DNA of 56,412 nucleotides from Olsenella sp. An293. GTDB lineage: Bacteria > Actinomycetota > Coriobacteriia > Coriobacteriales > Atopobiaceae. Location: positions 1 to 56,412 of the forward strand of contig NZ_NFIT01000016.1 of NCBI RefSeq assembly GCF_002159495.1, written 5' to 3'. Shown here piece after piece: positions 1-56,412 of this stretch. The notes under the pieces are model-generated. The model had not been told where the DNA came from. It saw only the letters and a list, made by a program, of their open reading frames with translations, and did no database searches. Position 1 is the stretch's first letter; each line of letters opens with the position of its first letter. The translations under genes were made by a program, and so were the position numbers.

Positions 1-2
1 AG

Positions 3-446
3 GTGCGCGCGGTGAGCTGGTGGACCGAGGAGCAGGACGACGTCCTGCGCGAGGTGAGCTTCCGCGGGGCGGAGTACGCCGCCGCCGAGATCGAGCGGAG
101 GTGCGGCGTGCGCCACTCCGTTCGGGCGGTGGAGATGCGCGCGAGCCGTATCCACTGCTCGCTGGCGGTGCAGACGGTGTGCCCCTCCTGCGGCGCGGTG
201 GGCGTGAAGATCAACCGGCAGACCGGCATGTGCCGGCGGTGCACCGAGGAGTATCACCTGGCGCAGGAGCGCGCCTTCAACGAGCAGCTGGAGCGCGAGC
301 GGATCGCCGCCGAGGAGGCGGCGGACATCGACGACGTGCGGCGGGAGCGGGACAGGATGCGGCAGCGGAACTCGCGGCTGTGCAGGAAGTACGGGCTTGC
401 GGGGAAGCGGGAGCGGGGTGATTCGCTCCGCCGCTCTCACTCTTAA
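3..446 (+). CDS. Phage zinc-finger protein, possible regulator next to the terminase
   Basis: 147-residue basic protein. The N-terminus (WWTEEQDDVL) resembles a SANT/Myb-type helix segment. Two CxxC pairs follow (CPSCG near residue 60 and CRRC near residue 78), forming a probable zinc ribbon. The C-terminal half is a charged helical region rich in Glu, Arg and Gln. The GTG at position 3 is the first usable start, and the true start may lie outside the window. Its stop overlaps the convergent stop of the DUF5714 gene. Proteins of this kind commonly sit just before terminase genes in actinobacterial prophages. A DNA-binding role is inferred from the fold hints only. Confidence 0.55.
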   Translation: MRAVSWWTEEQDDVLREVSFRGAEYAAAEIERRCGVRHSVRAVEMRASRIHCSLAVQTVCPSCGAVGVKINRQTGMCRRCTEEYHLAQERAFNEQLERERIAAEEAADIDDVRRERDRMRQRNSRLCRKYGLAGKRERGDSLRRSHS

Positions 447-1003
447 CCGTGGTACGGGCAGCGCGCGCCGATGCACGCGACGTTGTCCGACGAGACGGCG
501 CAGACCGGCTCTGAGGTCGGCTGCCGAAGGTCAACGCCCAGCACCTCGTTGAACCAGCGGACCGCGCCCCGCACGGCCACGCGAGAGTCGCGCTTGCAGC
601 AGCGCGGGGAGCCGGCCTGGGCAATCTGCCCCAGCAGGTCGGCGACCATCTTCTGCGTCTCGCTCCAGCCCTCGGCCTTGAGAGGGGCATTGCCAAGCAG
701 GATCGAGAGCGCCATGCCGCACGATGCGGCAGCACCGCACACGCCCCAGCGCGCGCACGCGCCGCCGGGAACCGCGCCAGAGCGCTCGGAGAGCTCCTGG
801 AGCTGCCCCCTCAGGTCGCCCGAACCCGTGGCGTTGCGCACGGACGCCAGCAGGGCGGCCCCCACGAGGAAGTGGTGGACGGGGCCGAACGCCGCGCACT
901 CGGGCGCTGTCATGAGGTCCTCCAGGATGTCCGCAGGGCTGGTCGAGGTGCTGTTCTCGCAGATGACGGAAGCCCAGGAAGGGACGTCGTTGCTCGTAGC
1001 CAT
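443..1003 (-). CDS. DUF5714-type cysteine-rich protein
   Basis: 186 residues from the ATG preceded by an AAAGGGGAG ribosome site. Eight cysteines lie in its second half (residues 83, 89, 95, 135, 136, 168, 177, 182), including the CARWGVCGAAASCG motif and a CIGARCPYHG tail. This pattern fits DUF5714, a domain seen alone or attached to methyltransferases and of unproven function. The cysteine set suggests metal, metalloid or Fe-S binding (inference). It is divergently transcribed from an ArsC-ArsR fusion across a 115-bp spacer with a palindromic operator, so the two are probably co-regulated by arsenite or another thiophilic ion. The pair looks like cargo inserted upstream of the terminase. 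Confidence 0.7.
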   Translation of the reverse strand: MATSNDVPSWASVICENSTSTSPADILEDLMTAPECAAFGPVHHFLVGAALLASVRNATGSGDLRGQLQELSERSGAVPGGACARWGVCGAAASCGMALSILLGNAPLKAEGWSETQKMVADLLGQIAQAGSPRCCKRDSRVAVRGAVRWFNEVLGVDLRQPTSEPVCAVSSDNVACIGARCPYHG

Positions 1004-1118
1004 GATAGCTCCCCTTTCTGTAAACACATTGATGGGTGTCGAAATATTATACATCGAAGAACGTCGATATATAGTAGAATAATTGCGTGAGTCACGCTTT
1101 CAGAACAGGGAGGGCCAC
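1004..1118. promoter_or_regulatory. Divergent promoter region with candidate ArsR operator
   Basis: AT-rich spacer between the DUF5714 gene and the ArsC-ArsR fusion, standing out from the GC-rich flanks. It holds a palindrome, ATCGA (1053-1057), six bases, TCGAT (1064-1068), with another TCGA at 1039-1042. The spaced dyad fits the usual size of ArsR-family operators. TATATAG and TAGAAT near 1067-1080 could serve as -10 elements. Ribosome sites face outward on both sides. The operator role is inferred from position and symmetry. Confidence 0.55.
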
Positions 1119-1814
1119 ATGGGAGCACGGAGCATCGGGCGGCCGCGCGTCGCCTTCGTCTGCACGCACAACGCGTGCCGGAGCCAGATGGCGGAAGCAA
1201 TAGCACGCCAAATCGCGGGCGACGTGCTTGACCCCTGTTCCGCGGGCACCGACCCCGCGCCCGAGGTCGATCCCGGTGCGCTGCGGGCGCTCTCGGAGCT
1301 CTACGGCATAGACGGAACGGGCCTGCGCCCCAAGACGCTCGACGAGCTGGGAGAGGCGGACATCGTGGTGACTATGGGGTGCGGGGTCCGGTGCCCCGTG
1401 TTCCCGTGCGCGCACCGCGAGGACTGGGGGCTCGAGGACCCCGCCGGCCGCGGCCCCGAGGCGTTCCGGGAGACCGCCCGCGTCATCGAGGCGAGGGTGC
1501 GCGACCTGGCATGCCGCATGGAGCGCGGCGAGATTCCCGGCGTGACCGCGCCCGTGCGCGCCGACGTCCTTCGGGCGCTCGCCGACGAGCGGCGGCTCGC
1601 TGTGGTCGCCTCCCTCGCCGAGGGCGGAGAGACCTGCGCCTGCGAGCTCCTCGAGGGCCTCGGCATCGGGCAGCCGACCCTCTCGCACCACATGAAGCTC
1701 CTCACCGAGTGCGGCTTGGTCAGCGCCCGAAAAGACGGTCGCTGGCTGCGCTACACCCTCGACCGCAAGCGCATCTCCGCGCTCGGGGACGCGCTGAAAG
1801 AGCTCGCCCGCTGA
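1119..1814 (+). CDS. Arsenate reductase fused to an ArsR regulator
   Basis: 231 residues; the ATG is preceded by AGGGAGG at 5-nt spacing, so upstream TTG/GTG codons are rejected. Residues 10-140 are a low-molecular-weight phosphatase-type arsenate reductase: the loop is C15-THNA-C20-R21-S22, with later Cys at 88, 92 and 97 that fit the redox relay of thioredoxin-linked ArsC. Residues 145-231 are an ArsR winged helix with the CAC metal motif (C173, C175) and the recognition helix near QPTLSHHMKLL. One protein could thus both reduce arsenate and sense arsenite. No ArsB/Acr3 efflux gene is next to it; the partner is the divergent DUF5714 gene. The fusion architecture is clear; its ligand is inferred. 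Confidence 0.85.
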   Translation: MGARSIGRPRVAFVCTHNACRSQMAEAIARQIAGDVLDPCSAGTDPAPEVDPGALRALSELYGIDGTGLRPKTLDELGEADIVVTMGCGVRCPVFPCAHREDWGLEDPAGRGPEAFRETARVIEARVRDLACRMERGEIPGVTAPVRADVLRALADERRLAVVASLAEGGETCACELLEGLGIGQPTLSHHMKLLTECGLVSARKDGRWLRYTLDRKRISALGDALKELAR

Positions 1815-1882
1815 CCCTTCTTGTGACGCGTGGCGAGAATCCACCGTGAGAAAGTCTATCGACGTTTCACGGGGGTGATTGC

Positions 1883-2311
1883 ATGGCGAGGCGGGCGAAG
1901 CTGACGCAGGAGATGGTCGACGAGGCGATCCGCCTCAAGGCGGACGGGCTCTCCAACGGCGACATCATCTGCGCGCTGGGGATCCACGAGTCCACGTTCT
2001 ACCGCTGGATCGGGGAGCCGAAGACGAAGCTGCAGCGCGCGTTAAGCGAGGGACTAAAAAAGGAGGAGTCGGCGTTCAAGCGGACGCTGCTCACGACGAT
2101 CCGCTCGGCGGCGCTCGCGCGCAACCAGTACTGGACGGCGGCGGCATGGCTGCTCGAGCGCAAGTACCCCGACGAGTTCGGCAAGGCCGAGCGCAAGGGC
2201 GACGACGCCAAGGCGGACGCGGCGCCCAGGATCGTGCTCGGCGTGGTGGCCCAGCCGGTGCAGGAGAGGCTGCCGCTGGACGGGCTCGGCGAGGAGCGCA
2301 CCGATGGTTGA
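1883..2311 (+). CDS. Terminase small subunit
   Basis: 142 residues, ATG preceded by a GGGGGTG site. The N-terminal 45 residues form a helix-turn-helix (LSNGDIICALGIHESTFYRW) typical of phage small terminases, which bind the packaging site. A helical middle and a short acidic C-terminus follow. Its stop overlaps the start of the large-subunit gene by 8 bases, as in working packaging operons. Only 68 bp separate it from the arsenic cassette, which seems to have been inserted between it and the upstream phage gene. Confidence 0.82.
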   Translation: MARRAKLTQEMVDEAIRLKADGLSNGDIICALGIHESTFYRWIGEPKTKLQRALSEGLKKEESAFKRTLLTTIRSAALARNQYWTAAAWLLERKYPDEFGKAERKGDDAKADAAPRIVLGVVAQPVQERLPLDGLGEERTDG

Positions 2312-3581
2312 CGCGTCGGCGCTCGTCATCCCGCGCTTCCACGACGTGCTGGGCGACGTGATGGCGCACGGGCACACTCGCTACTGGCTCCACGGCGGGC
2401 GCGGATCCACGAAGTCGAGCTTCATCAGCGTGTGCATCGTCCTTCTCCTCCTGCTGAACCCCGAGGCGAACGCGGTGGTGGTGCGCAGGCTCTCGAACAC
2501 GCTGCGCGACTCCGTGTTCTCGCAGTTGACGTAGGCGATCGCGGCGCTGGGGCTCGACGCCTGGTTCCGGGCGCGCATCTCGCCGATGGAGCTCACCTAC
2601 CTGCCGACCGGGCAGCGCATCGTGTTCCGCGGTGCCGATGACCCGCTGAAGCTCAAGGGCGTGAAGTTCGCGCGCGGCTACGCGGCGGTGGTCTGGTTCG
2701 AGGAGCTCGACCAGTTCGACGGGATAGACGCGGTGCGGAGCATCCTGAACTCGTTGCGGTGCGGCGGGGACGACTTCTGGATCTTCTACAGCTACAACCC
2801 GCCGCGGACCCTGTGGAGCTGGGTGAACCGCGAGGGGCTGGAGCGGGAGCGGCGCGCGGACACGCTGGTGCGGCGTTCGAGCTACCTCGACGTCATCGAG
2901 AGCCACCCCGAGTGGCTGGGCGCCCCCTTCATCGAGGAGGCGGAGTACCTGCGCAGCGTCGACGAACGGGCGTGGAGGAGCGAGTACCTGGGAGAGGTCA
3001 CGGGGACGGGCGGCTCGGTCTTCAACAACGTCGTGAGCGTGCGCCTGTCCGACGCGGCGTGCCGGGGCTTCTCGCGCACGCGGTGCGGCGTGGACTGGGG
3101 CTGGTTCCCGGACCCGTGGCGGTTCGTGCGCTGCGGGTGGGAGCCCGGCGAGCGGCGGCTCACGATCTTCGGCGAGCTGTCGGCGAACCGCAAGACGCCT
3201 ACCGAGACGGCGGCGCTGGTGGCGGGCGCGCTCACCTACGCGGACGCTCCGGGTGAGGACGCCTACCTCCACGACGAGCTGATCTGGTGCGACGACACGC
3301 CGGACGGCAAGCAGAGCATGGCCGTGTGGCGGCGCGAGGCGGGGCTGCGGGTGCGCCCTGCGAGGAAGAGCAACATGCGCAGGCTCTCCTACGAGTGGCT
3401 GGCGGGGCTCCGCGAGATCGTGATCGACCCGGAGCGGGCGCCCCTGGCTTACGAGGAGTTCAGACTCAAGGAGTACGACCGCGACCGCGACGGGACGTGG
3501 CTGGACGACATTCCCGATGGCAACGACCACTCGATCGACGCGGTGCGCTACGCGATGATGGACGACGTGCTGAGGGGGTAG
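2304..3581 (+). pseudogene. Terminase large subunit interrupted by an amber codon
   Basis: The 426-codon frame encodes a phage large terminase: Walker A GGRGSTKS at residues 31-38, an acidic Walker B-like VVWFEELDQF segment, and a C-terminal nuclease region with VDWGWFPDPW and DGNDHSIDAVRYA. A single TAG at 2532-2534 (codon 77) breaks the frame just after FSQLT. Related terminases commonly have an aromatic residue here before an AIxxLG segment, so a TGG-to-TAG change is the simplest explanation. The reading frame is intact on both sides. Nearby genes end normally in TAG, so codon reassignment is unlikely. Without suppression, packaging should fail. Confidence 0.85.
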
Positions 3582-3592
3582 CGGCGCGGGCG

Positions 3593-3671
3593 TTCTTCTC
3601 GGCAGCTAAATGATGGTGCATGTATGTATGGACGTGCGATAGCCGGAAATGGTCGCCGCGCGTTCTTCTCG
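3593..3671. repeat. Left copy of imperfect direct repeat flanking the GIY-YIG gene
   Basis: A unit bounded by two TTCTTCTCG motifs (3593-3601 and 3663-3671) recurs at 4593-4671 on the other side of the GIY-YIG gene. Both copies place the motifs exactly 70 bp apart and share the internal block AGCCGGAA followed by a TGG/TGC stretch. The copies have diverged but align along their whole length. They mark the borders of an insertion or duplication. Confidence 0.75.
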
Positions 3672-3715
3672 CCTAAAATGAAATAGTCAATTGCAGCTAT
3701 GTGGGCAGGTGTGCC

Positions 3716-4585
3716 ATGAACATCCCTCTGAACAGCATCCTCAACCTCACCGAGGAGCAAATTAAGGGCAGCAAGATTGAGCTGAATCTGTTTGACGGCG
3801 GTACGCACGAGGCCTTCATCGACCGGTGGCTCGAACGCCCAGAGAGTGAGCGGGCTGCGGGGCGCGCGAAGCGCTGCTCGTACTGGGCTTGGTACGGGAA
3901 GAACCGAAGGAACTTCCATGTGGGTGATTGGGTGTTCAGCTTCATGCGGCTCTATCGCCAGGATGAGTGGCTGTTCGTGTCCGCCGCCGAGATAATCGAA
4001 ATGCCGGAGCGGGGCGCGGAGAACGGGTATGCAACGGTGAGGATTCTTGACCAATACGCGCCGCTGTTCGGCCGGCTCATCATCAACCTCCACCGAGGTA
4101 ACAAGTTCTCCCTTTATGTGTTTAACCTCGACTCGTACCTTAACGAGGCGACGGTGAAGGAGATCCTGCCTGCGCTCTACAGCGGCGACACGTTTAGCGG
4201 TTACGACCGCGTGCACCTGCCCTACGCCAAGCTCGACCGGATATTCAGGCGCGAGATCATGCCCTCGTACTACGACGCCCTGGAGAGCGTGACGGGGGTC
4301 TACTGCCTCACTGACACCAGGACCGGAAAGCTCTACATAGGCTCCGCCACCGGCGAGGGCGGCGTGGCGGCGCGCTGGGGCAATTATCTGGACTCCAAGC
4401 ACGGAGGCAACAAGAAGCTGCGTGAGCTCTATGATCGCGAGGGCGAGGACTACTTCCGCGAGAACTTCGAGTTCACGCTGCTCGAGTACTTCGGCATGAG
4501 CTACGACCCGCAAAAGGTGCTGGAACGGGAGCAGTGGTGGAAGGACTGCCTCGACACGCGTGCCCACGGATACAACGATAACTAG
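3716..4585 (+). CDS. GIY-YIG nuclease family protein
   Basis: 289 residues starting at the ATG (MNIPLN). The C-terminal third carries a GIY-YIG domain: GVYCLTD (194-200), YIGS (207-210), a conserved-type Arg at 220 in AARWGNYL, and a downstream Glu in VLEREQWW. The first ~190 residues resemble no domain I recognise. Free-standing GIY-YIG genes inside phage late operons are commonly homing-type nucleases that spread into neighbouring genes. Here the gene splits terminase from portal and is flanked by ~80-90 bp imperfect direct repeats. Its codon use is slightly less GC-rich than that of the neighbours. Nuclease activity is inferred from the motif; the target is unknown. Confidence 0.8.
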   Translation: MNIPLNSILNLTEEQIKGSKIELNLFDGGTHEAFIDRWLERPESERAAGRAKRCSYWAWYGKNRRNFHVGDWVFSFMRLYRQDEWLFVSAAEIIEMPERGAENGYATVRILDQYAPLFGRLIINLHRGNKFSLYVFNLDSYLNEATVKEILPALYSGDTFSGYDRVHLPYAKLDRIFRREIMPSYYDALESVTGVYCLTDTRTGKLYIGSATGEGGVAARWGNYLDSKHGGNKKLRELYDREGEDYFRENFEFTLLEYFGMSYDPQKVLEREQWWKDCLDTRAHGYNDN

Positions 4586-4592
4586 ACGGGCG

Positions 4593-4671
4593 TTCTTCTC
4601 GACAAATTGAAATAGTGCCTGGACGCATGGGGTGTGCGGCAGCCGGAAGTGGGTGCCACACGTTCTTCTCG
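4593..4671. repeat. Right copy of imperfect direct repeat flanking the GIY-YIG gene
   Basis: Counterpart of 3593-3671, again bounded by TTCTTCTCG at both ends (4593-4601, 4663-4671), with the shared AGCCGGAAGTGG-type block. A third motif copy follows at 4710-4718. Confidence 0.75.
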
Positions 4672-4682
4672 CCTATGGCTCA

Positions 4683-4701
4683 ATTCAGTTGGCTACTGAA
4701 T
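4683..4701. terminator. Short perfect hairpin before the portal gene
   Basis: ATTCAGT (4683-4689), loop TGGCT, ACTGAAT (4695-4701). The stem is AT-rich and not followed by a T-run, so it may be a weak terminator or a processing site. Confidence 0.35.
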
Positions 4702-4794
4702 CCCGGGGGTTCTTCTCGCCTGGCGTTCTTTTCTTTTTGCCCTTTGTGACGGGCGGGTTCAATGGGCGTGTTCGGACGAGGCGGGAGGTGAGCT

Positions 4795-6354
4795 GTGCAG
4801 GGGCTGGATGACGAGTACTGGGTGCCGGAGCATGTGAGGGCGTGGCTGAGGGGGCTGGGGTTCTCGCTGCCGCTGGAGGCGATGGAGCCGCACATCCGGG
4901 CGTGGGACCGGTGGATGCGGGCGCTCGGGGACTTCTACGACTATAGGGACACGGACGGCGTGGGGCGCGTGTACGAGGTGCATAGGCGCTCGATCCACCC
5001 GGCGATGCGGGTGTGCCGGGAGTGGGGGTCTCTTCTCCTCAATGACAAGACGCAGGTGGCGTGCTCCGAGCAGGCGTGCACGGACTGGCTCGCGGCGTGG
5101 ATGGCGCGCACGGGCTTTCTCGCCTCGGCGCAGGAGTGCGTGGTGCGCGCGTTCGGCCTGGGGACGGGCGCGTGGGCTTTGTGGGTCGATGCGGGGTCTC
5201 GAGAGGTGCGCGCGAGGCGCTACGACGCGCGGATGGTGGTGCCGCTCACGTGGGACGAGGAGGGCGTCACCGAGTGCGCGTTCGTGACGCGGGCGTTCTG
5301 GAGGGGACGTGCCATCGACCAGGTGCAGCTGCACCTGAAGGGTGCTGCCGACGCGTTCTTCTCGCCAAGCGAATCATCCGGAGGGGCTTCGGCGGCGGGT
5401 CCTTCTCGCCTGACTGACGATGAAAGCGAGGGCACGTATCGGATCGTCACGGCGTGCTTCGACCGGGACGGCAACCGCGTCGAGCCGGAGGGCGTGTGCC
5501 CGGCGTACGACACGGGCTCGCCGTGGCCGACGTTCGCCATCGTGAGGCCCGCCGTCGACAACACGCGCGTGGACATGTCGCCCTACGGGCAGTCGGTGTT
5601 CGCGGACGCGGTGGACGCGATCCAGGCGGTCGACCTCTGCTACGACGCCATGATGAGCGAGATCGACAACGGGAAGATGCGCGTGTTCCTCTCGGACGTG
5701 ATGTTCGACACGGAGCGCGACGGGAAGGGCGGGCGCGTCTCCATCCCCTTCGGGCGGCAGGACTGCACGGTGTTCAGGAAGGTCATGAGCACGGAGGACA
5801 CGATCCACGAGTTCGCGCCGACCCTGCGCACGGAGGCGCAGGCGCGGGCGTTCAGGGTCGCGCTGCAGACGCTCGGCGACCTCTGCGGGTTCGGCATCAA
5901 CTACTTCGACCTCGAGAACGTGGGGTACGTGAAGACGGCCACGGAGGTGTCGGCGGACAACTCGGCGCTGATGCGCAACATCAGGAGACACGAGCGCGCG
6001 CTCGAGGGCGCGATCTCGGGCATCTGCCGCGCGCTGCTCGCTGCCGAGCGCCGCCTGGGCGCGGAGCTGCCCGACGAGGGGCTCGTGCGCGTGACGTTCG
6101 ACGACAGCATCATCACGGACACGACGGCCGAGAAGCGCCAGGACATGGACGAGGTGGCCGCCGGTCTCATGGAGGGCTGGGAGTACCGCGCCAAGTGGTA
6201 CGGCGAGGACGAGGCGACGGCGAGGCGCAGAGGGGCTGTTGCCGAATCCGGTGCGAGCGACGGCGGGTCGGGGCACGTTGACGCAGCCCAGGCAGGGGTG
6301 CCGGGGCGCGTGCGCCGCCGCGAGGAGCAGACGACGGCCGTGCCGGCGCGATGA
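4795..6354 (+). CDS. Portal protein
   Basis: 519 residues from a GTG with a strong GGGAGGTGAG site. Portal hallmarks include the N-terminal helical region with EWGSLLLND, a central core with SPYGQSVFADAVDAI, and the FGINYFDLENVGYVKTATEVSADNS segment typical of SPP1/PBSX-type portals. Residues ~186-210 are a Ser/Gly/Ala-rich insert whose DNA contains TTCTTCTCGCC and a near copy (5356-5411), so the dispersed motif seems to have entered the gene in frame. After YRAKWYGEDEATAR the C-terminus turns into an Arg/Gly/Ala-rich tail, as if the original end and the following minor-head gene were lost when the defence island inserted. Confidence 0.85.
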   Translation: MQGLDDEYWVPEHVRAWLRGLGFSLPLEAMEPHIRAWDRWMRALGDFYDYRDTDGVGRVYEVHRRSIHPAMRVCREWGSLLLNDKTQVACSEQACTDWLAAWMARTGFLASAQECVVRAFGLGTGAWALWVDAGSREVRARRYDARMVVPLTWDEEGVTECAFVTRAFWRGRAIDQVQLHLKGAADAFFSPSESSGGASAAGPSRLTDDESEGTYRIVTACFDRDGNRVEPEGVCPAYDTGSPWPTFAIVRPAVDNTRVDMSPYGQSVFADAVDAIQAVDLCYDAMMSEIDNGKMRVFLSDVMFDTERDGKGGRVSIPFGRQDCTVFRKVMSTEDTIHEFAPTLRTEAQARAFRVALQTLGDLCGFGINYFDLENVGYVKTATEVSADNSALMRNIRRHERALEGAISGICRALLAAERRLGAELPDEGLVRVTFDDSIITDTTAEKRQDMDEVAAGLMEGWEYRAKWYGEDEATARRRGAVAESGASDGGSGHVDAAQAGVPGRVRRREEQTTAVPAR

Positions 6355-6371
6355 GAGGGTGTCCAAGGTGA

Positions 6372-6419
6372 GGGGCGCTGACGCTCCGACGCACGCGGGC
6401 GTGGGAGCGGCCGCGCCCC
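6372..6419 (+). other. GC-rich three-tier hairpin just after the portal gene
   Basis: Nested stems: GGGGCGC (6372-6378) with GCGCCCC (6413-6419), CGCTCC (6382-6387) with GGAGCG (6404-6409), and CACG (6392-6395) with CGTG (6400-6403) around a CGGG loop. It starts 18 nt after the portal stop. There is no T-run, so it could be a protective 3' structure or the first domain of a structured RNA. Confidence 0.6.
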
Positions 6420-6526
6420 GACCCTTGGGGTGAGAGCTGCGGCGCCGGCGCGGGCGGCGGCTGCGACCCGGTGCACGCGCCCCGGCTCCCCGGACTGGGC
6501 GGACGGGGTCGTCTCGGGTCAGGAAG

Positions 6527-6557
6527 GCCCCGATGCCGCCGCAGGCGGCTTCGGGGC
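6527..6557 (+). other. Strong GC hairpin with three-base loop
   Basis: CCCCGA (6528-6533) pairs with TCGGGG (6551-6556) and GCCGCC (6535-6540) with GGCGGC (6544-6549) around a GCA loop, with one T·T mismatch. It is the second of a hairpin series in the noncoding block. Confidence 0.6.
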
Positions 6558-6559
6558 TG

Positions 6560-6603
6560 TCGCGAGCTCCGGTTCCCTCGGGGATCCGGAGCGCCGCTCG
6601 CGA
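6560..6603 (+). other. GC hairpin with asymmetric bulge
   Basis: TCGCGAGC (6560-6567) pairs with GCTCGCGA (6596-6603); TCCGG (6568-6572) pairs with CCGGA (6586-6590), with a five-base bulge at 6591-6595. It is separated from the preceding hairpin by only two bases. Confidence 0.6.
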
Positions 6604-6687
6604 GCGCGTGGCGGCCGTGCGGAAGCCCGGGGGGCGACGTCGCCGCGGAGTCGCGCTCGCCGCTCCTCGTGAGGGCCGCAAGGGCAT

Positions 6688-7102
6688 CCACACCCCACCA
6701 CCACCCGCGAACGAGGGCGAGAGGGCAGCAGCCCATCTGCCGTGGCGGAGTGCGCGCCGCCGCGAGGAACCGACCCGACCTGCGCACGTCAAACTCCCAT
6801 CAGGCCATGCCCAGAGCGTAGGCTGTGTATGCGCAGCGCCGCGAGGGACAGACAGCGTAGCCGGAGTGTGCGACCGCCGCGAAGGCCAGACGGCGCAGCC
6901 GGCTGACCTGAGCCGGGAGCAACACGTAGGCGGAGCTGGCTGGCCCGAGCCGCGGAGCAATACACAGCCGGAGCGGCGGGCATGGCCGTGAGTGGCGCTC
7001 TCCGCGCAGGGCGGGGCGGTTTCCGAGCCGTGCGCGCAACGGAGCGGAGGCAGGTGGGCTGCGGACGACCCTCGACGGGCAGCGGGTGGTGGTGGGGTGT
7101 GG
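6688..7102 (+). repeat. Giant quasi-palindrome (~415 bp)
   Basis: The outer ends are perfect 21-bp inverted repeats (6688-6708 and 7082-7102). Going inward, nested complementary blocks continue: 6728-6741 with 7049-7062, GGCCATGCCC 6803-6812 with 6978-6987, GGCTGTGTAT 6821-6830 with 6960-6969, and CCGGCT 6899-6904 with AGCCGG 6911-6916 around the loop GACCTG. The left arm carries an extra ~30 nt from an internal imperfect duplication (CCGCGA..GG.CAGAC.GCG.AGCCGG, twice). A transcript would fold into one long imperfect duplex. No convincing gene lies inside. It stands 122 bp upstream of the defence island's first gene. Its role is unknown. Confidence 0.85.
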
Positions 7103-7139
7103 CACCTCGTAGCTGCACCGCTCTTCTCGTCGTGTTCTC

Positions 7140-7224
7140 AATATAGGCTACGCATTGTAAAATAAGGGTTTACAGGCAATTGCAATGTACTGGTATCACT
7201 CTCATTTACTTCGAAGGAGCCTAT
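7140..7224 (+). promoter_or_regulatory. Probable promoter region of the defence island
   Basis: AT-rich segment between the GC-rich structured block and the DUF262 start, with TTGTAAAATAAGGG, TTTACA and TTGCAATG patches, and the AAGGAG ribosome site at 7214-7219. Individual -35/-10 boxes cannot be assigned with confidence. Confidence 0.4.
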
Positions 7225-9048
7225 ATGGCTATAGCGGCGCCCAAATCATATGACACTTCGCTCGGCGAGCTCCTCGAAGGGGTTGGCAAGGGGACGCATC
7301 AGCTCCCGGAGTTCCAGCGCAGCTGGACGTGGGATGACGGGCGCATCAGGAACATCATCGCGAGCTTGACGCAGGGGTATCCGATGGGCGCGCTCATGAG
7401 GCTCGAGTGCGGAGGCGGCGAGGTGAGGCTGAAATACCGTGCCTTCGAGGGAACACATGGCATTTCCCGCGAGCCCGACTACCTCGTCCTCGACGGCCAG
7501 CAGCGACTCACCTCGCTGTACTGCTCGCTTTTTGGGAAAGACCCCGTCAGCACCTCGAACGAGCGCGGCCAGAAGCTCAGCCGCTTCTACTACCTCGATA
7601 TGCGCAAATGCCTCGATCCAGAGGAAGACCGCGAGGATGCGATTGTCTCCATATCGGATAAGCGCGTCGTCACCGAGGACATCGGCCGCAAGATCGTCCT
7701 CGACCTTACGAGCCGTCAGCGCGAGATCGAGGAGCTCATGTTTCCCGCTAACCTCGTGTTCGACTCCCAGGGGCGAGACGACTGGTTCACGGAGTTCATC
7801 GAGCATTATGGTCTCAAGTCCGAAGAGTACGCCCTCTGGAAGCACTTCAAGGAGGATGTCCTCAGGACGATGGAGGACTACAAGATTCCGGTCATCACCT
7901 TGGACAAGACGACGCCCCGCGAGGCGGTCTGCAAGGTCTTCGAGAACGTGAACACGGGGGGCGTCTCTCTCACCGTGTTCGAGCTCGTGACGGCGGCCTT
8001 CGCCACTTACGACTTCGACCTGCGCGGCAACTGGAACGAGGTCGTGCGCCCGCGCATCTGCGCCGAGGGCAAGGACATCAGAACGGATCTCATGCAGGGC
8101 GTCGACGAGACGACGTTTTTGACCTCCATGACGCTCTACACGACGTATCTCGCAAAGCGCGCCGGCACCAAGGGCAGTACGAGCTGCAAGAAGAAGGACG
8201 TTCTGGCGCTGCGCTACGAGGACTATGTCGCCAACCTGGACGCGCTGTTGGACGGGTTCGACATGGCGCGCGATTTGCTCATCGGCGAGTGCGTCTTCCG
8301 CATGCGAGACCTCCCGTACACCACGCAGCTCATCCCGCTCGCAGCTACCTGCGCCTATATCGGGCGCAAGACGTTCGAGAGGCAGCCCGTAAAGGCAGTC
8401 CTCCGGCGGTGGCTGTGGTGCGGGATCTTCGGGGAGATGTACGGCGGCGCCAACGAGACGCGATACGCCAACGACATCGAGGACCTGGCGGCGGCAATCG
8501 AGGGCGAGGATTCCGCGATGCGCACCGTGAACGCCGCCTACTTCCAGTCCACGCGCCTGCTGGGCCTCCAGACCAGAAACAGCGCTGCCTACAAGGGGGT
8601 CATGGCCCTCGTGTTCCGTGAGAACTGCCTCGACTTCGTCGACGGCGCTCCGATGACCATGGTGAAGTCGATGGAGACCCCGCCGGACATCCACCACATC
8701 TTCCCGCGCGCGTACTGCGAGAGGACGGGGCTCGAACGGACGAAGTGGAACTCCATCGTGAACAAGACCCCGCTCATCGCGCGCACGAACCGGGAGATCG
8801 GAGGCGTTGCGCCCTCGAAGTACCTCCCGAAAATCATGAAGGACGAGCAGGTCGACGGTGACGAGCTCCGCAGGCGCGTGGAGTCCCACCTCGTGGACTA
8901 CGACGCTCTTGCCGTGGATGATTTCGATACGTTCTTTCTGGATCGCGCGAAGAGGCTCCTCGACGTCATCGAGCAGGCCATGGGCAAGGAGGTGCCCGAC
9001 AGGGCGTCAGATGAGACGGTTGCAGCGTTCGGGAGCGTCTTGTGCTGA
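7225..9048 (+). CDS. DUF262 / HNH nuclease, GmrSD-like restriction protein
   Basis: 607 residues; the ATG (MAIAAPK) follows AAGGAG at 5 nt. The N-terminal DUF262 domain shows LPEFQRSWTWDD (residues 27-38) and VLDGQQRLTSLY (88-99), the nucleotide-binding/hydrolysis signature of GmrS-type proteins. The C-terminus carries an HNH-type DIHHIFPR motif near residues 489-496 followed by WNSIVNKTPLIARTNREIGG, as in DUF1524-like GmrD domains. Proteins of this class restrict modified phage DNA in an NTP-dependent way, or act as solitary defence genes. It precedes a type III restriction system with a ~100-bp gap, so it may be an independent module. Assignment to anti-phage defence is by family; the specificity is unknown. 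Confidence 0.82.
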   Translation: MAIAAPKSYDTSLGELLEGVGKGTHQLPEFQRSWTWDDGRIRNIIASLTQGYPMGALMRLECGGGEVRLKYRAFEGTHGISREPDYLVLDGQQRLTSLYCSLFGKDPVSTSNERGQKLSRFYYLDMRKCLDPEEDREDAIVSISDKRVVTEDIGRKIVLDLTSRQREIEELMFPANLVFDSQGRDDWFTEFIEHYGLKSEEYALWKHFKEDVLRTMEDYKIPVITLDKTTPREAVCKVFENVNTGGVSLTVFELVTAAFATYDFDLRGNWNEVVRPRICAEGKDIRTDLMQGVDETTFLTSMTLYTTYLAKRAGTKGSTSCKKKDVLALRYEDYVANLDALLDGFDMARDLLIGECVFRMRDLPYTTQLIPLAATCAYIGRKTFERQPVKAVLRRWLWCGIFGEMYGGANETRYANDIEDLAAAIEGEDSAMRTVNAAYFQSTRLLGLQTRNSAAYKGVMALVFRENCLDFVDGAPMTMVKSMETPPDIHHIFPRAYCERTGLERTKWNSIVNKTPLIARTNREIGGVAPSKYLPKIMKDEQVDGDELRRRVESHLVDYDALAVDDFDTFFLDRAKRLLDVIEQAMGKEVPDRASDETVAAFGSVLC

Positions 9049-9151
9049 CGTTTGGATTCGACGCCATATCTGACGCTTTCGAGCACTTTGCAGCAAATTA
9101 CAACCAGGCGCACCAAGTTGAGCGCGCCGATAGAAGATAGGCGGACAATAC

Positions 9152-10909
9152 ATGCCGACTCTCAACTGGATGGGTAAGGAGAAGGTGGTCAACCACCACC
9201 GCGACGTCCCGTATCGCGTGCTCGAGCGCGTGCCCGAGAAGGGCGTGCTGGACAGCCACGGCTCGGACTGCGGGAACATGGTCATCCACGGCGACAACCT
9301 CGAGGCGCTGAAGGCCCTGCTGCCCGAGTACGAGGGCAGGGTCGACTGCGTCTACATCGACCCGCCGTACAACACCGGCAACGAGGGCTGGGTCTACAAC
9401 GACAACGTCAACGACCCCAGGATCAGGAAGTGGCTCGGGCAGGTCGTGGGCAAGGAGGGCGAGGACTTCAGCCGCCACGACAAGTGGCTGTGCATGATGT
9501 ACCCGAGGCTCCAGCTGCTGCGCAAGCTGCTCGCGCCGACGGGAGCGATCTTCATCAGCATAGATGACAACGAGCTGTTCAATCTGAAGCTCATCTGCGA
9601 CGAGATCTTCAGCCCGTCATGCTTCGTTGCGGACGTATCTTGGCAGCGCACGCTCACTAAGCGCAATGACTCTAAAGGCGTGCCAGCTGAGACGGAGCAT
9701 CTGCTCCTGTATTCAAAGACTTCGGATTGGGTTCCCAACAGACTGAAGCGCACGGAGGGCATGAACAGCGGCTATTCAAGCCCGGATGGAGACTCCCGCC
9801 CGTGGACTTCCGTCACATGCTCAGCGCCGGGAGCTTCGACACATCAAGGTATGGTGTATGCCATACAGCACCCGATAACTGGTGGGTGGATGTATCCGCC
9901 AGTGGGACGTTGCTGGAGTCTTGGTCAAGATCGCATGCTCGCGGAGATGAACAAGTGGGCTCCATACGAGCTGAGAAACCTTAACGATGCGGACAAGCGA
10001 CGTGAGGTGTGCGCTGGCGCGGAAGTAGATGATTCGCTCTGTGGAATCGCGCTCGTGGATGATTCGACGGAGGCGCTGGAGAGGGCGAAAGCGCGCTATG
10101 ACCGAGGCGCACGCGGTGAGCAACCCTGGCCGACGTTCTTCTTTACCTCCAAGGGCAAAGGCGGCATGCGCACCAAGAAGTACCTGGAAGAGAGCTCAGG
10201 AAGGGTCGCGACTAATTTTTGGCCTGCGGGAGAAGTCGGAACCACGGATGGGGCGAAACGACTTCTTGCGAGAATCTTTGAGGGATCGGCACCTTTCGAT
10301 ACCCCGAAGCCTCCCGAGCTGATAGAACGATGCATCCAGCTCGCCTGTGGTGACGACGCCCTCGTGCTCGACTCCTTCGCAGGGTCCGGTACCACGGCAC
10401 ACGCGGTCATAAAGCTCAACAGAGAGGACGGCGGCTCTCGACGCTTCATCCTTGCCGAACTGGATGACTACGCCGACACCGTTACCGCCGAGCGTGTTCG
10501 TCGCGTCATATCGGGCTACGGCGAGGGGAACGGCGCCGTCGGGGGCATCGACTCCGGCTTCTCGTACTACGAGCTCGGCCCCGCGCTGTTCCGCGAGGAC
10601 GGCGCGATCGACCCCGCCGTCACGCACGCCGACCTCACCCGTTACGTCTGGGCGACCGAGACCCGCGCGCCCTACGAGGACCTCACGGACGAGCACCCCT
10701 ACCTCCTCGGCGAGCACGCCCAGGCGGTCTACTACCTCACCTGGGAGCCCGGGGAGGAGACGACGCTCACCTACGACCTCCTGCGGGGTCTGCCGCGCAA
10801 GGGGTCGCCGACCGTGATCTTCGCCGACCGGTGCGCCATCGCGCCCGAGCGCCTGGACGAGATGGGCGTCGTCTTCAAGCGCGTGCCCGACCAGATAGCG
10901 AGGATCTAG
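9152..10909 (+). CDS. mod: Type III restriction-modification methyltransferase (Mod)
   Basis: 585 residues. It is an amino-methyltransferase of the beta class: the catalytic DPPYNTG motif (residues ~70-76) precedes the AdoMet-binding FAGSGTT motif (~407-413). The region between, about residues 170-330, is variable and probably the target-recognition domain; its DNA is noticeably less GC-rich than the rest, as expected for a swapped recognition domain. Mod methylates one strand of an asymmetric site and guides Res. Its stop is three bases before the res start, so the two are co-translated. Length is near the family norm of ~600. Confidence 0.93.
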   Translation: MPTLNWMGKEKVVNHHRDVPYRVLERVPEKGVLDSHGSDCGNMVIHGDNLEALKALLPEYEGRVDCVYIDPPYNTGNEGWVYNDNVNDPRIRKWLGQVVGKEGEDFSRHDKWLCMMYPRLQLLRKLLAPTGAIFISIDDNELFNLKLICDEIFSPSCFVADVSWQRTLTKRNDSKGVPAETEHLLLYSKTSDWVPNRLKRTEGMNSGYSSPDGDSRPWTSVTCSAPGASTHQGMVYAIQHPITGGWMYPPVGRCWSLGQDRMLAEMNKWAPYELRNLNDADKRREVCAGAEVDDSLCGIALVDDSTEALERAKARYDRGARGEQPWPTFFFTSKGKGGMRTKKYLEESSGRVATNFWPAGEVGTTDGAKRLLARIFEGSAPFDTPKPPELIERCIQLACGDDALVLDSFAGSGTTAHAVIKLNREDGGSRRFILAELDDYADTVTAERVRRVISGYGEGNGAVGGIDSGFSYYELGPALFREDGAIDPAVTHADLTRYVWATETRAPYEDLTDEHPYLLGEHAQAVYYLTWEPGEETTLTYDLLRGLPRKGSPTVIFADRCAIAPERLDEMGVVFKRVPDQIARI

Positions 10910-10911
10910 CC

Positions 10912-13524
10912 ATGGAGCTGAAGCAGTACCAGAGGGACGTCCTCAGGGAGGTCGGCCGCTTCGCGAGGACGTACGCGATGACCAGGGACGCGTCGACGGC
11001 CTATGCTGACTTCATGAAAGCCGTTGGCCTCATGCCCGGGCAGGGCGGGGTCGAGTGCTACCGCGACGACCTCGGCGGCGCGCCGAAGGTGTGCGTCAAG
11101 GTGCCCACGGGCGGCGGCAAGACCTTCATCGGCGCGAGCGCCGTGCGCGTGCTGACCGAGGCGCTGCCCTCGGCCGCCAACGTTGTGGTGTGGCTCGTGC
11201 CGAGGCGCGAGATCCTGTCGCAGACGCTCCGGAACTTCCGCAACCCGGAGCACTTCCTGCGCACGGCGCTCGACCGCGACTTCGGCGGGCGCGTGGAGGT
11301 GCTCGACAAGGAGGACGGCCTTCGCGGCCGCTCGTTCACCGCGTCGACCGTCGGCGAGCAGCTCACGCTCTTCGTGCTCTCCTACGACTCCTTCAAGAAC
11401 AAGGACGGGCGGCGCGCCTACGCTGAGAACTCGGCGCTCGCCGGGCTCACCGCCCACCAGCGTGACGCCGGCACCGCCGTGGACGTTGAGGGCGCGGACG
11501 ACACGGCGCTCATCACCGCGCTCGCGGGCACGAACCCGATCGTGATCGTGGACGAGAGCCACCACGCGCGCTCGAAGCTCTCGCTCGACATGCTGCGGAA
11601 CCTGAACCCGCGCTTCGTGCTGGAGCTCACGGCGACGCCGGCCAGGGGCGCGAACGTAATCGCGCAGGCGACCGCGCGCCAGCTCAAGCGCGAGGAGATG
11701 GTGAAGCTCCCTGTGGTGGTGTATCGCCGCCCGGACAAGCGGACGACCATCGCCGATGCCGTCACGCTCCAGCGCAGGCTCGAGGCGATAGCCGAGCAGG
11801 ACGAGAAGAGGACCGGGCGCTACATCCGCCCCATCGTGCTCTTCCAGGCGGAGAGGCGCGGGGCCGAGGGCGCAGAGACCTACCAGAGGCTCAAGGAGAA
11901 GCTCGTCGAGGGCGGCATCCCCGAGGAGCAGATAGCCGTGCGGACGGGCGACGTGGACGAGATCGGCGGGGCCGACCTCATGAGCCGCGAGTGCCCGATA
12001 CGCTTCATCATCACCGTGGAGGCGCTCGCCGAGGGCTGGGACTGCCCGTTCGCCTACGTGCTCGCCACAGTCGCCAACAAGAGCTCGCAGGTGAGCGTGG
12101 AGCAGATCGTCGGCCGCGTGCTGAGGCAGCCCCACGCGGCTCGCGCGGGGGCGCGCAGCCTCAACATCGCCTACGTGCTCACGGCGTCCGCGGACTTCGA
12201 CGCGACCCTCACGCAGGTGGTCGACGGCCTCAACGGCGTGGGCTTCTCGCGCGAGGACGTGGAGACCGCCGGGACGGCGCCCGCGGCGCCCGAGCGGCAG
12301 GACCAGATCGACTTCCCGGACGAGCCGGCAGGCGGCCCCGAGGGCGGCGAGGGGGACGACCTCGACCTCGACGGGCTCGACCTGACCGTGCCCGACGGCT
12401 CTGCCGCCGGTACCGGCTCCGCGTCCGTGGACGACATCATCGGCACCTCCGAGCACGTCGAGGAGCGCTTCGAGGAGGAGGCCGGCTCGGATGGCGCCGG
12501 GACCCTGCTCGGCGGCCTGGGAGGGGGAACCAACGTGTACCATATGCGCGAGGCGGTCGCCGACTCGGCGAGGGAACTGACCATTCCGCAGTTCATAATC
12601 CGCGTGGACGGTGGCCTGTTCACCGACGACGAGACGTGGAAACCGCTCGACCGCGAGGACCTGCTCGCCGACTTCAAGCTGTCCAAATATGGCATCGGCG
12701 AGGTGAAGATCGACCCCGGCACGTTCTCCGAGGCGCGCGAGGTGGATCTCGCCTCCGATTCGGACGAGTACCGCATCCGCTGGCTCGAGGACGACGTCAG
12801 GAAGAACATGGCGATGCTCTTCGCCAACATGTCCGACGAGGGCAAGCGCGAGAGCCTGAAGGCGCTCGTCCTCCAGGCGATGTCTTCTCAGTTCAAGAAC
12901 ACCTTCGGGAGTGCCCAGCTCACGGGCTACATCGCCCGCGTGGTGGACGACATGGACTCGCCCGTCGTGGACGCGTGCCTCCACAGCGTGGGCGGCGTCG
13001 CGCGCGCCGTCGCGGACGCCGTGCGCGGGCTCGCCGACGACTTCTGTGAGGACCGCTTCGGAAAGCTCCTCTCGCGGGGTGACGTGCGGCTCGAGCCGGC
13101 GTACCGGTTCCCCGAGTCGTTCGTGCAGGCGACCCCGATGACCAGCTACGACGGGGCGCTCTACGAGGCGGAGGATGGGCGCGTCGACGGGCTGGAGCGA
13201 AAGATGGTGGACCTGCTCGCGAACAACCGGCGCGTGAGGTGGTGGCACCGCGTGGTGGAGCGCAAGCCCGGGGAGTTCAGCATCAACGGGTTCGTCAACC
13301 ACTACCCGGACTTCCTCGCTTTGCGCGACGACGGCGTCCTCATGGTCATCGAGACGAAGGGCGAGCACCTGGGCGACGACGCCAGGCGCAAACTGAGCCT
13401 GGGAACGAGGTGGGCCGACATGGCCGGCATCGGATTCCGGTACTTCATGGTGTTCGAGCGCGAGGCGCCGGACGCCGACAATGCGTTCACGCTGGCGGAG
13501 TTCGGCAGCGAGATTTTGGGGTGA
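10912..13524 (+). CDS. res: Type III restriction endonuclease subunit (Res)
   Basis: 870 residues from the ATG two bases after the mod stop. A superfamily 2 helicase core shows KVPTGGGKTF (Walker A, ~63-72), DESHH (motif II, ~214-218) and QIVGRVLRQPH (motif VI, ~399). The C-terminal nuclease has a PD-(D/E)xK arrangement: PDFLALRDDG near 799 and VIETKG near 812-817. An acidic, Asp/Gly-rich linker occupies ~455-520. ATP-driven translocation along DNA and cleavage when two unmodified sites meet is the family mechanism. The gene appears intact. Confidence 0.92.
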   Translation: MELKQYQRDVLREVGRFARTYAMTRDASTAYADFMKAVGLMPGQGGVECYRDDLGGAPKVCVKVPTGGGKTFIGASAVRVLTEALPSAANVVVWLVPRREILSQTLRNFRNPEHFLRTALDRDFGGRVEVLDKEDGLRGRSFTASTVGEQLTLFVLSYDSFKNKDGRRAYAENSALAGLTAHQRDAGTAVDVEGADDTALITALAGTNPIVIVDESHHARSKLSLDMLRNLNPRFVLELTATPARGANVIAQATARQLKREEMVKLPVVVYRRPDKRTTIADAVTLQRRLEAIAEQDEKRTGRYIRPIVLFQAERRGAEGAETYQRLKEKLVEGGIPEEQIAVRTGDVDEIGGADLMSRECPIRFIITVEALAEGWDCPFAYVLATVANKSSQVSVEQIVGRVLRQPHAARAGARSLNIAYVLTASADFDATLTQVVDGLNGVGFSREDVETAGTAPAAPERQDQIDFPDEPAGGPEGGEGDDLDLDGLDLTVPDGSAAGTGSASVDDIIGTSEHVEERFEEEAGSDGAGTLLGGLGGGTNVYHMREAVADSARELTIPQFIIRVDGGLFTDDETWKPLDREDLLADFKLSKYGIGEVKIDPGTFSEAREVDLASDSDEYRIRWLEDDVRKNMAMLFANMSDEGKRESLKALVLQAMSSQFKNTFGSAQLTGYIARVVDDMDSPVVDACLHSVGGVARAVADAVRGLADDFCEDRFGKLLSRGDVRLEPAYRFPESFVQATPMTSYDGALYEAEDGRVDGLERKMVDLLANNRRVRWWHRVVERKPGEFSINGFVNHYPDFLALRDDGVLMVIETKGEHLGDDARRKLSLGTRWADMAGIGFRYFMVFEREAPDADNAFTLAEFGSEILG

Positions 13525-13654
13525 TAGAGCGGCAATGTCTCTGGAATACACTCAATGGGAACGCATCCGCTGTACCCTGAGATCGATAAAATCGAAACCA
13601 TTACTCCCTAGAGGGGGCATTGTCGAACCAATAGGATGCAAGGAGAGCAATTAG

Positions 13655-15943
13655 ATGCTCAATAGCCTGATTCGGATTGATCTCCATATCCATTCGAAAG
13701 CCAGTCAGTACAAGGATAAAGGCGTTGACTTGAGTGAATGCGACGCCGAGCATGTCGATGTGCTGCTTGACAAGCTTGCTAAGGGAGAGAATCCCATCGA
13801 CATGTTTTCCGTTACTGACCACAACAGGTTTGATGCGGCGTTATACGAGACTTTTTACAGTCGTATCTACGAACGAAACTTAGGCATACAGCTGCTGTCT
13901 GGCGTCGAGTTCGATGTCGAGCTGCAAGAAGGAAAACCTGCCGCCCATATCATCACGATCTTCAACTCGAAAGATGCTTGCGACCGCCGGATGATTCAGG
14001 AGACTATCGAGAAAAACGGATTGATTGAGACCGAGTCCGGCTTCTACTCTTTAGATGGATTCGAATCTCTACTCAGGCATATAGGGCTTAGTGCAATTCT
14101 CATCGTGCATCAGCATTCTGGTTTCGGGGGCAACCAGCGCAAACGCTCGGCAGGAGCGGCGAGCGATGATGCGATCGGGTTTTACCAATATGGCTTCTTC
14201 GATGCGCTTGAATACAACAACCGGAAAGTGCAAGGCATCCTCCGAGGCGAGCTTGCAGATCTGCAGCTCCCAGCACGCATGGTTGTTGGCAGCGACTGCC
14301 ACGAGTGGGATTGCTATCCAAGACATGATCGCAATCAGGCTATTCCAGATGCTTATTATGCCGAAATCCGTGCCCTCCCCACATTCTGCGGACTCCTCAT
14401 GGCGTTGACCTCTCCCGAAACGAGGATTGGGCGGCGGGACTACGAATGGAAAAGCGCCTACTGCCACGAATTCGAGCTTTGCGGAAAGAGGATTCCGCTG
14501 AGCCCCGGTCTGAATGTGCTTATTGGAGAAAACGGATCTGGCAAGTCATCCCTGCTTGACCTCCTCTGTGACAAGCAGGGTAGAAAAGCTCACGTAAAGG
14601 GCATCGACAAGGAGTATGGCTTTTCCTGCGCGCGTAAACCCGTTTCCCCTGTCTATGTTCAGCAGGGGCAACTTCAGGAAAGCTACGGAAAAGGCACCAT
14701 CTTTGACTCCGCTCTTTTTGAGGAGCCTAGCAATACCAGCTTTGAGAGCTCGGTGCGTTCCTATGCTGGAGGAATTAAGAGCCTCATCGCTGAAAGCATA
14801 TCCAGAAATAGCCTTCGGAATAAAGCGCGGGAAACCTCGTTTCTCCCTGTTCAAGAGGAAGAAACCTTCAGGTTCACCGTTACGTATACAGAGGATTTTG
14901 CAAACGAAGGCAACCAATGGTCGCCACGGGCGGATAGGCTCCGGACCATCAACTCTCTTCTGAGCGAGGAGATCGCTCGTAAAGAGTACACGGAAGAAGA
15001 GGTCGAAAAGCTCAAGAAGGCCCACGCCCTCATCGAAGAGGTTCGGGCGTCAGTTGCCGGTAAAAGCGATGAGCGCATGATGACGAATGGTGTGAAGAGC
15101 ATTATTCTCAGAGCATTCAAAAAATACGAGCTTGATGTCGAGTCCAAGAGTGACGATCAAGACAGAAAGAGCGCTGCCTATCGGAAAGATAAAGCGACAT
15201 TTGTGGAAACAGTGCTCGGCCTTGCCCGTGCCGAACTTCAAGATTCTCCAACGCTGCCAAGTTCAAGCGTTCCGACAGGCTCCGGTGCTACTAGAAATCA
15301 GAAAAACGGATTCTCCTTCGTTAGGAAGACAGCGTACTCCGACTTGGATGATTATGCTGACGACTTTCTCCAGTGCTTCAACACTCAGTATCGGTCAATC
15401 GACAAGTTGCTTGAGATTCGTACGCGCGAAGAAGCCGCAAGCGCAATCCCTGGCGGAAAGCCGGATTCTTGGGAATCTGATTTCGATAACCTGACTAATA
15501 AGTTTATAAAGGCGCAGTGTATCACTGCTGACACGATTTTCGACGGCGAGAACAAAGCAACGGGCAATACGCTGGGAGAGCGCGCCCTTACCTACTACAA
15601 GTATTTGAGCTATGGCCCTTCAAAAGCTGACGTGTTTATCGCCGACCAGCCGGAAGACAACATCTCAAATCAGCGCATCGGCGACGAGCTCATAGAATAT
15701 CTGGGAGATCTTCGTAGGCGTTCTCAAATCATCATCGTCACACACAGTCCACTGCTCGTTGTCAATCTCGACGCTGACAACGTAATTGTTCTAAGAAGGG
15801 ACAAGGAAGGAAGCGAACGGGTCGTGTCCGGCTGTCTCGAATCTGAAGATGACGGTTCAGTGCTCAGCGAAGTTGCCTCCATCCTCGATGGAGGCAAAGA
15901 AGCGATTCAAAGGAGGCTGGCAGCTTATGATGCGCTCAATTAA
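13655..15943 (+). CDS. PHP-domain / SMC-like ATPase, Ppl-like defence protein
   Basis: 762 residues; the ATG follows AAGGAG. The N-terminus is a PHP phosphoesterase: DLHIHS (H11, H13), TDHN near 54, GVEFD, VHQHSG and GSDCHEWD supply metal ligands. From ~280 an ABC/SMC-type ATPase follows: GENGSGKSS (~290-298), a coiled middle region, an LGERALTY signature (~639), Walker B DVFIADQPEDN (~656-666) and the VTHSP histidine loop (~695). A PHP plus SMC-ATPase single-gene architecture is known as Ppl in anti-phage screens. GC content is clearly lower than in neighbouring genes, indicating separate acquisition. The next gene overlaps its 3' end, making a two-gene unit. Confidence 0.78.
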   Translation: MLNSLIRIDLHIHSKASQYKDKGVDLSECDAEHVDVLLDKLAKGENPIDMFSVTDHNRFDAALYETFYSRIYERNLGIQLLSGVEFDVELQEGKPAAHIITIFNSKDACDRRMIQETIEKNGLIETESGFYSLDGFESLLRHIGLSAILIVHQHSGFGGNQRKRSAGAASDDAIGFYQYGFFDALEYNNRKVQGILRGELADLQLPARMVVGSDCHEWDCYPRHDRNQAIPDAYYAEIRALPTFCGLLMALTSPETRIGRRDYEWKSAYCHEFELCGKRIPLSPGLNVLIGENGSGKSSLLDLLCDKQGRKAHVKGIDKEYGFSCARKPVSPVYVQQGQLQESYGKGTIFDSALFEEPSNTSFESSVRSYAGGIKSLIAESISRNSLRNKARETSFLPVQEEETFRFTVTYTEDFANEGNQWSPRADRLRTINSLLSEEIARKEYTEEEVEKLKKAHALIEEVRASVAGKSDERMMTNGVKSIILRAFKKYELDVESKSDDQDRKSAAYRKDKATFVETVLGLARAELQDSPTLPSSSVPTGSGATRNQKNGFSFVRKTAYSDLDDYADDFLQCFNTQYRSIDKLLEIRTREEAASAIPGGKPDSWESDFDNLTNKFIKAQCITADTIFDGENKATGNTLGERALTYYKYLSYGPSKADVFIADQPEDNISNQRIGDELIEYLGDLRRRSQIIIVTHSPLLVVNLDADNVIVLRRDKEGSERVVSGCLESEDDGSVLSEVASILDGGKEAIQRRLAAYDALN

Positions 15944-16253
15944 GCTCAACGGAACAGAAGCCGGTGTCGATTTAATTGTGGATGGCAGCGTCGCCGACAC
16001 CTTCAGCAGAGGTGAGGCAATCAGTGCGCTCAGTTTTTTCAACGCGCTCGATTACCATGCAGGTGATGTGTACAAACTTGAAGATGGCGCTAGAGGGCCT
16101 GTTCCTAAAGGTTCATTCGACCCGCTTGAAGGGCTCGTAAAGGAGATAATCGAGGGCATCAACGCCATTGCCACAGAAGAGGTTCCTGTAAATGGCGATT
16201 CGAACGCCTCTTGCGAGAGCAATTACATGGCAGATGAAGATATTCCCTTCTAA
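15927..16253 (+). CDS. Small acidic partner with an SSB-like C-terminal tip
   Basis: 108 residues. Two adjacent ATGs are possible; the first is used, with AAGGAGG at 15910-15916. It overlaps the ATPase gene by 17 bp, so translation is probably coupled. No domain is recognised; the N-terminal half looks beta-rich (IKLNGTEAGVDLIVDGSV) and the rest acidic. The last residues, ADEDIPF, match the acidic-hydrophobic C-terminal tip of bacterial SSB (DDDIPF), which docks RecQ, ExoI, PriA, RecO and others. There is no OB-fold visible. A decoy or recruiter of SSB-binding repair proteins is inferred. It is followed by a strong terminator. Confidence 0.75.
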   Translation: MMRSIKLNGTEAGVDLIVDGSVADTFSRGEAISALSFFNALDYHAGDVYKLEDGARGPVPKGSFDPLEGLVKEIIEGINAIATEEVPVNGDSNASCESNYMADEDIPF

Positions 16254-16286
16254 CAGCTTACTCAGCTTTCTTGTGACACGCCCATA

Positions 16287-16319
16287 GCCTGTACCCATCG
16301 TTTGGGTGCGGGCTTTTTT
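16287..16319 (+). terminator. Rho-independent terminator closing the defence island
   Basis: GCCTGTACCCA pairs with TGGGTGCGGGC (two G·U pairs) and is followed by TTTTTT at 16314-16319. It separates the island from the scaffold gene. Confidence 0.85.
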
Positions 16320-16349
16320 CTTTGCCCGCCTTACTGGAAGGACGGGCAG

Positions 16350-16877
16350 ATGGATGGCTTGCAGGACGAGACGAGGCTCGAGGAGCAGGGCGCGGCGCAG
16401 GAGCCGCAGGGCGCGCCGGCGCAGGTGAGCGGCAGCGATGGTGCCGCCGCGACCCCCAGGGCCGACGACGGCGCTGCCCAGGCCCGCGCGGACTACGAGG
16501 CGGCGCTCGCCGAGCGCGACGAACGTATCGCGGAGCTGGAGGGCGAGATCGCCGATGCCGCGAAGACCGCCGAGGGCGCGGAGAAGCTGCGTGCCGAGAT
16601 GGACGAGCTGCGCCGGCGCGGCGACGAGGAGCGGGTCGGATTCGAGCTCCAGCTCGCGGGGGCGCGCAACGTGAAGGCCGCCCGCGCGCTGCTCGGTGAC
16701 TACGACAACGACGTCGAGAAGCTCAAGGCGGCCGAGCCGTGGCTGTTCGGCTCGAGCGTTGCCGCGACCGCGCAGACGGGGGCGACGGGGCTGCCGAGCG
16801 CGGGCGCGGCGTCGGACGAGGGCGCGACGGTCAAGCGCTGGCGGAGGATCGCCGGCATCGAGGGAGACGAGGAGTAA
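16350..16877 (+). CDS. Phage scaffolding protein
   Basis: 175 residues; the ATG follows GGAAGGACGGG. Low-complexity acidic N-terminus, a coiled-coil from about residue 45 to 100 (ERDERIAELEGEIADAAK), and a basic C-terminus (VKRWRRIAG) that would contact the capsid. It sits directly before the major capsid gene with a 3-bp gap. This matches GP20-type scaffold proteins that guide prohead assembly. The upstream neighbour in related phages would be a minor head protein, which is absent here. Confidence 0.78.
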   Translation: MDGLQDETRLEEQGAAQEPQGAPAQVSGSDGAAATPRADDGAAQARADYEAALAERDERIAELEGEIADAAKTAEGAEKLRAEMDELRRRGDEERVGFELQLAGARNVKAARALLGDYDNDVEKLKAAEPWLFGSSVAATAQTGATGLPSAGAASDEGATVKRWRRIAGIEGDEE

Positions 16878-16880
16878 CCG

Positions 16881-17897
16881 ATGGCCAACAGCATCGCCTA
16901 CACCAGGAACTACACGGCCGTCCTGGACGAGGTCTACAAGAGGGCCGCGTGCTCGACGTGCCTGAACTCGCCGCGCCGCATGGCGCGCGCGGGGCGCAAC
17001 GCCAAGGAGATCATGGTCCCGAAGATCGAGGTGACGGGGCTCGGCGACTACACGCGCAACGTGGGCTACAAGACCGGCTCGATCACCTACGAGTTCGAGA
17101 CCAAGACGTTCAACTACGACCGCGGCATCAGGCTGCTGGCCGACGTCATGGACGTGGAGGAGGCCGGGGTCCTCGACTGCTTCGTGGCGGCGGGCTCCGA
17201 GCTCCAGCGCACGCAGGTGGCGCCGGAGGCCGACGCCTTCACGTTCTCCGAGATCGCGGGGCACGAGGGCGTGACGCCCGCCGTCGAGGACTTCGCCGAC
17301 GCGGAGGCCGAGGACGTGCTGGCTTCGCTCCGCGCCGCGACGAACGCGATGGACGAGGCGGAGGTGACCACCGGGAGCCGCATCCTCTTCATCACGCCGA
17401 CCTTGAAGGGCGTGCTGGACGACTTCAGCCTGGCGAACCCGGCGCGCTCCAACCGCGTGCTCGAGCGCTTCAGCCGCGTCGTGGAGGTGCCGCAGACGCG
17501 CTTCTACACGGCGATCGCGCTGAACTCCGGCGAGGAGGACCAGTTCGGGTACTCCCGCGCCGAGGGGACCTACCAGCTCACCGAGGACACCTCCGTGGTC
17601 TCGGGCAAGACCTACTACACGAAGAGCGGCGAGCAGTACACGCCCGTCTCGAGCCCGGCCTCGGGCAGCCTCTCGAGCTACTACGAGCTCGTGGGCGCGG
17701 GCGCTCCGATCAACTTCATGGTCGTGGAGCGCTCGGCGGTGATCAAGTTCGACAAGCACGTGGCCTCGAGGGTCTTCTCGCCCGACGAGCTGGAGAACCT
17801 GGACAGCTACATGATGAAGTACCGCAAGTACGGCATCGTGGAGCTGCTGGACAACAAGCTGGACGGCGTGCACGTCTCCTGCGCGCCGCTGGCGTGA
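16881..17897 (+). CDS. Major capsid protein
   Basis: 338 residues starting MANSIAYTRNYTAVLDEVY, a usual start for this capsid family, placed right after scaffold. A cysteine-containing segment (CSTCLNSPRR) lies near the N-terminus. The stretch at roughly residues 227-277 (YQLTEDTSVVSGKTYYTKSG onward, Ser/Pro/Tyr-rich) looks like an inserted surface domain, since flanking sequence reads as continuous capsid core. Its stop overlaps the GTG start of the next gene. HK97-like fold is inferred from context. Confidence 0.82.
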   Translation: MANSIAYTRNYTAVLDEVYKRAACSTCLNSPRRMARAGRNAKEIMVPKIEVTGLGDYTRNVGYKTGSITYEFETKTFNYDRGIRLLADVMDVEEAGVLDCFVAAGSELQRTQVAPEADAFTFSEIAGHEGVTPAVEDFADAEAEDVLASLRAATNAMDEAEVTTGSRILFITPTLKGVLDDFSLANPARSNRVLERFSRVVEVPQTRFYTAIALNSGEEDQFGYSRAEGTYQLTEDTSVVSGKTYYTKSGEQYTPVSSPASGSLSSYYELVGAGAPINFMVVERSAVIKFDKHVASRVFSPDELENLDSYMMKYRKYGIVELLDNKLDGVHVSCAPLA

Positions 17898-18283
17898 GCG
17901 AGGGGCTGACGGGCGCGGCGGGCCGCGGCCCCGCGCCCGTCTCCTACGACTTCTACCTCGACGGGTACGGCGGGGCGCTTTCCGCCGAGGCGCTCGCGGA
18001 GGCGCTGCCGGCGGCGGTGCGGTGCGTGGGCGCGCTCACGGGGGCGCGCGACGCGCGCGAGGAGTGGGACGACGATCAGGCCGAAGCCTGGCGGCGCGCC
18101 GTCTGCGCGGCGGCCGACGCCTTCGCCGAGTACGGCGAGGGGCGCGTGGGAGGCTTCTCCATCGGGTCCTTCTCGGTGACCAACTACCGCGACGAGGGCA
18201 CGACCGGCTCGGTGGTGGCGCGGGAGGCCGCGCTCGCGGAGCTCGCGGGGACGGGCCTCTGCTTCTCGGGGGTGCGCCGATGA
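17894..18283 (+). CDS. Head-tail connector protein (gp6-like)
   Basis: 129 residues from a GTG overlapping the capsid stop. The protein is mainly helical, with an acidic central helix (EEWDDDQAEAWRRAVCAAADAFAEYG) broken by a glycine segment and a beta-like IGSFSVTNY. Position immediately after the capsid gene is that of DNA-packaging/head-completion adaptors. The N-terminal ~15 residues are Gly/Ala/Pro-rich and may be dispensable. The next gene overlaps by 4 bases. Function is assigned mainly by position. Confidence 0.6.
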   Translation: MSEGLTGAAGRGPAPVSYDFYLDGYGGALSAEALAEALPAAVRCVGALTGARDAREEWDDDQAEAWRRAVCAAADAFAEYGEGRVGGFSIGSFSVTNYRDEGTTGSVVAREAALAELAGTGLCFSGVRR

Positions 18284-18609
18284 GGTACCTGAGGCCGATA
18301 CCCAAGAGGCTCCTGCCCGACGACATGCTGGTGTTCCTGCCCGCGGAGGGCGGCGGGCGCGGCGAGAGCCGCCTCGTGCGCCACGTGAGGTTCGAGCGCG
18401 CGGAGGGGGTCGTCTCCGACGCGCACCGCTCGGCCGACGCGGGGCACGGGACCGTGTTCGTGGACGCGGTGAACAGCGAGGGCGCCCTCGAGGTGCCGGC
18501 CGGGGCGCGCGTGCTGATCGGCGCGGGGCCGTCGATGCTCGTTCGCTCTTGTCGCCGGTGCTGCGTGGTGCGCGGCCAGGTGCACCACTGGGAGCTGGAG
18601 GTGGGCTGA
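18280..18609 (+). CDS. Minor capsid / head-closure protein
   Basis: 109 residues. The opening RYLRPIPKRLLPDDMLVF resembles the PIPKxLL start of the Minor_capsid_1 family. The remainder is beta-rich with VFVDAVNSEGALEVPAGARVLIG, consistent with a head-closure fold. Overlaps both neighbours (ATGA at each junction), so it belongs to one translational unit with the connector genes. Confidence 0.65.
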   Translation: MRYLRPIPKRLLPDDMLVFLPAEGGGRGESRLVRHVRFERAEGVVSDAHRSADAGHGTVFVDAVNSEGALEVPAGARVLIGAGPSMLVRSCRRCCVVRGQVHHWELEVG

Positions 18610-19067
18610 TGGCATGCTCCGAGGACCTCGGCGCCCACGTGCCGGACGACTGGGACGCCGAGGGCGGCGGGGTCGCCGGCGCGGCGGTCGCGCTGCTCCG
18701 AGCGCTCGGCTACGGCAACGCGTTCTGCTCGCCGCCCCCGGCGCGCCTCTGCTGCGAGCCGATCGTGCTGACACAAGGCGCGCTCGAGCGCGAGGCGCGG
18801 CTCGCGGACGGCACGGAGCGCGGGCGGGTGCCCGTGGACGTGCTGGTGTGCTGCGAGGCCGCGCGCGACGCGGAGGCGACCTGCCGCGCGGTGGAGCGCG
18901 ACCTGCGCCGGGGCTCCTGGACGGGCTTCGGCGAGGGCTGGCGGTGCAGGGTGGCGGCCGCGGACTCCGGGGGCTCGGCGCCGAGGGGCCGCGACGGCTC
19001 CGGGCGCTGGCTCTGGGGTTTCACGCTGATTCTGACGGTGGTGATCGACTTTGGCGGACAGGGTTAG
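18609..19067 (+). CDS. Minor capsid / tail-terminator-like protein
   Basis: 152 residues, ATG overlapping the preceding stop (TGATG). The core has ALGYGNAFCSPP, EPIVLTQGALER and PVDVLVCCEAARDAEATCRAVERDL, and it ends in a beta strand LTVVIDFGG. This layout matches proteins that cap the tail tube in related prophages. Beyond this gene, tail tube, chaperone and tape-measure genes would be expected but are missing. Assignment rests on order and weak similarity. Confidence 0.55.
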   Translation: MACSEDLGAHVPDDWDAEGGGVAGAAVALLRALGYGNAFCSPPPARLCCEPIVLTQGALEREARLADGTERGRVPVDVLVCCEAARDAEATCRAVERDLRRGSWTGFGEGWRCRVAAADSGGSAPRGRDGSGRWLWGFTLILTVVIDFGGQG

Positions 19068-19236
19068 GGCCGGTCGCGGTGTGGACGACCGCGACGTGGT
19101 GCGCAAGAGCAACCCGCTGCAGCGGGCGGCGCAGGGCGCGCGCGAGCAGCGGGCGGGCTCAGCGGAGACCGACCGCATGGGGCGCGAGCAGCAGCGGCGC
19201 GCCACCGCCTACGGGCGGGCTCGGGGGCGGCTGTGA
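19051..19236 (+). CDS. Short Arg-rich peptide, possible deletion-junction remnant
   Basis: 61 codons from a TTG that overlaps the previous gene's end; its stop overlaps the GTG of the Dit gene. The peptide is highly charged (GREQQRRATAYGRARGRL) and recognisable as no family. It fills exactly the spot where tail tube, chaperones and tape measure should be. It may be a real small gene or the fused remains of a large deletion, for example a tape-measure C-terminus. Confidence 0.4.
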   Translation: MADRVRAGRGVDDRDVVRKSNPLQRAAQGAREQRAGSAETDRMGREQQRRATAYGRARGRL

Positions 19237-19949
19237 GCTCCATCGTGTACAACGGGCACGACCTCTCACCGTACGTGACGGCCGAGCTGGTGGAGCCGGC
19301 GGGGCACGCGCTCTCGCCGAGGGCGCTCATGGTGCCGGGGCGGCCGGGCGCGGCGCTCTTGGGCTGCGAGCTGCCGCCGCGCGTCCTGCGCGTGCGGCTC
19401 TTCCTCGACGCGGGCATTTCTCTCGGTGCGGACGAGCGCTCGGAGATCCGTCACGTGCTGTACGGGTGGCTCGTGGCGCCCTCGGGCGCCGAGCTCGAGC
19501 TGCCCGGGGAGCCGGGGCTCTCGTGGCGCGACGCCGTGGTGACGGACGCCTCCGACTGGGACTCGCTCTTCGAGGACGGCAGCTGCGAGCTGGCGTTCAC
19601 GTGCTTCGACCCGGTGGCCTACGGGGAGGGGAGGTCGAGCGCGGCGGGCACGCTGACGGTCGGCGGCACGTGGGCGACGTGGCCGGTCGTGACGCTGACG
19701 GCGCTCGCGGGCCCCTCGGTGAGGGTGGCCGACGGTCTGGGGCGCTACGTGCTCGTAGAGCGCGAGTTCGCCGCCGGGGACGAGGTCCTTCTCGACTTCC
19801 GGCGCGAGGCCGTGACGGTGGAGGGAGAGGACGCCTCCGCCGACGTGGCCGTGGAGAGCACGTTCTTCTCGCTTGTTCCCGGGGAGCACACGCTGACGTT
19901 CACGGGCTGTTCCGCTCACACGGTGGCGTGGACGGAGAGGTGGCTCTGA
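19233..19949 (+). CDS. Distal tail protein (Dit)
   Basis: 238 residues from a GTG overlapping the preceding stop. The N-terminus IVYNGHDLSPYV and the following VPGRPGA segment fit siphovirus Dit proteins, which form the hub joining tail tube to the tip. The C-terminal half is a beta-rich galectin-like region (DGLGRYVLVEREFAAGDEVLLDF). TTCTTCTCG occurs in frame at 19863-19871, encoding part of STFFSLVPG. The next gene (Tal) overlaps by 1 base. A hub without a tape-measure gene is unusual. Confidence 0.78.
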   Translation: MSSIVYNGHDLSPYVTAELVEPAGHALSPRALMVPGRPGAALLGCELPPRVLRVRLFLDAGISLGADERSEIRHVLYGWLVAPSGAELELPGEPGLSWRDAVVTDASDWDSLFEDGSCELAFTCFDPVAYGEGRSSAAGTLTVGGTWATWPVVTLTALAGPSVRVADGLGRYVLVEREFAAGDEVLLDFRREAVTVEGEDASADVAVESTFFSLVPGEHTLTFTGCSAHTVAWTERWL

Positions 19950-21121
19950 TGGTGCCGACGCTCTACCTCTTCGACCGCTTCGACGGGCGGCTGGGGATCC
20001 TGCCAGCCGTGGGCGCGGTGACGCACGTCGAGGAGGTCGGCGGCGAGGACACGATCGAGTTCGACTGCGCGCTCGCCCCCGAGAAGGGCGAGCGGCTGCT
20101 GTGGCGCGACCCGACGGACGGCGTGTGGCGCGAGCACGTGGTGGTGCGCACCGACGAGCCGCTGGGCGCGCCGGCGCACGTCTACGCGGAGTCCTCGCTC
20201 TGCGAGCTCCTGGGCGACTTCGTCGAGGAGGAGCAGCTGGTTGCCAAGACGGCCTCCGAGGCGCTGGCGGCGGTTCTCGCTCACACGCGCTGGACGGTCG
20301 GCGACGTTGGTGTTGGCGCGACGGAGCGGGGGTGCCTGCTCTACCACGTGAACGCGCTCGCGGCGCTCAGGCGCGTCGAGGAGGTGTGGGGCGGCGAGGC
20401 CGAGGCGGTGATCGCCGTGGCCAACGGGCGCGTGGCCTCGCGGACGGTCAACCTGCCCGCGCGGCGCGGCGAGTGGCGCGGGGCGCGCTTCAGCTACGGC
20501 AAGACGCTCGCGGCGTGCACGCGCACGGTGCTCGAGGACGAGGTGTTCACGGCGCTCTACGGCTACGGGAAGGGCCTGCCGATCTACGACGAGCAGGGCG
20601 TGGCGACAGGCGGGTTCACGAGGCGGTTGACCTTCGGTTCTGTGAACAACGACGTGAACTGGGTGGGCGACGACGACGCGCGCCTGGTGTGGGGTCGCCC
20701 CGACGGCGCGTGCGGGAGGGCGCACCGTTTCGGGCACGTGGTGTTCCCGGACTGCGAGGACGCGACGGAGCTCAAGGCGCTGACCGAGGCGGCGCTCGCG
20801 GCGGCGTGCGAGCCGCGCGTCTCCTACGAGGTGGACGTCGCCGCCGTGGACGGCGGCGCGGGCGTGCGGCCGGGCGACGACGTGGCAGTGGTCGACTCGT
20901 CGCGCTCGCCCGAGTGGCACCTGCGCGCCCGCTGCGTGCGACGCGTGCGCGAGCTCGGCGAGGGCAGGCCCGTCGTGCGTCTCACGCTGGGCGCGGTCGA
21001 GCGCACGACGTGGGCGGCGTCGGCAGACGTGGCCGCGCGCGTGACGGCGGTCGAGGAGACGGCGGCGACGGCGTCAGACACGGTGGCGTCCTACGAGGAC
21101 CTGGGCGAGAGGGAGTTCTGA
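19949..21121 (+). CDS. Tail-associated protein (Tal), baseplate hub
   Basis: 390 residues, ATG overlapping the Dit stop. It starts [21 protein letters not shown], typical of phage tail proteins of the Tal/endopeptidase-like family, with an aromatic hub core ([27 protein letters not shown]) and a C-terminal alpha helix ([20 protein letters not shown]). It lacks an obvious lysozyme or protease extension. It forms the tip complex with Dit and the downstream receptor-binding proteins. Confidence 0.75.
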
Positions 21122-21122
21122 C

Positions 21123-22850
21123 ATGGCTGAGACGAGCACGTTCCCGCTGGACGGCGACGGGCTGCGCGAGGTCGTCTGGGACGAGTGCGACGCGCCCTTC
21201 GCGGGGCCGTTCGTCGCCTCGCCCGCGGACGCGGAGGGGCGCGGGATCGCGCTCTCGGTGACGCGCGGCGGCGAGGCGGTGGACCTCACGGGGGCGTCGC
21301 TCTACCTGCTGTGGCGCCACCGCGAGCTGCGCGTGCGCGGCTGCGAGCCCCTCGAGGAGGTCGACGCCGAGGCCGGAAAGTTCCGCGTGTACTGGCCCGC
21401 CGCGATGGCGCGCGCCGAGGGCACCGTCGACGCGCAGGTCATGGTCTCCTGGGACGAGCGGGCGCTCTCCTCGCTCTCCTTCACGGTGCTAGTGGGGCCC
21501 GCGCTCGCCGGCGGCGAGGGCGGGGGCTCCGACGGATACTCGATGTTCCTCGAGGCCATCCAGAAGTACGAGAACGCCGACGCCCTCATCTCCGAGGCGG
21601 TTTCCAAGGCGCAGGAGGCCGTGACGACGGCCCAAGGAGCGGTGGCCACGGCGGGCCAGGCGGTCGAGGCTGCCCAGGGCGCCTCCGGCGCGGTCGCCGC
21701 CGCCAACGCGGCCGCCGCTGCCGCGACGCAGGCGAAGGACGAGCTGCTGGAGGCGGCCGAGCGCGGCGACTTCGACGGCGCGGACGGCCTACCGGGCGCC
21801 GACGGCGAGGACGGGGCTCCCGGTGCCGACGGACAGGACGGCACCGACGGCGTGAGCCCCACGGCCAAGGTGGAGCAGACCGAGACGGGCGCGGTGGTGA
21901 CCATCACGGACGCCACGGGCACCACCACGGCGACCCTCACGCACGGCCCCAAGGGAGACAAGGGCGACAACGGGGAGAAGGGCGACAAGGGCGACCCCTT
22001 CGAGTACTCCGACTTCACCGCGGAGCAACTGGAGGCCCTGCGCGGCCCCAAGGGCGACAAGATGACGCTCGACGACCTCACCGAGGAGGAGATCGAATCC
22101 CTGCGCGGAGAGAAGGGTGACAAGGGCGACCCGTTCACCTACGGGGATTTCACACCCGAGCAGCTGGAGGCGCTGCGCGGTCCCCAGGGCGTGCAGGGGT
22201 CCCCAGGCCCACAGGGCGAGCCCGGCGAGGCGTTCACCTATGCGGACTTCACCGAGGAGCAGTTGGCGGCGCTGCAGGGGCCTCAGGGCGTCCAGGGGCC
22301 TCCCGGAACCGACGGCAGCGACGGTGCCCCAGGGGCGAATGGCGCCGACGGCGTGAGCTGCACGCACTCGTGGGCCGGGTCGGTGCTCACCGTGACGAGC
22401 GCAAGCGGAACGAGCTCCGCCGACCTGCGCGGCCCAAAGGGCGACGCGTTCACGTTCGAGGACTTCACCGCCGAGCAGCTCGAGGGGCTGCGCGGCGAGG
22501 ACGGGGTCGACGGCGCACCCGGCGCCGACGGCCAGGACGGTGCACCGGGGGCGGATGGCCAGGACGGGGCCGACGCCGAGATCTTGGGCGCGACCGCCAC
22601 GGTGGACGCCTCCACGGGCACGCCGTCCGTGACCGTGACGCTCGGCGGCACTCCCGGGGCGCGCACGTTCGCCTTCGCCTTCTCCGGCCTCAAGGGAGAG
22701 ACCGGCGAGCAGGGGCCGCAGGGCGCGCCCGGCCAGGACGGCTCCGACGGCGCGCCGGGCACGACGCCCGACCTCTCGGCCTACGCGACGAAGCAGTACG
22801 TCGACCAGGCGATCGCCGACCTTGACGACCTGAGTGGGGTGGAATTCTGA
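21123..22850 (+). CDS. Upper-baseplate / receptor-binding protein with collagen-like repeats
   Basis: 575 residues. Residues 1-130 resemble BppU-type N-domains ([27 protein letters not shown]). A helical stalk (~140-215, Ala-rich) follows. The remainder holds Gly-X-Y collagen-like tracts ([16 protein letters not shown] and similar) alternating with a repeated module of the form FTxEQLExLRGPxG, seen four to five times. The end ([16 protein letters not shown]) is a helical tip. Collagen repeats give trimeric, length-variable fibres and recombine easily. It probably presents receptor-binding tips to the host surface. Confidence 0.75.
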
Positions 22851-24235
22851 TGGCCGTGGGGACGATCCAGAAGTCCGTCTTCACCGACATCGCCAACGCG
22901 ATACGGGTGCAGAACGGCGGTACGGGCACCTACCTGCCCTCGGAGATGGCGGCTGCGGTGCTCGCGCTCGACGGGACCCAGGCGGAGACGCCGTTCCAGG
23001 CGGTGGCGGCGACGGGCACGGGCGTGATCTCCGACTCCGTGTTCGACGCGATAGCCGACGCGATCCGCGCGCAAAACGGGCTTGCCGAGACGTACAAGCC
23101 GAGCGAGATGGCGCCGGCGATTCTGGCGCTCTCCTGGGACACCGGCGTCAAGATCCGCGCGCTGCTGCTCTCGGACGGGACGCTCGAGTTCAACTACCGC
23201 GACGGGCGGTCCTCGTCGGTGCCCGGCGCGGTCATCCTCAAGGCGTGGGAGGTCGACCCGGCCGGGTACGCGTCCGCCGGGGCGCGGCCGTGGGACGACG
23301 ACAAGCTCTCCGTCACGCGGGCGGTCATCGACGAGGACATGGAGTCGAGCGCCCTCGCCAGCGCCGCCTACCTCTTCCACGGCTGCGAGAACCTCGTGGA
23401 GGTCGAGGGGTTCGGCCACCTCGTCACGCCGACCAACATGAACCAGATGTTCGTGAGCTGCGCCTCGCTGGAGACGATATGGGCGAACAGCTTCTACGGG
23501 TCCGTCGAGAGCGGGACCCTCATGTTCAGCGGGTGCCGACGCCTCGTCGGGGAGAGGGGCTACGTCCCGGAGCAGTCGGACGACCACCTGAACCTGCACT
23601 TCGAGTCGACCGGCGTCCTGACCCACCCGGACGGGTCGGAGGACGAGCGCGCGTGGTTCCGCTGCTACCTGTACGGCGACGGGGAGCTCGTGCTGACTGC
23701 GGCGACCGAGCCCGAGGCGGGGCGGGAGCTCGTGTCGTCGGGGCGCCTGTGCGCCAACGCGCGGTACAACTCAGTCGGCTACCAGCCATGGTACGACCGC
23801 CGCCACGACGTGGAGGCGGTGGGGATAGCCCCCGACATGGCGACCTACGACCACGTGAACACGAACTACTGGTTCTACGGGCATCAGGCCGTCACCGTGG
23901 TGGAGGGCATGGGGAACCTCCGCGGCGTGCGCGAGATGCAGCACACCTTCAACAGCTGCACGGGGCTCACCGAGATCGACCTCTCCGGGCTCGACCCGTC
24001 CTCGCTCGAGGACCTCGCCTACACCTTCGGAGGGTGCGGGTCGCTCGTGACGATCTGGGCGGACGCCGACTGGGCGCTGCCGATCTCCGGGGTGTCGGGC
24101 TTCCAGACGTTCTACCAGTGCACGTCCCTCGTGGGCGGCGCGGGAACGACCTACGCGAGCTCGCGCGCGGGCTACCAGTACATGAGGATCGACGGCGTGG
24201 GCGGCGCGGGGTACCTCACCGCGAAGAGCTCTTGA
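22850..24235 (+). CDS. Tail fibre protein with LRR-like (DUF285-type) repeats
   Basis: 461 residues, start overlapping the previous stop. Two tandem ~45-residue N-terminal repeats end in LPSEMAAAVLAL and KPSEMAPAILAL, a common attachment element of phage fibres. The rest contains LFHGCENLVEVEGFG, MFVSCASLETIW, TFNSCTGLTEIDLSG and TFGGCGSLVTIW units, characteristic of BspA/DUF285 leucine-rich repeats used in cell-surface binding. Likely host-recognition tip. It is the last gene of the structural operon; a long hairpin follows. Confidence 0.75.
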   Translation: MAVGTIQKSVFTDIANAIRVQNGGTGTYLPSEMAAAVLALDGTQAETPFQAVAATGTGVISDSVFDAIADAIRAQNGLAETYKPSEMAPAILALSWDTGVKIRALLLSDGTLEFNYRDGRSSSVPGAVILKAWEVDPAGYASAGARPWDDDKLSVTRAVIDEDMESSALASAAYLFHGCENLVEVEGFGHLVTPTNMNQMFVSCASLETIWANSFYGSVESGTLMFSGCRRLVGERGYVPEQSDDHLNLHFESTGVLTHPDGSEDERAWFRCYLYGDGELVLTAATEPEAGRELVSSGRLCANARYNSVGYQPWYDRRHDVEAVGIAPDMATYDHVNTNYWFYGHQAVTVVEGMGNLRGVREMQHTFNSCTGLTEIDLSGLDPSSLEDLAYTFGGCGSLVTIWADADWALPISGVSGFQTFYQCTSLVGGAGTTYASSRAGYQYMRIDGVGGAGYLTAKSS

Positions 24236-24239
24236 CAGG

Positions 24240-24287
24240 CACCCCTCCGGCGCGTGCGGCGCCTGCGCCGCATGTGCCGGAGGGGTG
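24240..24287 (+). terminator. Long hairpin after the structural operon
   Basis: CACCCCTCCGGC (24240-24251) pairs with GCCGGAGGGGTG (24276-24287); an inner GCGGCG/CGCCGC stem extends it. It begins 5 nt after the fibre stop. There is no T-run, so termination may be Rho-assisted. Confidence 0.6.
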
Positions 24288-24360
24288 GACGCGCCGCCGC
24301 AGGGGCTCGGGACGAACCCGCCATGCGGGCGGCGCGAGGGGCGGGGCGTCACAGCTCCCT

Positions 24361-24699
24361 CTACCTTACTTGCGTTACTACAACCTTTGCTGTCACCAAC
24401 ACGAGCGCCAGGGCAAAGAACTGCCAACTTTTCTGCATCGTCCTATTTGCCTGTCCAATCGCCGCGTTCCTAATCTCCCCGCTCTCCTCCATTAGCATCT
24501 TTCGCTCGTCCTGTGTCAACTCCGGCCTTGCAAGCCGTGCCTCGTTCTCGTCGGCCTGCAGGCTGATGATCTCCATGGAGCGCTTCGACGCGGCCGCCTC
24601 CGCATCCACGATCTTAGCCATGATGGTTTGGGCGAGCTCGTATACGTTGTTAGGCGTTTCGAGCTCCTCCTGCTCCTTCTCTTCCTTCAGATACCACAT
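24361..24699 (-). CDS. Small membrane-anchored coiled-coil protein
   Basis: 112 residues starting at MWYLKEEK, the ATG preceded by AAAGG; an upstream ATG seven codons earlier lies inside the operator and is less likely. The N-terminal ~85 residues are charged and helical (YELAQTIMAKIVDAEAAASK, RPELTQDERKMLMEESGEI), and the C-terminus is a single hydrophobic segment (WQFFALALVLVTAKVVV). It runs opposite to all other phage late genes and diverges from the regulator at 24849, suggesting expression in the lysogen. A superinfection-related role is possible but untested. Confidence 0.6.
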   Translation of the reverse strand: MWYLKEEKEQEELETPNNVYELAQTIMAKIVDAEAAASKRSMEIISLQADENEARLARPELTQDERKMLMEESGEIRNAAIGQANRTMQKSWQFFALALVLVTAKVVVTQVR

Positions 24700-24718
24700 T
24701 GCGTTACCTTTCTTTTGC

Positions 24719-24742
24719 ATATAGGGCGACTATGCCCTATAT
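24719..24742. promoter_or_regulatory. Operator: perfect ATATAGGGC dyad
   Basis: ATATAGGGC (24719-24727), spacer GACTAT, GCCCTATAT (24734-24742). A third half-site GCCCTATAT lies at 24826-24834, just before the regulator's ribosome site. The set flanks the divergent promoters of the membrane protein and the regulator. A phage regulator, plausibly the adjacent one, would bind here. Confidence 0.6.
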
Positions 24743-24848
24743 TCTAACTGGACATTCGGCAGCTGCTGTGTTGGATTCTATGACGTTCTGTAAGAAAGGG
24801 ATAGGAACTATCTTTTCCGAAAAATGCCCTATATGAGAAGGAGGCCAA

Positions 24849-25472
24849 ATGCCTAAGACTGAGATGAAGATTCCCATTCAGGGGAAATGGATGAAGAGCG
24901 TAATTAAGCGGCGTGGTTTCACTATCTATTCGCTCGGTAGATCCGTCGAACGGGGCGGAATTGGCAAAGATATCAGGACGATTCGGCGCGCCGTCTCTGA
25001 GAACAAAATCACTCCCCAGCTTCTCGACCTCATTGCCCGCGCAATAGACGTCCATCCCGACTTCCTTGCCGGCAAGTACTGCTGGACCCTTGAGCTTCCC
25101 GTCATGGACTACGAGGGCGTTAGGGACTACTGGCTCGAGAACTACCTGAATCCTGATCACTTTCCCTATATCCTTGCCGAGCAGCAGAAGCTCGGGTCCT
25201 ATCGACAGCTGCTCAACACGCTGCTCATGCACGGTGTGACCAAGGAAGACTTCCTTGAGAAAAGTCGACCCGATCGCGACAAGATGGCAGACCAGCTGGA
25301 CCTCGCCGTCACTAGGGTTCTGAAGCAGTGGTTCCCCTCTTGCTACCGAGGCGACACCGTCGACTACGCCGAAGCGATGGAGTGGCGTGACGAAAGGGAT
25401 GTCTACGAGGCCATGCTGGAATACCTCGAAGAGAGGGGCATCGTGAAGGTCGATTACCCCGGCGAGAACTAG
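24849..25472 (+). CDS. HTH-type regulator in the prophage late region
   Basis: 207 residues, ATG after GAAGGAGG. Residues ~10-80 resemble an XRE-like helix-turn-helix region (IYSLGRSVERGG, TPQLLDLIARAIDVHPDFLAGKY). The C-terminal 120 residues are helical and unassigned (YWLENYLNPDHFPYILAEQQ). Codon use is more AT-rich than the tail genes. It lies divergent to a small membrane protein across an operator with matching half-sites, indicating autoregulation. It may be a lysogenic conversion (moron) unit; not certain to bind DNA. Confidence 0.6.
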   Translation: MPKTEMKIPIQGKWMKSVIKRRGFTIYSLGRSVERGGIGKDIRTIRRAVSENKITPQLLDLIARAIDVHPDFLAGKYCWTLELPVMDYEGVRDYWLENYLNPDHFPYILAEQQKLGSYRQLLNTLLMHGVTKEDFLEKSRPDRDKMADQLDLAVTRVLKQWFPSCYRGDTVDYAEAMEWRDERDVYEAMLEYLEERGIVKVDYPGEN

Positions 25473-25496
25473 GCTCCCAACAGGTGCCCCAACCCA

Positions 25497-25531
25497 AGCG
25501 CGGCGTCACATCTCCGACGCCGCGCTTTTTT
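25497..25531 (+). terminator. Strong Rho-independent terminator
   Basis: AGCGCGGCGTC pairs with GACGCCGCGCT around an eight-base loop, followed by a run of six T (25526-25531). It ends the moron unit and insulates the lysis genes. Confidence 0.92.
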
Positions 25532-25680
25532 GTTACCCCGAGTCCCTACTGTGAACTCTTTTGTGAAGTGACGGAAGGCGACGCTTCTCAACATATCAGC
25601 AGCTAAACATGACCGTTTGTGACCACGGTCGACACTTCTCCCAGAAGGGCGGGGCGCTCCCGTCCAGGGAGGAGGCGCGC

Positions 25681-25896
25681 ATGGAGTCGGTTATCGCGGC
25701 GCTCGTGACGGGGGTGCTGACCCTCGCCGGGGTGCTCGTGTCCAACTCGCGCAGCCGCGCGGTCATGGAGGTCAAGATCGACAACCTGACGCGGCAGGTC
25801 GAGAAGCACAACCGCATGGTCGAGCGCACTTACGCCCTGGAGCAGGACGTCGCCGTCGTGAAGGCGGAGATCGAGAATCTGCGGAAGGGGCAATGA
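25681..25896 (+). CDS. Lysis-associated membrane protein (XhlA-like)
   Basis: 71 residues; the ATG follows GGAGGAGGCGCG. An N-terminal hydrophobic segment (VIAALVTGVLTLAGVLV) is followed by a basic patch and a coiled-coil (KIDNLTRQVEKHNRMVERTYALEQDV). This layout is that of small holin-associated haemolysin-type proteins. Its end overlaps the next gene (ATGATG), so both are made together. Confidence 0.6.
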   Translation: MESVIAALVTGVLTLAGVLVSNSRSRAVMEVKIDNLTRQVEKHNRMVERTYALEQDVAVVKAEIENLRKGQ

Positions 25897-26120
25897 TGGA
25901 GACATTCCTGACATCCAACGAGTGGTCGTGGCGCCTGGCAAGGACCATCGTGCAGGGCGTGCTCGGCGTGGTCGTGGCCAACGTGGACATGCTGGTGGGC
26001 TGCGCGGTTCTGGCGCCGGAGTGGCGCCCGATCGTGGTGGCGCTCGTGATGGCAGTGCTCACGCCCGTCATGGCGGAGCTCGGCGCGGCGCTGCCGTCGG
26101 GCGGTGGTTCCGATGAGTGA
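25893..26120 (+). CDS. Holin
   Basis: 75 residues with two hydrophobic helices (TIVQGVLGVVVANVDMLVG and PIVVALVMAVLTPVMAELG) and a charged C-terminal end. Size, topology and position directly before the amidase fit a class II holin that permeabilises the membrane at lysis. Overlaps both neighbours. Confidence 0.75.
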   Translation: MMETFLTSNEWSWRLARTIVQGVLGVVVANVDMLVGCAVLAPEWRPIVVALVMAVLTPVMAELGAALPSGGGSDE

Positions 26121-26253
26121 GCGCGAGTTCGCGAGCGAGGAGGAGCGCTGGGAGGCGCTGCACGGCGAGGGCGTCGAGGCGGCCGCGCCGGACGGCTGGG
26201 AGCCCGACGAGGGCGAGGACGGCGGCTTCGAGGAGGTGCCCGATGGCGTATAG
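26113..26253 (+). CDS. Tiny acidic protein overlapping holin and endolysin genes
   Basis: 46 residues in a frame between holin and endolysin: the ATG overlaps the holin stop, and its TAG (26251-26253) lies 8 bp inside the endolysin gene, whose GAGGAGGTG ribosome site it contains. Composition is extremely acidic (EEERWEAL, EPDEGEDGGFEEV). Stop-start overlaps on both ends favour a real, translationally coupled gene. Function unknown. Confidence 0.55.
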   Translation: MSEREFASEEERWEALHGEGVEAAAPDGWEPDEGEDGGFEEVPDGV

Positions 26254-27187
26254 CATCCTCTTCAAGCAGTGCGGGAGCGACCACATGACGCGCGGGCGCT
26301 CGCGCGCGGTCGACCGCATCGTGGTGCACTTCACGGCGACGCTCGCCTCCGCGCGGAACAACGCGACGTACTTCGCGCGGAACGAGGGGCAGGGCGCGTC
26401 TGCGCACTACTTCGTCGACGACATCACGCCGGAGATCTACCAGAGCGTGGCCGAGGGCGACACCGCCTGGCACGCCGGCGACTGGCAGATGAACTGCCGC
26501 GCGATCGGCATCGAGGTCGTCTCGGCCGGCGAGGACTTCAGCGCGACCGAGGTCGAGAAGCTGGGCTGGCTCGTGAGGAGGCTCATGGCCAAGTACGGCA
26601 TCGGCGCCTCCGGGGTCATCCGCCACTACGACGTGACGGGGAAGCTCTGCCCCGCGCCCTACGTGGCGGCGTCCAAGTGGGCGGCGCTGAAGGCGCGCAT
26701 CACGGGCGGCGTTGTTTCTGGCGGCACGACCCCGGCCGCGCCCAGCGGGACGGTGGCGGAGCTCGCGCGGCGCGTCATCGCGGGCGAGTTCGGCAACGGG
26801 GACGCGCGGCGCGCGGCCCTGGGGAGCCGCTACTCGGAGGTGCAGGCGGAGGTGAACCGCATCCTGGCGGGCGGCTCCGGCGGGGACGCGTCTCAGGCGC
26901 CGGCGGCCGACGACGTGGACGACCTCGCCCGCAGGGTGATCGCCGGCGAGTTCGGCAACGGGGCGGCCCGCAAGGCAGCGCTGGGCGACCGCTACGCGGA
27001 GGTCCAGTCTCGCGTGAACGAGATGCTGGGCGCCGGGGGCTCCGGCGGGTCGTCAGGTAGCGCGGACGTCGACGCGCTGGCGCGGGCGGTGATCCGCGGC
27101 GACTACGGCAACGGGGCCGAGCGCAAGCGCCGCCTGGGGAGTCTCTACGACGCCGTGCAGGCGCGCGTGAACGAGATCCTGTCGTGA
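26243..27187 (+). CDS. Endolysin: N-acetylmuramoyl-L-alanine amidase with three CW_7 repeats
   Basis: 314 residues. Residues ~20-155 are an Amidase_2 (PGRP-like) domain: zinc ligands H29 in IVVHFTAT, a second His in IRHYDVTG (~132) and the Cys of KLCP (~141). Three ~38-residue CW_7 (Cpl-7-type) wall-binding repeats follow at about 172-209, 226-263 and 276-313, each containing a version of LARRVIAGEFGNG and ending RVNEIL. Gly/Ser linkers separate them. It cuts the sugar-peptide bond of peptidoglycan after holin opening. Complete and likely active. Confidence 0.92.
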   Translation: MAYSILFKQCGSDHMTRGRSRAVDRIVVHFTATLASARNNATYFARNEGQGASAHYFVDDITPEIYQSVAEGDTAWHAGDWQMNCRAIGIEVVSAGEDFSATEVEKLGWLVRRLMAKYGIGASGVIRHYDVTGKLCPAPYVAASKWAALKARITGGVVSGGTTPAAPSGTVAELARRVIAGEFGNGDARRAALGSRYSEVQAEVNRILAGGSGGDASQAPAADDVDDLARRVIAGEFGNGAARKAALGDRYAEVQSRVNEMLGAGGSGGSSGSADVDALARAVIRGDYGNGAERKRRLGSLYDAVQARVNEILS

Positions 27188-27297
27188 CGCGCGAGGACGC
27201 TGCCTGGGGCGTGGCCACGGCGCTCGCCGTTCTGCTGTGCCTGGGCGCGCTGCCACTCGTGCCGCTGCTCTGGCTCGCGGGCAGGCTCGATCCGTAG
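27184..27297 (+). CDS. Very small membrane peptide after the endolysin
   Basis: 37 codons from a GTG overlapping the endolysin stop. One hydrophobic span (VATALAVLLCLGALPLVPLL) with a charged N-terminal end and a short basic tail. Position and size suggest a spanin-like or holin-accessory peptide, but this is uncertain. A perfect 13-bp hairpin follows. Confidence 0.45.
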   Translation: MTREDAAWGVATALAVLLCLGALPLVPLLWLAGRLDP

Positions 27298-27330
27298 CGT
27301 TCCGTCGCTTCACGAAGGCCTACACAAGGA

Positions 27331-27364
27331 CGCCCCCGCATCCCGTTGCTTGGATGCGGGGGCG
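27331..27364. terminator. Bidirectional hairpin between convergent genes
   Basis: CGCCCCCGCATCC (27331-27343) pairs perfectly with GGATGCGGGGGCG (27352-27364). It lies between the convergent lysis operon and the small gene ending at 27372, so it probably serves both. Confidence 0.75.
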
Positions 27365-27371
27365 CCGGCGC

Positions 27372-27674
27372 CTAGATGGTCGGGAACGTCCGGTGCCTGG
27401 GGCCGTCCATGAGCATCCGGTACCACCAGTCGCGGTCCTTGTAGCCGCTCTCCCCGAGCATGTCGAGGAGCTGCGTCTGCTCGACCTCGCTGAGTTCCGC
27501 GAAGCTATCCCTCATGTTGTCCTCCATGGCAACTTTGCTTCTGATCATGTCGCCGAGGATCTCCTTGAGCTCGTAGATGTCGAAGCTCTGCGGTGAGATC
27601 TCGACGAGCTCCGCGCGGAAGTGCGCGTAGTCCTCGAGTTCCATCATTTCCTTAAGTTCCCTCTCGCTCAGCAT
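27372..27674 (-). CDS. Hypothetical acidic protein at the prophage edge
   Basis: 100 residues from MLSEREL, chosen because GGAGGAG lies at correct spacing upstream. Helical, acidic (ELKEMMELEDYAHFRAELVE, FAELSEVEQTQLLDMLG) with a basic, aromatic end (KDRDWWYRMLMDGPRHRTFP). No family recognised. It faces the lysis genes and could be the last prophage gene or a host gene. GC is slightly below the local average. Confidence 0.55.
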   Translation of the reverse strand: MLSERELKEMMELEDYAHFRAELVEISPQSFDIYELKEILGDMIRSKVAMEDNMRDSFAELSEVEQTQLLDMLGESGYKDRDWWYRMLMDGPRHRTFPTI

Positions 27675-27788
27675 GGGCTCCTCCATTTCCGTATTGATTG
27701 GTTTTAGCCTTGTCCCTGCCTTCCCAGAGCCCTCTTCCATGGAAGAATTCGTGGAAGAATCATCCCGAACGGAGCGTTTTGAAGTGAG

Positions 27789-27825
27789 AGAAAGGGTTTT
27801 CCTCCTTCGGAGAAAAACCCTTTCT
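27789..27825. repeat. Hairpin of 17-bp arms
   Basis: AGAAAGGGTTTTCCTCC (27789-27805) and GGAGAAAAACCCTTTCT (27809-27825) pair with one mismatch around TTC. It could act as a terminator in either direction. Confidence 0.6.
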
Positions 27826-28071
27826 TACCTGCGGAAATGTTGGTTTCTGACATAGACCGTTGCGAACCGCTTTGAGGGGAAAATCACTCCCACTCAGTAA
27901 TCAAATCGTGCACTCTCATCACCGTTCGTCTACGTGGTGTACCGTCGTCTTCCAATTAACCGAAATGAACCGCATTTCGCATCTCCGAGTTGAACTCAAA
28001 TTGAACTCAACGCCGTTCTATCGGTCGGGGGCTTCCAGGCAGAAATATGCAAAAAAGCCGACACCACAAGG

Positions 28072-28122
28072 AATGAACTGCCTCCCATTTCTTGGACAAC
28101 GAGAAATGGGAGGCAGTTCATT
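28072..28122. repeat. Perfect 21-bp inverted repeat (REP-like hairpin)
   Basis: Arms 28072-28092 and 28102-28122 are exact complements around a nine-base loop; the arm begins AATGAACTGCCTCCC. A partial copy (GGCAGTTCAT) recurs about 60 bp downstream. No T-run. It resembles intergenic REP-type hairpins more than a terminator. Confidence 0.75.
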
Positions 28123-28280
28123 GTCCCCGAGGGGCGCTGCCATTTTGGTAGGCCGGGCAGACGATGTCTGATTCCGCTCAAGGCAGTTCATCGCTTGGCC
28201 CGAGGGAGGCTGGCGGCGGGAGGATCCTCCCGTGGGACTGTTCGTCTGGGCGGCCCCGCCCGCCGTTCGGCCCGCCGGCC

Positions 28281-30062
28281 TTAGCGTCCTCCCCTGCCGC
28301 CGACACTCCAGCCGAGGCTCTCGGCCTGGATGCGGACGAGACGGGCGTAGAGGCCGCCCGCGGCCATGAGCTCGGCGTGGGTGCCCCGCTCCGCCACGCG
28401 GCCGCCGTCGAGCACCACGATCTGGTCCGCGCCTGCAACGGTGCGGAGGCGATGCGCGATCACGAGCACCGTCTTGCCGGCGCACAGGCGGCTCACGGCG
28501 TCCTGCACGAGCGTCTCGTTCTCGGGGTCGAGCGAGCTCGTCGCCTCGTCCAGAAGCACGATCGGCGCGTCCTTGAGCAGGGCCCGGGCGATGGAGAGCC
28601 GTTGGCGCTCGCCGCCGGAGAGGCGCGCGCCGTTCTCGCCGAGGCGCGTGCCCCAGCCCTCCGGCAGCCGCCCCACGAACTCCTCGCAGTGGGCGGCCCG
28701 GGCGGCGGCGCGCACCTCCTCGTCGGTGGCTCCGGCGCGCCCCATGCGGATGTTCTCCATGACCGTGTCATCAAAGAGCGTCACGTCCTGGAAGACCACC
28801 GAGACGTTGCCGAGCCACGACTCCTCGTCGAGCGTCGCGAGGTCGACGCCGCCCGCCGAGACCGAGCCGGACGCGGGCGAGAAGAACCGCGCGACGAGCT
28901 TGGCCACGGTCGACTTGCCCGAGCCGGAGGGGCCCACGAGCGCCGTGACGGTGCCCGGCTCCATGCGGAGGGAGACGCCGCGCAGGACCTCGTCGCCGGC
29001 GGCGGCGTACGAGAAGCGCACGTCGGCAAGCTCGACGCCCCTCTCGCCCAGGCCGGCGGCGTCGCCCGAGCCCGCCGCGACCGGCTCGTCGGCGAGGGCG
29101 CGCAGCCGCGCCGTGCGCCCCGAGAGCTGAAGGAGGTTCGGCAGCTGCGAGAGGATCGAGGTGATGGGACCGTACACGCGAGAGGCGATGAGCAGGAACA
29201 TGAGGAGGGTCAGGAAGTCGACCTCGCCCGCCGCGAGCAGCGCCGTGCCCACGAAGACCGTGAGGCCCACGCCCGCCTGGAGCACCGTCGTGGCCGCCGA
29301 GACGCACACGTCCACGGAGAGCTCCACCCGCATCGCGATGTCGCGCAGGGTCTGGAGCGCGGCGCGCATGGGCGCGGACTGCGCGCCCACCTGCCGGCAC
29401 GCTCGGATGTCCCGGATGCCCCCGACGTAGTCCATGAGGCGGGCGGACGCCTCGAGGCGCGCGCCGGTCTGCCGCTCGAAGAGGCGCCGCTCGTGGCCGC
29501 GCGCGGCGAGCACTATGAGGAGCGCCGCCGGCAGCGTCGAGAACACGCAGAGGGCGAGGCGCCACTCGAAGAAGGCGAGCATGACGCACACGACCGCCGT
29601 GGAGACGCAGCTGGCGACGAGCTGCGGGATGGTGCTCGACATGAGCGACTCGCGGCTGGAGACGTCCCCCATGAGGTTCTCGGTGAGCTCGGAGAGGTCG
29701 CGCTGGTTGAAGAAGGACATGGGGAGCCGCCGCAGGTGCTCGGCGAGGCCCATGCGCGTGGCCTCGGTCTCGCGGTACGCCGTCACGTACGTGCGCCGGT
29801 AGTCGTTGCGCGCGCAGAGGAACACGACGGCGAGGCCCGCGACGCCCGCCGCGAAGAGGCCCCAGAGGGCCCGCCAGTCCACCTCCTCGCCCGTAAGCCG
29901 CATGAGCACCACGCCGAACGCCATGACCGTGATGGCGAAGGGCACCATGAGGGCGAGGTTGGTGAGGGTGCACGCCGCAATGGCGCGCTTGAGGCCGCGG
30001 TAGCCCTGGTCCGTGAGGGCAAGCGCGCGCTGGAGGCGCGGGATTCTGTTCGGGGTAGCCAT
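28281..30062 (-). CDS. ABC exporter-fold transporter, second of a pair
   Basis: 593 residues: six-helix membrane domain (~1-310) and ATPase with GPSGSGKST, signature LSGGERQRLSIARALL, Walker B IVLLDEATSSLD and switch His in VLVIAHRLRTV. The ATG is preceded by GGGAGGTGG overlapping the stop of the upstream gene (1-bp gap). With its partner it would form a heterodimer. Pairs of this type with an AraC regulator (YbtPQ, IrtAB) import iron-siderophores despite their exporter fold. Substrate is inferred, not shown. Confidence 0.8.
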   Translation of the reverse strand: MATPNRIPRLQRALALTDQGYRGLKRAIAACTLTNLALMVPFAITVMAFGVVLMRLTGEEVDWRALWGLFAAGVAGLAVVFLCARNDYRRTYVTAYRETEATRMGLAEHLRRLPMSFFNQRDLSELTENLMGDVSSRESLMSSTIPQLVASCVSTAVVCVMLAFFEWRLALCVFSTLPAALLIVLAARGHERRLFERQTGARLEASARLMDYVGGIRDIRACRQVGAQSAPMRAALQTLRDIAMRVELSVDVCVSAATTVLQAGVGLTVFVGTALLAAGEVDFLTLLMFLLIASRVYGPITSILSQLPNLLQLSGRTARLRALADEPVAAGSGDAAGLGERGVELADVRFSYAAAGDEVLRGVSLRMEPGTVTALVGPSGSGKSTVAKLVARFFSPASGSVSAGGVDLATLDEESWLGNVSVVFQDVTLFDDTVMENIRMGRAGATDEEVRAAARAAHCEEFVGRLPEGWGTRLGENGARLSGGERQRLSIARALLKDAPIVLLDEATSSLDPENETLVQDAVSRLCAGKTVLVIAHRLRTVAGADQIVVLDGGRVAERGTHAELMAAGGLYARLVRIQAESLGWSVGGRGGR

Positions 30063-30063
30063 C

Positions 30064-31917
30064 TTAAGCCACCTCCCTTCCGTTCGGCGCTTCCGACCCG
30101 ATGCCCCACGAGAGGGCCTGCGCGTAACGCTCCCACATGCGCGCGTAGGTGCCGCGCGCGGCGAGCAGGTCCTCGTGCCGGCCCCGCTCAGCCACGCGGC
30201 CACCGTCGATGACGACGATCTGGTCCGCACCCGCCACGGTCGAGAGCCGGTGCGCGATCATGATCACGGTCCTGCCCGCCATGAGGCGCTCGAACGCCTT
30301 CTGGATGAGGTGCTCGTTTTCCGGGTCCGAGAACGCCGTGGCCTCGTCGAGCACCACGATGGGCCGGTCGGCGAGGATGGCGCGGGCGATGGAGACGCGC
30401 TGCGCCTCGCCGCCGGAGAGGTGCACGCCCTCGCTGCCGTAGACGGTGTCGTATCCCTGCGGCAGCGCGCGGATGAAGGCGTCGGCCTGCGCGGCGCGCG
30501 CCGCCTCGACGACCTCCTCGCGCGTGGCGTCTGGACGGGCCATACGGATGTTCTCGAGCATGCTCGCCCGGAAGAGGTGCACGTCCTGGAAGACGAGGCT
30601 CACGCATCCCATAAGAACGTCTGGGTCGATGTCGCGCACGTCGATGCCGCCGATGCGCACCGCACCCGACGAGACGTCCCAGAAGCGGGCAACGAGGCTC
30701 GCCACGGTAGACTTGCCGGCGCCCGACGGTCCAACCAGGGCGCAGGTGGTGCCCTCCGGCACGGTGAGGCTCACGCCGTCGAGGGCGAGCGGGGCGCCCT
30801 TCTCGCCCTCCGCCCCGTACGAGAACGACACGCCGTCCAGCTCAACGTCGAAGCGCTCCGGCACGCGGGCGGCCCCGGGTCCCGGCGCGGGAAGCGCCGG
30901 GATGCCGAGCACCTCGTCGATGCGCGAGAGGTGGGAGGAGATGATCATGCTGTCCTCGGAGATGTACATCATCTTGTTGAGCGCGCCCGCGATGGACGGC
31001 ACGAACAGGAGGTAGAAGATGAAGTCGAGCGCGAACGGGCGGAACGCGCCGCCCGTGAGCCCCGCGCCGAGGGCGATCCCCACCGGCAGGACGAACAGGT
31101 AGGCGTTGTTGATGATGGCCGTGAAGGCCGGCATGAGGCTCTGCCAGAAGAGCGCCACGTCGAGCGCGAGGTCGGTGTAGGCGCGCACCGCCGCGGAGAG
31201 GCGGCCGAACGACTCCGCCGTCTGGCCGAACGCCTTCACGACGGGCATGCCGCGCACGTACTCCACGGTGGCGTTCGTCATGCGCTCCTGGTTGACCAGG
31301 TGGCGCCGCATCTTGTCCGTGATGGCCTTGTTGGAGAAGCCCGCCGCCTCGACGCCGAACGCCGCGACCACGCACGCCACCGCCGCGAGCCCGAAGCGCC
31401 AGTCGAAGACGAAGAGCAGCACCACGATCGCCACCGGCGCCGTGAAGGCCGCCGCCATGTCGGGGAGCGAGTGGGCGAGAAACCCCTCGATGGCGCCTAC
31501 GCTCTCGTCCATGACCTTGCCGACGCGCCCCGTGCCGAGCGCCTCGAGCCGTCCCAGCGGGATGCGCCCCAGGTGCTCGACGATCTGGAGCTTGAGGTTG
31601 TACTCAGCGTCGAAGGCCGCCGAGTGCGCGCAGAGAAGCGCCGCGAGGTAGAGGCCGATGTTGCCCGCCACGCCCCCGAGGGCCATCCAGCCGAGGCCCG
31701 CCATGCGCGCCGCGTCGAGCGCGGCGAAGTCGGGGTAGACCGCGACGACGTCCGCCACCACGAGGTAGACCGCGACGAACGGCACGAACGAGCACGCTGA
31801 CGAGAGCGCCGAGAGCGCCATCGAGAGGTAGATGAGCCACCTCCCGCCGCCGGTGAAGCCGATGACGCGGGCGGCCCAGGACTCCCCCTTGCCCGCGCCC
31901 CCCTTTCGCTTGGCCAT
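30064..31917 (-). CDS. ABC exporter-fold transporter, first of a pair (YbtP/IrtA-like)
   Basis: 617 residues from the ATG after AAAGGGGGCC. Membrane domain to ~340, then ATPase with GPSGAGKST, signature LSGGEAQRVSIARAI and Walker B IVVLDEATAFSDPENE. The ATAFxDPENE extension is typical of YbtP/Q- and IrtA/B-type siderophore transporters. Transcribed divergently from the AraC-family gene. The N-terminus lacks the siderophore-interacting domain of IrtA. Confidence 0.8.
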   Translation of the reverse strand: MAKRKGGAGKGESWAARVIGFTGGGRWLIYLSMALSALSSACSFVPFVAVYLVVADVVAVYPDFAALDAARMAGLGWMALGGVAGNIGLYLAALLCAHSAAFDAEYNLKLQIVEHLGRIPLGRLEALGTGRVGKVMDESVGAIEGFLAHSLPDMAAAFTAPVAIVVLLFVFDWRFGLAAVACVVAAFGVEAAGFSNKAITDKMRRHLVNQERMTNATVEYVRGMPVVKAFGQTAESFGRLSAAVRAYTDLALDVALFWQSLMPAFTAIINNAYLFVLPVGIALGAGLTGGAFRPFALDFIFYLLFVPSIAGALNKMMYISEDSMIISSHLSRIDEVLGIPALPAPGPGAARVPERFDVELDGVSFSYGAEGEKGAPLALDGVSLTVPEGTTCALVGPSGAGKSTVASLVARFWDVSSGAVRIGGIDVRDIDPDVLMGCVSLVFQDVHLFRASMLENIRMARPDATREEVVEAARAAQADAFIRALPQGYDTVYGSEGVHLSGGEAQRVSIARAILADRPIVVLDEATAFSDPENEHLIQKAFERLMAGRTVIMIAHRLSTVAGADQIVVIDGGRVAERGRHEDLLAARGTYARMWERYAQALSWGIGSEAPNGREVA

Positions 31918-31967
31918 GAGGCCCCCTTTCCGCCGCGACCGCGCGGATAGCCCGATGCGGGCGCGGC

Positions 31968-31987
31968 AAGTTAGACTAGACTTACTG
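31968..31987. promoter_or_regulatory. Possible iron-repressor (DtxR/IdeR-like) box between divergent genes
   Basis: The segment around TTAGACTAGACTTA in the 106-bp divergent spacer loosely follows the TTAGxxTAGxCTxA form of actinobacterial DtxR/IdeR boxes, and could overlap the start region of both genes. The match is imperfect; it supports an iron-related role without proving it. Confidence 0.35.
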
Positions 31988-32023
31988 TGATTGTGCAGCA
32001 GCGGGAAGGAAGGGCGTGCGAGC

Positions 32024-33007
32024 ATGGGGGAAACGACCGGACCGAGAGACGGGCGACCAAGCGAAGAGCCCAAGCTCTTCCAGGCGGAGGAGCTCGAGCA
32101 CATGGGGCTCCTGCCCGCGGGCGACGACCGGGGCGCCGGCGAGCTCTTCGTGGGCGACGGCGTGCGCGCCGAGGGCTGGTACCGCGCGTGGGCGGGCGAC
32201 GGTCTCACGGTGGTCACCTGCGACTTCACCATCCTCGTAGACACGCTCTTCGGCATCGACACGCGACGCTACCTCACCGTGCGCGGCCCGGCAGCGAGCG
32301 AGGGGCGCGCCGGCGCGGCGGATCCCGTGGCGATCGCCTACATCGAGACGCGCGAAGGCTGGGTCACGACGCCCGTGCCGGCCGGCTCTCACTTCGCCTA
32401 CGCGGAGGTCGAGTACTTCGAGGGGGCGCTCCGAGGCGCGTTCGCGGAACTAGAATGGAACTCCATCGGCGAGGCCTCGTCGCTCCTCGCGGAGATGCGC
32501 CATGACGTGGGCTGGGCGCCCGGGGTCCTCTCCGCCCTTGACGAAATCTCTGGCGTCGACCCGACGGTGCCAGGAGCGGCGCTCGTCTACGAGGGCGCGG
32601 CAAAGGTGCTGCTCGGCTCACTCGTCGGAACCGTGGCCGCCTCCCTGCCGGAGAGCCGTGACGACCGGGTTGGCGTACTCGCCGCCGTCGAGCTCGCGAA
32701 CACACGGTGGCGCGAGGGCGCGAGCCAGGAGGAGGCCGCGTCCGCCGCCGGCATGGGGCTCACGAAGTTCAAGCGGCTGTTCCAACATACGACCGGGAGC
32801 ACGTGGAGTGCCTACCTTACCGCACGGCGCATGCGCGAGGCGAGGGTGCTGCTCGCATCCGGGAAGGCGGTTGCCGAGACGGCGAGGAAGGTCGGCTACC
32901 GCTCCCCCACGAGCTTCTCAGCAGCGTTCTCAAGGGCGTATGGGATGAGCCCACAGCTGTTCAAAGAGACCGTAAGCACGCGGTTTCTGGATGTTGCTGC
33001 GGAATGA
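32024..33007 (+). CDS. AraC-family transcription regulator
   Basis: 327 residues from the ATG following GGAAGGAAGGG. The C-terminal ~90 residues form the two-HTH AraC domain: AASAAGMGLTKFKRLFQ, RRMREARVLLASG, VAETARKVGYRSPTSFSAAF, ending YGMSPQLFKE. The N-terminal 230 residues are a ligand-sensing region of no clear family. Divergent position to the ABC pair matches YbtA/YbtPQ organisation, so it probably activates those genes in response to the transported compound. Confidence 0.85.
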   Translation: MGETTGPRDGRPSEEPKLFQAEELEHMGLLPAGDDRGAGELFVGDGVRAEGWYRAWAGDGLTVVTCDFTILVDTLFGIDTRRYLTVRGPAASEGRAGAADPVAIAYIETREGWVTTPVPAGSHFAYAEVEYFEGALRGAFAELEWNSIGEASSLLAEMRHDVGWAPGVLSALDEISGVDPTVPGAALVYEGAAKVLLGSLVGTVAASLPESRDDRVGVLAAVELANTRWREGASQEEAASAAGMGLTKFKRLFQHTTGSTWSAYLTARRMREARVLLASGKAVAETARKVGYRSPTSFSAAFSRAYGMSPQLFKETVSTRFLDVAAE

Positions 33008-33185
33008 CGCATGCTCGCGCACTCACGACCAATAAAGCACCGGCGATGGTCAGTAAGCTCACGACGCCGCTTTTCGAGCTCGAAGCGGGCTTTGCCTTCA
33101 GATCAAGGATGTCCCGTTTGATAAAAAAAACTCTGTTCGCCTCTGCGCAGCATACCTGTCTAGCATGCACTTCAATGGTTTCTTC

Positions 33186-34634
33186 CTACCGAACCTGAGC
33201 ATACAGGCGCTCAGTATCCACTAGGAGCCAGTTACCTTCTGTCTCGAGCTTCTTCCGCGTTGCGGGCGCGATGTCATGCTTGGTGAACAGCGCAAGCCAC
33301 GTATCTCGGTAACTGCCAAGCAGCGCTGCACGTCGACGCAGCTTTGCCACCTCATCACTTTCGTTGAAGGAATTCCTCCACTTGCACTCCCCGATCAGAA
33401 GCGACGAGCGGATGCGACTGTCAGCAACAACATCGATATCCTCCTGTTGCTTCGTTGTTGGGTTGGCCCCCCACCACCGTCCAAACCGGAGCGGAACAAA
33501 CGGAAGATGTTCCTCCCTCGCCTGTGACACAACCCATTGCAGGCACATCTCCTCGAACCATAACCCAACGTACGCGTTGAGCTCCTCTCCGCCAAGGACC
33601 TCCCGAGAAATCGGCGCGCCCGCGTCAAGCTCGATGGCGTCGGCATATGGAGCGACAAAGCGATACCAAAACGCAAAGCTGGGCTCGTGAAGAGCATAGA
33701 TTCCCTTGCGCGACGTTTTGGGATTCTCCCCAAACGGAACAACCTTCTTCACCAGGTGCAGCTGAGAAAGCGTTCCGAGATACTTGCCCACCGCCGTGCG
33801 ATTCTCTCCAATGCGGTCGGCAATCGCCTGAGGACGATTCGCGCCGCACGCCACGGCGTCCAGAATCGAGCTGTACAGAGCGGGCTCTCGGAGCTCTTGG
33901 CGCAGCAGCATGAGAGGCTCTTCGTAAAGAAGCCCCTCTTTTGAGAAGAAAAGGTTAGCGATGTTCTCCTCGAATGTCAGCCCCTCGTCAATCCCTGCGA
34001 GGTAGTGCGGTGTGCCCCCAACGCACGCATAGTATCTCACCAGGTCCTCGAGGGACGAATTGGGGAGCATGCGTGCCGCATCAGCATAATCGAACGGGGC
34101 GAGATGGATTTGTGCTGTGCGCCGCCCGAACAAGGGGTTCTTTGCACCCATGCCGCCTCTGGAATCGGACGCCTCCCCCATCACACGCTCTTCCATAAAC
34201 CCCTGGTTGCTCCCCGTGAGAATGAGGAAGATGTTCGTCTTCGAAAACAAATGGTCGATGACAACCTGCAATGCCGATATGAGCCCTTCGTTCTTTGATG
34301 CGGCAAAGGGGAACTCGTCAAACACAAAGATGAGATGGGTGTCGCCCGCCTGTCGGGCAACAAAGGCAAGGGCTTCCTCCCATGAGGGAAATGCTCCCGT
34401 ACTCACGGGAAAGCTCGCCCACTCGTAGATTTTCCGCGAGAAGTCACGCAGGTTCAGCGCATCGCTTTGAATCTTCGCCGTGAAAGAAAGCGTCGGCTTG
34501 CCCTGGGCGAAGGCAGCCGCAAGCGTTGTCTTGCCCACACGGCGGCGACCGTAGAGGACTACCATTTGGAACGACCCCTGTTGATAGAGCCGCTCGAGCT
34601 CTTCAAGCTCGCGCGCTCGCCCAACGAACTTCAT
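33186..34634 (-). CDS. AAA ATPase of the DUF234/archaeal-ATPase type
   Basis: 482 residues; ATG after GGAGGGG. N-terminal P-loop ATPase: GRRRVGKT (29-36), Walker B-like IFVFDEFPF, sensor ILTGSNQGF. A winged-helix-like middle (GENRTAVGKYLGTLSQLHLVKK) and a C-terminal DUF234 nuclease-like domain (WWGANPTTKQQEDIDVVAD, LLIGECKWR) follow. The (E/D)xK-like ECKW motif suggests a PD-(D/E)xK fold. GC is lower than surrounding genes, pointing to transfer. Members occur in archaea and anaerobes; the role is unknown, possibly defence or regulation. Confidence 0.78.
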   Translation of the reverse strand: MKFVGRARELEELERLYQQGSFQMVVLYGRRRVGKTTLAAAFAQGKPTLSFTAKIQSDALNLRDFSRKIYEWASFPVSTGAFPSWEEALAFVARQAGDTHLIFVFDEFPFAASKNEGLISALQVVIDHLFSKTNIFLILTGSNQGFMEERVMGEASDSRGGMGAKNPLFGRRTAQIHLAPFDYADAARMLPNSSLEDLVRYYACVGGTPHYLAGIDEGLTFEENIANLFFSKEGLLYEEPLMLLRQELREPALYSSILDAVACGANRPQAIADRIGENRTAVGKYLGTLSQLHLVKKVVPFGENPKTSRKGIYALHEPSFAFWYRFVAPYADAIELDAGAPISREVLGGEELNAYVGLWFEEMCLQWVVSQAREEHLPFVPLRFGRWWGANPTTKQQEDIDVVADSRIRSSLLIGECKWRNSFNESDEVAKLRRRAALLGSYRDTWLALFTKHDIAPATRKKLETEGNWLLVDTERLYAQVR

Positions 34635-34657
34635 GATGCCCCTCCCTAGTACAATTA

Positions 34658-34690
34658 GTATATTCATAAGTATACTACTTGTGAATATAC
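34658..34690. promoter_or_regulatory. Palindromic operator candidate upstream of the ATPase gene
   Basis: GTATATTCA (34658-34666) and TGAATATAC (34682-34690) form a perfect 9-bp dyad, with GTATAC-type sequence between. It lies 24 bp upstream of the start codon in an AT-rich island, overlapping the likely promoter. Confidence 0.5.
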
Positions 34691-34775
34691 AGTCTGTGCC
34701 ACATGGCTTGGCTCCGTCATTGCAGCCATGGGGCCGTAACGGCGGAGGACAGGTGCCCTTGTCAGTGGGACGGGT

Positions 34776-34809
34776 CTCGTTGTTACGGTCCTCGAACCGT
34801 AACAACGAG
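34776..34809. repeat. Perfect 14-bp hairpin
   Basis: CTCGTTGTTACGGT (34776-34789) and ACCGTAACAACGAG (34796-34809) around CCTCGA. GTGCC..GTC fragments at 34753 and 34848 flank it in opposite senses, suggesting a larger REP-like unit (roughly 34730-34860). It could also end transcription of the leftward reductase gene. Confidence 0.65.
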
Positions 34810-34857
34810 AGCGCAGGATGCCCGTAGGCAGGGTATGTGTGCAAAAGTGCCTGTCCC

Positions 34858-36582
34858 TTATACGATCTCCTCCAGCAGCTGCGCCACGCCCTTCTTGCCA
34901 AAGGTCACGCGCTCGCGACCGTCCGCATGGCGGATGACCACGCACGGCACGCTCATGGCGCGATAGCGGTCGCGCAGCGCGCCGAAGTGCGCCACGTCGT
35001 AGGCCTCCGCCGTCACGCGCGGGCTGAGCGCGGCGATGCGCTGCGCGGCCACCACGGTGTCCGGGCACATCGTGCACGAGAGCGAGACGAGCAGCGTGAT
35101 CTGCAGGTCCTCGGTGATTCCCTCCGCCGCGGCGCGGTCCGCGTCCGCGATGGGCTGCCCGGGGCCTGCCGCGTTGTAGAGCCCGAGCACGAAGCTCGTG
35201 AACTCGTGGCCGCCCGGCACGCCGTGGAAGGCAAGGCCCGTCCACGCGCCGTCCTCGCGGCACACGCGCACGCAGGGCAGCTCCCCGGCGGACAGCTCGC
35301 CCGAAGGCGCGACCTCCACGGAGAGCCTGTCCGTAAGCGCGGCCAGCTCCTCCATGTATGCTCGAAGCTCGGTCGAGACCGGACCATCGTCGAGGTGCAG
35401 CCGCAGGACGAGCGGGCGCTCCATGCGCGAGAAGACCGTGTCGAGCTGCGCCCTCATCTCCGGCGTGAGGAGCGACCCGTCATCCTGGGCGGCCGGGCGC
35501 TTGCCCTGCGCTGCCTCGGGGACGTGCGGGCGCGAGACCGGCGACTGGGGCACGAGGCCCGTGCGCTCCTGTGCGGCCTTGAGGTAGCGCTCCATGTCCG
35601 TCGCGGTCTGGGCGGCCTGCCCCACGGCCGTCGCCACCTGGCGCAGCGTCTTCACGCAGACGTCGCCCGCAGCAAAGAGGCCGTCAGCCGAGGTCATCTG
35701 GCGCTCGTCGGTGAGGACGTACCCGTGCTCGTCGAGCTCGACGATTCCACGCACGAGCTCCGTCGCCGGCGCGTAGCCCACAAAGACGAAGATGCCAAAG
35801 GTCTCTCCCGCCGGAGCCTCATACGTGGTCTCCTCGCCGGTGCGCGTGTTGCGGTAGCGCAGGTGCCGGAGCCCCACCTCGTCGCCGCCCGCCTCCACGA
35901 GCTCGGTGTTGTAGAGCACGTCGATCTTGGGGTGGCTCTTCGCGGGCTCGGCCGCGGCGGGCGCGCAGGTGAAGTCGTCCCCTCGCACGAGCACGGTCAC
36001 GTGGCTCGCGTACTTGGTGAGAAAGACGCTCTCCTCAGCCGCGGCGAAGCCGCCGCCCACAACGAAGACCCGCTTTCCCGTGAAGAACTCGCCGTCGCAG
36101 GTGGCGCAGTAGGCCACGCCACGCCCGCGGAAATCCTCCTCGCCGGCAAAGCCCAGGCGGCGCGGGCTCGCCCCGGTGGCGAGAAGGACCGCGAGGCAGG
36201 AGAGCTCCCCGCGCGAGGTGCTCACGCGCTTGACGTCGCCCGCCAGGTCGAGCCCCGTCACCTCGGCGAGCAGGAACTCCGCGCCGAACGACTCGGCCTG
36301 CCGCCGCATGGTCTCGGTGAGCTCGGCGCCGCTCGCGGAGAGGACGCCGGGGTAGTTCACCACCTCGCTCGTGATGGTGATCTGCCCGCCGAACGTCTCG
36401 CGCTCGACCACGAGCACGCGGTAGCGCGCCCGCGCGAGGTAAAGGGCCGCGGTGAGGCCAGCTGGGCCGCCGCCGATGATGACGGCGTCGTAGAGGCTCT
36501 TGGGGTCGGGTCGGGCCGCCGCGTTTTTCTCGCTTGCGTTCTTCTCGCTTGCGTTCTTCTCGCTTGCGTTCTTCTCGCTCAT
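34858..36582 (-). CDS. AhpF-like peroxiredoxin reductase with permuted domains
   Basis: 574 residues. After a tandem SEKNA repeat (residues 2-21), a thioredoxin-reductase module follows: FAD motif GGGPAGL (37-43), redox CATC (159-162), NAD motif VGGGFAA, and GLFAAGDV. From ~370 to the end lies a double thioredoxin-fold module with CTMC near 503-506, like the N-terminal domain of AhpF. Canonical AhpF has the reverse order, so this is a permuted version. It passes electrons from NAD(P)H to the adjacent AhpC. The four repeats come from a 15-bp DNA unit containing CGAGAAGAAC. The stop sits at the start of a REP-like segment. Confidence 0.85.
   Translation of the reverse strand: MSEKNASEKNASEKNASEKNAAARPDPKSLYDAVIIGGGPAGLTAALYLARARYRVLVVERETFGGQITITSEVVNYPGVLSASGAELTETMRRQAESFGAEFLLAEVTGLDLAGDVKRVSTSRGELSCLAVLLATGASPRRLGFAGEEDFRGRGVAYCATCDGEFFTGKRVFVVGGGFAAAEESVFLTKYASHVTVLVRGDDFTCAPAAAEPAKSHPKIDVLYNTELVEAGGDEVGLRHLRYRNTRTGEETTYEAPAGETFGIFVFVGYAPATELVRGIVELDEHGYVLTDERQMTSADGLFAAGDVCVKTLRQVATAVGQAAQTATDMERYLKAAQERTGLVPQSPVSRPHVPEAAQGKRPAAQDDGSLLTPEMRAQLDTVFSRMERPLVLRLHLDDGPVSTELRAYMEELAALTDRLSVEVAPSGELSAGELPCVRVCREDGAWTGLAFHGVPGGHEFTSFVLGLYNAAGPGQPIADADRAAAEGITEDLQITLLVSLSCTMCPDTVVAAQRIAALSPRVTAEAYDVAHFGALRDRYRAMSVPCVVIRHADGRERVTFGKKGVAQLLEEIV
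36521..36582 (-). repeat. 15-bp tandem repeat in the reductase gene start
   Basis: TTCTTCTCG occurs at 36539, 36554 and 36569, with a one-mismatch copy at 36524, at exact 15-bp spacing. On the coding strand this gives SEKNA four times right after the start Met. The number of units could vary between strains without a frameshift. Confidence 0.85.
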
Positions 36583-36601
36583 TCTTTGCTCCCTATGTAC
36601 G

Positions 36602-36633
36602 AGGGCCGCGGCCGGATGCCCGGTCGCGGCCCT
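36602..36633 (-). terminator. Hairpin between ahpC and the reductase gene
   Basis: AGGGCCGCGGCCGG (36602-36615) pairs with CCGGTCGCGGCCCT (36620-36633), one G·T pair. There is no T-run. It may act as an attenuator or stabilise the ahpC transcript, giving more peroxiredoxin than reductase. Confidence 0.6.
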
Positions 36634-36660
36634 GTCCGAGTCTTCTCGCGCACAGCGCGC

Positions 36661-37224
36661 CTACAGCTGACCCACCAGGTCGAGGCTAGGCCTCAGCGTC
36701 TCGGCGCCCGGCTGCCACTTGGCGGGGCAGACCTGGTCGCCGTGCTCGGCCACGAACTTGGCGGCCTGGACCAGGCGCAGCAGCTCCTTGGCGTTGCGGC
36801 CGATGCCGCCGGCCGTGACCTCGTAGACCTGGATGCGGCCCTCGGGGTCCACGATGAAGGCGCCGCGCTCGGCGAGGCCGTCGTCCTCGATCAGGACCTC
36901 GAAGTCGCGCGCGAGGACGTGCGCCGGGTCCGCCAGCATGGGGTAGGCAACCTTGCCCACGCGCTCGGACTCGTCGTGCCACGCCTTGTGCACGAAGTGG
37001 GTGTCGCAGCTCACGGAGTAGACCTCGCAGCCCTCGGCCTTGAAGGCGTCGTAGTTCTCTGCCAGCTCCTCGAGCTCGGTGGGGCAGACGAAGGTGAAGT
37101 CGGCGGGATAGAAGAAGAACAGGCTCCAGTGCCCGAGGGTGTCCGCCTTGGTGACGGTGTGGAAGTCCCCGTCCTGATAGGCCTGGACGGTGAAGTCGGC
37201 GATCTCCTTGTTGATGAGGGACAT
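36661..37224 (-). CDS. ahpC: Alkyl hydroperoxide reductase AhpC (2-Cys peroxiredoxin)
   Basis: 187 residues, the normal length. Peroxidatic C47 in FVCPTE and resolving C166 in VCPAKWQPG, ending in the sensitive-type tail (ETLRPSLDLVGQL). ATG preceded by AAAGGAG. Reduces H2O2 and organic peroxides with electrons from the downstream AhpF-like protein. The 145-bp spacer to the upstream gene contains AAGTAAGATAAGG-type sequence as a likely promoter; no clear PerR or OxyR box is visible. Confidence 0.95.
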   Translation of the reverse strand: MSLINKEIADFTVQAYQDGDFHTVTKADTLGHWSLFFFYPADFTFVCPTELEELAENYDAFKAEGCEVYSVSCDTHFVHKAWHDESERVGKVAYPMLADPAHVLARDFEVLIEDDGLAERGAFIVDPEGRIQVYEVTAGGIGRNAKELLRLVQAAKFVAEHGDQVCPAKWQPGAETLRPSLDLVGQL

Positions 37225-37369
37225 GCTTGGCTCCTTTGATTGGTGGCTACCCGTTGGGGCTTGCTCAAGTGATACCCAACAGGCCTCATTTCTACCGCCA
37301 GAGTTTGCCTTATCTTACTTTTGTCGGATACTACACGACCTCTACACAATCAGAGGAGCGACGCCCAGC

Positions 37370-37738
37370 TCACCGCGCTACGCGATAGCCGGCCGACTCC
37401 ACGGCAGCAGCGAGCGCGACGGGATCGATCGGATCCTTGGAGAGCACGCGCACGCGGTCGGGCAGGGTCGCGCGCGCCCACACGCCGCCGATGCCGTCGA
37501 GCGCGGTCTCCACGGCGGCGAGGCAGTGCTCGCAGTGCATCCCCTCGACGGTGAGGTCGGCCGAGTAGGGGTAGTGCGCCTCGTTGGTGTCGGCAACCGT
37601 CGGGCGCGCGACGTGGGACCCGGCGTCCCCGCCCGAGCACCCGCAGCCACAGCCGCCCCGGCGGAGCGTCCGCAGGTAGCGCTGCACAGCGAGAAGGACG
37701 ACCGCCACCACGGCCAGGACGATAATGACGTTGATCAT
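37370..37738 (-). CDS. Membrane-anchored heavy-metal-binding (HMA) protein
   Basis: 122 residues. N-terminal membrane helix (VIIVLAVVAVVLLAV), then a Cys-rich patch GCGCGCSGG as in FeoB-associated small proteins, and a C-terminal HMA domain with GMHCEHC (C69, C72). AAGGAGG precedes the ATG. It probably binds Cu(I) or a similar soft metal at the membrane. It is last in the cydD-cydC operon, 40 bp after the DUF454 gene; the spacer contains TTCTTCTCG (37762-37770). Confidence 0.78.
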   Translation of the reverse strand: MINVIIVLAVVAVVLLAVQRYLRTLRRGGCGCGCSGGDAGSHVARPTVADTNEAHYPYSADLTVEGMHCEHCLAAVETALDGIGGVWARATLPDRVRVLSKDPIDPVALAAAVESAGYRVAR

Positions 37739-37778
37739 GGCAACCTCCTTGCGAGCCCGCGTTCTTCTCGCCCGCCGC

Positions 37779-38165
37779 TCACGCCTCCGCAGGCACGCGA
37801 CGGGTCTTCACGACAAAGCAGAAGTACAGGATGTGGAACGCCCACACGCACGCCAGCACGATCTGGCCAACGCGCACCTGGTGCATCATGACAAAGCCGA
37901 TGGACATGAGCACGGTCACCGTGACCATCACGCGGATCTTGGTGGCCCAGTCCATGCCCTGGCCGGTCACGTAGCTCTCGAGGTTCTTCTTGTAGAGCTT
38001 GGTGGCCGTGAACCAGGCGTGCAGACGCTCAGAGCTCTTGGCAAAGCAGAACGCCGCAAGCATCAAAAACGGAAACGCCGGCAGCAGCGGAACCACCGCG
38101 CCCACAGCCCCCAGCGCGAGCCCAACGCAGCCAAGCGCTACCAGCAGCACCTTCTTCACCTTCAT
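37779..38165 (-). CDS. DUF454 (YbaN-like) inner-membrane protein
   Basis: 128 residues with three to four membrane segments and the typical opening LVALGCVGLALGAVGAVVPLLPAFPFL followed by AAFCFAKSSERLH. The ATG overlaps the stop of the preceding gene. Its ribosome site (AAGGAG) lies within a near copy of the CGAGAAGAAC motif. Function unknown; often near respiratory or haem genes. Confidence 0.82.
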   Translation of the reverse strand: MKVKKVLLVALGCVGLALGAVGAVVPLLPAFPFLMLAAFCFAKSSERLHAWFTATKLYKKNLESYVTGQGMDWATKIRVMVTVTVLMSIGFVMMHQVRVGQIVLACVWAFHILYFCFVVKTRRVPAEA

Positions 38166-38530
38166 GCGTTCTTCTCCTTGTCGAGTCGTCTCATCTCGGC
38201 CCTGGTCTCGATGACGTGGCGGACGGCCGCCACGGGGTGATGGAAGATCATGCGCGGGCCCGAGAAGCGCATGACCTCGCGGATCTTCTCGCGCATCTCT
38301 GGCTTGTAGCAGTGCACGCGGCAGTTTGAGCAGAAGGTCTTGGTCTCCATGAAGGGGCAGCGGTCGCTGCGCTGCCGCGCGTACTCCGCGAGCTCGGCGC
38401 ACTCCGGGCAGAGCTCGCCCGCGCGCGTGCGGTGGCGCTTGCGGCAGTAGATCGCGATCATCTCGGAGACCATGTGCTTCTCGCGCTCGCGCTTGGCCGC
38501 CACGCGCGCGGTGTCGGACGTGCGCGCCAT
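38162..38530 (-). CDS. Nitrous-oxide-stimulated-promoter family protein
   Basis: 122 residues with a Cys-rich core: CRKRH, CPECAELAEYA, CPFMETKTFCSNCRVHCYKPEMREKI and a C-terminal FSGPRMIFHHPVAAVRH. These match the small family annotated as nitrous oxide-stimulated promoter (PF11756). The cysteines likely bind zinc or Fe-S. It overlaps both neighbours by 3-4 bases, so it is fixed in the operon. Confidence 0.8.
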   Translation of the reverse strand: MARTSDTARVAAKREREKHMVSEMIAIYCRKRHRTRAGELCPECAELAEYARQRSDRCPFMETKTFCSNCRVHCYKPEMREKIREVMRFSGPRMIFHHPVAAVRHVIETRAEMRRLDKEKNA

Positions 38531-40170
38531 CAGCTGACCCTCCCGTCCTCAACGCTGACCACGGTGTCGGCGATGCGCATCGTGGACGGCCGGTGGGAGA
38601 CGAGAAGGACCGTGCGCTCGCCGCGCTCCTCGGCGATGGAGCGCAAGATGACGGCCTCGTTCAGGCTGTCGAGGTTGCTCGTGGGCTCGTCGAGCAGCAT
38701 GAACGGAGCGTCGTGCAAAAAGGCGCGCGCGAGGCCCAGGCGCTGGCGCTCGCCGCCGGAGAGGGTGTCGCCGAGCTCGCCGACGGGCGTGTCGTAGCCG
38801 GCAGGCAGGCTCATCACAAAGTCATGCACCGAGGCCTTGCGGCAGGCGGCCTCGATCTCTTTGTCCGTCGCGTCGAGCCGCGCGATGCGCAGGTTGTTGC
38901 GGATGCTGTCGTGGAAGAGGTGGGTCTCCTGCGTGACGAGGGACTCCAGCTCGCGCAGGTTGGCCGTGTCCACGCGGCGCACGTCGCGCCCGGAGACGGA
39001 GACGCTTCCCTCGTCCGCGTCCCAGAACCGCATGAACAGGCGCAGCAGGGTGGACTTGCCAGAGCCGGAGCGCCCGGTGATGCCCACGATTCTGCCGGCA
39101 GGGGCCTCGAGCGAGACGTCCGCGAGCACCCGCTCGTTCCCGTAGGAGAAGCTCACGTGGCTTGCCGCGGCGCCGTCGAAGTCCACGTGCTTCTCGCCCG
39201 TGACCTCAGGCGTTACCGGCTCCTCATCCAGGATGGCGAGCACGCGCTCCCCCGCCGCGAGGGTGGGCTGCAGCGTGGAGCCCAGGTTCGCGAGCGCCAC
39301 CACCGGGCCGAACGAGCTCATGAGCGCGAGCACCGGGATGAGCACCCCGTCAAAGCCCACGGCACCGGCACGGTGAAGCGCCGCCGCCACGAGCAGCATG
39401 ACCAGGTCGCAGGCGAGAATGACGGTGCCCGTGAGCGCCGTCGCGCGACCGGTGGAGCGCTTCATGCGCTCCTCGTCCGCGGCAAGCGCGCGGGACCGCT
39501 CGTCCATCTGAGCAAGGCGCTCCGCACCTGCGCCGTACTGCAGAATCTCGTCCAGGCCGCGCAGGCTCTCCAGCACGAAGCTCGAGAGCTCGCCCGCACC
39601 GGCGCGGAAGTGCGCACCGGCGTCACCAGCGAGGCGCGCCGCAACGAGCGGGCACGCCACGCCCACGGCGAGATACGACGCCGCGGCCACAGCGCCGAGC
39701 AGCGGGTGGAAGCTCCCGATGAAGGCGCAGGCACCCGCGCAGAAGAGGAGCGCAATCGCCGCCGGTGAGATGGTGTGCGCGTAGAAGACCTCGAGAAGCT
39801 CGATGTCCGAGGTGATGAGCGAGATGAGGTCGCCGCGGTCTCGCCCCTCGAGCTTGGCCGGGGCAAGGCGCCGCAATGCCCGGAACACGCGGTCACGGAC
39901 GAGCGCGAGCAGCTTGAACGCGATGAAGTGGTTGCACGCCTGCTCGCCGTAGCGGAGAAGCCCACGCGCCACGGCGCAGACCGCCATCGCAGCGACGAGG
40001 CCGGCGAGCGAGGCAGCCGCGCCGTCCGCAAGCACCGCGAGCACGCCGTAGCCGCCGAGCACCGTGATCGCCGCCGCGCAGACGTGACCGAGAAGCCCCA
40101 TGAGGATTGCCAGCACCATGAATCCCATGAGCGGGCGCACCAGCCCCACGAGCCGAAGCATCACCCTCAT
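38530..40170 (-). CDS. cydC: ABC transporter CydC-like subunit
   Basis: 546 residues: six-helix domain, then ATPase with GRSGSGKST, signature LSGGERQRLGLARAFL, Walker B FMLLDEPTSNLD, switch VLLVSHRPSTM. Together with the overlapping upstream gene it forms a CydDC-type heterodimer. CydDC exports cysteine/glutathione and is needed for cytochrome bd assembly; no cydAB is in view, so the substrate is inferred. Overlaps both neighbours. Confidence 0.78.
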   Translation of the reverse strand: MRVMLRLVGLVRPLMGFMVLAILMGLLGHVCAAAITVLGGYGVLAVLADGAAASLAGLVAAMAVCAVARGLLRYGEQACNHFIAFKLLALVRDRVFRALRRLAPAKLEGRDRGDLISLITSDIELLEVFYAHTISPAAIALLFCAGACAFIGSFHPLLGAVAAASYLAVGVACPLVAARLAGDAGAHFRAGAGELSSFVLESLRGLDEILQYGAGAERLAQMDERSRALAADEERMKRSTGRATALTGTVILACDLVMLLVAAALHRAGAVGFDGVLIPVLALMSSFGPVVALANLGSTLQPTLAAGERVLAILDEEPVTPEVTGEKHVDFDGAAASHVSFSYGNERVLADVSLEAPAGRIVGITGRSGSGKSTLLRLFMRFWDADEGSVSVSGRDVRRVDTANLRELESLVTQETHLFHDSIRNNLRIARLDATDKEIEAACRKASVHDFVMSLPAGYDTPVGELGDTLSGGERQRLGLARAFLHDAPFMLLDEPTSNLDSLNEAVILRSIAEERGERTVLLVSHRPSTMRIADTVVSVEDGRVS

Positions 40171-41906
40171 GCGACCATCCTCTTCGCCGCACCGTATTCC
40201 TCAAGCTCGCGCTGGGCGCGCCAGAGCGTGGCGTAGCGGCCGCCCGCGGCAACGAGGTCGTCATGGCGCCCGTGCTCCACCACGCGCCCGCCGTCGAGCA
40301 CGAAGATCTTGTCCGCCCCCACCACATTCGCCAGGCGGTGCGAGATGAGGATCACCGTCGCGCGGCCGGCAAGCCCGCGAACGGCGTCCATGATGGCGTC
40401 CTCGCTCTCCGCGTCTACGTTGGAGGTGGCCTCGTCAAAGACGTAGACCGGCGTCTCGTGCAAGAGGGCGCGGGCGATGGCCAGGCGCTGGCGCTGACCT
40501 CCGGAGAGGTTGGAGCCACGCTCCGCGAGCATCGTGTCCAGCCCGTCCTCGCCGCGAAGGAAGCTCGCCAGGCGCGTGGCCTCGAGCGCGGACCAGAGCG
40601 CATCGTCGCTCGCCGCCGGCGCCGCGACCAGCAGGTTCTCTCGCACCGTCCCCTTGAAGAGGTAGCTCTCGTGACCCACGTACGTCACGTTGGCGAGCAG
40701 GTCGGCCGCGTCGAGCGCGCCGACCTCAACGCCGCCCACCGCAAGCGATCCCGCGTACCCGCGCAGGCGCCCCAGCAGGAGCGCCGCGAGCGTCGACTTG
40801 CCGCAGCCGGACTCGCCCACCACGGCGACGAAGCCGCCGGCTGGCACGTCGAGGTCGACGCCGCCCAGCACCTCACGGCCCTCCTCGTACGAGAAGCGCA
40901 GGCCGCGGGCTTGCACGTCGCAACGCTCAGGGAACGCGGCGCCGCCCGCCGGCGGCTCCGGCAGGTCCAGCAGCCGGAAAATCTTCTCGCTCGCAGCCAT
41001 GCCGTTCATGGCCACGTGGAAAAACGACCCCAGCTGGCGCATGGGAATGAAGTAGTCCGCCGCCAGCAGGATGATGGCCAGGCACCCGCCCAGGCCCACG
41101 GCCCCCGCGGCCATCTGCGTGAGCGCCACCGCCACGCCCGCGGCCGCTCCTCCGTAGGCGACGAGGTCCATGATCGTGATGGAGTTGAGCTGCATCGTGA
41201 GCACGCGCATGGTGATGCGGCGGAACTTCTCGGCCTGCTCGTTCATCTCGGCCTGCTTGAACTCGTCGGCCTGGTAGACCTTGAGGGTGGTGAGGCCCTG
41301 CAGGTTCTCGAGGAAGGTGTCACCGAGCTCGGTGTACTGCCCCCAGTAGCGGCCGAGCAGCCTCTTTGCCCAAGTCTGCACCGCGGCGATGGCCACCGGG
41401 ATGAGCGGCACGCACACGAGCAGCACCACCGCCGCCGGCACGCTCACAAAGGCCAGGGCCACGAAGAGCGTGAGCGGGGCGAGAAGTGCGTAGAAGAGCT
41501 GCGGGAGGTAGGCGGCAAAGTAGGTCTCCAGCTGGTCTGCGCCCTCCACGGTCACCTGCACGACCTCGGAGGTGCGCACGTCCGCACGGTAGCTCGGCCC
41601 CAGGCGCAGGAGCTTCTCGTAGATCTGGTGGCGCAACGTGCGCTTGACCGCGCAGCTGGCGAGGCATCCCATGCGCGCAGCGGCCACGGCGCAGACCCCG
41701 CGCACCGCCGCGGCGGCCGCGACGCTCACGGCGAGAAGAACGAGGTCCTTCTCGCCCGCGACGCCCGCCCAGAGCCCGGCGAGCGTCCGGCACACCACGA
41801 GGATCATCGCCATGTTGGCCACGAGCGAGGCCCATTGCAGCGCCACGCTCGCGCCCACGTATCTCATGCTCCCCGGCACCGCGCCGATGAGCCGCCTGTC
41901 AATCAT
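40167..41906 (-). CDS. cydD: ABC transporter CydD-like subunit
   Basis: 579 residues from ATG (MIDRRL), preferred over a GTG one codon upstream. Membrane domain with the CydD-like stretch YYxxLPQLFYALLAPLTLF-type (TYFAAYLPQLFYALLAPLTL), ATPase GESGCGKST, signature LSGGQRQRLAIARALL, Walker B VYVFDEATSNVD. First gene of a five-gene operon ending with the HMA protein. GAGGGGCG lies upstream. Confidence 0.78.
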   Translation of the reverse strand: MIDRRLIGAVPGSMRYVGASVALQWASLVANMAMILVVCRTLAGLWAGVAGEKDLVLLAVSVAAAAAVRGVCAVAAARMGCLASCAVKRTLRHQIYEKLLRLGPSYRADVRTSEVVQVTVEGADQLETYFAAYLPQLFYALLAPLTLFVALAFVSVPAAVVLLVCVPLIPVAIAAVQTWAKRLLGRYWGQYTELGDTFLENLQGLTTLKVYQADEFKQAEMNEQAEKFRRITMRVLTMQLNSITIMDLVAYGGAAAGVAVALTQMAAGAVGLGGCLAIILLAADYFIPMRQLGSFFHVAMNGMAASEKIFRLLDLPEPPAGGAAFPERCDVQARGLRFSYEEGREVLGGVDLDVPAGGFVAVVGESGCGKSTLAALLLGRLRGYAGSLAVGGVEVGALDAADLLANVTYVGHESYLFKGTVRENLLVAAPAASDDALWSALEATRLASFLRGEDGLDTMLAERGSNLSGGQRQRLAIARALLHETPVYVFDEATSNVDAESEDAIMDAVRGLAGRATVILISHRLANVVGADKIFVLDGGRVVEHGRHDDLVAAGGRYATLWRAQRELEEYGAAKRMVA

Positions 41907-42023
41907 CACGTGTCGTCGCCCCTCACGTCCGACGGATCGTTCTGTTAGCCATAGTAAACTATTTGAGCGATGGTGTTAGCCGGGCATAACTTTTCCGCAT
42001 CCCTTTCCGTGGGCGAGAAGGAC

Positions 42024-42071
42024 GCGCGGCTTGCGGACGGCTCTTCTCGACAAACCGTCCGGACGCCGCGC
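42024..42071. repeat. Two-tier hairpin with TTCTTCTCG-like loop, copy 1
   Basis: GCGCGGC (42024-42030) pairs with GCCGCGC (42065-42071); GGACGG (42035-42040) pairs with CCGTCC (42055-42060). The loop holds CTCTTCTCGACAAA. Confidence 0.65.
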
Positions 42072-42085
42072 CTCTTTGGTTATCA

Positions 42086-42131
42086 TGCGGCAGATGGACG
42101 GTTCTTCTCGTCAAAGCGTCCAGATGCCGCA
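42086..42131. repeat. Two-tier hairpin with TTCTTCTCG loop, copy 2
   Basis: TGCGGCA (42086-42092) pairs with TGCCGCA (42125-42131) and TGGACG (42095-42100) with CGTCCA (42117-42122), with a small internal loop. The apical loop GTTCTTCTCGTCAAAG matches that of copy 1. Confidence 0.65.
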
Positions 42132-42208
42132 CCTCTGGCCTCCTCGGGTTTGCTGTCCGTAGTTCGGGGTACGATGTTGCCAATGTCATCGCCTCCGAAG
42201 GAACCCTC

Positions 42209-43426
42209 ATGAGCAAAGCCCCCGCGCACGCGGCCGTCCCCGCCGAGAGCCGCAAGATCTCGCCGCTGCTCAAGCTCTACGGCATCTACTGCCTCGTCAC
42301 GGCGGCAGCCGTCATCGCGCTGATCGCCCTCATCACGGTCCCGCTCGTCCAGTACGGAGCCGAGCTCTTCCGCGAGCGCCACGACGTCACGCTCACGATG
42401 ACGCTCACGGTCCTGCAGATCGTGACCATGTTCGTGGGCGCGGCCGGCTACGTCGCGTTTGGCGTGCTCATGCTGCGAAACCGCCGTCGACACGTCGCTC
42501 AGATCGCCTACGGCCTCGTGGGCGTGGGCGTCGTCAACCTCATCCTCGAGATCATGCTCAACGGCTTTGGCGACAACCTCATCTACAGCGGCGTGCGCCT
42601 GCTCATCCTCGTCGTGATCTCCGCGACCATCGACCCCACGCTCGTCACGGAGCGCCAGCTCCAGCGCAAGCTGCGCGACATGGAGACGGAGGAGGCCGCC
42701 GAGGCCGGCACGCTCGGGCGCGCCAAGGGCGACCGCGGCTTCATCGAGCTCGACTTCTTCAACCTGTTCTGGGTCTTTGTGGTCTGCTGCGTGCTGGGGC
42801 TGATCATCGAGACCGTCTACCACATGGTCGTGGTGGACCCCGGCGTCTACCAGGACCGCGCCGGCATGCTCTACGGGCCCTTCTCGCCGATCTACGGCTT
42901 TGGCGCCGTCCTCATGACGGTGGCGCTCAACCGCTTCTACCGAGCGAACCCGGTGGTCATCTTCTTGGTCTCCGCGGTGATCGGCGGCCTCTTCGAGGCG
43001 GCGGTCTCCTGGTTCATGCAGGTGGGCTTTGGCGCCGTGGCCTGGGACTACTCGGGCTCCACGATCTTTGGCCTGTTCCCCGACCCCATCGCCGCGCTCT
43101 TTGGCGGCCGCACGTCCACGCTCTTCATGTGCATGTGGGGCGCGCTGGGCTTTGTCTGGATCAAGGTCTGCCTGCCGTGGCTGCTCAAGCTCATCAACCT
43201 CATCCCCTGGCAGGCGCGCTACTCCGTGACCGCCGTGTGCGCGGCGCTCATGCTCGTGAACGGCGTCATGACGCTGCAGTCCCTCGAGTGCTGGTACCAA
43301 CGTGAGAGTGGCCTCGCGCCGTCATCGCCGGTCGAGGAGTTCTACGCAGAGCACTACGACGACGCCTACATGGCGCACCGCTTCCAGTCCATGACGATCA
43401 CGCCCGAGGACTCCGCCCGCGCGTAG
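42209..43426 (+). CDS. CmpB-type putative ABC transporter permease (PF06541)
   Basis: 405 residues; ATG after GAAGGAACC. Around ten hydrophobic segments. The second half, DFFNLFWVFVVCCVLGLIIETVYHM, YGPFSPIYGFGAVLM and GGLFEAAVSWFMQ, carries the conserved core of the ABC_trans_CmpB family. The N-terminal half is an extra four-helix membrane region. No ATPase gene is adjacent, so a transport role is uncertain. Confidence 0.75.
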   Translation: MSKAPAHAAVPAESRKISPLLKLYGIYCLVTAAAVIALIALITVPLVQYGAELFRERHDVTLTMTLTVLQIVTMFVGAAGYVAFGVLMLRNRRRHVAQIAYGLVGVGVVNLILEIMLNGFGDNLIYSGVRLLILVVISATIDPTLVTERQLQRKLRDMETEEAAEAGTLGRAKGDRGFIELDFFNLFWVFVVCCVLGLIIETVYHMVVVDPGVYQDRAGMLYGPFSPIYGFGAVLMTVALNRFYRANPVVIFLVSAVIGGLFEAAVSWFMQVGFGAVAWDYSGSTIFGLFPDPIAALFGGRTSTLFMCMWGALGFVWIKVCLPWLLKLINLIPWQARYSVTAVCAALMLVNGVMTLQSLECWYQRESGLAPSSPVEEFYAEHYDDAYMAHRFQSMTITPEDSARA

Positions 43427-43485
43427 GGTTGGGGCGGCGCGTTCTTCTCGCCCGGCACGGCGGGTTCTCCTCGTTCGCCCACTCT

Positions 43486-43557
43486 GGTTCTCCGCGAAAA
43501 ATCAGCAGTTTGGAACCCGTGTTAACGTACCAAACTGCCGGATTTTCGCGGAGAACC
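43486..43557. repeat. 28-bp near-perfect inverted repeat
   Basis: Arms 43486-43513 and 43530-43557 match at 25 of 28 positions around a 16-base loop containing GTTAAC. The arm begins GGTTCTCCGCGAAAA and ends GCAGTTTGG. It lies between convergent genes, so it could terminate both, but its length suggests a REP-like repeat family. Confidence 0.75.
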
Positions 43558-43601
43558 CTCAGGGGCGGCGAGAAGGGCAAGCGGGTCCGGACCTACGCGC
43601 G

Positions 43602-44227
43602 TCACGCCGTCGCCGCGCGCCGGACGCGCTCCAGGCGCGCCGCCAGCTCGCGCGGGCTCACGCCCAGCACCTCGGCGACGCGCGCCACGAGCCAGAGGTG
43701 CCGCTCGTGGACGAAGGCCATCGACATCCGGCGCTTGGCCTCGGTCGAGGAGCGGGCGCGCGAGAGCATCCCCACCGTGCCGCCCACCGCGTACTCGAGC
43801 TGCGCCACCACCTCGTCGGGCAGCTCCTCGCCCTCCGCGCAGAGGGCGTCGCGCCACAGGCGCAGCATCGCGTCGAGCGTCACCTCAAAGACCGAGCTCA
43901 TCCCGCCGCGGTCGAGCAGCAGGCCCACGCGCGCGAGGCTGCGCGAGACCGCGGGCGTCTCCTCGGGGCGCTCCTGCTGCGCGGCGAGCACCAGAAACGA
44001 GTGACCCGCGCGGTCGGAGTTGAGCAGCTCCTGGGAGAGCGCCCACGCCACCAGGTGGTCGAGGTCGGCAAAGTGGTAGTAGAACGAGCCCCGGCTCACG
44101 CCGGCCGCCTCGATGACGTCGCCCACCGAGACCTCGGTGAGGCGGCGCGTCTCGAGGCAGCCCCACAGGGCGTCCGCCAGGCGCGCCCGCATGCGCCCGG
44201 CCGCGCGCGAGGCCTCCCGTGACTCGC

Positions 44228-44231
<4 letters not shown>
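43602..44231 (-). CDS. TetR-family repressor
   Basis: 209 residues. HTH at ~33-57 (TEVSVGDVIEAAGVSRGSFYYHFAD), the standard TetR DNA-binding domain; the rest is a helical ligand domain. The ATG overlaps the stop of the activase gene (ATGA), so both are one operon. The palindrome at 48700-48722, upstream of the operon, is its probable operator, giving feedback control. Confidence 0.85.
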
Positions 44232-48646
<4,415 letters not shown>

Positions 48647-48699
48647 GGGCGCCTCCCTGCCTCACGGTTTCCCGTAGGGACTGTACCAGCTTTGAGCGA

Positions 48700-48722
48700 T
48701 TTTTAGACAGCGTGTCTAAAAA
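48700..48722. promoter_or_regulatory. Candidate TetR operator
   Basis: TTTTTAGACA (48700-48709), GCG, TGTCTAAAAA (48713-48722): a perfect 10-bp dyad 54 bp upstream of the activase start. Symmetry and size are typical for TetR regulators, and a TetR gene closes the operon. Confidence 0.65.
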
Positions 48723-48839
48723 GATCACAGGACGGTCGGTCTGGACCGGAGCGGCGGGATGACGCCCCTTGTGGGAGTGGGTTATTGTGCTCCGCGGAGG
48801 ATAAAAACCGCGGGGTGACCAGGGTTTCTTGGTCTCAGG

Positions 48840-48877
48840 GCGTGGTTCTTGTCCCCGCAAGAGGACAAGAACCACGC
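48840..48877. repeat. Perfect 15-bp inverted repeat
   Basis: GCGTGGTTCTTGTCC (48840-48854) and GGACAAGAACCACGC (48863-48877) around an eight-base loop. Intergenic, between the divergent activase promoter region and the lgt terminator. REP-like. Confidence 0.7.
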
Positions 48878-48908
48878 GCCGGGGCGGCGCCTCTCGACGG
48901 CACACAAA

Positions 48909-48936
48909 GCGGGGCGCGCCCACAGGCACGCCCCGC
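48909..48936 (-). terminator. Terminator hairpin of lgt
   Basis: GCGGGGCG (48909-48916) pairs with CGCCCCGC (48929-48936), 24 bp after the lgt stop on the minus strand, followed by TTTGTGTG in that direction. Confidence 0.65.
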
Positions 48937-48959
48937 GACGGGAGACCTCTCTTCTGCGG

Positions 48960-49778
48960 CTACCGCTCGACGTAGCCCACCTGCGGGCGCACCAGACGGT
49001 GCGCCACGACCAAGATCGCGACACCGAGAAGAACGAGCGGAAGGCTCAGCAGCTGGCCCATCGTGATGGGGCCAAAGAGGTAGCCGAGCTGCGCGTCCGG
49101 CACGCGGACAAACTCAACGAGGAAGCGGAACACGCCGTAGAGCGCGAGGAACATGCCCATGAAGGTGCCCTGCGGGCGCGGCGGCACACGGCGCGACATC
49201 ACGTACAGCACCGCGAAGATCACGAGTCCCTCGAGGACGGCCTCGTAGAGCTGGGAGGGGTGACGGTACACGCCTCCGCCGGTCTCAAACATGACACCCC
49301 AGGGAAGCGTGGTCTCCTTGCCCCAAAGCTCGCCGTTCACGAAGTTGGCGCAGCGGCCAAAGAAGAGGCCGAGCGGCGCGCCGATGACGCCGAGGTCGCA
49401 GATCGTGGGAATGGAGATGCCGTAGTGCCGGCACACCAGGCTGCCGCCGATAACGGCGCCCACGAGGCCGCCGTGGAAGCTCATGCCGCCGTGGCTGAGC
49501 ATGAAGATCTCGAGCGGGTTCTCGAGGTAGTAGCCCGCCCCGTAGAAGAGCACGTAGAACAGGCGCGCGCCGATGATGATGCCAAAGACCACGCCGATCA
49601 CGATCGAGAAGATGTCATCGGCCGTGAGGCCGAGCTTCCAGCGCCTCTGCGTGCGCCACATCACCACGCCCGCGCAGATGAAGCCGGCGAGGTAGGCGAG
49701 GGCGTACCAGCGCACGGTGAGCGGACCCAGCGTGAATGCCACCGGGTCGAGCATGTGGTAAAGGTCATCGAGAAACAC
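48960..49778 (-). CDS. lgt: Prolipoprotein diacylglyceryl transferase Lgt
   Basis: 272 residues from a GTG whose ribosome site GGAGAAG is part of a near copy of the CGAGAAGAAC motif. Seven hydrophobic segments; the signature GRCANFVNGELWG is present, with SHGGMSFHGGLVG and HPSQLYEA. Transfers diacylglycerol from phosphatidylglycerol to the lipobox cysteine of prolipoproteins. Full length. Followed by a GC hairpin terminator. Confidence 0.95.
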   Translation of the reverse strand: MFLDDLYHMLDPVAFTLGPLTVRWYALAYLAGFICAGVVMWRTQRRWKLGLTADDIFSIVIGVVFGIIIGARLFYVLFYGAGYYLENPLEIFMLSHGGMSFHGGLVGAVIGGSLVCRHYGISIPTICDLGVIGAPLGLFFGRCANFVNGELWGKETTLPWGVMFETGGGVYRHPSQLYEAVLEGLVIFAVLYVMSRRVPPRPQGTFMGMFLALYGVFRFLVEFVRVPDAQLGYLFGPITMGQLLSLPLVLLGVAILVVAHRLVRPQVGYVER

Positions 49779-49806
49779 GTTCTTCTCCGCCCGTTCTTCT
49801 CGCCCG

Positions 49807-50043
49807 CTAGAAGGCGGCGGGCTGGACGCGCGTCACGCCGGGGACGTGCTCCATGAGGATGCGCTCGATGCCCTCGGACATGTCGAGACTCGAGAGCGGG
49901 CAGCCGGCGCAGGCGCCCTGCATCTCGAGGGTGACCACGCCGTCGTCGGTGCAGTCGATGAGGGCGACGTCACCGCCGTCCGCCTGGAGGCTCTGACGGA
50001 TGACGTCGAGGGTGGCGTCGAGAAGTGCGCGATCAACGGCCAT
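49807..50043 (-). CDS. NifU C-terminal-domain Fe-S scaffold protein
   Basis: 78 residues, only the NifU-like C-terminal domain, with the cluster-binding GACAGCPLSS motif (C45, C48). The ATG follows GAAAGGA. Such stand-alone NfuA-like proteins hold or deliver [4Fe-4S] clusters. It lies 28 bp upstream of lgt on the same strand. A GCCCCGC hairpin and a TTGACA dyad lie upstream. Confidence 0.88.
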   Translation of the reverse strand: MAVDRALLDATLDVIRQSLQADGGDVALIDCTDDGVVTLEMQGACAGCPLSSLDMSEGIERILMEHVPGVTRVQPAAF

Positions 50044-50060
50044 GATGAGTCCTTTCGCAG

Positions 50061-50122
50061 GCCCCGCGGCTGCGGGGCGTAGGGTTGGCAGGTTGACAAA
50101 ATAACCTGACGACATTGTCAAC
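50061..50122 (-). promoter_or_regulatory. Leader hairpin and TTGACA dyad upstream of the NifU-like gene
   Basis: GCCCCGC (50061-50067) pairs with GCGGGGC (50072-50078), just upstream of the ribosome site. GTTGACA (50092-50098) and TGTCAAC (50116-50122) form a 7-bp dyad; on the minus strand the latter reads as a -35 TTGACA. A regulator site or promoter is plausible. Confidence 0.4.
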
Positions 50123-50141
50123 TTGTGGTCCGTGGAACATG

Positions 50142-52673
50142 TTACCCAATGCCGGCAAAAAGATGCCCGGAAGTGGCGCCGCTCGCTCGGGATGCGGGAC
50201 GACGACCGTCGCGGACGGCCTCGACCGCGCGGGCCACGCGCGCGACGACGGCGCTCACCTCGGCGGAGTCCATGAGCTGGCCGTCCACCAGAAGGCGCGA
50301 CACGCCGGCCGCGATGAGCTCCGTCGCCTGCGGAGTCGCATCGAGCGGGCTTGCCGAGAAGATCCTCGAGCGCCCGTTGACGTCGGTGCGGACGGGGAGC
50401 TCCCTGCCGTCGATGTTGCGCAGCGAGAGCCGGCGGCGACGCAGCGCGCAGCGGCGGCAATCGTGGACGCACTGGTCGAGCGCCTGCAGGACGCAGTGCT
50501 CGCTCGTCATCACGCGCTCACGTCCAAAGACCGAGAGACCCACGGGCACGCGGGCCGCGCGTGCGAGCGCGCAGACCTCGTCGAGCGTGAGCTCGGGCGA
50601 GAGCCAGACGCCAGCGGCGCCCGCGTCCTCGAGTGCGGCGAGCGCGCTGACGTTGTGGACCGGGATGCAGGAGCGCACCTCGGGGAGCGCCCCGCACGCG
50701 GCGGCGAGCGCGAGCTCGGAGACGTTGCCCACGGCGACGGGCTCCTCAGCACGGACCCACGGGTCCAGACGAGCGTGGTCGCCCTCACGGCAGATCTCGT
50801 CGAGCCAGGGGACGGTGCCCTCGGGCCACGCATCGGGACGCTCGGCAAGCTCGTCGGCCGGCGCGTAGACGCGCGTCGCGCCGGCCGCGAGTGCGGCCTC
50901 CGCACACTCCGGGCACGTCACGAGCGCGCAGACCTCGGGCTCCGCCGACGTACCGCCGACGGCGGGCGCATCTGTAAATTGGGGACTGTCCCCAATTAAC
51001 AGAGCGCGCTCGGCATAGGGGGCGAGCAGGGCCTCTTCCAGCAGGCGGCAGGCCTCCGCGCGGACCTTGTGCACGGCCGAGAAGCCCATGCCGCAGCCCG
51101 GGTCGAGCTCGACTTCCCAGCCCACGGGCTCAAAGGGGCTCTGGCCCATGCGACCCACGTGCTCCACGAGGTCCTCGACGCACACGGCGCGGGTCTGCGC
51201 CGGCTCCACGACAAAGCCCTCGGCGCGCGCCGCAGCGGCCCCATCGACGCACTCGAGCTCCACCTTGAACGGGACCCCCAGGCGCGCGACCACGCGGACG
51301 CGCACCGGGCGGCGGCGCACCACGTCCTTGTCGGCCACGCGGGCCGCGTCGTCGAGAGCGCGCTGGGAGCGAATCACGCGCACGACCGAGCCGTCGGGCA
51401 TCGGCCGGGCGGCGCGGCACGTGATGACGGCGCCCGCCGGGGCGTCGGCGACGGCGTTGGCGGTGAGGAACTGCGTGGGGTCGTCGACCGGGCGAATCTC
51501 CAGCAGGTCTCCCGCGCCTACCGGCGCCGTGAGCCGCACGTCGACGTCGGCGCGCGTGTGGCGGCGCATGCGCTCGCGTCCGCCGTTGCCGCCGCCGCGG
51601 CGCACGACGGCGTCCTCGAGCTGGCGCGAGCCAACGACCTCGCCCACGACCTCGCCGCGGTTGTTGGAGCGCTCGTAGCTCATCATGTCGTTGTCGGAGT
51701 GGCCCCAGAGGTAGCTCTCCGTGAAGTCCCGGTTGAAGGCGCGCCTGAGCCGGCGATGGCGCGCCGTCGCTGCCACCTCGTCCTGCTCGCCCGCCGCCAG
51801 CGCGTCGAGCGCGTCGCGGTACGCACCCACCACGGAGAACACGTAGTCCGGGGCCTTCATGCGGCCCTCGACCTTGAGCGAGCCCACGCCCGCGTCGCGC
51901 ATCTCGGCGAGGTGGTCGACGGTGCAGTAGTCCTTGGGGCAGAGCAGGCGCGTGCCGCCCACCCCGCGGTTCTTCTCGGGAAGCCCCTGCGTGGGAACGC
52001 CGGGAATCTCGAGCACGCGCCCCTTCTCGTCCACGAGGTCATACGGCAGCCGACACGGCTGGGCGCAGAGCCCGCGGTTGGCCGAGCGACCGCCCGCAAG
52101 CGAGCTCATCAGGCACACGCCCGAATAGCAGAAGCAGAGGGCGCCATGGCCAAAGCACTCCAGCTCCACGCCCTCCTCCGCGATGCGCGAGATCTCCGCC
52201 AGCGAGAGCTCGCGCGAGAGGGTCACGCGGTCGACGCCCCAGACGTCGCGGCACCACGCCACGCCGCGGGCGTCCTGGACGTTGGCCTGCGTGGAGACGT
52301 GCGTCTCGATCTGGGGCCAGGTGCGGCGGATCTGGGCCATGAGGCCCCAGTCCTGGATGATGAAGGCGTCCGCGCCCAGAAGCCACGCGCGCCGCACGAG
52401 CTCCAGAACGCGCGGCATCTCCTCGGTCGAGATCGCCACGTTCACGGTCACGTACACGCGGGCGCCGGCAAGGTGCGCCCGACGACACGCGGCCGAGAAG
52501 GACTCGTCGTCGAAGTTCTTTGCCCCGCGACGAGCGTTGAAGTCATTGCCCAGGCCGCAGTAGATGGCGTCAGCTCCCGCCGCGAGCGCCGCGTTGAAGG
52601 GCTCGGGGCCGCCAGCCGGCGCCAGCAGCTCCGGCACGCCGTGAGTCTCAAGAAACGTGGCTCTTCCTGACAT
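50142..52673 (-). CDS. U32-family peptidase / collagenase-like hydroxylase relative
   Basis: 843 residues; ATG (MSGRATF) chosen over an upstream TTG lacking a ribosome site. N-terminus ELLAPAGGPEPFNAALAAGADAIYCG, the U32 signature EGVELECFGHGALCFCYSGVCLMSS, and NRGLCAQPCRLPY and LCPKDYC cysteines for an Fe-S centre. Known relatives include RlhA (23S rRNA hydroxylation) and TrhP (tRNA hydroxylation), so an RNA-modifying role is as likely as proteolysis. A 31-bp REP-like palindrome (50972-51002) is embedded in frame, encoding LLIGDSPQFT. TTCTTCTCG also occurs at 51970-51978. Confidence 0.85.
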   Translation of the reverse strand: MSGRATFLETHGVPELLAPAGGPEPFNAALAAGADAIYCGLGNDFNARRGAKNFDDESFSAACRRAHLAGARVYVTVNVAISTEEMPRVLELVRRAWLLGADAFIIQDWGLMAQIRRTWPQIETHVSTQANVQDARGVAWCRDVWGVDRVTLSRELSLAEISRIAEEGVELECFGHGALCFCYSGVCLMSSLAGGRSANRGLCAQPCRLPYDLVDEKGRVLEIPGVPTQGLPEKNRGVGGTRLLCPKDYCTVDHLAEMRDAGVGSLKVEGRMKAPDYVFSVVGAYRDALDALAAGEQDEVAATARHRRLRRAFNRDFTESYLWGHSDNDMMSYERSNNRGEVVGEVVGSRQLEDAVVRRGGGNGGRERMRRHTRADVDVRLTAPVGAGDLLEIRPVDDPTQFLTANAVADAPAGAVITCRAARPMPDGSVVRVIRSQRALDDAARVADKDVVRRRPVRVRVVARLGVPFKVELECVDGAAAARAEGFVVEPAQTRAVCVEDLVEHVGRMGQSPFEPVGWEVELDPGCGMGFSAVHKVRAEACRLLEEALLAPYAERALLIGDSPQFTDAPAVGGTSAEPEVCALVTCPECAEAALAAGATRVYAPADELAERPDAWPEGTVPWLDEICREGDHARLDPWVRAEEPVAVGNVSELALAAACGALPEVRSCIPVHNVSALAALEDAGAAGVWLSPELTLDEVCALARAARVPVGLSVFGRERVMTSEHCVLQALDQCVHDCRRCALRRRRLSLRNIDGRELPVRTDVNGRSRIFSASPLDATPQATELIAAGVSRLLVDGQLMDSAEVSAVVARVARAVEAVRDGRRPASRASGATSGHLFAGIG
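50972..51002. repeat. REP-like palindrome inside the U32 gene
   Basis: AATTGGGGAC (50977-50986), T, GTCCCCAATT (50988-50997) extended by CTGT/ACAG. It adds codons without breaking the frame and is AT-richer than the gene around it. Similar GGGGAC-GTCCCC palindromes occur as dispersed repeats in many bacteria. Confidence 0.8.
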
Positions 52674-52704
52674 AGTTCTGACGCCTCTCTCGGCAAGCTC
52701 CAAA

Positions 52705-52794
52705 AATAATGGGCACGAAGACCGCCTGATCGCATTGGCGACGACCGATCAACTGGGAAAACGCGATCATCTGAGGTGCTTCGTGCCCGTTATT
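52705..52794. repeat. Long intergenic hairpin, ~26-bp imperfect arms
   Basis: AATAATGGGCACGAAG (52705-52720) pairs with CTTCGTGCCCGTTATT (52779-52794), one G·T pair; TGATCGC/GCGATCA continues it inward with bulges. It lies between the U32 gene and tyrS, in the U32 leader. Confidence 0.7.
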
Positions 52795-52818
52795 GTTGCG
52801 CATCCCCTCTACACACTT

Positions 52819-52852
52819 CGCGGGCGGTGCCAAAGAAGGCGCACCGCCCGCG
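52819..52852 (-). terminator. tyrS terminator hairpin
   Basis: CGCGGGCGGTGC (52819-52830) and GCACCGCCCGCG (52841-52852) pair perfectly around ten bases, 20 bp after the tyrS stop on the minus strand. There is only a weak T-rich tail. Confidence 0.75.
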
Positions 52853-52871
52853 TCCTAGATGACTCCTGTCG

Positions 52872-54089
52872 CTACACCAGGCGCGCCCAGCGCTTCTTGC
52901 CGGACTGGACCGTGGTCCCCGCCGAGAAGAGCGCGGGGTCAACGTTGTAGCACTTGGGCGCCACGGCCTCGCCGTTGATCTTGACGCCGCCGCCGTCCAC
53001 GAGGCGGCGCGCCTCGCCGGCGGACTTGGCGATGCCCACCTCCACGAGCAGCTTGCCCAGGTAGACCTTGCCCTCGTCGTTGGGCTCGGCCACGGAGAGC
53101 GGGAACTCGGGCATGTCCTCGGGGGCCTCGGCGCGCTTGAACTGCGCGTCGAAGGCGTCGCTCGCCGCGGCACCCGCGCCCGCGCCGTGGTAGAGGTCAA
53201 CGATGTTGGCGGCGAGCTCGCGCTTGAGCGCGTACGGGTCGGCCGAGCCGTCCGCGAAGGCGGCGTCGATCGCGTCGAGCTTGTCCATGTCGGCCGTGGA
53301 GCACAGGCGCCAGTAGAGCGGGACGAGCTCGTCGGTGATGGACATGACCTTGCCGTACATGTCCGCCGGCTCGTCGGTCAGGCCCACGTAGTTGCCGTAG
53401 CTCTTGGACATCTTCTTGTGGCCGTCGGTGCCCACCAGAAGCGGCATCGTGAGGGCCACCTGCGGCTCCATGCCCATGGCGCGCATGAGGTCGCGGCCCG
53501 CGAGCAGGTTGAAGATCTGGTCGTTGCCGCCCATCTCGAGGTCGGCCTTGATCACGACGGAGTCGTAGGCCTGAAGCACCGGGTAGATGAACTCGTGCAG
53601 GGCGATGGACTTGCCCTCGGTGTAGCGGTTGTGGAAGTCCTCGCGCTCGAGGATGCGGGCCACGTTGAACTGGCTCATCAGCTTGAGCATCTCCGCGAGG
53701 TTGAGGCCCTTCAGCCAGTCGCCGTTGTGGACGATGGTGGTCTTCTCGGGGTCGAGGACCTTCATGGCCTGCTCGACGTAGGTCTTGGCGTTGGCCTCGA
53801 CCTGCTCCTCGGTGAGGGGCGGGCGGGTGGAGTCACGGCCGGACGGGTCGCCGATCAGGGCGGTGCCGTTGCCGATGATCAGCGTCACGTTGTGGCCGAG
53901 GTCCTGGAACTGGCGCATCTTGCGCAGCGGGACGGCGTGGCCGAGGTGCAGGTCCGGCGAGGTGGGGTCCACACCCAGCTTGATGTTGAGGGGCACGCCC
54001 TTCTCGAGCTTCTTCTTGAGCTCGTCCAGCGGCACGATCTGCATCGTGCCGGAAGTGATCACCTTGAGTTGCTCGTCAACCGGCAGCAC
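52872..54089 (-). CDS. tyrS: Tyrosyl-tRNA synthetase
   Basis: 405 residues from a GTG after GGAGGAGAG. Class I signatures: HLGH (48-51) and KMSKS (~229-233), with the tyrosine-site pattern QAYDSVVIKADLEMGGNDQ. A C-terminal S4 RNA-binding domain is present (EVGIAKSAGEARRLVDGGGVKING). Charges tRNA-Tyr. The sequence style (TSGTMQIVP) fits the TyrZ-like subgroup. No T-box motif is recognisable upstream. Confidence 0.96.
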   Translation of the reverse strand: MLPVDEQLKVITSGTMQIVPLDELKKKLEKGVPLNIKLGVDPTSPDLHLGHAVPLRKMRQFQDLGHNVTLIIGNGTALIGDPSGRDSTRPPLTEEQVEANAKTYVEQAMKVLDPEKTTIVHNGDWLKGLNLAEMLKLMSQFNVARILEREDFHNRYTEGKSIALHEFIYPVLQAYDSVVIKADLEMGGNDQIFNLLAGRDLMRAMGMEPQVALTMPLLVGTDGHKKMSKSYGNYVGLTDEPADMYGKVMSITDELVPLYWRLCSTADMDKLDAIDAAFADGSADPYALKRELAANIVDLYHGAGAGAAASDAFDAQFKRAEAPEDMPEFPLSVAEPNDEGKVYLGKLLVEVGIAKSAGEARRLVDGGGVKINGEAVAPKCYNVDPALFSAGTTVQSGKKRWARLV

Positions 54090-54244
54090 GTCTCTCCTCC
54101 GTTCGAATCCAGGCGGCCCGTGCCGCCACGTAACTGTTTAGCATACCGCAACTTGGCAAGTTTCTCCGGGGCGTCCGTCACGCGCCGCGTCCACGGACTC
54201 AACACGTTGCGACCGCCGGCGGGGCAGCCCTCCCGCGTCACCTC

Positions 54245-54250
54245 TATAAT
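54245..54250 (+). promoter_or_regulatory. -10 element of the PBP gene
   Basis: A consensus TATAAT 43 bp before the start codon, in otherwise GC-rich DNA. No good -35 at 17 bp. Confidence 0.5.
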
Positions 54251-54293
54251 GAATCCGTCTGTGGACGGACGCCCCACGAACAGGAGGACCCCG

Positions 54294-56412
54294 ATGGGGA
54301 TCAGAACCCGCAGGGCACGCACGCACTCGAAGACGCACTTCGTCGGCTTTGGCATCGCGGGCGTGTTCGGTTTCATAGCTCTTCTCTGCGTCACGCTCGC
54401 GCTCTCACTGGGAGCGCTCGTGGGGTCGTGGCTACAGGACCTTCCCGACTACACCTCCGCCGACGCCTATCTCGTCGCGGAGCCCACGCGCGTCTATGAC
54501 GCGGACGGCAACGAGATCGCATCCTACTACCTGCAGAACCGTCGATCGGTCACGCTCGACGAGGTCTCCGACTACGTCAAGAAGGGCGTGGTGGACACCG
54601 AGGACAAGCGCTTCTACGACCACAACGGCGTCGACCCGCAGGGCATCATGCGCGCCGTCGTGGGCCAGCTCACGGGCAGCGGCGACGCCGGCGGCGGCTC
54701 CACGATCACCCAGCAGCTCGTGCGCAACACCGTCCTCTCCGACGAGCAGTTCGAGCAGTCCCTCAAGCGCAAGGTCCGCGAGGCCTACATCTCGATCCAG
54801 ATGGAGAAGGAGTACACGAAGGACCAGATCCTCAACATGTACCTCAACACCATCTACTACGGCAACGGCGCCTACGGCATCGAGGCCGCGAGCATCACCT
54901 ACTTCAACAAGCACGCGAGCGAGCTCACGCTGAACGAGGCCGCGGTCCTGGTGGGACTTCCCAACGCGCCCTCGATGTACGACCCCTTCGTCAACCCGGA
55001 GGCCTGCAAGGAGCGCCGCAACCTCGTGCTGCTGCGCATGCTCGAGGCCGGCCACATCTCGCAGGAGGAGTACGACGCCACCTGCGCCGAGGAGATCGTC
55101 CTCAACCCCGGCGAGCTGAGCGACTCCGTGGGCGACTACCCCTACTTCACCGACTACGTGCGCCAGCTCCTGCTCCAGGACTTCTCGTCCGAGACCATCC
55201 TGCAGGGCGGCCTCAAGGTCTACACCACCCTCGACCCCGAGAAGCAGAAGGTCGCCGAGCAGGCCTGCGCCAGCCAGGTCGACAAGCTCGACTCCCAGGG
55301 CATCGGCGCCGCGCTCGTCTCCATCGACAACTCCAACGGCTACATCGTCGCCATGGTCGGCGGCCAGAACTACGGCAACGACGCCGAGGCCGGGCAGTCC
55401 TCCTACAACCTCGCGCTCGCCCAGCGCCAGGCGGGCTCGAGCTTCAAGACCTTCACCCTGCTCGCGGCCATGCTCGACGGCATGAGCCCCACCGTCATGC
55501 TTAACTGCAGCTCGCCGATGAGGATCACCGCCGCCTGGCCTGACCTCAAGAACTACGGCAACAACAACTACGGCTACATCACGCTCGCCCGCGCGACCGA
55601 GCTTTCCTCCAACACCGCCTACGGCCAGGTCATCGAGGCCATCGGCATCGAGAAGCTCCAGGAGACCGCCAAGCTCGTGGGCATCGACACCCCCGTCAAG
55701 CCGGTCCTCGCCTCCTCGCTCGGCGCCACCGAGGTCACGCCGCTCGAGATGTGCGAGGGCTACTCCACGATCGCCTCCGGCGGCATCCACAGAAACCCCG
55801 TCGCCATCACCAAGATCGAGGACCGCAACGGCAACGTCGTCTATGAGCACCAGGACAGCGGCGAGCAGGTCATCGACTCGGCCGTCGCCGAGGACATCAC
55901 CGAGGTGCTCGAGGGCGTCTTCGACGCCGGCTACACCACGAGCTACGTGAACGCCTACTTCAACGCCAACCAGCCCGCCGCCGGCAAGACCGGCACCGCC
56001 GACGATGCCTCCGACCTCTGGTTCTGCGGCTTCACCCCGCAGCTCACGACCGTCGTCTGGATGGGATACCGCCAGGGCAGCGACCCCGTCCTCATCTACG
56101 GCCGCTACGCGGAGACCTACGAGACCTCCCAGCCCATCTGGACCGAGTACATGAACACCGTCCTCGAGGGCGTCGAGTGGAAGGACTTCCCCTCCTCGGA
56201 CCACACCGCCACCTACAAGCCCAACAGCTCCTGGACCTTCGTGGGCACCTCCTCGCAGAACTACACCGACGACTCTGACGTCGACTACGACTACGGCACG
56301 ACCGACGAGACTGACGACTCGACGGTCGACGAGCCCACGGTGCCCGTCGAGCCCGAGACGCCCGTCGAGCCCACTCCCACGCCCGATCCGGAGCCCACCC
56401 CGACCCCCGACC
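54294..56412 (+). CDS. Class A penicillin-binding protein (GT51 + transpeptidase), 3' end cut off
   Basis: 706 codons before the window end. ATG after AGGAGG. Cytoplasmic basic start and one membrane helix (~17-47). GT51 glycosyltransferase with EDKRFYDHNG (~102-111), GGSTITQQLVRN, and KVREAYISIQMEKEYTKDQIL. Transpeptidase with SSFK (~383), SSN (~440) and KTGT (~565). A Pro/Thr/Glu-rich tail (repeats of VEPETP and TPTPDPE) begins near 680 and continues out of view. It polymerises and crosslinks peptidoglycan. Confidence 0.95.
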   Translation, partial: MGIRTRRARTHSKTHFVGFGIAGVFGFIALLCVTLALSLGALVGSWLQDLPDYTSADAYLVAEPTRVYDADGNEIASYYLQNRRSVTLDEVSDYVKKGVVDTEDKRFYDHNGVDPQGIMRAVVGQLTGSGDAGGGSTITQQLVRNTVLSDEQFEQSLKRKVREAYISIQMEKEYTKDQILNMYLNTIYYGNGAYGIEAASITYFNKHASELTLNEAAVLVGLPNAPSMYDPFVNPEACKERRNLVLLRMLEAGHISQEEYDATCAEEIVLNPGELSDSVGDYPYFTDYVRQLLLQDFSSETILQGGLKVYTTLDPEKQKVAEQACASQVDKLDSQGIGAALVSIDNSNGYIVAMVGGQNYGNDAEAGQSSYNLALAQRQAGSSFKTFTLLAAMLDGMSPTVMLNCSSPMRITAAWPDLKNYGNNNYGYITLARATELSSNTAYGQVIEAIGIEKLQETAKLVGIDTPVKPVLASSLGATEVTPLEMCEGYSTIASGGIHRNPVAITKIEDRNGNVVYEHQDSGEQVIDSAVAEDITEVLEGVFDAGYTTSYVNAYFNANQPAAGKTGTADDASDLWFCGFTPQLTTVVWMGYRQGSDPVLIYGRYAETYETSQPIWTEYMNTVLEGVEWKDFPSSDHTATYKPNSSWTFVGTSSQNYTDDSDVDYDYGTTDETDDSTVDEPTVPVEPETPVEPTPTPDPEPTPTPD

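What the first reader, a model, noticed from the sequence alone, without database searches (positions are those of the whole stretch)
15927..16253. Small protein ending in an SSB-type C-terminal tip beside a PHP-SMC ATPase
The terminal ADEDIPF closely matches the SSB tip DDDIPF that binds RecQ, ExoI, PriA and others, but no OB-fold is present. Translational overlap with the Ppl-like gene implies a two-component system. The peptide could bring the ATPase to SSB-binding proteins, act as a decoy, or sense phages that alter SSB partners. I know of no described Ppl system with such a subunit.
Basis: partly seen in the sequence, partly recalled or inferred. Interest (0 to 1): 0.78.

Follow-up and report, generated by a model that had tools for sequence, protein, structure and literature searches.

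The report
SSB-tip-bearing partner of a PHP-SMC ATPase
A small gene translationally coupled to a nuclease-like ATPase inside a prophage ends in the same last six residues as the bacterium's own single-stranded-DNA-binding protein, which suggests that this putative defence enzyme borrows the cell's DNA-repair docking code.

Summary
Window 15927-16250 encodes 108 aa ending DEDIPF, identical to the end of the only SSB found in its genome. Its gene overlaps a PHP-SMC ATPase gene by 17 nt. All 26 distinct relatives read (window included), mostly Actinomycetota and Bacillota, keep such a small frame. Seven of 26 end in an acidic [IL]PF tip, six of them in a Coriobacteriia clade of seven; two near-identical ones end SECPF; 17 have no tip. 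The third-last residue equals that of the same genome's SSB in 6 of 8 compared. The ATPase is a sister of TrlF/Spaf_1101, only distantly Ppl. R-M genes lie upstream in 8 of 21 lineages listed. Most likely the partner's core binds the ATPase and the tip docks it on SSB-interacting repair proteins at single-stranded or broken DNA. Binding and defence are inferred, not shown. New variant of a known kind.

The parts
15927..16253 (+). Small partner protein (108 aa): predicted beta-beta-beta-alpha-beta-alpha core (residues about 2-82), low-confidence linker (85-97), acidic SSB-type tip
   Evidence: translation, family alignment, model mean pLDDT 75.5 (10-residue blocks 79-87 up to residue 80; residues 85-97 under 50)
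16233..16250 (+). Codons of the terminal DEDIPF, identical to the last six residues of the genome's own SSB
   Evidence: (own SSB ends VYDEDIPF)
15909..15916 (+). AAAGGAGG, ribosome-binding-type site inside the ATPase 3' end, 10 nt before the first ATG; a similar purine-rich stretch stands there in 13 of 13 family members printed, but it also encodes conserved ATPase residues
15927..15943 (+). 17-nt overlap of the ATPase and partner genes
13655..15943 (+). PHP-SMC ATPase (762 aa), sister of TrlF/Spaf_1101 families: PHP domain (DLHIHS, TDHN, GSDCH), Walker A GENGSGKS, Walker B DQPED, long helices about 361-528
10831..13524 (+). Type III restriction (Res) subunit, ending 130 nt before the ATPase gene; likely start 10906
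   Evidence: ResIII E 1.6e-16; REase_III
9152..10909 (+). Type III DNA methyltransferase (Mod)
   Evidence: MTase_III E 1.1e-174
7180..9048 (+). GmrSD_N (DUF262-type) protein upstream of the R-M genes
   Evidence: PF03235 E 1.6e-27
16286..16314 (+). Terminator-like hairpin with T run just after the partner gene (scan found 4 in the region, 3.0 expected in shuffles)
4795..6354 (+). Phage portal gene, left edge of the cargo region
   Evidence: phrog_533 E 3.4e-82
16302..17897 (+). Phage scaffold-like (likely start 16350) and major head protein (16881-17897) genes, right edge of the cargo region
   Evidence: (phrog_194 E 2.4e-5; phrog_422 E 1.3e-68)

Best explanation
A two-gene, prophage-borne, probably anti-phage module. 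The large protein is a PHP-domain nuclease (activity inferred from the fold) fused to an SMC/Rad50-type ATPase. The small protein is probably made by coupled translation and is its dedicated adaptor: its folded core binds the ATPase (inferred), and in this clade its flexible tail carries a copy of the host SSB tip. The tip should dock into the pocket by which SSB-interacting proteins normally grip SSB (RecO and PriA are present in this genome; RecG, RecJ, RecQ and others are candidates, not searched). That would place the nuclease where repair and replication proteins gather on single-stranded or broken DNA, such as phage DNA cut by the neighbouring restriction system. Shown: gene order, overlap, tip, match to host SSB, conservation with a variable linker, intact PHP and ATPase motifs, R-M neighbours in 8 of 21 lineages listed. 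Inferred: complex formation, docking, nuclease activity, defence.
For: Tip identical to own SSB. Third-last residue matches the SSB of the same genome in all six strict-tip cases compared: I in window, L047, L049, L050, L063; L in L059. Tip kept across proteins 28-31% identical. In the 21-row ATPase tree the PF-ending rows fall in two supported groups: 6 of 7 Coriobacteriia rows and 3 of 3 Bacillota rows. A coupled small frame follows each complete ATPase 3' end read. Core fold with a low-confidence linker before the tip, like the layout of SSB tails (PMC10164576, passages read: terminal Phe in a hydrophobic pocket, basic lip for the carboxylate, basic ridge for the Asp residues). PHP and SMC-head folds (RNase AM 7ug9 E 1.6e-5; Smc 5xei E 6.1e-8). 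R-M genes upstream in the window and in L023 (=L047), L022 (=L049), L020 (=L063), L021 (=L030), L052, L053/L055/L056 and L135. RecO and PriA present.
Against: 17 of 26 distinct partners lack the tip, including L048, which groups with the tipped Coriobacteriia (on a long branch, so its place is unsure); docking cannot be needed for the core function. Tip-less relatives also have R-M neighbours (L052, L053, L135), so tip and R-M are not tied. The two SECPF copies match their hosts' SSBs (EVPF, DIPF) only in PF. Genomes with tip-less partners have ordinary SSB tips (for example L051 DDDIPF, L058 DDDIPF), so the tip is not simply needed wherever SSB has one. No ATPase residues convincingly track the tip (4 columns; shuffles mean 0.3, maximum 6; no basic ones). 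A 252-aa protein in L129/L131 also ends NDWYIPF. No complex was modelled and no activity measured. The tip's clustering in the tree is partly relatedness.
Confidence: 0.42

Rival explanations
1. Plug and sensor: the PHP-SMC ATPase itself has an SSB-tip pocket. The partner's tip fills it and keeps the enzyme off host DNA; when much SSB-coated (phage) single-stranded DNA appears, SSB tips compete it out and the nuclease is released.
For: Tip matches host SSB, as expected of a competitor; overlapping genes fit an inhibitor made together with its enzyme. Several defence systems respond to phage SSBs (PMC13381803 and PMC12904381, passages read).
Against: Tip-less partners dominate (17 of 26), and no basic ATPase residues track the tip.
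Confidence: 0.2
2. Soluble decoy: the partner floods SSB-tip pockets on host or phage repair and replication proteins and so hampers phage replication, independent of the ATPase.
For: Free tip on a small protein without a recognised OB-fold family.
Against: Coupled to the ATPase in every case read, and the core is kept without the tip; a decoy would need amounts rivalling SSB, whose tip affinity is low micromolar (PMC10164576, passages).
Confidence: 0.12
3. The tip is an acidic tail for something else (an ATPase groove, a DNA mimic or stability), and its likeness to SSB is convergent composition.
For: Some tip-less partners have acidic tails (for example L058 DEDEEDDLLNEE), and an unrelated protein ends NDWYIPF.
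Against: Exact xPF end, match to host SSB and near-specificity to SSBs are hard to explain by acidity alone.
Confidence: 0.16
4. Not defence: a prophage maintenance or host-fitness module.
For: TrlF, the named relative, lies in a Photorhabdus temperature-restriction operon (PMC7554251, passages read), though no trlF mutants were found there.
Against: R-M neighbours in 8 of 21 lineages listed and placement in a variable prophage cargo region.
Confidence: 0.1

Closest known systems
TrlF family AAA-like ATPase (NCBIfam NF045780; Photorhabdus TRL operon)
   Same: Best NCBIfam profile for the ATPase: E 4e-51; all 16 members of alignment A5 match
   Different: 174.8 bits against a cut-off of 350; the TRL operon has trlG (Alba_2, HATPase_c_4) and a 79-aa trlR, which the passages place upstream of trlF (PMC7554251); likeness of trlR to this partner was not tested
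Ppl anti-phage protein
   Same: PHP plus ATPase architecture; Ppl is described as an ssDNA 3'-5' exonuclease released by nucleotide depletion and 3' ends (PMC12904381, passages)
   Different: 55 bits against a cut-off of 1000; the review calls Ppl single-gene
Spaf_1101 family ATPase (NF045781)
   Same: All 16 members of A5 match; best stretch is the C-terminal ATPase part
   Different: 82.5 bits against a cut-off of 475
Bacterial SSB C-terminal tip
   Same: DEDIPF identical to the own SSB; variable linker before the tip
   Different: No SSB family match; predicted beta-beta-beta-alpha-beta-alpha core
Hna, Hachiman, Nhi and Retron-Eco8 (systems that respond to phage SSB)
   Same: Link between defence nucleases and SSB biology (PMC13381803, PMC12904381 passages)
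   Different: There the phage SSB is the trigger; here the system itself carries an SSB-like tip

Membership tests
TrlF (NF045780) | Curated score cut-off 350 bits | tested here: not met
   174.8 bits
TrlF (NF045780) | PHP motifs plus P-loop ATPase in one protein | tested here: met
   (motifs, fold); Pfam PHP itself only E 0.18
TrlF (NF045780) | trlG (Alba_2/HATPase) neighbour | tested here: inconclusive
   none among the 5 window ORFs scanned; other window genes not scanned with Pfam
Ppl (NF042955) | Curated score cut-off 1000 bits | tested here: not met
   55 bits
Ppl (NF042955) | 3'-5' ssDNA exonuclease, NTP-inhibited | not testable with these tools
   biochemistry needed
Spaf_1101 (NF045781) | Curated score cut-off 475 bits | tested here: not met
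   82.5 bits
SSB | SSB domain profile (PF00436) | tested here: not met
   no Pfam family at E up to 1; the only SSB match in the own genome is on contig C12
SSB | OB-fold core by structure comparison | tested here: inconclusive
   model has beta-beta-beta-alpha-beta-alpha order and no clear structural relative; absence of a match excludes nothing
SSB | Acidic (I/L)PF C-terminal tip | tested here: met
SSB-interacting-protein ligand | Tip binds an SSB-Ct pocket and loses binding without the Phe | not testable with these tools
   needs binding assays
RNase H-like fold (core of the partner) | Structural match well above background | tested here: inconclusive
   no Foldseek match under 0.001; best VIA-align Z 5.3 (type III CoaA, rmsd 2.7, 70 aligned), middling

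The most novel reading that the evidence does not exclude
A restriction-associated PHP-SMC nuclease system recruits itself to damaged phage DNA by short-linear-motif mimicry: its adaptor carries the host's own SSB tip, tuned to the host (I in Coriobacteriia, L in one Ruminococcaceae genome), so that the cell's repair proteins lead the nuclease to its target.
Probability: 0.33. Interest if true: 0.87.

Novelty: new variant of a known kind. Interest (0 to 1): 0.7.

Why it matters
Defence systems are known to watch phage SSBs (passages); one that wears the host SSB tip would be a different use of the SSB interaction hub. It makes a concrete prediction (delete one Phe) and gives tip-bearing and tip-less relatives as natural controls. 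It also adds a small subunit, with no hit in Pfam, PADLOC or NCBIfam, to the TrlF-like PHP-SMC group.

Tried and rejected
No relatives of the small protein in viral contigs, phages or plasmids; none of the ATPase in phages or plasmids at 1e-15; two partial hits in viral contigs (L070, L071), not read further. Outside Coriobacteriia, searches with the partner profile in sampled genomes gave only the seed genome: 1 of 391 (7 further genomes with weak hits inside longer frames), 1 of 130 (3 further genomes likewise) and 1 of 67. Rows dropped before counting: L006, L017, L018 (weak hits that are other genes or frames), the weak rows, L062 (ATPase cut by the contig end), L068 and L069 (no ATPase frame found by the script). 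Tip-linked ATPase residues: nothing usable. Hidden tips in other frames of the loci scanned: none. Fold of the partner: no clear match; a Sigma B operon chain, E 0.042, was judged chance. Papers: no held paper found that describes an SSB-tip partner of Ppl or TrlF; bioRxiv and most subscription papers are not held, so 'not in print' is not claimed. PMC13092281 (passages) had nothing on the anti-phage protein Ppl or on SSB.

Considered: that the window ATPase is Ppl (rejected by score); that the partner is a degenerate SSB (no family match; own SSB intact elsewhere). Downstream genes of G208, G110, G293 and G351, 4 of the 17 genomes, were not read (only N-terminal loci fetched). Upstream genes of L035, L036, L045, L046, L057, L065 and L066 were not read; in L051 the contig begins about 700 nt before the ATPase.

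Full report
What is there. The ORF at 15927-16253 encodes 108 aa ending ADEDIPF. It starts inside the last codons of a 762-aa ATPase gene (13655-15943), a 17-nt overlap, with AAAGGAGG 10 nt before the first ATG. A similar purine-rich stretch stands before the start in 13 of 13 family members printed, though it also encodes conserved ATPase residues. A terminator-like hairpin follows (one of 4 found in the region, 3.0 expected in shuffles). Profile windows inside the pair are 50-53% G+C; other windows between 4000 and 20000 are 58-77%, apart from one straddling the left edge (55%). The pair therefore looks separately acquired.

The ATPase. It has PHP motifs (DLHIHS, TDHN, GSDCH) and Walker A and B motifs, whose key residues are invariant or nearly so in a 16-row alignment. 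Pfam sees the ATPase part clearly and PHP only at E 0.18. Foldseek on the model (mean pLDDT 78.5) finds SMC, RecN and Rad50 heads and the PHP domain of RNase AM. By profile it is nearest TrlF, then Spaf_1101, then Ppl, and reaches the cut-off of none; 16 of 16 relatives match all three at 1e-5.

The partner family. A search of 140 genomes of the family gave 6 with a match, of which 5 are real, the window's included. A profile search of 395 genomes of the order gave 12 with a match, of which 10 are real. The ATPase search of 396 genomes of the class gave 17 with a match at 1e-20; 4 of these were not read downstream. A scan of genome contigs gave 23 loci in Actinomycetota, Bacillota and one record labelled Alphaproteobacteria. 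After each complete ATPase 3' end that I read, a short frame of this kind overlaps it. In two of the 26 distinct cases the evidence is weaker: L037 shows an open frame without a clear ATG, and L065's ATPase frame is interrupted.

The tip. I count 26 distinct partners (the same protein in L053/L055/L056/L057 counted once, in L045/L067 once; L034-L036 are close to each other but counted singly). Seven end in an acidic [IL]PF tip: window DEDIPF, L047 EEDIPF, L050 DDAIPF, L063 SEDIPF, L030 DDEIPF, L049 WGDIPF, L059 DEELPF. Two with near-identical ATPases (L054, L064) end SECPF. Seventeen have no tip: L048, L034, L035, L036, L051, L052, L053, L058, L060, L061, L065, L066, L038, L046, L067, L037, L135. 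SSBs of the same genomes end DEDIPF (window, L047, L049, L063), DQDIPF (L050), DGELPF (L059), DDEVPF (L054) and NNDIPF (L064); the SSB of L030's genome was not fetched. So the third-last residue agrees in 6 of 8 PF-ending cases compared, and in 6 of 6 strict ones. Genomes with tip-less partners have ordinary SSB tips too (for example L051 and L058 DDDIPF, L060 DDELPF). On an ATPase tree of 21 rows the nine PF-ending rows need 3 changes (2 forced by well-supported branches); 2 of 500 label shuffles are as low, but relatedness contributes, and the tool warns of long branches (L038, L034, L048). The tip was therefore lost or gained more than once, as expected of a modular docking motif.

Specificity. 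Of 1380 distinct ORFs of 80 aa or more (six frames) held, 32 end PF: 21 SSBs, 9 partners, 1 unidentified protein directly after an SSB-family gene, 1 unlikely frame. The set was enriched by fetching. A 252-aa protein fetched later (L129, L131) ends NDWYIPF, a reminder that such an end can arise otherwise, or a further carrier.

Structure of the partner. The model (mean pLDDT 75.5, pTM 0.56) is beta-beta-beta-alpha-beta-alpha for residues 2-82, then a low-confidence linker. There is no clear structural relative: no Foldseek match under 0.001, best VIA-align Z 5.3, a middling match to type III CoaA; that this resembles the first half of an RNase H-like fold is my recall. No SSB family match was found.

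Setting. The pair lies between the portal and scaffold/capsid genes of a prophage, after a GmrSD_N gene and a type III mod-res pair. R-M genes lie upstream of the ATPase in 8 of 21 lineages whose upstream ORFs I listed: the window; L023 (=L047, 5 nt away) and L022 (=L049), type III; L020 (=L063) and L021 (=L030), ResIII with T5orf172, an Eco57I-type methylase seen in L020; L052, ResIII with T5orf172, about 0.9 kb away; L053/L055/L056, DpnII 13 nt away, scanned in L055, with an adenine methylase scanned in L056; L135, distant mod-res found by tblastn. In the other 13 none was seen, but some flanks are short and only part of those ORFs was scanned with Pfam. L054 has a Helicase_C protein and a relaxase nearby, L050 an integrase. 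The R-M proteins next to the window pair and next to L047 are only distantly alike (23-38% over parts) although the ATPases are 74% identical, so the pair seems to travel separately from the R-M genes.

Mechanism. SSB-interacting proteins bury the tip Phe in a hydrophobic pocket, hold its carboxylate with a basic lip and the acidic residues with a basic ridge; loss of the Phe greatly weakens binding (PMC10164576, passages). A partner that copies the host tip is best read as an adaptor to such proteins; RecO and PriA are present in this genome. Ppl is reported to need 3' ends and lowered nucleotide pools (review PMC12904381, passages), which makes cut, resected DNA a plausible target for this enzyme too. 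The rival that the tip plugs a pocket on the ATPase itself remains open. Nothing here shows binding, cleavage or protection.

Verdict. Observation confirmed; interpretation partly supported; a new variant of the PHP-SMC (TrlF/Ppl-like) kind with an SSB-tip-bearing subunit in some lineages.

Noticed in passing
window 6355-16349; L128-L143: The stretch between portal and scaffold genes looks like a cargo hotspot of this prophage group. A relative of the head protein occurs in 57 of 140 family genomes. In 9 of 16 relatives fetched (up to 13 kb upstream) the portal was in reach, and 7.8-11.4 kb of differing cargo lay before the scaffold gene: type III R-M in L129/L131/L134 (res 87-95% identical to the window's); other frames among the 12 loci listed look by eye like cytosine methylases or glycosyltransferases.
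   Followed up: partly
G000 contigs C8 (window), C4 (L134), C23 (L141): The window's own genome has four head-protein matches; the three nearly full-length ones lie in related prophages, each with different cargo in the portal-scaffold gap.
   Followed up: partly
L135 8670-11334: Another species' prophage carries a distant mod-res pair, then a TrlF-like ATPase and an overlapping tip-less small gene in the same cargo position.
   Followed up: partly
window 3701-4585: GIY-YIG homing-endonuclease-like gene near the portal gene (phrog_314 E 2e-11).
   Followed up: no
L129 2308-3066 (-), and L131: 252-aa protein (TIR-like by eye) ending NDWYIPF in the cargo after res, where the window has the ATPase pair; chance or a further tip carrier.
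   Followed up: no
L100 1872-2507: 211-aa protein directly after an SSB-family gene in L059's genome ends EDEGELPF: another candidate carrier of an SSB-type tip.
   Followed up: no
L037, L038, L045/L067, L046: Deeper TrlF relatives also have a coupled small frame, so the partner may be a general, unannotated subunit of this ATPase group.
   Followed up: partly
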